In this document: positions 1-32,298 of the stretch, piece after piece
Layout of the letters: every line of letters starts with the position of its first letter
How positions within the stretch are numbered: position 1 is the first letter of the stretch
From: an uncultured Bacteroidales bacterium
Lineage (GTDB): Bacteria; Bacteroidota; Bacteroidia; Bacteroidales; F082
Reading direction: 5' to 3'
Assembly (NCBI GenBank): GCA_900318085.1
Contig: ONJF01000051.1
Span: 1-32,298, forward strand
DNA length: 32,298 nt
The notes under the pieces: generated by a model
Seen by the model: only the letters and a program-made list of their open reading frames with translations
Told to the model about the DNA's origin: nothing
The model's database searches: none
Made by a program: the position numbers and the translations under genes

Positions 1-1632
1 TCAACACATCTACACACTAACCTAATTGGGGGAGAGTATGTGTATAATCCTGAATGGATTTTGGGTAATTGTTACAATAACTGGGCCGATGCGGCAATGA
101 TGCTTAATGAGGCCGATTCGCTAAATGTCGCTGGAGCATATTGGGATGCCCAAATCATGTACAAGCAGGTGGTGGAGAATTATCCTGAGTCCGTCAGCGC
201 GGAAACGGCGCTGAAATCGCTACTGGTGCTCGAAGCACAATTTGGGGGCGAGTATCTTTCTTTGAAAGAGTATTATCTGACAAACAACACAATTGCCGCT
301 GACGAGACTTTGTCACACCTTGCTTCTTCCTTGGCAAACAAATGTGATGAAAAAATGGAAAACTTCACGGAAGCAATCTCGTGGTACGAGGAGATCTTGA
401 CCAGCCCCGAAACAAGTTTCAATGACAGCATCTTTGCGGCGATTGACTTGGGAGACTTATATCTAAGATTGGGCGAAGATGGAGAGAAAGGAGTTTGTGG
501 AAAACTGGAACAATACAAACCTGAATCAAAAGAAGTTCACAGAATACAGACAGAACGCGCCCTTTCTTTACTGCCATCGGAAAAAAGTTCTGGTAATAAA
601 CAAAGTCTATTCCCCGTTTCAGAGTTAAATATACAAGTCGGCGAAAATGATTCGGTTTTGTTGTCATGGAATGTGCCCGTGGGCATAACTGAGGCCAGAT
701 TATCGTGGAGCAACGAGGACATTGATGATGTGCTTTTTTCTCCTGGCGGAGTGGTTGAACAAGTTGGGGCAAATCGTTTTGAACCATCTGATTTGGAGCC
801 TTTTGTTGGATGGACTATTAAAGACATTTCTTTCGTGCCTTGGACACCCTCAAATCAAACAACGCATTATGGGATTAAAATATATACGGGCAATATGGAC
901 GATCTCGTCTTGATATATGATCAGCCCACTTATGAATATGTTACTGAACAATGGAATACATATAGCGTTGAAGATAGTATTGTTATCAATGAGGGAACCG
1001 AATATTGGATTGGTGGTTACGCCATTACATCCTCCCTGATATTGGGTGTGAATAATGGGAATGTGGTGCCATGGAAAAGCGATTTATGGAGAACAAACGA
1101 TATGAGTTGGTTTAGCTTGTCTGAACTTGGACTATGGAACAATGTCTGCGTTTCCGCTACTTTGGCCAGTCCTAAAGTAAGCGAGGCGAAATCAGGGAAC
1201 CGTAGCGGCGAGATTCTAACCGGTTATCGCGTCTATCGCGACGATGAACTGATTGCTGAGATTCCTCGTACTTTCCAAACCTATTACACCGATACAGAGT
1301 TCTCGAAAGGCATCGATGTTGAATATTGTGTCACAGCAGTTTACGGCGAGGAAGAATCGGAACCTGTTTGCGCCACGGCCACCATGACGGGTGTCGTAGA
1401 AGAACATGAAAACGACGGTGTCACCGTATTGCCTAACCCAACAAACGGCATTGTTCACATCGGAGGCACAACCACCGCTGAAGTCAGGGTTTACAACGCC
1501 ATAGGCCAGTTGCTTAAAACCGTCCGAAACGCCAACGAAATCAACCTGAAAGGCCTGGCGCAAGGCGTGTATATGCTGCACATTACGGACGAGAATGGGG
1601 CTGTCGCCACAAGGAAACTCGTGCTGGAGTAA
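1..1632 (+). CDS. T9SS-secreted multidomain protein, 5' end outside window
   Basis: The reading frame is open from base 1, with no stop upstream of the first possible start (GTG at 40), so this is the 3' part of a longer gene. The visible N-terminal part has helical, TPR-like character (for example YKQVVENYPES). It is followed by a beta-rich domain with a SWN..GITEARLSWSN stretch, as in cleaved-adhesin-like domains of Bacteroidota surface proteins. A fibronectin-III-like segment follows (GYRVYRDDELIAEI ... YCVTAVYGEEES). The last ~70 residues are a type A T9SS sorting domain: VLPNPTNG, VRVYNAIGQLLKT, GVYMLHI, and a terminal RKLVLE. The product should be exported to the periplasm, moved across the outer membrane by T9SS and attached to the surface or released. 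Substrate and exact role are not recognisable. A good hairpin terminator follows. Confidence 0.85.
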   Translation, partial: STHLHTNLIGGEYVYNPEWILGNCYNNWADAAMMLNEADSLNVAGAYWDAQIMYKQVVENYPESVSAETALKSLLVLEAQFGGEYLSLKEYYLTNNTIAADETLSHLASSLANKCDEKMENFTEAISWYEEILTSPETSFNDSIFAAIDLGDLYLRLGEDGEKGVCGKLEQYKPESKEVHRIQTERALSLLPSEKSSGNKQSLFPVSELNIQVGENDSVLLSWNVPVGITEARLSWSNEDIDDVLFSPGGVVEQVGANRFEPSDLEPFVGWTIKDISFVPWTPSNQTTHYGIKIYTGNMDDLVLIYDQPTYEYVTEQWNTYSVEDSIVINEGTEYWIGGYAITSSLILGVNNGNVVPWKSDLWRTNDMSWFSLSELGLWNNVCVSATLASPKVSEAKSGNRSGEILTGYRVYRDDELIAEIPRTFQTYYTDTEFSKGIDVEYCVTAVYGEEESEPVCATATMTGVVEEHENDGVTVLPNPTNGIVHIGGTTTAEVRVYNAIGQLLKTVRNANEINLKGLAQGVYMLHITDENGAVATRKLVLE

Positions 1633-1660
1633 GTTAGAAGATGAGATTTGCGCAAAGGAA

Positions 1661-1704
1661 ATGCCTCTCACCATGCCATCAGTACCAGTGAGAGGCGTTT
1701 CTTT
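1661..1704 (+). terminator. Rho-independent terminator after the T9SS gene
   Basis: The inverted repeat GCCTCTCAC (1663-1671) and GTGAGAGGC (1688-1696) forms a 9-bp stem with a 16-base loop, followed by a T-rich stretch. It lies 30 bases after the stop codon at 1632. Confidence 0.75.
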
Positions 1705-1733
1705 ATCGGGTCGGTCGAAAAAAATGCGCATCA

Positions 1734-1766
1734 TTGTGATTTCAATCGGAAATAACCCTATATTTG
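1734..1766 (+). promoter_or_regulatory. Candidate Bacteroidota promoter for gatD-like gene
   Basis: TATATTTG at 1759-1766 matches the Bacteroidota -7 element TAnnTTTG. A TTG lies upstream at 1734-1736 with slightly long spacing (22 bases). The start codon follows 41 bases after the -7 element. Confidence 0.5.
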
Positions 1767-1807
1767 CACCTCATTTAAAATGAAATCACTTAATTAAACC
1801 GCAAACT

Positions 1808-3196
1808 ATGGCTGAAGATTTTTTCCAAGGATATTGGGGCGCCTCGCTTGAGGTGCTCAAGAAATATAACTGCCGCGTATGGAGTCAGGCCGAGTGCCAG
1901 ACCACGGGTGGCCTCTTCAAAGGCACAATCCTGCCTCGCGCCGCCTTCCAGGACGACCAGCATATCGTCATGAAGGTCAACACGGGCTACAACATCGGCG
2001 TCGACATCAGCACCATCACGGGCATGGTGGAGACCGACTACAAGAAAGCCAACTACCACATCCCCGAGAAGGAATTTCCTTACACCGAGGGACTTCCGCA
2101 CGTAAAGCTACTCGGCACGGGTGGCACCATCGCCTCGCGTTTGGACTACCGCACCGGTGCAGTGATTCCCGCTTTCTCGCCGGGTGAGCTGTATGGTGCC
2201 GTGCCGGAGCTGGCCGACATCTGTAACCTCGACACCGAGAAGGTGTTTGCCGTGTTCTCCGAGAACATGTCGCCCAAGGAATACATCGCCCTGGCCAAGA
2301 AGATTGGTGAGGAGATCCAGAACGGCATCGACGGTATCGTCATCGGCCATGGCACCGACACCTTGGCCCACACCGCCGCCGCCCTGACCTTCATGTGCCA
2401 GAACCTGCCTGTGCCGATTGTCTTGGTCGGCTCACAGCGTTCATCGGACCGTCCGTCATCCGACGCCGCTTTGAACCTGATGCATGCCATGACCGCTGCT
2501 GGTCACGGCGACGTGGCCGAGGTGATGGTCTGCATGTTTGGTCCCACCTCCGATGAGTACGGCTTCCTGCACCGTGGCACGCGTGTGCGTAAGATGCACT
2601 CCTCGTATCGTTCCACCTTCCGCACCATCGGCGACACGCCTGTGGCCACTGTGGACCGCAAGCGTGGCGTGGTGCCGATCAAGGAAGTCTACAACCACCG
2701 CCGCGCCGACCGCGACGTGAAGATCATCCCGACCTTCGACGACCGCGTGGCCATCCTCTACTACTATCCTGGCATGAAGCCCGATGTGCTTGATGCATTG
2801 GTCGATAACGGCTACAAGGGCATCGTGTGGGACGGCACGGGCTTGGGTCACGTCAACCGTGGCATGTTCGATGCCATCCAGCGCGCCACCGACAAGGGTG
2901 TGCACCAATACATGACCGTCCAGACCATCTGGGGCTATGCCCACATGTTCGTCTACGACACCGGCCGCGACTTGATGGATAGAGGCATCATTCCCGCTGG
3001 CAACATGCTTGCCGAGACCGCCTACATCAAGTTGGGCTGGGCCTTGGGCCAGACGCACGACCGCGAAGAGGTGAAGAACATCATGCTCACGCCTGTGAAC
3101 AGTGAAATCACCCCAAGAGAGCCTTACAATGGCTATCTCGTCTACCAAGGCGGCGTGCCTGAGGTGGAGGAGTTTGTTAGAAAAGTGCACAAGTAA
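1808..3196 (+). CDS. gatD: GatD-like glutamyl-tRNA(Gln) amidotransferase subunit D / type I asparaginase fold
   Basis: This 462-aa protein has the GatD layout. A small N-terminal beta domain (about 1-95, including VNTGYNIGVD) precedes an L-asparaginase-type amidohydrolase domain. The first catalytic threonine motif is GTGGTIAS (103-110) and the second is HGTDT (181-185). Further GatD-like signatures are GSQRSSDRPSSDAALNL, the TVQTIWGYAHMFVYDTGRD region and a terminal ETAYIKLGWALGQ block. In archaea GatD releases ammonia from glutamine or asparagine, and GatE uses it to convert Glu-tRNA(Gln) to Gln-tRNA(Gln). No gatE lies in the window, so the partner is unknown and a stand-alone asparaginase role is possible. 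The start at 1808 fits the upstream promoter and the N-terminal domain. It is a single-gene unit between two terminators. Confidence 0.8.
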   Translation: MAEDFFQGYWGASLEVLKKYNCRVWSQAECQTTGGLFKGTILPRAAFQDDQHIVMKVNTGYNIGVDISTITGMVETDYKKANYHIPEKEFPYTEGLPHVKLLGTGGTIASRLDYRTGAVIPAFSPGELYGAVPELADICNLDTEKVFAVFSENMSPKEYIALAKKIGEEIQNGIDGIVIGHGTDTLAHTAAALTFMCQNLPVPIVLVGSQRSSDRPSSDAALNLMHAMTAAGHGDVAEVMVCMFGPTSDEYGFLHRGTRVRKMHSSYRSTFRTIGDTPVATVDRKRGVVPIKEVYNHRRADRDVKIIPTFDDRVAILYYYPGMKPDVLDALVDNGYKGIVWDGTGLGHVNRGMFDAIQRATDKGVHQYMTVQTIWGYAHMFVYDTGRDLMDRGIIPAGNMLAETAYIKLGWALGQTHDREEVKNIMLTPVNSEITPREPYNGYLVYQGGVPEVEEFVRKVHK

Positions 3197-3202
3197 TTGT
3201 AA

Positions 3203-3217
3203 GGACGCAATGCGTCC
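3203..3217. repeat. Short palindrome GGACGCAATGCGTCC
   Basis: A perfect 7-bp inverted repeat with a one-base centre lies just after the gatD stop, preceded by TTGTAA. Its TTGTA-n-GACG...CGTCC pattern resembles the TTGTAGAGACG palindromes at 14747 and 15020, so it may be a decayed relative. The relation is an inference. Confidence 0.4.
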
Positions 3218-3235
3218 GCCAAAAGCAAAAATGTT

Positions 3236-3267
3236 GAGCCGTAACCTTGTTACGGCTCTTTTTTTTT
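3236..3267 (+). terminator. Rho-independent terminator after gatD-like gene
   Basis: GAGCCGTAAC (3236-3245) pairs with GTTACGGCTC (3249-3258) in a 10-bp stem with a 3-base loop, followed by nine T. Confidence 0.9.
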
Positions 3268-3344
3268 GGTTTGCGAGGGTTGGTGTGGTGGCGGGCATCT
3301 ACGAATGCATATTATTGTATCATACTATTTTACAACACTATACC

Positions 3345-3385
3345 CGACAGCAAACGACAACAAACGACTACTGTCGACAACAAAC
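3345..3385. repeat. Direct repeats CGACARCAAAC, candidate operator
   Basis: Three copies of CGACA(A/G)CAAAC begin at 3345, 3355 and 3375. They lie upstream of a weak promoter-like segment (CATCTTTG at 3419-3426) and the nuclease gene at 3452. Spacings of 10 and 20 bases place the copies on about the same DNA face, as expected for a repressor site, but no regulator gene is adjacent. Confidence 0.35.
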
Positions 3386-3451
3386 ATTTGTTCAACGGAT
3401 TGGTCTTGACAAGGTTTGCATCTTTGCAGCGAAACACAAAGACACTGCATT

Positions 3452-3886
3452 ATGGAAGCAAAGCAAACCGACAACAAAGAAATAAAAGACTTCGTCAGCG
3501 TTGAAGAACGCATCCTCAAACTTGTGAGGGAAGCCTCAGAAACGGAATGGAAAAACAATCGTTGGGTGATTCTTGGGGAACCTACTCCAAAGGAGGTAAA
3601 AAAATTGAATGCCTTGTTGGGCTGCGATGTGACTGGATTTCAACGAATGGTCGATATCTCAGCCGTGAAGCATTCGCGCAAGAAGCATCCAAACATAACC
3701 GAGGCCGACTTCTGCCTAATTCCAATGATTATTGACGCCGCAGATGATATCACACAAGGAAAATACCCTGACACAGTGGTCTATCGCAAAACGTTAGAAA
3801 AAGAATACTATTATGTGGAATGTACCCGTACAGGAAGGAAAAGGTTGGCCATGAAGACCTTCTACAAAACAAAAATTGGCGGTTAA
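3452..3886 (+). CDS. Putative PBECR-type (BECR-fold) nuclease domain protein
   Basis: A 144-aa protein. The C-terminal ~100 residues resemble the phage-associated Barnase/EndoU/ColicinE5/RelE-like (PBECR) nucleases. The visible pattern is a histidine pair in KHSRKKHP, then ITEADFCLIPMIIDAADDI, a VVYRKTLEKEYYYVE strand pair, and a closing TGRKRLAMKTFYK. Such domains occur in phage polyvalent proteins and toxin-like accessory genes; here the domain stands alone. The ATG at 3452 is chosen because upstream in-frame codons run through the promoter-like region. Direct repeats upstream suggest regulation. The 3' end overlaps a hairpin that probably also terminates a convergent small RNA. There is no obvious antitoxin neighbour. 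The family call is by motif memory and moderate in confidence. Confidence 0.6.
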   Translation: MEAKQTDNKEIKDFVSVEERILKLVREASETEWKNNRWVILGEPTPKEVKKLNALLGCDVTGFQRMVDISAVKHSRKKHPNITEADFCLIPMIIDAADDITQGKYPDTVVYRKTLEKEYYYVECTRTGRKRLAMKTFYKTKIGG

Positions 3887-3974
3887 GTGTTAACCGCCAA
3901 TGTTTTTCGTCTTCCGGTGCTATCTGCTACCTTTCGGGTCGTGACGCTGTACGTCCTTAACGTGCCAGAACGAC
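3870..3974 (-). ncRNA. Small structured RNA with own promoter and terminator, SRP-RNA-like
   Basis: A minus-strand transcript of about 100 nt is predicted between a strong promoter (3979-4008) and the hairpin terminator at 3876-3900. It has no convincing coding frame. The segment opposite 3924-3945 reads GUCACG-ACC-CGAAA-GGU-AGCAG. This matches the apical domain of bacterial signal recognition particle RNA (GUCAGG-UCC-GGAA-GGA-AGCAG), including the highly conserved AGCA strand and a U-A to A-U swap in the closing helix. UUCUGG near the 5' end can pair with CCGGAA near the 3' end to close the molecule. The loop is one base longer than usual and the 5' strand has an extra small hairpin, so the SRP assignment is tentative. 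Confidence 0.5.
3876..3907. terminator. Shared bidirectional terminator hairpin
   Basis: TTGGCGGTTAA (3876-3886) and TTAACCGCCAA (3890-3900) form a perfect 11-bp stem with a 3-base loop. T-rich tracts follow on the plus strand (3901-3907) and on the minus strand (opposite 3865-3875). The left arm contains the TAA stop of the nuclease gene. Confidence 0.85.
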
Positions 3975-3978
3975 TCTG

Positions 3979-4008
3979 CAAAAATACAACTTTTTCAACA
4001 ACCCGCAA
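3979..4008 (-). promoter_or_regulatory. Bacteroidota promoter driving the small RNA
   Basis: On the minus strand, TTG (opposite 4006-4008), a 19-base spacer and TATTTTTG (opposite 3979-3986) match TTG-N19-21-TAnnTTTG closely. There is no protein gene downstream in this direction before the terminator at 3876-3900. Confidence 0.7.
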
Positions 4009-4534
4009 GGAGTAAATTGATTTTTTAACGTTTTGGGCAACTCGGGATATGGATGGGTTTAGAAGAAGCAATAAGGTGTAATATGGTTTTTGATCGAATT
4101 TGACACTTTTTGAGGCCTTCGCTTTATTCCTTTTGCTTCATTTTAATACCCCATTAAAACGATGCAGGTAGATTCGCGTGAAAATTGGAAATCATTGAAT
4201 ATCAAAGATTTTTGTTCCGATGTGGATTCGCGTGAAAATAAGAATCAGCCATAAAGGGTGAATCATCGGTGCGGTAATGTATGCCTTTATTGTGCAGTTT
4301 GCGGTGAATAAGCCGCAGATTTTGCGGTTTATCTGCCGCAAACCGTTTTCTTTTTCATTAACAAATTGCAAGAAAGGCAACAAAGTGCCGCCTCAGCGTT
4401 TCATCTACCAAGGCTTATGTTTCTTCAGATATTTGTCTTTTTGAGGGAAGTTGTCTGAACCCCAAGCGAAATAACACATTATTCCCCTCAAATAATGAAT
4501 TGAGTATAACCGCTCCAAATATCATCAAATAAAA
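4009..4534. other. Gene-free AT-rich stretch with a direct repeat and hairpins
   Basis: No convincing gene is seen on either strand. The 15-base direct repeat GATTCGCGTGAAAAT occurs at 4171-4185 and 4225-4239, 54 bases apart. Around 4303-4342 are nested hairpins built from GCCGCA/TGCGG pieces. TTTGCGG (4321-4327) with CCGCAAA (4336-4342), followed by a T-rich tract to 4355, could act as a plus-strand terminator. It may hold an undetected RNA or relics of a lost gene. Confidence 0.4.
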
Positions 4535-4565
4535 TTGCAAACCCCAATTATTTGTTGTACCTTTG
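4535..4565 (+). promoter_or_regulatory. Promoter of the methylmalonyl-CoA operon
   Basis: TTG (4535-4537), a 20-base spacer and TACCTTTG (4558-4565) match the Bacteroidota consensus TTG-N19-21-TAnnTTTG. The mce start codon lies 51 bases after the -7 element. Confidence 0.75.
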
Positions 4566-4616
4566 CACCGATTTAATAAATACGTATTTTTTAACAATAA
4601 ATTATTCGAATAAATT

Positions 4617-5033
4617 ATGCAACCCTCTCACATTGAACACATTGGAATCGCCGTCACAAGCTTGGACGAGTCCATTCCTTTCTTTGAAACGCTGCTTGGC
4701 ACCAAGTGCTACGCCATCGAAGAAGTCGCCGACCAGAAAGTGAAGACCGCTTTCTTGCGCTGCGGCCAGACCAAAATCGAGCTTCTGGAGCCCACCAGCC
4801 CCGAAAGCACCATCGCCAAGTTCATCGAGAACAACAACGGTCGTGGTGGCATGCACCACATCGCTTTCGCCGTGGAGAACATCGAAGGTCACCTCGAAGA
4901 GGCCAAGGAACTGGGCATCCGCCTCATCGACCAAGCCCCGCGCGGCGGTGCCGAAGGCCTGAGCATCGCCTTCTTGCACCCGAAATCGACCTTTGGTGTG
5001 CTGACCGAACTTTGCGAGAACAAGAACAAGTAA
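4617..5033 (+). CDS. mce: Methylmalonyl-CoA epimerase
   Basis: A 138-aa vicinal-oxygen-chelate protein of the usual family length. It interconverts (2R)- and (2S)-methylmalonyl-CoA, linking the mutase reaction to decarboxylation to propionyl-CoA. Expected metal ligands are visible: His8 in HIEHIGIAV, His81 in GRGGMHHIAF, and Glu131 in LTELCE. The conserved IELLEP strand and a PRGGAEG loop are present. It is the first gene of the operon, with a clear promoter upstream and mmdA 180 bases downstream. Cytoplasmic. The gap to mmdA contains a cloverleaf-like repeat. The gene looks intact. Confidence 0.93.
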   Translation: MQPSHIEHIGIAVTSLDESIPFFETLLGTKCYAIEEVADQKVKTAFLRCGQTKIELLEPTSPESTIAKFIENNNGRGGMHHIAFAVENIEGHLEEAKELGIRLIDQAPRGGAEGLSIAFLHPKSTFGVLTELCENKNK

Positions 5034-5067
5034 GACACTAAACCACGGGACCAACACCACCCCTTGC

Positions 5068-5155
5068 CGTCATTGCGGGCGATAGACCCGCAATCTCCCA
5101 AACAGAAGGGTGTCCTCTTCCTTTAGGAGATGGCGGATGTTCCTCCGCCATGACG
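5068..5155. repeat. Cloverleaf-like intercistronic repeat, copy 1
   Basis: Four stems can be drawn. The outer stem is CGTCAT (5068-5073) with ATGACG (5150-5155). The left hairpin is TGCGGG (5074-5079) with CCCGCA (5087-5092). The middle stem is ATCTCC (5093-5098) with GGAGAT (5126-5131). The right hairpin is GGCGGA (5132-5137) with TCCGCC (5144-5149). It lies between mce and mmdA. A second copy at 15198-15291 keeps the left and right hairpins but has different paired sequences in the outer and middle stems. Confidence 0.75.
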
Positions 5156-5213
5156 ATAAAAAGGACCTGTGTTGAAGGTCAACAAAGATATAATAATCAT
5201 AACACACAATACT

Positions 5214-6773
5214 ATGTTAATAGAACAAAAAATCCAGGAATTGTTGGAGAAGCGCAACGAGGCCCGTCTCGGTGGCGGCCAGAAGCGCATCGACTCCCAA
5301 CATGCCAAAGGTAAGATGACGGCACGCGAGCGTATCGCCATCCTGCTCGACGAAGGCAGCTTCGAAGAGACTGACATGTTCGTGACCCATCGTACCGTCG
5401 ATTTCGGTCTCGACAAGCAACAGTACCTCGGCGACGGCGTCGTCACCGGTCACGGCACCATCGACGGCCGCGTCGTCTACGTCTACGCTCAAGACTTCAC
5501 CGTGTTTGGTGGTGCCTTGAGTGAGACCATGTCCCTCAAGATCTGCAAGGTGATGGACCAAGCCATGAAAGTTGGCGCTCCCGTCATCGGCATCTGCGAC
5601 TCGGGCGGTGCCCGTATCCAGGAAGGCTCACGCAGCCTCGCCGGCTATGCTGAGATCTTCCAGCGCAACATCAACGCTTCGGGTGTCATCCCGCAGATTT
5701 CGGCCATCTTCGGTCCCTGCGCCGGTGGCGCCGTGTATTCTCCCGCCCTCACCGACTTCATCATCATGACCAATGTGGGTAGCTACATGTTCCTCACTGG
5801 CCCGAAAGTCGTGAAGACCGTCATCGGCGAGGATGTCAGCACCGACGACCTCGGTGGTGCCCGCATCCACAGCCAGAAGTCGGGCGTGGCCCACTTCGCT
5901 GCCGAAACCGAGGAGGAAGGTCTTGCTATCATCCGCCGACTCATCTCCTTCATCCCGCAGAACAACATGGAGAACGCTCCGCTCGTGGAATGCAACGACC
6001 CCATCGACCGCATGGAGGATGCCTTGAACCAAATCATTCCCGACAACCCGAACAAGCCTTACAACGTTGGTGACATCATCAACGCCATCGTCGACAATGG
6101 CGACTTCCTCGAGATCCATAAGAACTACGCCAAGAACATCATCGTCGGCTTCGCCCGTTTCGATGGCATGTCTGTCGGTATCGTGGCCAACAACCCAGCC
6201 TTCTTCGCTGGTGTGTTGGACTGCGACGCTTCGCGTAAGGGCGCTCGTTTCGTCCGTTTCTGCGATGCCTTCAACATCCCGATCGTGACCTTGGTCGACG
6301 TCCCCGGCTTCCTGCCTGGCACGGGTCAAGAGTACAACGGTATCATCGTCCACGGCGCCAAGTTACTCTATGCTTACGGCGAGTCCACTGTGCCGAAGGT
6401 GACCGTCACCCTGCGTAAGTCATACGGTGGCTCCCACCTCGTGATGGGCTGCAAGCAGCTGCGCAACGACGTCAACTACGCTTGGCCGACCGCCGAGATC
6501 GCCGTCATGGGTGCCAGCGGTGCCGTTGAGGTGCTCGATGGCAAGAAGATTGCCGAAATCGAGAACCCCGAAGAGCGCGCTGAGTTCGTTGCCAAGAAGG
6601 TGGATGAATACACCAAGAAGTTCGCCAACCCGTACGAGGCTGCCAAGTTCGGTTACATCGACGATGTGATCGAGCCGCGCAACACTCGTTTCCGTGTCAT
6701 CCGTGCCCTGCGTACGCTTGAGACGAAGCGCCTCGCCAACCCCGAGAAGAAACATTCGAACATCCCGCTGTAA
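5214..6773 (+). CDS. mmdA: Methylmalonyl-CoA decarboxylase alpha subunit (carboxyltransferase)
   Basis: A 519-aa carboxyltransferase of the propionyl-CoA carboxylase beta/MmdA family at the usual length. It moves the carboxyl group of methylmalonyl-CoA to biotin on the carrier subunit; the membrane beta subunit then decarboxylates biotin and pumps sodium. Conserved blocks are [17 protein letters not shown] near the N-terminus, the acyl-CoA oxyanion loop [29 protein letters not shown], and in the C-terminal half [13 protein letters not shown] and [10 protein letters not shown]. The ATG at 5214 is used; earlier in-frame GTG and TTG codons lie in the repeat-flanked spacer and precede no conserved sequence. 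The gene appears intact, with downstream subunits 18 bases away. Its partners are damaged, so it may now serve a biotin carboxylase elsewhere. Confidence 0.92.
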
Positions 6774-6791
6774 CCGTAAATCCTTGAAACG

Positions 6792-7082
6792 ATGAACCTG
6801 TTACAAATATCATTACTGTTGACCATCTTCCGTGGCGTGGCTGCCTATTTCAAGAAGCAGGATGCCAAGAAGAACGAAGTGAAGGAGATCAAGCCTGTGA
6901 CGGTGAAGCCTACGGTCAAATTGGCCGAGGGCGAGATTCCCGCCGAGGTGCAAGCTGCCATCGGTATGGCCCTCTACCTCTCGACCAACCTTCACGATGA
7001 AGAGAGCAACGTGATCACCATCGAAAGAAGGGTGACTTCTTGGAACGACAAAAATTACGGAGTTAGACACTGGAAACGTTAA
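6792..7082 (+). CDS. mmdD: OadG/MmdD-like small subunit lacking its membrane helix
   Basis: A 96-aa protein. The C-terminal half (AAIGMALYLSTNLHDEES, then ITIERR...W..KNYGVRHWKR) matches the Bacteroidota OadG-like subunit, which helps hold the decarboxylase complex together. The family normally begins with a full transmembrane helix of about 20 residues. Here the hydrophobic start (MNLLQISLLLTIF) runs directly into RGVAAYFKKQ, so the helix looks cut short, with roughly 15-25 residues missing in-frame. It sits between mmdA and the biotin carrier gene. It may be a natural short form, a deletion or an assembly fault; similar gaps occur in the next two genes. Confidence 0.7.
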   Translation: MNLLQISLLLTIFRGVAAYFKKQDAKKNEVKEIKPVTVKPTVKLAEGEIPAEVQAAIGMALYLSTNLHDEESNVITIERRVTSWNDKNYGVRHWKR

Positions 7083-7093
7083 ATCGAACAATC

Positions 7094-7442
7094 ATGAAAA
7101 AATTCAAATTCACCATTAGTGGTAAACCATACGAAGTAGAAGTCCAGAACATTGAGGGCCGCCAAGCCCGCCGCCAGTGCTCCTGCCCAGAGTGCCGCTC
7201 CGAAACCGGCCGCTGCCGCAGGTGGTGCCGGCTACAAGATGGCTGCTCCGCTTCCCGGAACCATCATGCAGATCTTCGTCAAGCAAGGCGACGCCGTGAA
7301 GAAGGGCGACAAGCTGCTCATGTACGAAGCCATGAAGATGGAAAACAACCTGCTGGCCGAAGCTGACGGTACCATCACCGCCATCAACTGCCGTCAGGGC
7401 GACAATGTGCTGCAAGGTGATACTTTAATCGTAATCGGATAA
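7094..7442 (+). pseudogene. mmdC: Biotin carboxyl carrier subunit, frame-disrupted
   Basis: The start reads MKKFKFTISGKPYEVEVQNIE in one frame. The Ala/Pro linker (AAKPAASAPAQSAAPKPAAAA) and complete biotinyl domain lie in another frame, from about 7155. The biotin site MYEAMKMENN is intact, as are PLPGTIM and GDNVLQGDTLIVIG. The switch lies at about 7154-7165. Relatives have roughly 20-25 more residues of the form VAxVEVNGxxYxVEL between the two parts, so the lesion looks like a short deletion that also shifts the frame. If real, no full-length carrier is made unless translation restarts at an internal start codon. It lies 11 bases after mmdD and 4 before mmdB. Confidence 0.75.
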
Positions 7443-7446
7443 GGCC

Positions 7447-9114
7447 ATGTTAGGAAAGAAAAGCATTTACAGAAAACCTGCGGTCATCCTCGGCTCGTTG
7501 GTGCTCCTGATGCTGCTCAACCTCGTGGTGGTCAACAACCCGATGTTCGCCACCAGGGTCGCTGACTTGGGAGGAAAGACCGAGCAGGTCAGCGAGATGA
7601 CCCCGCAGGAAAGCAACGCCCAGCTGGCTGAGATGGCTGACGCCATCGTCGCTGAAAAGACAGCTGAATTGGGTCAACAGATCGAGAACCTCAACCAACG
7701 CGTGACCACGCTGGAAAGCAAGAATGCCAAGCATCATGTGGCCGCTAAAGAAGAAGTCAAGGAGATGTCGACGAAAGACCGACTGAAAGAAGGTCTTCGC
7801 AACTTCTGGCTGCTCACAGGCTTCCGCAACTGCAAGCTCGGCAACATCATCATGATTCTGGTGGGTATCCTCTTCATCTTCCTGGCCATCCGCTTCGAGT
7901 TCGAGCCTATGCTGCTTATCCCTATTGGCACGGGTATCATAGTGGGCAACATCCCGTTCTTCCAAGGTACGGGCATCAGCTTCGCCGATGCCATGGCTAA
8001 TCTGCAAGGGTTGATAGATGCGGGGACGCTCAACTTCGACTTGGACACCGCTAAAGCCTTGTTGGTGGCCGTATTCGGCGACAACCCAGGCGACAAGCAT
8101 CTGGTGTTGAGCGATGCCATCAAGTCAGTTGAGCATCTCAATATGGCCGACTATGGTCTGACCAACCACGACATCGAAGGCGTGAAGGGCTTCATGACCA
8201 GCATCTTCCAAAGCGGAGAGCTGAACCTCCAGACGGGTCTCTACCAGAAAGGCAGTGTGTTGAACTACCTCTACTTCGGTGTGACCTCGGGCGTGTATCC
8301 ACCATTGATTTTCCTGGGCATCGGCGCCATGACCGACTTCTCGTCGCTCATCGCCAACCCGAAACTGATGATCCTCGGTGCCGCCGCCCAATTGGGTGTG
8401 TTCATCACCTTCATCGGTGCCCTTTACCTCGGCTTCAACCTGCGTGAGGCTGGCGCTATCGGTATCATCGGTGGTGCCGACGGTCCTACCGCCATCTTCC
8501 TGTCCACGGCATGAACGGCACGCGCAACCTCATCGGCCCCATCGCCATTGCAGCATATTCCTACATGGCTCTGGTGCCGGTGATCCAGCCGCCTATCATC
8601 CGCTTGCTGACCACGAAGGAAGAACGCCTCATCAAGATGGGAGCCCCGCGTATGGTGAACAAGACCGAAAAGATCATGTTCCCCATCGTTGGCCTCATCC
8701 TGACCACCTTCATCAGCCCCACGGCCCTGCCGCTGTTGGGTATGCTGTTCTTCGGCAATATCATCAAGGAGTCGGGCGTCGTGAAACGTCTGCAGAACAC
8801 TGCCTCCAACCCGTTGATTGACATCGTGACCATCGTCTTGGGTCTCACCGTGGGTGCCTCCACTCAGGCCTCTGTGTTCCTCACTGCAAGCTCCATCAAG
8901 ATCTTCGCCTTGGGTGCTGCCTCGTTCTGCGTGGCCACCGCTGGCGGTCTGCTGCGTGTCGGCTGTGCCTGACAGCGCCCGCGTCGTCGAAGTGGAAGGT
9001 CAGAAGTACGACCCGTCGAACCACCTGCTCATGCACGCCATGGCCCCCAACGTCTCCGGCGTTATCGGCTCGGCAGTGGCAGCTGGTGTGATGATGTCGT
9101 TCCTGATGATGTAA
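7447..9114 (+). pseudogene. mmdB: Sodium-pumping decarboxylase beta subunit, two frame breaks
   Basis: This matches the OadB/MmdB membrane subunit that decarboxylates carboxybiotin and exports Na+. It is spread over three frames: 7447-8514, about 8511-8972 and about 8956-9114. The first part has an N-terminal hydrophobic anchor, a coiled coil (about 40-100), then GVYPPLIFLGIGAMTDF and GIIGGADGPTAIFLST, stopping at TGA 8512-8514. The second starts MNGTRNLIGPIAIAAYSYMA, one base out of frame, so a single base seems missing near 8508-8511. At 8954-8956 GGLL jumps to [12 protein letters not shown] in a third frame; relatives have about 20-25 residues there, including NPLIGAAG. The C-terminus ([21 protein letters not shown]) is normal. 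Either decayed or misassembled. Confidence 0.85.
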
Positions 9115-9134
9115 TTACACCTTTAATTAATAGC

Positions 9135-9166
9135 AAAACCCGCCTCATTCGAGGCGGGTTTTGGTT
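9135..9166. terminator. Bidirectional terminator ending the mmd operon
   Basis: AAAACCCGCCTC (9135-9146) and GAGGCGGGTTTT (9151-9162) form a perfect 12-bp stem with a 4-base loop, A-rich before and T-rich after. Confidence 0.92.
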
Positions 9167-9200
9167 TAAAAGCTGATGGTTTTTGTTTCGTCATAACAAT

Positions 9201-10787
9201 ATGCGCCGCTTCCTAGCTACCATAGTCCTTTTTCTGTTGTCATTTCAGTTAATGGGCAACGACGGTGTCCCCAACCGGTTGTTTCGGAAAGGGGTGTTTT
9301 TTCCCGTTGTTGAGACCCCTGCCGTTTTCACAAGTACGGTTGACGACAAGGATTTCCTTGTTTTCATTGAATACAGCGACAGCTTGCATATGAAAGGACA
9401 TTATATGGCTTGGGAGGAAACGATGACCGACACCCTCCCTTTCAGATTGGAAGCCAAAGGCCGAAATGCCATCCTTTATTACGAGGACCAAAAAGAAACC
9501 TTTCGTCCGCGCATCAAATCCATGGATACCCAACATGCCATAGGGTATGCGCGCTTGAGTTTGTTCGGCACCGCCCATTTCCAGTTTGACATACTTGAAG
9601 AGCCTCTCTTTCATGACTTTGAAAACGATCGTTATCAAGATTCCGTGTTCTCGGTGGAGGAGGTCGACAATATCTGTTATGCCCATGTTCCAGGCTTTTG
9701 GTCGGAATTGGGTGACGAAACCGATGTCACTGACAAGGTCTTTCGAATGGCTGATGCCATAAACGAAATCCCGTTGGATCTCCATCTTGACGTCTTTCGG
9801 CCGCAAAACGACACGTTGGACAAACACCCCTTGGTGATGTTGGTTCATGGTGGCGCGTTCTACTTCGGATCGAAAGACGATGCGTCGATTACGCGTTGGT
9901 GTCGTCATCTCGCTTCACAGGGGTATGTGACCGCCTCCATCGACTATCGGATAGGATTCCTTCCCACCATGGCGAGTATTGGCCGTGCGGGCTATCGTGC
10001 GGTGCAGGATGCCCATGCCGCCATGCGTTATTTGGTTGCGCATCAGGAGGAATATGGCATCGATACCTCCATGATCTTCGTGGGAGGTGCCAGTGCCGGG
10101 GCCATCACCGTGCTCAACCTCGCCTTCATGACCAATGAGACCCGCCCTGAATACACCCATGGAGGCTTCCTTCGCCCCGATCTTGGTGATATTGATACCT
10201 GTGGCAATGCCATCAAGGCCGACTTCCGCATCAGAGGCCTCGTCGACATGTGGGGTGCCATGCCCGACACGTCCCTTTTGCACAATCGCAACATCCCCAT
10301 TCTCGCCTTTCATGGTGACGCGGATGATATCGTCCCATACGACTACAATTATCCTTTCGGCATCGCCGGTCCGTTGAAAACACTGTTGGTCGAACCCATG
10401 TTCGGCTCGTCGTGTATTGTCGATCATGCCCTAAAACTGGGTCGTCAAGCGCAATTGGTCACGTTTTCCGGCTTCAAACACTCACCCCATGTGCATCCCA
10501 CCACGAAAGCCTTCAACGAGAATTTCTATGTCATCCAAGACATGATGTCGGACTTTTTCTACGATATTGTCGTTCCTCAAGAGCCCGAAATCGTTGAAGA
10601 AAACGGCCATTATTATGTGAGGCCATATCCCTTGGAGACCAGCTGGCAGGTAGAGGGTGGGGTCATCCTCTCGTCTCAAAACAATGCTGTGGAAATAGCT
10701 TGGATTCAAAATGCGCCCCGACGCACTCTAACGGTGTCGGTGCTGATGCCCTACGGCGTTGGTATTACCGAAACGTCAGTCTACTGA
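9201..10787 (+). CDS. Secreted alpha/beta-hydrolase, carboxylesterase-like
   Basis: A 528-aa protein with an N-terminal signal peptide (MRRFLATIVLFLLSFQLMGN). A ~190-residue beta-rich N-terminal region of unknown type comes first. The alpha/beta-hydrolase domain follows, with an oxyanion loop HGGAF (216-220), a nucleophile elbow GGASAGA (Ser298), a likely catalytic aspartate in FHGDADDIVP and histidine in FSGFKHSPH. This is typical of the type-B carboxylesterase/acetyl-esterase group. A short C-terminal beta segment (about 465-528) follows, lacking the usual T9SS motifs. The ATG at 9201 gives a proper signal peptide; an upstream TTG adds only six residues. It is probably an exported esterase acting on acylated sugars or lipids; substrate unknown. 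Single gene between the mmd terminator and the next promoter. Confidence 0.75.
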   Translation: MRRFLATIVLFLLSFQLMGNDGVPNRLFRKGVFFPVVETPAVFTSTVDDKDFLVFIEYSDSLHMKGHYMAWEETMTDTLPFRLEAKGRNAILYYEDQKETFRPRIKSMDTQHAIGYARLSLFGTAHFQFDILEEPLFHDFENDRYQDSVFSVEEVDNICYAHVPGFWSELGDETDVTDKVFRMADAINEIPLDLHLDVFRPQNDTLDKHPLVMLVHGGAFYFGSKDDASITRWCRHLASQGYVTASIDYRIGFLPTMASIGRAGYRAVQDAHAAMRYLVAHQEEYGIDTSMIFVGGASAGAITVLNLAFMTNETRPEYTHGGFLRPDLGDIDTCGNAIKADFRIRGLVDMWGAMPDTSLLHNRNIPILAFHGDADDIVPYDYNYPFGIAGPLKTLLVEPMFGSSCIVDHALKLGRQAQLVTFSGFKHSPHVHPTTKAFNENFYVIQDMMSDFFYDIVVPQEPEIVEENGHYYVRPYPLETSWQVEGGVILSSQNNAVEIAWIQNAPRRTLTVSVLMPYGVGITETSVY

Positions 10788-10820
10788 TGCCATGTTGAGT
10801 GGTAAAATAGTCCAAACCGA

Positions 10821-10849
10821 TTGGGATATTCTTGTTTTTTGTACTTTTG
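10821..10849 (+). promoter_or_regulatory. Promoter for the 10905 barrel gene
   Basis: TTG (10821-10823), an 18-base spacer and TACTTTTG (10842-10849) fit the Bacteroidota promoter pattern. The start codon is 55 bases downstream. Confidence 0.65.
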
Positions 10850-10904
10850 CGCATTATTTCTAGATAGCTTGAATAAGTCAAATCACATCAATTAATAATC
10901 AATT

Positions 10905-11480
10905 ATGAAGAAAGTAGCATTATTCATGGCACTGTTCACCATGGTGACCTTAAGTGCCAAAGCACAATGGTTCAATCTCTCGAATAACATGAACGACGTC
11001 ACTATCGGCCTTAACCTGGGTGCCGTTGGCTATGATTTCGATGGCCGCCAAATCAACAACGCCTATAATGGTTTCGGCATTGGAGCAAGTTTTTCATTAT
11101 TAGGCGTTTATGTCGACTTTATCTACCAATCTCCAGAACACCGTTGGGGCAAAAAGATTTCCCCTATAGTTTATCACGATCACACTGCCTTGACCATCAA
11201 TGCGGGTTATAAGATTCCCGTTTTGCGTTGGCTGAATGTCACGCCTCTCATCGGTTATAGCAACGAAACCACGGGTTGGACGGATTGCAGCACCCTCAAC
11301 ATAGATTATGAAAACCGTTCTGTCTACCATGATTATGACGTCGAACACAGGTACAACCACTTCAACTATGGTGTTGGCGTTTCAGTGAAGCCTATGGATT
11401 GGATTGAGATTGGTGGTGTTTGCACCGCTCACGCCGTTTACGGCAATATCTCGCTGAATCTCATGAATATCAAAGATTAA
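10905..11480 (+). CDS. Small outer-membrane beta-barrel protein
   Basis: A 191-aa protein with a signal peptide (MKKVALFMALFTMVTLSAKA) followed by alternating polar/hydrophobic strands such as VTIGLNLGAVGYDF, GFGIGASFSLLGVYVDFIY, ALTINAGYKIPVL and FNYGVGVSVKPMDWIEIGGV. This is the pattern of an 8-stranded OmpA/OmpW-like barrel of about 20 kDa. It does not end in the usual aromatic residue (NLMNIKD), so the last strand may be atypical. It has its own promoter and a terminator after it. A similar small barrel is encoded at 22866-23456. Function unknown. Confidence 0.7.
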   Translation: MKKVALFMALFTMVTLSAKAQWFNLSNNMNDVTIGLNLGAVGYDFDGRQINNAYNGFGIGASFSLLGVYVDFIYQSPEHRWGKKISPIVYHDHTALTINAGYKIPVLRWLNVTPLIGYSNETTGWTDCSTLNIDYENRSVYHDYDVEHRYNHFNYGVGVSVKPMDWIEIGGVCTAHAVYGNISLNLMNIKD

Positions 11481-11518
11481 GCGTAGCCGAAGACCCGAAT
11501 TTTTATCAAGAACACATG

Positions 11519-11548
11519 GAGGCCGCAAAAAAGCGACCTCTTTTTTTT
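11519..11548 (+). terminator. Terminator after the 10905 barrel gene
   Basis: GAGGCCGC (11519-11526) pairs with GCGACCTC (11533-11540) with one mismatch, followed by eight T (11541-11548). Confidence 0.75.
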
Positions 11549-11577
11549 GTTGTGTTTCTCCAAAAATCGTATTTTTG
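11547..11577 (+). promoter_or_regulatory. Promoter for the patatin-barrel gene
   Basis: TTG (11547-11549), a 20-base spacer and TATTTTTG (11570-11577) match the consensus. Transcription should begin near 11584. This supports a start at 11600 (or 11591) and excludes the longer upstream reading frame. Confidence 0.7.
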
Positions 11578-11599
11578 TTCGCCCTTAATTATGACCAAT

Positions 11600-13933
11600 A
11601 TGAAGAAAGTTTGTTTACTCCTTGTCCTATTGTCAGTGACGCTGTTCTTACAAGCCCAACCCAAATCCAATTTACGTCCGCCTCGTCTCAAAGTAGGCGT
11701 GGTGTTAGGCGGTGGTGGCGCCAAAGGTGCCTCCCATATTGGTGTGTTGAAATATCTCGAAGAGATGGGCATCCCTGTCGATTATGTGGCAGGTACCAGC
11801 ATGGGTTCCATCATCGGTGGCTTCTATGCCCTGGGTTACTCGCCTGAAGAGCTCACTGAACTCATTGCTGGCATGGACTGGTCGGCCTATATCGGTAATA
11901 AGATTGATCGATCGATGATGTCGGAAGACGTCAGGCAACGCAACAGTACCATGTTGCTCCATGTGCCTTTCAGCCACGAAAGCTTGTTCGACGACGACCC
12001 CAAGTCGACGTTCATCAGCCAGCTGCCGAGTGCTTATGTCAACAACAGCTCGCTCATCAACCTGTTCAACGACTTGTGCGTAGGCTATCAGGAGGAGATG
12101 GACTTCAACGACCTTCCCATACCTTTCGCTTGTGTGGCCACCGACATGATTACGGGTGAAGAGGTGGTGTTACGCAGAGGCAGCGTGCCTACGGCCATGC
12201 GCGCCAGTATGGCTATCCCCGGTTTGTTCTCCCCGGTGACTATTGGCGATAAGGTGCTTGTCGACGGCGGCTTGGTCAACAACTTCCCGGCCGACGTACT
12301 GAAGGAGATGGGCGCCGACATCATCATTGGCGTGGAGGTGACCTCCACCAAGGATGTCACCGTCGACGACTTGAAGTCGTTGCCTCAAGTGTTTGCCCGT
12401 TTGGTCACCAATAGCACGAGTTCGAAACGAAAGGAAAATCGCGAGATGTGTTCCGTGCATATTGTCCCCGACATCAGTGGCTTTGGCATGCTCAGTTTCA
12501 CCCCCGAGGCTATCGACACTTTGGTGGGGAGAGGCTATAAACGAGCAAACGATTTTCACGACCAGCTCCTTGCCATTAAACAAGCCGTTGACGCCTCGGC
12601 AGGACATCCTGTAAGCAAGACACTCCATGCCCCTCAAGCCAAGAACCTGGCTAAAGAGTCGGTGCAGATCAAGTCCATCACCATCAACAATGTGAATGAC
12701 CGTGACAGCCGTTGGCTCATCCGTAAAGGCGGGCTGGAAGTGGGCAACTATTATTCTGAGCAAGATATCGAACGCGCCATGAACGTGTATCGTGGCACGG
12801 GTTGTTTCGACGAAGTCACCTATCAAGTCAAAGAAAACGACTCCCTCCATTTAGGCTCTGGTCTTTCGGATGCCTATAACCTGACAATTAATATGAAACC
12901 CGCCAAGCCGCATGTCTTTGGCTTGGGCATACGCTACGATACTGAGGAAGGCGCAGCACTGTTGCTTAATGTCGGTTTGAACGAGAAAAAGTTCAACGGC
13001 TCAAAACTCAATCTATCTGCGAAGTTGAGCTATAACCCCAAAATCAGCCTCAAATACACCTATTCGCGCTCTTCGTTTGCCAATTTCAATGTGTCGGGCG
13101 ACTATCGGAACGAGCATTTCCGTTCAAGAGGCATCCATGACAAGTATGTCAACTTCCATTACCAGCAAACGAAGGCGAGTGCCTATGTTTCAGAGTTTCA
13201 TTTGCTCAATATCAACACTAACGTCGGTGCATCATTCGTCCATACAACATTCGACAAGACTTCAATCATGGGTAGTGCTTTCGACTCTATCTATTACGTG
13301 AACAACGATATGCTTTCGCCTTTCATTACATTCCAATATGACAACTTGGACGACCCTTATTTTGCTAATCATGGCATCTTGTCGACCATAGGGAGCCATT
13401 ATTATTACATGACTTCCACAAAAGAGAAGTTTATGGATATTAGCTATTCCTTCCAAGCCTATGTCACTCCAAAAGACGGACGTTTCACCATTATTCCCCA
13501 GGTGTATGGCCGCTATGTAGCCAGCATCGCAAGTGATGCGTCCAGCATTCAATACTATAATTTGAGGAATATTTGCGGTGGAGAAATTGCCGGACGCCAC
13601 TTTGAAAACCAAATGCCTTTTATCGGCCTGACGAGCATTGACGATTTATCTATTGACCTGACACAAAACACAAGTATCCTTCGTTGCGATCTGCGTTATA
13701 ATTTCTACGGCAAGCATTACCTGACGGCAATGTATAATACCATAATGCCGTGGGGTTTGTTAGGCACCGGTGGGATGAATTTTACCGATATAATCCATTT
13801 CATGGTACATGGTGCAGGACTGAAGTATTCCTATAATAGTCTTTTAGGACCGGTTTCACTAACTGCTCAATGGCTCAATAATGATGGTTTAAACCATTTT
13901 GGAGCTTATTTCTCATTCGGCTATACCTTCTGA
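11600..13933 (+). CDS. Patatin-like phospholipase with POTRA and outer-membrane barrel (type Vd-like)
   Basis: A 777-aa protein with a signal peptide (MKKVCLLLVLLSVTLFLQAQ). The patatin domain has the oxyanion motif GGGGAKG (37-43), nucleophile GTSMGS (Ser67) and the catalytic aspartate in LVDGGLVNNFP. A POTRA-like domain follows (VQIKSITINNVNDRDSRWLIRKGGL ... GCFDEVTYQV). The C-terminal ~330 residues form a 16-strand-type beta-barrel ending in FGYTF, as in the Omp85/BamA group. The order patatin-POTRA-barrel is that of PlpD-like, type Vd autotransporters. The barrel should sit in the outer membrane; whether the lipase is exposed or periplasmic in Bacteroidota is unsettled. Alternative start ATG 11591. 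It overlaps the convergent gene at 13913 by 21 bases. Confidence 0.88.
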   Translation: MKKVCLLLVLLSVTLFLQAQPKSNLRPPRLKVGVVLGGGGAKGASHIGVLKYLEEMGIPVDYVAGTSMGSIIGGFYALGYSPEELTELIAGMDWSAYIGNKIDRSMMSEDVRQRNSTMLLHVPFSHESLFDDDPKSTFISQLPSAYVNNSSLINLFNDLCVGYQEEMDFNDLPIPFACVATDMITGEEVVLRRGSVPTAMRASMAIPGLFSPVTIGDKVLVDGGLVNNFPADVLKEMGADIIIGVEVTSTKDVTVDDLKSLPQVFARLVTNSTSSKRKENREMCSVHIVPDISGFGMLSFTPEAIDTLVGRGYKRANDFHDQLLAIKQAVDASAGHPVSKTLHAPQAKNLAKESVQIKSITINNVNDRDSRWLIRKGGLEVGNYYSEQDIERAMNVYRGTGCFDEVTYQVKENDSLHLGSGLSDAYNLTINMKPAKPHVFGLGIRYDTEEGAALLLNVGLNEKKFNGSKLNLSAKLSYNPKISLKYTYSRSSFANFNVSGDYRNEHFRSRGIHDKYVNFHYQQTKASAYVSEFHLLNINTNVGASFVHTTFDKTSIMGSAFDSIYYVNNDMLSPFITFQYDNLDDPYFANHGILSTIGSHYYYMTSTKEKFMDISYSFQAYVTPKDGRFTIIPQVYGRYVASIASDASSIQYYNLRNICGGEIAGRHFENQMPFIGLTSIDDLSIDLTQNTSILRCDLRYNFYGKHYLTAMYNTIMPWGLLGTGGMNFTDIIHFMVHGAGLKYSYNSLLGPVSLTAQWLNNDGLNHFGAYFSFGYTF

Positions 13934-15175
13934 TACGCCGTTTGCTAACATAAACTGACGGATTTCATCGGCATGCCGACCACGGATAATGACGTGGTGG
14001 TTGCCGATGGAATGTTGGAGCAGATAAGGCTTCAGGTTTACATTGAGCGTGATCTGTGTACGGCAGAAATGGTTGCTGTAAGGCGCCTCGATGGCTCGTG
14101 CCTCGGTGACAAAATAGCGATTCAATTTCGGACCACCCCATTTCAATAAGGTGTAGTCGGTCAGAGGCAACAAGCCTTGGATGGCCACGCCGATGCCCGA
14201 CTCGAAATGCGAACGCACCACAGTCTCGTCGCACATGGATAAGGGGATGGTGCAGTGCGCCAGCATGGAGGTCTCGTCGGTGAGGTTAGAAGGATTGGCC
14301 ATGAAGGCCGCTTCGCCACACAAACGCTTGGCCAGATACATGCTCATCAGCGTCTGCATGTCGCCCTCGCAGCCCGCCACGATGCCTTCGTCGTTGAGCA
14401 AGGCCAAGGCCAGACAACTCGTCGTGCCGCAGGCCTTCACGATGTCGAAGCAGCGGATGGTCATGGCATCCAAGTGCTCCTCTTGGCATATCCTTTTGAT
14501 GGCGAGATAGGCCTTGGCAGCCTCCAGCATGTCGGTGCTGGTGGGCTCTTTGACGGCCTTGGCGCGTTTCACCATGGCCTGCGCCACCTTCTCCGCCTCG
14601 GTCGGTGCGATGGTTTTGATGCCATCGATCAGGCGTTGTAGGTCGATGTCGATGGTCTCGATGCCATAGCGTTGGCGCAGATAATCACGGTCCACACCGC
14701 TGGCAATCAACCAATCAGAGGGTTGACCAAACAACCCGATTCTGCCTTGTAGAGACGGTGTGCACACCGTCTCTACAATGGCCGAAACAATTTCATCATT
14801 CGTCCCATGCAAAACCTTTCCTTCCACCCCAATATTGCCCAGATAGGTCAATATCTCCAAGGCGGCGGCCAACGAATTGTTGCGCCCGTCGGCAATCATC
14901 GTGACGGTTTTTTGGCGCGATGGGCTGCACATCGTTTCAACGTCGATGGACGACCAGATGCGTTTGAACAGGTTTTCTACGCCGCCGGTGGCGATCATAA
15001 ATGCATCAGGTAACATTTTTTGTAGAGACGGTGTGCACACCGTCTCTACGTTTTCATCACCAATGATATTAATTTCTGCATTACATTCGTCTTCCAACCT
15101 TTGAATCAATTCGGCATATTCATTCCTGACGAAACCATCGTTCTGGAACGAGGAACGAAGGATGATTATTTTCAT
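13913..15175 (-). CDS. L-fucose/arabinose isomerase-superfamily protein with three palindromic in-frame insertions
   Basis: A 420-aa protein. The C-terminal part resembles the fucose isomerase superfamily: TIRCFDIVKACGTTSCLALALLNDEG followed by AGCEGDMQTLMSMYLAKRL, with acidic and histidine metal-ligand candidates. Substrate unknown. The striking feature is the peptide VETVCTPSLQ at residues 43-52 and 134-143, and VETMCSPSRQ at 79-88. Copies 1 and 3 are encoded by a perfect DNA palindrome inserted without breaking the frame. Without the three decapeptides the protein would be about 390 aa. The start is the ATG at 15175 (MKIIILRSS); upstream in-frame codons run into the cloverleaf repeat. The 3' end overlaps the patatin gene. 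It follows a T9SS gene on the same strand by 141 bases. Confidence 0.75.
   Translation of the reverse strand: MKIIILRSSFQNDGFVRNEYAELIQRLEDECNAEINIIGDENVETVCTPSLQKMLPDAFMIATGGVENLFKRIWSSIDVETMCSPSRQKTVTMIADGRNNSLAAALEILTYLGNIGVEGKVLHGTNDEIVSAIVETVCTPSLQGRIGLFGQPSDWLIASGVDRDYLRQRYGIETIDIDLQRLIDGIKTIAPTEAEKVAQAMVKRAKAVKEPTSTDMLEAAKAYLAIKRICQEEHLDAMTIRCFDIVKACGTTSCLALALLNDEGIVAGCEGDMQTLMSMYLAKRLCGEAAFMANPSNLTDETSMLAHCTIPLSMCDETVVRSHFESGIGVAIQGLLPLTDYTLLKWGGPKLNRYFVTEARAIEAPYSNHFCRTQITLNVNLKPYLLQHSIGNHHVIIRGRHADEIRQFMLANGVSEGIAE
14747..14778. repeat. In-frame palindromic element, copy 3
   Basis: A perfect 32-bp palindrome (16-base arms: TTGTAGAGACGGTGTG and its complement) lies inside the isomerase-like gene. 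Read on the minus strand it encodes VETVCTPSLQ (residues 134-143). The central 30 bases are identical to the copy at 15020-15049. Confidence 0.9.
14912..14941. repeat. Decayed in-frame palindromic element, copy 2
   Basis: It encodes VETMCSPSRQ (79-88) in the same frame as the other two copies. The DNA has diverged and keeps only a short inverted repeat (CGATG...CATCG on the minus strand). Matching 7 of 10 residues and the same frame suggest an older insertion. Confidence 0.65.
15020..15049. repeat. In-frame palindromic element, copy 1
   Basis: A perfect 28-bp palindrome at 15022-15049 (arms GTAGAGACGGTGTG) plus TT at 15020-15021. It encodes VETVCTPSLQ at residues 43-52 of the isomerase-like protein. 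Confidence 0.9.
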
Positions 15176-15197
15176 GGGGTATGCGTCTTTATGCCCT

Positions 15198-15291
15198 TTG
15201 TCCTCATTGCGGGCTTGCCCCGCAATCCCTCGTGCCTTTGGTTGACGATTCTGCACGAGGGAAGGCGGATGTCCCTCCGCCATGAGGACAA
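15198..15291. repeat. Cloverleaf-like intercistronic repeat, copy 2
   Basis: The outer stem is TTGTCCTCAT (15198-15207) with ATGAGGACAA (15282-15291). The left hairpin is TGCGGG (15208-15213) with CCCGCA (15219-15224). The middle stem is TCCCTCGTGC (15226-15235) with GCACGAGGGA (15253-15262). The right hairpin is GGCGGA (15264-15269) with TCCGCC (15276-15281). It fills the gap between the T9SS thioredoxin gene and the isomerase-like gene. Same plus-strand orientation as the copy at 5068-5155. Confidence 0.8.
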
Positions 15292-15316
15292 GAGGCGTAA
15301 GGGTGTCTTTTTAAGT

Positions 15317-16843
15317 TTAATGTTTCACTACAAACCTCAGCGTGTTATTGCCAGCCTTCACGACATAAATGCCATTCTCATAACTGGCGGTGTTGATGCG
15401 AAGCTCGTTTCCGTTGGCCTCGAATTCGTCCACCATCTGGCCGAGGGCGTTATAGACGCGCACCACGCCCAGGTCTTCACCCTTCAAAGTCACGAAGGTG
15501 TTGGCAGGATTGGGATAAACCGTGATGGCTGGGTTGTCGTTTTGGCTGACACCATCTTCACAATCATGTTGTTCGTACTTCTCGGCATCCATGGCTTGAA
15601 TGATGTATTCCAGCGTAGGCGGATAGATGTCGCGGTTGGCAAAGGTGTGATCGGGACGGATGAGCATGACGGTGGGATAGTAGCCTACGGGGATGTCTTG
15701 TACAATCTGATTGCCGCCACCGTCGCGGCTGATGGTGGGATATTGCACACCGAATTGGTCGACCCAAGCATGGCACTCGTCGTCATGACCGTTGGGCGAG
15801 ATTTCCAAGAAGAACACATCGTTTTGGTTGCAGCCATAGAGACGGTAGGCTTCAACGACATCAGCCATGGGAGCTTCGCTGTACGGGTCGCCAGTAAGGA
15901 AGAAGTTGATCAGCACGGCCTGGCCAGCGTCGAGGATGTCATAGAGGTGGATCTCGTTGCCGTCGATGTCGATGGCGGTGAAGTCGGGCATGATTTCAGA
16001 GGGGCCACTGGGTGTGGTAGTGACAGGCTCTTGGACGACTTCGCCGAGGTTGCCGTCGATGTCGGCAGGCACGGCATAAATCACGTATTCCGTGTCAGGC
16101 GTCAAGTCACTGAAGGTATTGGAAATGATGTCGGAACCAGGCATGCCGTAAGTCCAGAGGTATTCGGGAAGCTCGAGGCCTGCGATGCCCATCCATTCCT
16201 GGATCTCGGCTTCGGTGGCCATCATGTAGGCATAGGAGGCGCAGTCTTCATTGGGCGTGAAGGTGGCCGTGACTTCGGTCTCCAGCACTTGGTCGACGGT
16301 GATGCTCACCTGCGGGTCATAGCTCGGCGCATTGCAGTCATGCTGTTGCAGGCCGAGTTGTTCCAAAGCGTTGATGACCGTTTGGGCATTGTTGATGGGC
16401 CACAGGTCTTGGATGACGATGGAACGATCGGGGGCGATAACGATGAGAGTGGGATAGGCACCGATTTGATACTGGTTGCAAATAGAGGTGCCACCAGCCT
16501 GTCCACTGATGGTGGGGTACTCCACGCCGTAGGTGTTCACCCAATTGAGACAGGCGGCATCACTGTCGCCTGTGGCGATTTCCATATAGAACACATCATG
16601 CATGTTGCAACCCATGGCATAGTAGGATTCCACCACTTTTGGTGTCGCCTGCTGGCAAGGACCGCAGGTGGTGAAGAAGAAGTCGATAAGCACATACTGG
16701 CCACCGTCGAGGATGTCGAACAAGTGGACTTCGGTGCCGTGAACGTCAGTAGCCGTGAAGTCAACGGCTTGTGTCAAAGGGCATTGCGCTTTCAGGCCAA
16801 AACCGAAGGCCAGCGCGAGAATAAGGGTAAATAGTTTTTTCAT
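15317..16843 (-). CDS. T9SS-secreted protein with two thioredoxin-fold domains
   Basis: A 508-aa protein with a signal peptide (MKKLFTLILALAFGFGLKAQ). The first redoxin/TlpA-like domain (about 22-165) has the active site CGPC (60-63) and cis-proline loop GAYPT. A linker of about 170-280 looks like fibronectin III (DLTPDTEYVIYAVPAD). The second thioredoxin domain (about 285-425) keeps the fold and GYYPT but has GDPYS where CGPC should be, so it cannot do thiol exchange. A type A T9SS sorting domain ends the protein (ITVYPNPANTFV, VRVYNALGQMV, NGIYVVKAG, FVVKH). It should act outside the cell or on its surface, perhaps in disulfide handling of exported proteins. A TATCTTTG element lies upstream. 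Intact. Confidence 0.85.
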   Translation of the reverse strand: MKKLFTLILALAFGFGLKAQCPLTQAVDFTATDVHGTEVHLFDILDGGQYVLIDFFFTTCGPCQQATPKVVESYYAMGCNMHDVFYMEIATGDSDAACLNWVNTYGVEYPTISGQAGGTSICNQYQIGAYPTLIVIAPDRSIVIQDLWPINNAQTVINALEQLGLQQHDCNAPSYDPQVSITVDQVLETEVTATFTPNEDCASYAYMMATEAEIQEWMGIAGLELPEYLWTYGMPGSDIISNTFSDLTPDTEYVIYAVPADIDGNLGEVVQEPVTTTPSGPSEIMPDFTAIDIDGNEIHLYDILDAGQAVLINFFLTGDPYSEAPMADVVEAYRLYGCNQNDVFFLEISPNGHDDECHAWVDQFGVQYPTISRDGGGNQIVQDIPVGYYPTVMLIRPDHTFANRDIYPPTLEYIIQAMDAEKYEQHDCEDGVSQNDNPAITVYPNPANTFVTLKGEDLGVVRVYNALGQMVDEFEANGNELRINTASYENGIYVVKAGNNTLRFVVKH

Positions 16844-16872
16844 AGGAGTTTGTTTAATTAGGTTTTACGCGA

Positions 16873-16880
16873 CAAAGATA
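16873..16880 (-). promoter_or_regulatory. -7 element for the T9SS thioredoxin gene
   Basis: On the minus strand TATCTTTG matches TAnnTTTG, 29 bases before the ATG at 16843. No clear TTG lies at the expected distance because the region upstream is a simple repeat. Confidence 0.5.
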
Positions 16881-16890
16881 ATGATTAATT

Positions 16891-17053
16891 TGGAATGATG
16901 AATGCGGAATGTGGAATGATGAATGCGGAATGTGGAATGATGAATGCGGAATGTGGAATGATGAATGCGGAATGCGGAATGATGAATGCGGAATGATGAA
17001 TGCGGAATGATGAATGTGGAATGTGGAATGTGGAATGATGAATGTGGAATGAA
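16891..17053. repeat. Minisatellite of GGAATGATGAATGC/GTGGAATG units
   Basis: About 160 bases consist of imperfect copies of GGAATGATGAATGCGGAATG and the variant GTGGAATG, with irregular 7/14/21-base periods. All frames are open in places only because of the repeat; nothing suggests a protein. Confidence 0.85.
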
Positions 17054-17060
17054 GCAAAGC

Positions 17061-17106
17061 GTCAACTCTCAACTTTAAACTCTGAACTCTGAACTTTCAA
17101 CTGACT
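17061..17106. repeat. AACTCTNAACTTTCAAC simple-repeat array, left of IS110
   Basis: Short tandem units such as CAACTCTCAACTTTAAACTCTGAACTCTGAACTTTCAACTGACT end at the left edge of the insertion element. The same repeat resumes at 18735, which suggests the element interrupted one array. Confidence 0.75.
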
Positions 17107-17122
17107 TCTATATAACATATAA

Positions 17123-18484
17123 CTAACTTGCTGTAGCATAAAGTTTTGCGTTTAGCGCATTTAACTGTCTTTGCGTACGTTCAATCTTTCTCTTAAGGAG
17201 TGCTTCCTCGTCCATGCCGACTCGCCCCTCGTCATAGGCCACCTTGTCCCTGACCATGATAAAGAATATCTCAGCCATCTTGTGGGCCGTGGCGACAATG
17301 GCCGACATATGACCAGCTCTTGATTTGATTCGCCTGAAGTAGAACCCCATCGGGCTGTTGGATTTTGCAACCGTATTGGCACACAGCCTGAATATCTGTC
17401 CTACGGGATTCTTCCGTCTGGGAACCCGGCTGGAGATGAGCTTCCCTCCCGATATTTTGTTGTTCGGTACCAGGTTGCACCACTTGCAGAACTTCGCGGG
17501 GGTATCGAATTTGTCAACGAAGTCCGATCCGAGTTCCCCTATCAGCTGGAGCAGCGACCCTGAACTCATGCCCGTGATGGCCATCGCATTGACTCCCCAT
17601 ATTGCATGGGCATAGGACTCGACATCGAACGCGACCGCGTTTTTCTTGCTTATCCGCTTCTTGGCACGCATCATCTCCACCTTGTCCATGTCAATCCTTG
17701 TCACGAAGCCCGTAAGCAGTTTCTCGATCTCCTTGTCGCACTCTTCCACCATGCCTTGGTAGATTTTGTACAACTCATACGACTGCCTCAACTCGAACAG
17801 ATGGTCCGCATCCCAAGTCCCCTCCAACGAGAGGGCTATCTCCTCCTTGCTCCGCTTGCAGCGCTTGTCAGCCAACGCAGAAAGCACCTGGGTGTTTCGT
17901 TCCCCGGTCAATATCGCGGTTATGATCCGTTGGCCGGACACGCCTGTGATGTCGCTTATCACGTTGGTCAACTTGATGTTCATCTGCTCCATCGCCTTCT
18001 GCATGTGCTGCACCTCCTTGCTCGCACCCTTGAGCAGGCCGTTGCGATGACGTGCAAGGTTGCGTATCTGTCGCGCGGTGTTCTCGGGCTGGAAACTGGG
18101 CTTCAGCATCCCATAGCTGTGAAGAACCAGAAGCCACTCGGCATCGGACTCGTCCGTCTTCTTCTCCGAGACGTTCTTCACCTCGCGTGCATTGCACAGC
18201 TGCACGTCAAAACCGTCATTCTGAAGCTTGAAGAACAACGGTATCCAGTAGATGCCCGTCGCTTCCATCGCAACAGTGTTTATCTTGCAGGCCTTGAGCC
18301 ATTCGCTGATCTCGTTCAGGTCGCGCGTAAAGCTCCCGAAACGGCGGTTGTTGTCGCTGTCACGGTCTGCGGGGACGCATACCTGCATCTCTGTGTCCGC
18401 AATGTCTATACCTGCTGCGTTCGGGTTCACAATTTTTAATTCAATTCCTTTGTTCGTTTGCAATTTTTTCGCTTTCTTTGCCAT
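17123..18484 (-). CDS. IS110-family transposase (DEDD recombinase)
   Basis: A 453-aa protein. The N-terminal RuvC-like DEDD domain has Asp27 (AGIDIAD), Glu74 (VAMEATG) and Asp111/Asp114 (KTDESDAEWL). The central coiled region contains LARHRNGLLKGASKEVQHMQKAM. The C-terminal Tnp_20 domain starts at ITGMSSGSLLQLIGELG, the region that carries the catalytic serine, and continues through FCKWCNLVPNNKISGGK and a final helical tail. IS110 enzymes cut and join DNA through a recombinase guided by a bridge RNA from the element's own non-coding end. All expected motifs are present and the frame is intact, so the element may be active. The start is the ATG at 18484, directly after the structured leader. 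Confidence 0.93.
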   Translation of the reverse strand: MAKKAKKLQTNKGIELKIVNPNAAGIDIADTEMQVCVPADRDSDNNRRFGSFTRDLNEISEWLKACKINTVAMEATGIYWIPLFFKLQNDGFDVQLCNAREVKNVSEKKTDESDAEWLLVLHSYGMLKPSFQPENTARQIRNLARHRNGLLKGASKEVQHMQKAMEQMNIKLTNVISDITGVSGQRIITAILTGERNTQVLSALADKRCKRSKEEIALSLEGTWDADHLFELRQSYELYKIYQGMVEECDKEIEKLLTGFVTRIDMDKVEMMRAKKRISKKNAVAFDVESYAHAIWGVNAMAITGMSSGSLLQLIGELGSDFVDKFDTPAKFCKWCNLVPNNKISGGKLISSRVPRRKNPVGQIFRLCANTVAKSNSPMGFYFRRIKSRAGHMSAIVATAHKMAEIFFIMVRDKVAYDEGRVGMDEEALLKRKIERTQRQLNALNAKLYATAS

Positions 18485-18485
18485 C

Positions 18486-18673
18486 GGAAGTAGCTTTAAG
18501 GGTTTAACTCAAAAAAAGCTAAGCCTGCGGTCTCATGGATGGAACTAAGTAAGCTTCTATACGGCCTCCATCGGCCAATATTCATTCTACAGACTCGCAG
18601 GACCATACTAAACTTTGGACTACGAATCCAAGGGCAGAACGGTCTACTTGCTTAGCTCCATAAAGATACTTCC
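18486..18673 (-). ncRNA. Candidate IS110 bridge RNA
   Basis: The ~190 bases upstream of the transposase are closed by a 12-of-13 inverted repeat (GGAAGTAGCTTTA at 18486-18498; TAAAGATACTTCC at 18661-18673). Inside lies an 8-bp pair, AGCTAAGC (18517-18524) with GCTTAGCT (18650-18657). Next comes CCTGCG (18524-18529) with CGCAGG (18596-18601), enclosing a GGCC...GGCC hairpin (18563-18576). A separate hairpin is TTGGA (18615-18619) with TCCAA (18627-18631). A stem with two internal looped domains is the layout of bridge RNAs, in which one loop pairs with target DNA and the other with donor DNA. Loop-to-DNA pairing was not assigned. Confidence 0.6.
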
Positions 18674-18734
18674 TTTTTTCATACCATTATTGTCCTCCTG
18701 TTATTTTCTATTCTTTCCGGTTATCACCGGTTCG

Positions 18735-18811
18735 GTACTAAACTCTAAACTTTCAACTCTCAACTCTCCACTTTCAACTGACTCTAAACTCTAAACTTTC
18801 AACTCTCAACT
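18735..18811. repeat. AACTCTAAACTTTCAAC simple-repeat array, right of IS110
   Basis: Units CTAAACTCTAAACTTTCAACTC repeat at least twice, joined by CTCCACTTTCAACTGA. The array ends at the lptD stop codon. It is the continuation of the array at 17061-17106. Confidence 0.75.
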
Positions 18812-21641
18812 AATTATCCCGATAATCCTTCTTCTTCTCATACTTCAGATCCTTCAACGCCTGCGCCTTCACGTTGATGGTGAAGTTCCAGCTCTTGTAG
18901 CTGCCGATAGGAATCCAGTTGAAGCGCATCTCCCAACAGTGCAGGTCGCGGTAGACGCTGAGGTTGGTGTAGGTGATGTTGTTGTTCACGAAGTCCCAGC
19001 CGGTCGAGAAGGTGACTTTCCATTTGGGCGTGATGCTGATATTGCCGTTGAGGCCGATGGTATGCACTACTGTGTTGGTGGCGATGCCCATGAAGGCGGC
19101 ATAGGCTAAAGATGTGGTGTAGGTAAGGTTGTAGCTTAAGGAAAGCGACCACGGCGTCGTCCAGTCGATATAGGCATTGGGATTACCCAAAATCTCGTTG
19201 AGTTCGTCGGGGTCGAACATGCCCGATTTCTTGGCGTTTTCGTTGATTTCATCGCGCAAGGCCTGGCTGCCTTTCTGGCCCTGTAGCTTCTTGAGGTCGT
19301 TTTGGCTGAAACTGTAGTTGAGACTGAAACGCCACGAGGAACCCGTCTTTCGGAAGAGCCGCTTGTTGTCGATGACTTCGAAGCGGTTGATGCGGCGGCC
19401 CAACGAGTCGGCGGCGTAGGGGTCCCATGAACTGCTGTAGGTGATGCCCAGTTTCTTGAACAAGGTGGTGCGGCCACTGATGGAGACGGGCGAGAAGTTG
19501 ACCGAGTCTTTGGTGACATCGTAGCTGCCCGAGATGCTGAACGACTCCAAAATCGGGATTTTCTTGATGCCGGTGATGGTGTCTGAACTCGAGGGCACTT
19601 TGATCTCCAAGTTGTTGCCGAAGCTATAGGTTAGTAAGCCCTGCTGGTTTTGCGACGGCGTGCCATAGAGCGCCTTTTCGTATTTGTTGTATACCTGCTC
19701 CTTTCCGTCGCCATCGACATAGGTGCCGTAGACGCCCCATCGCGGGTCGCTGAAGTCGGGACGGTAGGTGAAGCCGATGGTGGGGGTGAACACATGACGG
19801 ATGGCGCGGATGGGACCGTTGGCGAAGTTCACCATACCGTAGATTTTGGTGGTGAGGTTGGTGCTTGCACTGAAGTCGACCAGGTTGCGGAAGCCGTGGA
19901 TGGTGTCGGTCTGCACGCTATCCTGAACCCATTGCTTTTCGATGCGTTTGAAGTACATGTAGTCGTTGAAGGTCAGGTTATTGGTCCACGAGAAGTGCTT
20001 GAACAGCTTGATGGTGGCGCTGATGGGCACCCTGTGCGAGATGCCTGTTTGCACATGGTCGCGTATCATCGTTCGGGCCCAACCGCCAAAGTCGTCGGTG
20101 AAGCCGCGGAAGAGCACTGTGTCCGCATCGTTGATATATGCCTTTCCGTTCATCGTGTAGCCCATGCTGAGGCTTTGGTACCAACGTTTCTTGCCTGCCT
20201 TGCCGACATTCTTAAGCGGATAGAAGGTGTTGACCGTCAGAGTCAACTCGGGCAACGAGGCAGTCACCTGGCGCGTCAGTGTGTTCTGGCTGTGGCTGGC
20301 GTTGAGGGTGAGGTAGACCTTGCCGCCGAAATTGGTTTGATAGGCGATACTCGACCTAAAGGTGTTGCTCAACTGGTCGGTGGTGGTCTGGGCGTTGTAT
20401 TTGTTGAAGTTGTAGCTCACGATGTTCACGTCGGCAGAGAAGTTGCGCCGCGGATGCGACTTGGGGTCTTGTTTGTGGGTCCAATGGATCTTGAAGTCGG
20501 TGCTCTCCTGGTAGTCGGCAGCGCCTTTGGTGCCGATTTTGTTCACGGCGAAGCCCAAGGCCATCGAGCCGTTGAAACGATAGCGTTTGTTGTAGCGGAA
20601 GGTCGGCTTGATGCCCCACGAGCCACGGGTGTAGATGTCGCCCAAGATTTGCAAGTCGTAGTTGTCGTTGATGGCCCAATAGTAACCGCCGTTTTCGAGG
20701 TAGAAGCCGCGGTTGGCCGACTCGCCGTATGTGGGGATGATGAGTCCCGACTTCTTGCCTTTGGTGTTGGGAATCATGGCAAAGGGCAGGGCCAGCGGCA
20801 GTGGGATGTCGGCGATGGTCATATAGATAGGGCCTGTGACGATCTTGTCGTCGGGGATGACCTTGGCCTTGGTGAACTTGAACTGGTAGTGGGGATGGTC
20901 CTTGAGGTCGCAGGTGGTGTAGCCGCCCGTGCGGATGTGGATGGTGTTGTCGTCCATGCGCTTGATGCGTTCGCCATGGAGGTAACTGCCGCTCTCCTCG
21001 GTCCACACCTTGGTGATGATGCCTTTCTTCGACTTGAAGTTGTACTGCATCTCCATGGCCTCAAAGGTCGATTCCCCTTGGGTGAAGACGGGACGGCCTT
21101 GTATCTTTCCCAACGAGTCGGCCACGCCACGCGCCGTGCAGGTGCTGGTCTCGAGGTCGAATTCCAGATAGTCGGCCTTCAGGACGATGTCGTCGTATTT
21201 GGCCTCGGCATTGCCGTAATAGAAGATCTTCTTCTTGTTCATGTCGCGATATGACGAGTCGGCAGCCGAACAGATGACCTTGGTCTCGATGGCCGATTCT
21301 GAAGTGTGGGGGACGATGCGACGCACCTCGGTTTTTTGGGGCTCGTTAGGCAACGAATCAGATGTAACATCTTGCATTTCCGCGATGGAATCCGATAGGG
21401 GGAGGGTGTCCAACACAGGGACCGTGTCGAAAGCAGCAATGCTGTCTTGTGTTATCGTGATGGTGTCGACGATGCGTTCGGGGACGACGAGGACACTATC
21501 CACCGATGGGGTCTCGAAATCGTATTTATCTTTCTCTGTATGAGACAGTTGTTTACATCCATAAAACAACACGACCATGGCAGCGAGTAAAGAAAAGGCC
21601 GCCTTGTGAAAATAATTCTTATGTGTCGTGCGTTCTGACAA
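18810..21641 (-). CDS. lptD: LPS-assembly outer-membrane protein LptD (Bacteroidota type)
   Basis: About 943 aa from the preferred TTG start at 21641. The N-terminus (SERTTHKNYFHKAAFSLLAAMVVLFYGC) reads as a signal sequence with a possible lipobox cysteine. An acidic/Ser-rich spacer follows. An OstA/LptA-like jellyroll (about 125-300) includes NKKKIFYYGNAEAKYDDIVLKADYLE-type strands, TARGVADS and FTQGESTFEAMEM. The large C-terminal barrel carries YGESANRGFYLENGGYYWAINDNYD and ends in RFNWIPIGSYKSWNFTINVKAQAL. LptD inserts lipopolysaccharide into the outer leaflet. ATG 21578 would remove the charged N-region, and the longer frame to 21758 crosses the divergent promoter, so TTG fits the TATCTTTG promoter best. 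It is divergent from an amidase gene. Intact. Confidence 0.87.
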   Translation of the reverse strand: MSERTTHKNYFHKAAFSLLAAMVVLFYGCKQLSHTEKDKYDFETPSVDSVLVVPERIVDTITITQDSIAAFDTVPVLDTLPLSDSIAEMQDVTSDSLPNEPQKTEVRRIVPHTSESAIETKVICSAADSSYRDMNKKKIFYYGNAEAKYDDIVLKADYLEFDLETSTCTARGVADSLGKIQGRPVFTQGESTFEAMEMQYNFKSKKGIITKVWTEESGSYLHGERIKRMDDNTIHIRTGGYTTCDLKDHPHYQFKFTKAKVIPDDKIVTGPIYMTIADIPLPLALPFAMIPNTKGKKSGLIIPTYGESANRGFYLENGGYYWAINDNYDLQILGDIYTRGSWGIKPTFRYNKRYRFNGSMALGFAVNKIGTKGAADYQESTDFKIHWTHKQDPKSHPRRNFSADVNIVSYNFNKYNAQTTTDQLSNTFRSSIAYQTNFGGKVYLTLNASHSQNTLTRQVTASLPELTLTVNTFYPLKNVGKAGKKRWYQSLSMGYTMNGKAYINDADTVLFRGFTDDFGGWARTMIRDHVQTGISHRVPISATIKLFKHFSWTNNLTFNDYMYFKRIEKQWVQDSVQTDTIHGFRNLVDFSASTNLTTKIYGMVNFANGPIRAIRHVFTPTIGFTYRPDFSDPRWGVYGTYVDGDGKEQVYNKYEKALYGTPSQNQQGLLTYSFGNNLEIKVPSSSDTITGIKKIPILESFSISGSYDVTKDSVNFSPVSISGRTTLFKKLGITYSSSWDPYAADSLGRRINRFEVIDNKRLFRKTGSSWRFSLNYSFSQNDLKKLQGQKGSQALRDEINENAKKSGMFDPDELNEILGNPNAYIDWTTPWSLSLSYNLTYTTSLAYAAFMGIATNTVVHTIGLNGNISITPKWKVTFSTGWDFVNNNITYTNLSVYRDLHCWEMRFNWIPIGSYKSWNFTINVKAQALKDLKYEKKKDYRDN

Positions 21642-21653
21642 GGTGAAAACGAT

Positions 21654-21687
21654 TACTTTTGTGCGATTGAAATCCGCTGCAAAGATA
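21654..21687. promoter_or_regulatory. Overlapping divergent promoter region of lptD and amidase gene
   Basis: The minus strand carries TATCTTTG (opposite 21680-21687) for lptD, predicting transcription from about 21673 and a leader of about 30 bases to the TTG at 21641. The plus strand carries TACTTTTG (21654-21661), predicting a leader of about 50 bases to the amidase ATG at 21721. The two elements face each other and the predicted transcripts overlap at their 5' ends. Confidence 0.6.
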
Positions 21688-21720
21688 GTTTTTCTTCGCG
21701 CATAAATAAACGAACTCAAT

Positions 21721-22713
21721 ATGATAGAACGAAAGATTTCCACTGGTGCCTTGGGCAAGGTGACGACCGAGAAAGCGCTGAATCTGGCCGTCGCGCTTAA
21801 GTTTGGCGCCTATATCGAAGAGAACCTCCCCGACGTGAAGGTGATCTATACGCGCAAGACCGATAAGTTCATCGAATTGAGTGAGCGCGCTAACATCGCC
21901 AACCGTAACAACGCCGATGTGTTTGTCTCGATCCATTGCAATTCGACGGAGACGCCCAACTCGGCCTCTGGCGCCGAGACCTTTGTGATGGGTGAGTCGA
22001 AAAACGAGAAGAACCTCGCCGTCGCAAAGAAGGAGAATGCCGCTATCTTGTTGGAAGACAATACCGATGCCTACGACAATTTCGACCCCAACAGCACCGA
22101 GGCCTACATCATCTTCTCGCTGACGCAGAGCCTCTACCAGAGCCAAAGCCTCGATTTGGCAGGCAAGGTGCAGAACCAGTTTGGCAAAAAAGTGGGTCGC
22201 CACGACCGCGGTGTGCAACAAGCCGGTTTCCTGGTGCTATGGAAGACGGCCATGCCGAGCATCCTCGTGGAGTTGGGCTTCATCAACAACAACAAGGAAG
22301 AGCAATTCCTCAACTCCGAGAAAGGCCAGACCCAAATGGCGCTCGCGCTTTACCGCGCTTTTGAAGAGTATAAGCGGGAGTTTGAGTCGGAGAACCACAC
22401 CTCGGGCCAGCCTGAAGTCAGCGAGAAGCCTGCCAACAGCAATGTCGGCAACACCTATTTCACCGTTCAGTTTGCCAGCCGCGATAAGAAAGTGGCATCC
22501 ACCAACAAGGCCTTCAGCGGCGTGAAAGAAGTCGATGTCTATGAATACAACGGCGCTTTCCGCTATGTCTCGGGCAAGTTCACCAGCAAGGATGCGGCTA
22601 CCAAGCGCCAAAACGAGTTGCGTTCTTTAGGCTACAAAGACGCCTTCGTCGTCGCCTTTGTCAACGGTGAGCGCGGCACCATCAAACAGGCCGAGGAGGC
22701 ACTGAAGAAATGA
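21721..22713 (+). CDS. N-acetylmuramoyl-L-alanine amidase with SPOR domain, N-terminus missing
   Basis: A 330-aa protein. Amidase_3 homology begins abruptly at TGALGKVTTEKALNLAVALK. Present are the second zinc ligand (Glu in TTEK), SIHCN (third ligand), DPNSTEAYIIF, and the catalytic Glu in VELGFINN. Absent are a signal peptide and the N-terminal VVIDAGHGGxDP strand that supplies the first zinc histidine. The C-terminal ~80 residues are SPOR-like (TYFTVQFASRDKK ... YVSGKFTSKDAATKRQNELRSLGYKDAFVV), which normally binds denuded glycan at division sites. Relatives are periplasmic and cleave stem peptides from muramic acid. The lptD-amidase divergence is a common Bacteroidota arrangement, so the locus is right but the 5' end seems deleted. 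As it stands the product should be cytosolic and inactive. Confidence 0.8.
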   Translation: MIERKISTGALGKVTTEKALNLAVALKFGAYIEENLPDVKVIYTRKTDKFIELSERANIANRNNADVFVSIHCNSTETPNSASGAETFVMGESKNEKNLAVAKKENAAILLEDNTDAYDNFDPNSTEAYIIFSLTQSLYQSQSLDLAGKVQNQFGKKVGRHDRGVQQAGFLVLWKTAMPSILVELGFINNNKEEQFLNSEKGQTQMALALYRAFEEYKREFESENHTSGQPEVSEKPANSNVGNTYFTVQFASRDKKVASTNKAFSGVKEVDVYEYNGAFRYVSGKFTSKDAATKRQNELRSLGYKDAFVVAFVNGERGTIKQAEEALKK

Positions 22714-22795
22714 TTTGTTTAAGGCTGTCGTACCGCGGCAGAGCCGCTAAACTGACCTGCGAGCGCCAAGCATCTACTTATTTTGATTTGTAAGC

Positions 22796-22822
22796 AATAA
22801 ACGGCATATCAAGCCGTTTATT
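22796..22822 (+). terminator. Hairpin after the amidase gene
   Basis: AATAAACGGC (22796-22805) and GCCGTTTATT (22813-22822) form a perfect 10-bp stem with a 7-base loop. No long T-run follows, so it is a weak terminator or an mRNA-stabilising or leader structure for the barrel gene at 22866. Confidence 0.5.
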
Positions 22823-22865
22823 CTACAATTCAAACATTATTGTTTCACATTAAACCATTAAACAA

Positions 22866-23456
22866 ATGAAAAAAGTTCTCTTAACCTTAGTCCTTGCCTT
22901 TACAGGCATCTTCGCGGCCAATGCCCAAGTATGGTTGGGCGGCAGTTTGGCTTTCAACACCAACAAGTATGAGGATACTCGTGGCACGTATTATTTCCTC
23001 GGTCCCGAAGTGGGTTACAGCTTCGGTAACTGGTCAGTGGCCACCGCGCTTGGTTACTCATCAGGTATCACTTCGCATATAGGAGGCCCGACAAACAAGT
23101 ATATTGTCAATGCCTTCTATGTCATGCCTTATGTGCGTTACAATGTCTACAATATTGAAAAGTTCACTTTGTTCCTTGACGGAGCATTCGACTTCATTGG
23201 TTGGAGAGACAAATACAACGTTGATGGAGAAATCACATACGGCAGAGATTTACAAAAGACGTGGCAGGCCGGCATCAAGCCAGGCATCGCCTTCCATCCC
23301 ACAGAGAAATGGGCAGCCGTGTTCCATATCGGGTTCATCGGCTACAGCAAAGGTAGCTTGGGCGGTATTGACAATTTCCCCTTCCCCTATGACCCAGGCT
23401 TTAGTGTTGATTTCTCAGCATCTACAGCCACATTCGGCTTGTACTATAATTTCTGA
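22866..23456 (+). CDS. Small outer-membrane beta-barrel protein
   Basis: A 196-aa protein with a signal peptide (MKKVLLTLVLAFTGIFAANAQ). Amphipathic strands follow: VWLGGSLAFNTN, YYFLGPEVGYSFGNWSVATALGYSS, FYVMPYVRYNVY, FTLFLDGAFDFIGW, WQAGIKPGIAFHPTEKWAAVFHIGFIGY and the final FGLYYNF with the C-terminal aromatic typical of barrels. It matches the OmpW/porin-like 8-strand class common in Bacteroidota. It is distantly like the 10905-11480 protein in size and layout. A strong terminator follows. Function unknown; structural or small-molecule permeation roles are possible. Confidence 0.75.
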   Translation: MKKVLLTLVLAFTGIFAANAQVWLGGSLAFNTNKYEDTRGTYYFLGPEVGYSFGNWSVATALGYSSGITSHIGGPTNKYIVNAFYVMPYVRYNVYNIEKFTLFLDGAFDFIGWRDKYNVDGEITYGRDLQKTWQAGIKPGIAFHPTEKWAAVFHIGFIGYSKGSLGGIDNFPFPYDPGFSVDFSASTATFGLYYNF

Positions 23457-23483
23457 TAGTCTCAGCAGAAATAAGAAATACAA

Positions 23484-23520
23484 GAAGAGGATGACCGCGC
23501 AAGTCATCCTCTTCTTTTTT
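23484..23520 (+). terminator. Rho-independent terminator after the 22866 barrel gene
   Basis: GAAGAGGATGAC (23484-23495) pairs perfectly with GTCATCCTCTTC (23503-23514), 7-base loop, then six T. Confidence 0.92.
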
Positions 23521-23543
23521 GTTCCCTTTATCATAGAAAAAAA

Positions 23544-24605
23544 TCACCAAACCGGGAAACTAATCACCTTGTCATTGCTGCCCGCCACAAGGCCAAAACC
23601 GTTCTGCACATTGGAATATACACCAACAGGCTCGCTATAGTATTGCGATAGGTTATTGCCCGAAGTGATGGTAGTGTAGTAATTGTATGCCCCTTCGGTC
23701 AAATGCCGCAACTTGATTTCAACAAAGGCATTGATGCTGTCGTTGGCCTTGAAAAGCGTATTGGTGACCATCGGGATTTCCATTCGATAGCTGCCCCCGT
23801 CAAAAGTGGCATCGTTGAAGGTGCTTCTTGAGCGGTTGGTCAAGCCGACGTCAATGCCGAATTGGTCTTCCAACTCCACCGTCGAGGTGCCGATGATGGG
23901 GTCGTTGAAATAGACTTGGTGTAACTCAGCGGGCTGTTCATGGTGTTCCAAACCATCGGGGAAGGTCCAGTCGCCTTCCGTGCGCATCGATGCTTCAAGG
24001 CAATAAAGATCCAACGCGCCGGGATTAGGGTCTGTGATTTCTATCGTGACGGTGAGGTGTTTTCGGTAGTTTTTCAGCCATACCAATATGGTTGAGTCAG
24101 TGCCAGGTACGGGAACATTATAGCCGCTCGCGCTCGTAGTGTCCCACTTCGTGAGGCGGGCATCTTCAAAACTACCTATGGGCTCATTCGGTAAAGCCTC
24201 CGAACTACCTTCTATCTCATCAAACCCAGGTGCCGTCACGCTGATTTTGACCACATCGCCGATTTGCGGCACATAATCGTGAGTGAAATGATATTTGACA
24301 AAGAACACGGGAGGATTCAGATAGTCATAATAGGTTGTGTCACTATTCAGCTGCATTTCGCCTTTGCTTTCGCCGTTTACGAAAAGGAAGGCTTGTGTGC
24401 CCTCTGGCATGGCGTAGTCGGTGATGGTGTCGAAAACGAAGTCGCTTTTGTAAACGACCGCCTTGATAGGCTCGCCAGGTATTGCGATGCAGTTGACAAC
24501 CAATTTTGGGTCAACGTATTCGCCTTTGAATTTCAGAGGTTTGGTGCAGGCTGTGAGAAGTGTTATGGCTGTGATGGTTATTAGGGTTAGAATGTTGGTT
24601 TTCAT
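23544..24605 (-). CDS. DUF4249-family outer-membrane lipoprotein
   Basis: A 353-aa protein. The signal peptide ends in a lipobox (ITAITLLTACTK), so it is lipid-anchored. The layout matches the DUF4249 family: LVVNCIAIPGEPIKAVVYKS near the N-terminus, a beta-sandwich with a DVVKISVTAPGF strand, and a C-terminal helix/strand block (EIKLRHLTEGAYNYYTTIT ... NVQNGFGLVAGSNDKVISFPVW) typical of it. These lipoproteins sit next to TonB-dependent receptors, as here (receptor 92 bases upstream), and probably act as a surface partner capturing a ligand. Substrate unknown. The start is the ATG at 24605; an earlier in-frame ATG at 24680 lies inside the repeat-rich spacer. Confidence 0.8.
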   Translation of the reverse strand: MKTNILTLITITAITLLTACTKPLKFKGEYVDPKLVVNCIAIPGEPIKAVVYKSDFVFDTITDYAMPEGTQAFLFVNGESKGEMQLNSDTTYYDYLNPPVFFVKYHFTHDYVPQIGDVVKISVTAPGFDEIEGSSEALPNEPIGSFEDARLTKWDTTSASGYNVPVPGTDSTILVWLKNYRKHLTVTIEITDPNPGALDLYCLEASMRTEGDWTFPDGLEHHEQPAELHQVYFNDPIIGTSTVELEDQFGIDVGLTNRSRSTFNDATFDGGSYRMEIPMVTNTLFKANDSINAFVEIKLRHLTEGAYNYYTTITSGNNLSQYYSEPVGVYSNVQNGFGLVAGSNDKVISFPVW

Positions 24606-24622
24606 TGCTGTATTGTGCTTTT

Positions 24623-24693
24623 TTGACCCAGACCATTGACCCAGACCATGACCCTTTGGAATGGTCAGGGTCAGGGTCATCGGTCAGGGTCAC
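24623..24693. repeat. Intercistronic TGACCC(A/T)GACC repeats forming a hairpin
   Basis: TGACCCAGACCAT at 24637-24649 pairs with ATGGTCAGGGTCA at 24661-24673 (12 of 13). A further TGACCCAGACCAT copy overlaps at 24624-24636, and GGTCAGGGTCA occurs again near 24682-24692. It lies between the receptor and the DUF4249 gene in the same operon. No T-run follows on the minus strand, so it is not a standard terminator. It could limit transcription or stabilise the upstream mRNA. Confidence 0.65.
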
Positions 24694-24697
24694 GAAT

Positions 24698-27118
24698 TTA
24701 AAATTTATAACTATAACTCACTGAAGGAATAATCGGGAAGATGCTGACCTGCTGCAGCTGCGGCAGCCCTGTGTGTTGGTCATAGCCACGAATGACAATA
24801 AAGGGATTTTGGCGGTTGTAGACATTATAGATGCTGATGTTCCACACGCGCTCGCCATGTTTCTTCTGCTTGCGGAAGTTCATGCCGAGGTCGAGGCGGT
24901 GATACACGGGCATCCTGAAGTTGTTGCGCTCGACATAGCCGATGTTGGGCGTGCCTACGACACTGCCACCGTATTGAGAATAATAGGTGATTGGAATACC
25001 AGGATAGGTCTGTGTGGACAAGGTGCCGCAATTGCCGCTGCTAATGACCCAAGTGCCACTGATATCGAAGCGGTCGCTGAGCTTGTGCTGCACGGTGATG
25101 CTGAAGTCGTGGCGACGGTCGTATTTGGCGGGGAAAGGATTGCCGTTGTTGATTTCCATGCCTTCGCGGTCGAATTTGCGCATGGAACGCGACCAGGTGT
25201 AGCCAATCCAGCCCGTAGTCTTGCCAAAAGAGCGTTGCACGAGCAGTTCGATGCCGTAGGCCCAACCTCTGCCGAGATTCACCTTGTCTTCCCAACCTTG
25301 GCTGGTGCCAAAGAAACTGGTGCCATCCTTGTACTCCAGCACATTGTCCATCGTCTTGTAATAGCCTTCAAGCGAGACGTCGAACAGGTTGGGCAATTCA
25401 TAGAAGCCACCGAGCGAGAACTGGTGTCCACGTTCGGGCGCAATCCGTGCCGTGACGGGCACCCATAGGTCGGTGGGCATGGTGATGTTGCTGTTGGAAA
25501 GCAGGTGGATGTATTGCGTCATGTAGGCGTAACCCGCCTTGAGTGAGAAATGGGGTGCCACCATGGCGCTCATGCTGAGACGGGGCTGCAACGAGTGGTA
25601 GAAGTTGCCTTGCACCGCAAAAGCGGAATAGTGCAGTCCGACATTCATCTTGATGGCTTCGCTCAAGGCTATGTTGTCTTCAACGTAAAGCATGGCTTCG
25701 TGGGCATGCACGTCGCCCGTGTTGGCCACGGTGTCCATATTGGATTCCGCTTCGGTGAAGTTGATCTTCATCGACTGCACCTCGGGACGGAAGAAATGGT
25801 AGGTGTAACCGCCTCCGAAGCGGATGTCGTGCCTCGGGTTGGGCGCGTAATGGAAATCGGTGCGTGCCGTAAGGTCATGGATGCCTGAATGGAAATTCAT
25901 GGCCATCTCGTCGGTTGAGGTGTAGGTATTGGGCTTGAACTCCTCGTAGGTATAGTTCTGGTCCATACCGAGGTCGTGGCGATATTGGGTGTAGCTCGCC
26001 GAAGCATCCATGAAGAGTTTGGGCGAAATGATGTGGTTCCAACGCAGCGCACCCACCTTGTTGCCCCATTTCCAGTTGAGGCCAAGCTTCTCGTGGTCGG
26101 CGTACATGTCCTCATAGGCGTAGTCCCATTTCACATTGGCGTAGATCTTGTCGTCGCCGCTGTACCAGCTCAGGTAGAGGCGGTCTTTGTCGGAGATTTT
26201 CCAGTTGAGCTTGGCGTTGAGGTCGTAGAAATAATAGCCCAACGAGAACTTGTCGATGCTCGGGTCGGCCCACTTTCCGATGAGGCCGTAAAGGTTAGTG
26301 AGGGCATCGGAATAGGTACGGCGAAACGACAGGTTGAACGACAATTTATCTTTCACAATCGGGCCTTCCAGATTGAGTTTTGAAGAAATCAGGCCGATGC
26401 TGAAGTTGCCGTGATACTTTTGCATGTCGCCGTCTTTCATGCGCACATCCACCACTGAAGAGATGCGCCCGCCATAACGCGCTGGGAAACCACCTTTGTA
26501 TAAGGTGACATTTTTCAGCGCATCAGGGTTAAAGACGGAGAAGAAGCCGAACATGTGGTTGACGTTGTAGAGCGGCACACCGTCCATGAGAAGCAGGTTC
26601 TCGTCGGGACCGCCGCCACGCACATAGAGTCCGGCCGAGCCTTCCGAGCCGTTTTGCACGCCTGGCAGCAGCTGGATGGCTTTCAGCACGTCGGCTTCGC
26701 CCATCAGGGTCGGAATGCTTTTGATTTGCTTGATGGGAAGCTCAATGACACTCATTTGGGGATTGTTGGCGCCCACCGTGGCGCGGTTGGCCTCCACCGT
26801 GACTTCCTGCAACTGGATGTTGCTGCTCATCTTCACCGTGATGAGGGTGTCGGCAACCAAGTTGAAAGCTTGGTTCACGGCGTCATAACCCACAAAGGAA
26901 AACTGCAGGTCGACGGGACCTTCGTCCAAGGTCAGGGAATAATAACCGTAATTGTTGGTGGCGCAACCTTGTCCGGAGTTGCGGTCAAGGATAGTCGCCC
27001 CAATCAAAGTCTCGCGGCTGGCGGCATCCATCACATAGCCGCTGATGCAGTGCTTCTTCTGTGCCATCGCCGACAATGACAACAGCAGAAGGAAAAGAAA
27101 AGGAATTGTTTTGCGCAT
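24698..27118 (-). CDS. TonB-dependent outer-membrane receptor with N-terminal carboxypeptidase-D-like domain
   Basis: An 806-aa protein. Signal peptide (MRKTIPFLFLLLLSLSAMAQ), then a CarboxypepD_reg-like domain (about 22-105: ISGYVMDAASRETLIGATI, FSFVGYDAV). The plug domain (about 115-225) contains ADVLKAIQLLPGVQNGSEGS, GLYVRGGGPDENLLLMDGVP and GGFPARYGGRISSVVDVRMKDG. The C-terminal ~550-residue 22-strand-type barrel ends in IPSVSYSYKF. It imports a ligand using proton-motive force through TonB. It is not a SusC: it is shorter and paired with DUF4249, not SusD. First gene of a two-gene operon. The ATG at 27118 matches the signal peptide. Ligand unknown. Confidence 0.9.
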   Translation of the reverse strand: MRKTIPFLFLLLLSLSAMAQKKHCISGYVMDAASRETLIGATILDRNSGQGCATNNYGYYSLTLDEGPVDLQFSFVGYDAVNQAFNLVADTLITVKMSSNIQLQEVTVEANRATVGANNPQMSVIELPIKQIKSIPTLMGEADVLKAIQLLPGVQNGSEGSAGLYVRGGGPDENLLLMDGVPLYNVNHMFGFFSVFNPDALKNVTLYKGGFPARYGGRISSVVDVRMKDGDMQKYHGNFSIGLISSKLNLEGPIVKDKLSFNLSFRRTYSDALTNLYGLIGKWADPSIDKFSLGYYFYDLNAKLNWKISDKDRLYLSWYSGDDKIYANVKWDYAYEDMYADHEKLGLNWKWGNKVGALRWNHIISPKLFMDASASYTQYRHDLGMDQNYTYEEFKPNTYTSTDEMAMNFHSGIHDLTARTDFHYAPNPRHDIRFGGGYTYHFFRPEVQSMKINFTEAESNMDTVANTGDVHAHEAMLYVEDNIALSEAIKMNVGLHYSAFAVQGNFYHSLQPRLSMSAMVAPHFSLKAGYAYMTQYIHLLSNSNITMPTDLWVPVTARIAPERGHQFSLGGFYELPNLFDVSLEGYYKTMDNVLEYKDGTSFFGTSQGWEDKVNLGRGWAYGIELLVQRSFGKTTGWIGYTWSRSMRKFDREGMEINNGNPFPAKYDRRHDFSITVQHKLSDRFDISGTWVISSGNCGTLSTQTYPGIPITYYSQYGGSVVGTPNIGYVERNNFRMPVYHRLDLGMNFRKQKKHGERVWNISIYNVYNRQNPFIVIRGYDQHTGLPQLQQVSIFPIIPSVSYSYKF

Positions 27119-27299
27119 GAATGCTTGGTTTGATTAATTGTCATTTTAACCCCTTTACCTAGCATATTATTGTCTGAAAACGGCAAAATAGTTATTTGGG
27201 TGCATTTCCAACGGTCAGCAACCACTCAAGCGAACAGGAGCCATGAAAGTGGCTGGTCGTAGAGCAGTACCAACGGAGAATAACGGAGCGAGTTTCCTA
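27119..27299. other. Spacer between ATPase and TonB receptor genes
   Basis: No gene is seen. An imperfect -7-like TATTTTG lies on the minus strand near 27185-27193, about 70 bases before the receptor start. The segment 27225-27295 (GGAGCCATGAAAGTGGCTGG and onward) is more GC-rich and resembles nothing recognised. Confidence 0.35.
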
Positions 27300-28553
27300 T
27301 TATAATGATGCTTCAGGGTTCAGCAAGAATTCCTGCAAGCCCATGATGAGTACTCCTTGCTCGTCACGATGCTTCATGACTTTGTCTGCTGTGATAATTA
27401 CTTTGCGGAAGGAATCGTCCACCGAAATGAGGGATCTTTCCTCATTTTGTCTTTTCTCCGTAGATGGAATCGAAAATGCAGACTGAATGTAGATGCGCTC
27501 GTCAGCTTTATTGCACACAAAGTCGATCTCCAGTTGTTTACGCACATACTTTCCGTCGGATTGTTTCTCATTGACTTCGACTACTCCTACATCGACGGAA
27601 AAACCACGTCCACACAATTCATTGTAAAGGATATTCTCCATCAGATGGGTCTTTTCCTGCTGACGGAAATTAATGCGGGCATTACGGAGCCCCGTATCAG
27701 TGAAGTAATATTTCGAAGGTGTGGAGATATACTTTTTCCCTTTGATGTCGTATCTATCGGCTCGTTCCAAAATAAAGGCATCGGTCAGATGGTCGAGATA
27801 CTGCTTGATGGTTCTGTCGGAGAGCTTTTCGCCACCCAAGCTCACGAATGTATTTTCCAGTTTCTTGGGATTGGTCAACGAGCCGATGCCAGATGAAATG
27901 ATGTTCATCAGTTGCTCCAGCTGGTTGGGATGCTGGATGTGATGGCGTTCCATGATGTCACGGACATATACCTCTTCAAACAGACGTGTCAAATAGTCGG
28001 CTTTTTCCTCGGCTGTTGGCAGCAACGCACAATAAGGCAATCCTCCATAGGTGATATATTGGAGCCAAGCTGAATCGAAGTCAAGAGAAGGGCAAGTGGT
28101 CGCAAATTCACTGAAACTGAGAGGACGCAGATAGATTTCATCGCCACGGCCTCGAAATTCGGTGATGATGTCGGTGGACAGGAATCGTGAATTTGAGCCA
28201 GTCACATAGGTGTCGAGGTTGCTGATATGCAGGCAGGAGTTCAATACATCCTCAAACTCGGGCATGAGCTGTACCTCGTCGATAAGCAAATAGTAGGGTT
28301 TGTTGTCTTTCACGCTTTTGCGAATGAAAGCCAGGCAAGCATCAGGATTACGCAACTCCATGTTGATGCGGTCGTCAAGTTGAATCTCAATGATGTGAGA
28401 AGGCTTCACCCCCGAATCCAGAAGGTGTTGCTTGAAGAGGCGGAACAGCAAATAGGACTTTCCTGAGCGGCGTATTCCAGTAATGATCTTGACGCGCTGG
28501 TTTCCTTGATGAGCGACCAGACGATTGAGGTATTTGTCACGTTTTATTTCCAT
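27300..28553 (-). CDS. AAA-type ATPase with DUF4143 C-terminal domain
   Basis: A 417-aa protein of the AAA_14/DUF4143 group. Walker A is GIRRSGKS (26-33), Walker B is YYLLIDEVQ, and sensor-like TGSNSRFLS follows. A middle winged-helix segment (LTNPKKLENTF..LGGEKLSDRTIKQYLDHL) is followed by DUF4143 with PD-(D/E)XK-like features (ENILYNELCGRGF ... QLEIDFVC ... IYIQSAFSI). These proteins are abundant accessory ATPases in Bacteroidota; function is uncertain, with proposals of DNA handling or defence. Start at ATG 28553 because upstream in-frame sequence is AT-rich and unconserved. The nuclease-like residues look present. Next gene on the strand is the TonB receptor, probably a separate unit. Confidence 0.85.
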   Translation of the reverse strand: MEIKRDKYLNRLVAHQGNQRVKIITGIRRSGKSYLLFRLFKQHLLDSGVKPSHIIEIQLDDRINMELRNPDACLAFIRKSVKDNKPYYLLIDEVQLMPEFEDVLNSCLHISNLDTYVTGSNSRFLSTDIITEFRGRGDEIYLRPLSFSEFATTCPSLDFDSAWLQYITYGGLPYCALLPTAEEKADYLTRLFEEVYVRDIMERHHIQHPNQLEQLMNIISSGIGSLTNPKKLENTFVSLGGEKLSDRTIKQYLDHLTDAFILERADRYDIKGKKYISTPSKYYFTDTGLRNARINFRQQEKTHLMENILYNELCGRGFSVDVGVVEVNEKQSDGKYVRKQLEIDFVCNKADERIYIQSAFSIPSTEKRQNEERSLISVDDSFRKVIITADKVMKHRDEQGVLIMGLQEFLLNPEASL

Positions 28554-28707
28554 GTTTCGTTTCGAATTTTTGCAAATCTTGCATTTTTGCGAAATGCGAT
28601 GCAAAAATAGAAAAACTTCTCATTACTACCCACCAAGCGGGTAAAAAAACTTGAAAAGACTGCGGCAGAAGCTTCCCAAATGGGATAGGACTGGGAACCC
28701 TTCTTTT

Positions 28708-28775
28708 TTATCGCTCTCCCACCTACTCATCCCGCCGTGCAACACATGCCACCGCCGCATTTGCTCGTAGAAGGC
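28708..28775 (-). repeat. Stray copy of a lipoprotein gene 3' end
   Basis: About 68 bases match 31588-31655 with three mismatches. On the minus strand it would encode EQMRRWHVLHGGMSRWESDK, the last residues of the small lipoprotein at 31584-31805. Here it has no start and lies 13 bases after the stop of the T9SS gene. It begins with the shared core TTATCGCTCTCCCACCT. Confidence 0.85.
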
Positions 28776-28787
28776 ATTCTCTGTGGC

Positions 28788-30050
28788 TTATTTTATTACC
28801 GTGATTCGTTCCGTTTGCGAAACTCCCATAGCATTGGTAATCCGTAGCAGGTAAACCCCTTGCGGCAGGTCTGAAACGGGGATTTCATTCGTGTTCCGCA
28901 CAGTCTTCACCATCTGCCCAAGCCCATTATAAACCTGCACCTCGGCAGCCTCAACGCCTTCTATAACAACCTTCTCCCTGGCAGGATTAGGATAAACAGT
29001 CAACAAGCTTCCAGGTTTTTCGTTCAAGCCTTCACACTCGGAATAATAGAATGTGGTGGTATAGCCATCATCGTTTGCACGCAACTCCCAATCCAGCAAC
29101 TTGTTATGGATGGGCAGCTCGTCGTCCCAAACCATCATGATACCCGCAACGGTCTCCACTGGTACCGAGAGGTCATAATTGTAGGTCATCGTGCTTTCCA
29201 GTTCCCAATCCCTTAAATCGTCGTTGTAGTAACTCGCTGAAGAATAGCAATTCCCGTTAGCATCGTAAAAGTATTCCGTCATATAGGTATAAACCCAGTC
29301 GTCAAGCTCATAGATGGTTGAAGTGGTTTCTGTATGCCGGTTGCCAGCTTCATCATATTCGTATTCAACCTTCCAGCTCTCTGTCCAGTCTCCTTCCCAA
29401 TTGCTTTGTAACTGTTCTCGGCAGAGACTTTCGGCGTTGTAATAGTAATCGTTCCTTGTGAGTGGATTCCAGCTGCTCTCGCCATGGTAATAATAGATGT
29501 CGTTCTGAAGTTTCCCATCCTCGTATTCCCATGTCATCTTGTTTTCGGGCACCCAATCCTCATCAAGAGCATAGCCTACCGACAGCACCATGTGACCGTC
29601 CGCATCGTATTCGTAGGTGTATTTGCCGATGGCAATCCACTCATCACCATCAAGTTCGTATTCGTATTCATCTGAAATCCATTCGCCATTCTCATATAGG
29701 AATACTGATTTACTGGCATGGCCTTCGGTGCTATCCATGATCATCGTGATACGGTCTTGCTCATCATAGGCATACTTCTCGGTATAGTCGTACATCCAAC
29801 TGCCATCAAACCAGTAATAGTCGATTTTCACGCAGTTGAAGCGCTCGTCATATTCAAAAACACTTTTTTGAAAGTCACCGTAAATGCTATCAAGTTCCTC
29901 GCTGAAGGTGTTGGCGTAACGGTTACATTTTTCCACCTGCCTGATTTTGCTTTGCATCTGTTTGAGCAATTCTTGTCCATCTCTGGTTTGTTGTGCAGAG
30001 GCCGAAACCATGCAGCACATGGAAACTACAAATAATACTACTTTTCTCAT
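28788..30050 (-). CDS. T9SS-secreted protein with YD-like repeats
   Basis: A 420-aa protein with a signal peptide (MRKVVLFVVSMCCMVSASA). About 250 residues follow, rich in aromatic and acidic residues and repeating a Y-x-YD/YE pattern of roughly 20 residues (for example EYEYELDGDEW, YTYEYDADGHM, VEYEYDEAGNR, EYFYDANGNC), like bacterial YD/RHS-type or DUF3836-type repeats. The end is a type A T9SS domain: TVYPNPAREKVVIEG, VQVYNGLGQMVKTV, GVYLLRI, TVIK. It should be surface-bound or released. No catalytic motif is recognised; adhesion or interaction roles are possible. It follows the 30080 lipoprotein by 29 bases, so they are probably co-transcribed. An ATG four codons upstream (30062) is also possible. 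Confidence 0.8.
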   Translation of the reverse strand: MRKVVLFVVSMCCMVSASAQQTRDGQELLKQMQSKIRQVEKCNRYANTFSEELDSIYGDFQKSVFEYDERFNCVKIDYYWFDGSWMYDYTEKYAYDEQDRITMIMDSTEGHASKSVFLYENGEWISDEYEYELDGDEWIAIGKYTYEYDADGHMVLSVGYALDEDWVPENKMTWEYEDGKLQNDIYYYHGESSWNPLTRNDYYYNAESLCREQLQSNWEGDWTESWKVEYEYDEAGNRHTETTSTIYELDDWVYTYMTEYFYDANGNCYSSASYYNDDLRDWELESTMTYNYDLSVPVETVAGIMMVWDDELPIHNKLLDWELRANDDGYTTTFYYSECEGLNEKPGSLLTVYPNPAREKVVIEGVEAAEVQVYNGLGQMVKTVRNTNEIPVSDLPQGVYLLRITNAMGVSQTERITVIK

Positions 30051-30079
30051 TGTTGTTATCATTATTTAATGCTATCAGT

Positions 30080-30580
30080 TTATTTAAACATCTCCTCCTT
30101 CAGAATAAGGGTGTAAGTCCTGTCTTTTTCCGTCTCGCCTTCGGGGGTGCAGCTCCATGCCTCGCGTGTGAAGAAATAGCGTTGTGCATCCGTCGCGTTT
30201 TCATCGTGGCGGTAGATGATGGTTGATGCTCCGTCTGAACGGCGGGTCAGTTTCACGCTGTCGTAGTCATTGCATAAACTAGCGAAAGCCTGCTCTTCCG
30301 AAATGGCAACTGAGGGTCCGCCCATGGCGCCAGCCATACTTACAGTTACGTGATCCATGGCTTGCTCCCATTCCTGACCTGGCCGATTGGTGTATGGTGT
30401 TGTCATATTGACCACCCCAGTACCTTGCCACCCTATAAAATCAATGGTGTCATTGGTGGGGTTTTCGACGTTAAAATAGACATCTACAAAATACTCGCAC
30501 GAAGTCAAGCAAGGAAGGGCGAAAGTCATTGCCGCCAAAAACACCAGTAACGTTCCGAATCTGAATTTTCTGTTGTTCAT
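30080..30580 (-). CDS. Hypothetical lipoprotein
   Basis: A 166-aa protein. N-terminal signal (NRKFRFGTLLVFLAAMTFALPCLTSC) with the lipobox LTSC, so it is probably lipid-anchored. The mature part is a small beta-rich domain (YFVDVYFNVENPTNDTIDFIGWQG ... TIIYRHDENATDAQRYFFT ... YTLILKEEMF). No family is recognised. First gene of a probable pair with the T9SS gene at 28788-30050; a consensus promoter lies upstream. Confidence 0.6.
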   Translation of the reverse strand: MNNRKFRFGTLLVFLAAMTFALPCLTSCEYFVDVYFNVENPTNDTIDFIGWQGTGVVNMTTPYTNRPGQEWEQAMDHVTVSMAGAMGGPSVAISEEQAFASLCNDYDSVKLTRRSDGASTIIYRHDENATDAQRYFFTREAWSCTPEGETEKDRTYTLILKEEMFK

Positions 30581-30627
30581 AATTCTTTAATTTTTAGGTA
30601 TTGATAATTTGATTTGGATTTATGATG

Positions 30628-30660
30628 CAAAAGTATAGCAAATTTTAGCTGTTTTTTCAA
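30628..30660 (-). promoter_or_regulatory. Promoter of the 30080/28788 pair
   Basis: On the minus strand TACTTTTG (opposite 30628-30635) with TTG opposite 30658-30660 (22-base spacer). The lipoprotein ATG is 48 bases downstream. Confidence 0.55.
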
Positions 30661-30740
30661 TTCAAAAGGCCATTACAAACATTTGCAAAGTCACTTCGTT
30701 GTTTTACAATATGTTGTGATTCTAGATTACAACATTTCAC

Positions 30741-30766
30741 TTATCGCTCTCCCAACTGCTCATCCC
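30741..30766 (-). repeat. Short copy of the 3'-end repeat
   Basis: TTATCGCTCTCCCAACTGCTCATCCC differs by one base from the matching segment at 31588-31613. It lies 6 bases after the stop of the gene at 30773. It would encode GMSSWESDK-stop on the minus strand but belongs to no gene. Confidence 0.8.
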
Positions 30767-30772
30767 TTCTAT

Positions 30773-31492
30773 TTATTTCTTTTGCTGAATCGGACATTGA
30801 TTTCCTTCGCAAACATTCAGTCCTTCAAATCTATCGAAATCCAAATCAAGTCGATAGATTGAATCGAAATCAACGGATTGGATGCTGTCGAAATCAATCT
30901 GCCACAGTTGGGCGGTCTCAATGGCCGAACCCGAATGAGGCGTAGTCGTCAGCCGCTTCAAGACGCGGTTGTCCTTGCTAACGATGAACTCACAAGGTAA
31001 TCCGAAGTTTCCAGTCACTTCAGGACCATTTGCGAAAATATGGTTGGTCAGATTGTTGAGGACTTGAATGTTGGCATCCTTACCTTGGTTTTGGTTGTTG
31101 AATTGCGGACTTTCGTCAAGGAAACACAGCACCTTGCCGTCATACATACCTAACCGCTCCAACTCTTCACGACAATACTTGATGCCTCCTGTGCTTTCGC
31201 TGATGAAGTAGAACTTCACATCGCCACGATGCATGGCGTATGCTGGTGCGTAGGTTCTCCTCAAATGCTCCATGCAAGCACCGCACCCTGAACTGTAAAC
31301 CATCACGATTTTGTAATGTGTCGTGTCCGAGGTGATCAAATGTTTCAATTGGTCTGCATCCAGGCATTCAATGTAATCATGGCTTTTGGCGTAGCGTTCG
31401 TTCCATTGGTTAGGAATAGCCACCTGAACCCTAAGGCATGATTGACACAGTATCATAATAATTGATGCGATAGCGATTCTCGTTTTCATCAT
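30773..31492 (-). CDS. Thioredoxin-fold lipoprotein
   Basis: A 239-aa protein. Signal peptide with possible lipobox (IIMILCQSCLR). The thioredoxin-like domain (about 40-190) has a CGAC active site in VMVYSSGCGACMEHL and a later GLPCEFIVSKDNRVL in the position of a cis-proline loop. The C-terminus holds a short repeat of the form DFDSI (IDFDSIQSVDFDSIYRLDLDFD), encoded by near-identical DNA units (TCGAAATC...), and ends CEGNQCPIQQKK with a possible cysteine pair. It is probably a periplasmic or surface redox protein. A second Met one codon later (31489) is an equally good start. The 3'-end repeat follows immediately. Confidence 0.65.
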   Translation of the reverse strand: MMKTRIAIASIIMILCQSCLRVQVAIPNQWNERYAKSHDYIECLDADQLKHLITSDTTHYKIVMVYSSGCGACMEHLRRTYAPAYAMHRGDVKFYFISESTGGIKYCREELERLGMYDGKVLCFLDESPQFNNQNQGKDANIQVLNNLTNHIFANGPEVTGNFGLPCEFIVSKDNRVLKRLTTTPHSGSAIETAQLWQIDFDSIQSVDFDSIYRLDLDFDRFEGLNVCEGNQCPIQQKK

Positions 31493-31583
31493 ATTGGCAT
31501 TATTTGATGTTCTAATACTATATCGTAGGATATGCTTAAATCTTACTTGTTTTGCAACAATTATTCCTCCAATCTTGTCCCTC

Positions 31584-31805
31584 TCATTTATCGCTCTCCC
31601 ACCTGCTCATCCCGCCGTGCAACACATGCCACCGCCGCATTTGCTCATTGAAGGCCTCCACCGAGTCCTTTTTCAGGCTGTCGGCAGGCTCCTTACCGCT
31701 TTGGATAGCGGTTTCGGCAGGCCCCTTTTGGTCACTTCGCTGGCAGGATGCCAGCAACAGGATGACCACCACAGAAACCAAACTGAAAACCCTTTTTATT
31801 CTCAT
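31584..31805 (-). CDS. Small hypothetical lipoprotein
   Basis: A 73-aa protein with a clear lipoprotein signal (VVVILLLASCQRS; lipobox LASC). The remaining ~50 residues are charged and helical (SLKKDSVEAFNEQMRRWHVLHGG). The last ~25 residues are encoded by sequence found again at 28708-28775 and, in part, at 30741-30766. No family recognised. It may be the source gene of that repeat, or the repeat may have provided its 3' end. Confidence 0.6.
   Translation of the reverse strand: MRIKRVFSLVSVVVILLLASCQRSDQKGPAETAIQSGKEPADSLKKDSVEAFNEQMRRWHVLHGGMSRWESDK
31588..31655 (-). repeat. 3'-end repeat within the small lipoprotein gene
   Basis: The segment shared with 28708-28775 (three mismatches) and partly with 30741-30766. 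Here it is coding and provides the stop codon of the lipoprotein gene. Confidence 0.85.
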
Positions 31806-31851
31806 AGGTTATTGTTAGCCAAACTTTAGCACTTTTAGTCACACTTGAACA

Positions 31852-32298
31852 CTACAGCCTAAACATCACCGTCCCCACAATAGGCCTGTTGATGCGCAAA
31901 GGATATCCCATATACTGCGCTGTATAGTCCTTATCGAAATGGTTCAGCAAGCCATAACCTGACGAGATCTTGAAGCAAATGTCGTTGTATTGGATTCCGA
32001 TACCGAAATTCCACGACAGACCAATCCAATGCCATGTGGGTTTCCCGCTGTTTTCAAGCGGACTCCCAAAGATATAGCTACCGCTTCCCGATATGACTCC
32101 CGAGGCATCCGTCTTGCGGAAAACCACCAAATCCAGACTTGGACCCGTAAAGAGCTGAAGCTCGGTGTGGTCGCCCAACTTGTCATGGTATTGCAACATA
32201 ACAGGAATCACCCCAGTAAGGTCGTGGGCTTTCACCTCGAGAGTTTGTCCCTCTTCCTCGAATTTGGCGTAGGGGCGGCTATACTCCATGCGGATGCC
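31852..32298 (-). CDS. Outer-membrane beta-barrel protein, 5' end outside window
   Basis: The frame is open to the window edge (GIRMEYSRPYAKF at the visible start), so the ATG at 32289 is probably internal. About 148 residues remain, alternating in the way of PorT/OMP_b-brl-like barrels: VIPVMLQYHDKLGD, ELQLFTGPSLDLVVF, WIGLSWNFGIGIQYND, FKISSGYGLLNHF, and a terminal VGTVMFRL. Function unknown. It precedes the small lipoprotein gene by 46 bases on the same strand. Confidence 0.65.
   Translation of the reverse strand, partial: GIRMEYSRPYAKFEEEGQTLEVKAHDLTGVIPVMLQYHDKLGDHTELQLFTGPSLDLVVFRKTDASGVISGSGSYIFGSPLENSGKPTWHWIGLSWNFGIGIQYNDICFKISSGYGLLNHFDKDYTAQYMGYPLRINRPIVGTVMFRL

Follow-up and report, generated by a model that had tools for sequence, protein, structure and literature searches.

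We found that the palindromes lying in frame in an isomerase-fold gene of an uncultured Bacteroidales bacterium are, judged by their structure, end motifs, REP type and association with RAYT genes, double-foot REPs (GTAG...CTAC) of RAYT/TnpAREP subclass 2.4. On the evidence of related genomes, the sites are old and in part predate the ingroup, and in-place exchange of the 10-bp core between retained 9-bp arms is supported by comparison of the orthologous sequences. We assign a probability of roughly 0.7 to the whole reading, namely that double-foot REPs were mobilised by subclass 2.4 RAYTs into sites that are now old and that their cores were later overwritten in place. The window, i.e., the whole stretch of DNA that was analyzed, comprised 32,298 nucleotides; the features under study are listed in Table 1.

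Table 1. Host gene and palindromic sites in the window.
Feature	Position	Strand	Details
Host gene, L-arabinose/L-fucose isomerase-fold protein	13913..15175	minus	probable start 15175; open reading frame reaches 15283 with an upstream start
Site S3, double-foot REP by structure, core GTGTGCACAC	14747..14778	.	perfect 32-bp palindrome; 28-bp unit 14749-14776; encodes VETVCTPSLQ
Site S2, very probably a decayed (fossil) REP	14912..14941	.	third copy, 70% identity; encodes VETMCSPSRQ
Site S1, double-foot REP by structure, core GTGTGCACAC	15020..15049	.	perfect 28-bp palindrome (28-bp unit) 15022-15049, preceded by TT; encodes VETVCTPSLQ

The initial annotation had described two perfect palindromes and one decayed copy inserted in frame in an isomerase-like gene, and both coordinates and frame confirmed this: S3, S2 and S1 share one frame of the minus-strand open reading frame 13913-15283. 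Two of the three reading frames of the element are open. Compared with shuffled sequences, the two intact copies folded far better as RNA (z -7.4 and -7.8), and S2 folded no better (z +0.4). S2 is very probably the fossil of a REP, because the relatives L016 and L023 hold a fresh palindrome at its place (with one arm mismatch in L023) and the outgroup sequence L038 retains GTAGAGACG there. An Rfam search of positions 13900-15350 returned no match.

The sole Pfam match of the host protein was PF24856 (AraA_central), at 20.2 bits, below the cut-off of 24. The top Foldseek matches of an AlphaFold2 model (30 orthologues, mean pLDDT 82.8, pTM 0.65) were 7cxo, 7cyy and 2ajt, followed later by 1fui, which are L-arabinose/L-fucose isomerases. 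The three inserts correspond to residues 43-52, 79-88 and 134-143 and fell mainly in blocks (mean pLDDT 60, 54 and 66) that come after a helix and ahead of the following strand. The first was modelled as a helix run-on (40-52), the second and third as helix end and loop; the structure check proposed at the outset to see whether the insertions fall in surface loops placed them in helix ends or loops that the predicted model gives with low confidence. Further low-pLDDT blocks were present at 151-160 (57) and 321-330 (68).

The ends of the long palindrome fit GT[AG]G at 5' and C[TC]AC at 3', and the many-copy dispersal that characterizes double-foot REPs was evident in the source genome (3,235,920 bases, 3.24 Mb, in 93 contigs), where the pattern GTAGAGACG-N(0-30)-CGTCTCTAC occurred at 79 places. 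The genome search suggested earlier for the 28-bp palindrome itself (GTAGAGACGGTGTGCACACCGTCTCTAC) yielded 31 exact and two one-mismatch copies. Reversed controls gave zero hits for both patterns, so the copies are not due to chance. Core kinds recurring in this genome were GTGTGCACAC, TGGCGCGCCG, TGCCATGGCG, CGATTAATCG and TAGCGCGCTA, plus rarer ones. Across 60 surveyed genomes, the family was present in all 36 of the genus (the source genome included) and in eight of 24 from other families of the order, each represented by one genome.

The location relative to genes was examined for 76 copies out of the 79 places. A strict codon-usage test placed 16 of the 76 well inside genes, while the pass rate of random positions from these loci was 71% (1029 of 1458); REPs are therefore depleted in genes, not absent. 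These 16 copies used only frame 0 (11 copies, VETxxxxSL) and frame 1 (five copies, [CG]RDxxxxVST), with none in the TAG-bearing frame, and in this they resemble Rickettsia palindromic elements (RPEs), which also lie in frame in unrelated proteins. The initial comparison with RPEs, as a mobile palindrome found repeatedly in frame, here in an isomerase-fold protein, was borne out to that extent. The difference is that RPEs, according to the available part of PMC3733652, have a CGTC tag at one end and no dedicated transposase, whereas here GTAG stands at both ends and cognate RAYTs are present. A looser rule counted 26 of the 76 copies as intragenic, part of which may precede the true start codon. 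Genes bearing REPs, named by sequence reading, included those for peptidase U32 (with four REPs, of which one has an altered arm), MalQ, a rhamnosidase, a XerD-like recombinase and type IX secretion tails. Six such tails (YPNPT...LF; L054, L069, L072, L074 and L077) carried a REP at the same domain position, with the core GTGTGCACAC in five and TGCCAGGGCG in one.

A PF01797 search of the source genome detected eight Y1 transposases, and the family palindrome was found in the 1.5-kb flanks of two of these loci, at distances from the gene of roughly 0.9 and 1.4 kb. Reading around REP copies led to the RAYT that bears a REP. This gene (G000:C41:44892-45380) contains a GTGTGCACAC REP, placed in frame behind the HUH motif and read as ...MPNHLHAIVIISA[GRDGVHTVST]TETPSRW..., and has a second REP 93 bp before the open stretch; its motifs are HUH, WQ and YIENN. 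The RAYTs L141-L144 show the same arrangement, with MPNH[LV]H, then the REP, then WQPRFHDH and YIENNVA, and with a REP lying 15-93 bp ahead of the open frame. Set against the published motifs NH[IFV]H, WQ and YIxNNP, WQ is present, the HUH motif reads NHVH in L144 and NHLH in the source genome, and the Y motif reads YIENNV. By motif and REP type, these RAYTs are placed tentatively in subclass 2.4. The source-genome RAYT with the dominant core (G000:C41:44892-45449; L141, L219) has an in-frame TGA upstream of its HUH motif; the frame is open in its counterparts from the L013, L014 and L023 genomes.

Two RAYT queries each had matches in 26 of the 36 genomes of the genus, and cores were read at 30 + 9 opened loci, supplemented by a motif scan of some further matches. 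RAYTs of different kinds had different cores within the gene: GTGTGCACAC (G000, G123, G124 and G133), TGCCATGGCG (G149 and G152), the TAGC-CGCTA/TTGCG-GCAA type (G139, G134 and G125), CAAAATTTTG (G129 and G126), CGATTYATCG, in some cases single-foot (G144, G124 and G133), and CACGGCCGTG (G131, G157 and G139). The RAYTs L150, L152, L169 and L170 had single-foot REPs adjoining the gene. Around a more distant RAYT kind (L153-L155 and L157-L165), no family REP was found within 1.5 kb.

The age of the sites was read from 40 orthologous loci in named genomes. Their titles give bins of Bacteroidales, Bacteroidia or Bacteroidetes, many of them of ruminant origin, and in one case "bacterium F082". A REP stood at the same alignment place in 24 of 26 ingroup genomes at S1 and in 26 of 26 at S3. 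The two exceptions at S1 (L031 and L035) had a shorter stretch with no recognisable REP. With four codons missing ahead of its S3 REP, L033 has a shorter left flank and a different left junction. Left out of the ingroup counts were L043 (sites not parsed), L048 (a second copy in the genome of L017 with the same cores) and the fragments L049 and L052; L048 was included among the tree carriers. In the outgroup, L041, L042, L044, L046 and L047 had no insert at S1 or S2, and S3 of L037 was not parsed. L039 carries a REP at S1, and L038, perhaps also L037, a remnant at S2, which makes the sites in part older than the ingroup.

At these shared places the arms were conserved and the core was not. Mean pairwise identity at S1 and S3 was 0.98 and 0.90 for the 9-bp arms, and 0.34 and 0.39 for the 10-bp core; the remainder of the gene had 0.82. 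On a gene tree of 37 rows built without the REP sites, the 26 carriers at S1 had 11 core sequences requiring at least 17 changes, and the 32 carriers at S3 had 17 core sequences requiring at least 20, every point variant being scored as its own state. Merging cores two or fewer bases apart, in either orientation, left eight kinds at each site, with no fewer than 14 changes needed at S1 and 15 at S3; in the ingroup alone, at least 13 and 12 changes remained. L016 and its sister genome L023 share the core at none of the three sites, and at S2 both have a fresh REP, of unchanged length, where most others have the fossil. Next to S1, the codon before it (identity 0.38-0.46) was more variable than the gene and the bases after it ranged over 0.37-0.92, so change may not be confined to the core.

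These comparisons bear on two further claims of the initial annotation. It had taken the near-identity of the two intact copies as a sign of repeated insertion or of copying within the gene; their identity does not show either event to be recent, as the sites are older than the genus sample and the present core at the intact sites is best read, from the alignments, as a later replacement. The refuting case that it had named, homologues across distant species with the same peptides at the same positions, was half borne out: relatives have peptides at these positions, but for the most part different ones.

An assembly artefact of metagenome bins seems scarcely credible as the source of these core differences. 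The titles of most named relatives read MAG, uncultured or isolate bins, and these are known from assemblies, yet both flanks are kept around the changed core and the frames stay open, while a misjoin in a 28-bp repeat would alter one flank. In addition, the separate bins L015 and L017 share the site-specific core TGCCATGTCG at S3.

The core changes were also visible in pairwise alignments of the source genome with two relatives, for REP loci at which both 100-bp flanks were alike. Against G133, 19 such loci comprised 15 identical 28-mers, two variants (one or two bases different) and two core swaps; against G123, 17 loci comprised 13 identical, one variant and three core swaps. The compared loci were chosen for holding GTGTGCACAC (nearly all) or, in G133, TGCCATGGCG, so the proportion of swaps does not give a rate for the whole genome. 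Each of the five aligned swaps changed six to 10 of the 10 core bases, between 100-bp flanks that differed by 2-22%. In the MalQ gene, for example, the source genome has CACGGCCGTG where G133 and G123 have GTGTGCACAC: eight of 10 core bases differ, all 18 arm bases are unchanged, and the flanks are 84-92% identical.

Recombination between species, bringing different cores along with homologous gene segments, is quite improbable as the cause. It could draw on the weak forks of the gene tree, in which 13 of 33 inner branches were well supported, and on the variable bases beside S1. It leaves unexplained, however, where many cores at one position came from, and the five swaps, with 78-98% identity per 100-bp flank, showed no core accompanied by a foreign flank at this resolution.

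We consider it very improbable that point mutation followed by hairpin-templated (quasipalindrome) correction walked the core through sequence space, because the aligned swaps jump most or all of the core within such similar flanks and the swapped cores recur elsewhere in the genomes. Such correction would account for several cores lying one or two bases apart and for paired arm changes that keep the palindrome. The latter were seen at S3 in L028, L031, L032, L035 and L043 (which has one half of the L035 change) and at S1 in L021, and are partly amino-acid-changing. The symmetric pairs in L028, L035 and L021 show that point change preserving the palindrome is at work too, and those in L028 and L035, with the half pair in L043, point to hairpin-templated correction in addition to in-place core exchange.

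The peptidase U32 gene provided a second series of sites with the same kind of core change. Among 41 orthologues, sites A, B, C and D were filled in seven, three, 21 and 20 genomes, with seven, two, seven and eight core sequences, respectively (point variants included); in the remaining genomes the loop was short or, at C and D, occupied by an unrelated palindromic repeat. Site B was filled at the same place in two separated lineages and empty in the other 38 of 41, which shows that repeated insertion at one spot can happen. Occupancy changed at least 11 times at C and at least 10 times at D. Loops C and D (L111-L140 and L180-L190) held several unrelated in-frame palindromic repeats in different genomes, for example of the cgtcattgcgagg...caatgacg and ggaaaacgg...ccgttttc types, and on that account look like general landing spots. 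The reading of site A as a single arm mutation retained across different cores (L111, L112 and L125) was given up as proof, as the tree does not group these sequences and the change is synonymous.

The U32 sites speak for recurrent independent insertion, in which a few preferred or tolerated loops would lose their REPs and receive others at the same nucleotide: site B was filled twice, and C and D hold unrelated palindromic families and changed occupancy often. In the isomerase-fold gene, by contrast, S1 and S3 are almost never empty in the ingroup (24 and 26 of 26 filled) despite the many changes of core kind, and in L016 and L023 a fresh REP replaces the S2 fossil with length unchanged. We therefore regard recurrent insertion as unlikely to explain the pattern and retain overwriting of the core in place as the preferred reading.

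Which core stands at a site was partly linked to the resident RAYT. GTGTGCACAC occurred at a site in four of the four ingroup genomes where its RAYT was found and in none of the 22 others (Fisher, 6.7e-5, kinship ignored). Where GTGTGCACAC stood at the sites, it was also most abundant elsewhere in the same genomes (p = 0.0009, kinship ignored), and TGCCATGGCG followed the same trend (p = 0.006, kinship ignored). For CACGGCCGTG, no link to genome copy number was found (p = 0.28); in G140, the only two copies of CACGGCCGTG are those at its two gene sites. Exceptions for GTGTGCACAC were the outgroup sequences L039, L042 and L044, which carry it at a site; the RAYT found in the genomes of L039 and L042 bears TGCCATGGCG, not GTGTGCACAC. 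In the genome of L016, no TGCCATGGCG-bearing RAYT was found, though TGCCATGGCG stands at two sites.

The following sequence of events could produce these observations. The REPs would be mobilised by single-strand HUH transposases (RAYT/TnpAREP subclass 2.4) that have the same REP in frame within their own genes, and insertions into protein loops could survive because two of the three frames of the element are open. Later, a site would be overwritten in place: the arms (GTAGAGACG and CGTCTCTAC) and the insertion point would be kept, and the core would be replaced by another core of the family, in part one carried by the resident RAYT. We infer that the RAYT itself does the exchange, perhaps cutting at the two GTAG feet; by an alternative route, single-strand REP DNA might anneal to the resident REP at the replication fork. 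The E. coli TnpAREP, in the available portion of the published work, cuts and recombines single-stranded REPs in vitro, with the GTAG motif being crucial (PMC8266576), and a GTAG foot on both strands means that a REP could be opened on both sides. It is possible rather than probable that double-foot REPs and RAYTs work together as a natural system of cassette exchange, with the arms as exchange sites and the resident RAYT rewriting the core at fixed places throughout the genome. If so, about four amino acids in protein loops would be rewritten with frame and length unchanged.

The novelty for Bacteroidota implied by the initial annotation was not upheld, as the elements fit a class already known there. 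Quentin et al. (2018; PMC6006769) report subclass 2.4 in Cyanobacteria and Bacteroidetes, with double-foot REPs and an in-frame insertion in the RAYT gene, and the elements described here share with theirs the GTAG foot with its complement at both ends and Bacteroidetes among the hosts. As far as the accessible text of that paper goes, their case is an insertion in the RAYT gene, with others cited for unrelated genes; old sites in host genes with exchanged cores are what the present data add. Di Nocera et al. (2013; PMC3733652) describe intragenic GTAG/CGTC REPs and one instance, recB, in which X. campestris and X. oryzae have different REPs at roughly one position. Both REPs in coding regions and differing REPs at about one site are thus shared with our data; in the available part of that paper, however, the recB case is one remark, with neither an analysis of core and arms nor a link to the RAYT repertoire, and CGTC repeats, not GTAG repeats, are listed for Bacteroidetes.

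In the portion available of Nunvar et al. (2013; PMC3686654), new REPs spread after an "orthoswitch" while old ones stay and decay, and the authors also mention a possible partial replacement of the originals by novel variants. As in their Pseudomonas and Stenotrophomonas cases, different REP classes are found at orthologous RAYT genes and a new class spreads; unlike in that published model, where old copies decay where they stand, old sites here carry new cores. With arms kept and cores changed at fixed orthologous sites, the movement of REPs can be followed one site at a time; the data also suggest that mobile hairpins in rumen bacteria rewrite short in-frame stretches of protein. Among open-licence papers, in the parts accessible, we found no report of in-place core exchange at fixed REP sites, and a literature search with the arm sequence gave no REP paper by title among the matches listed.

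Two other features of the window were noted. Other, imperfect inverted repeats occur at 15189-15300, just upstream of the isomerase-fold gene, and an IS110-family transposase gene (PF01548, PF02371) is located at 17123-18484.
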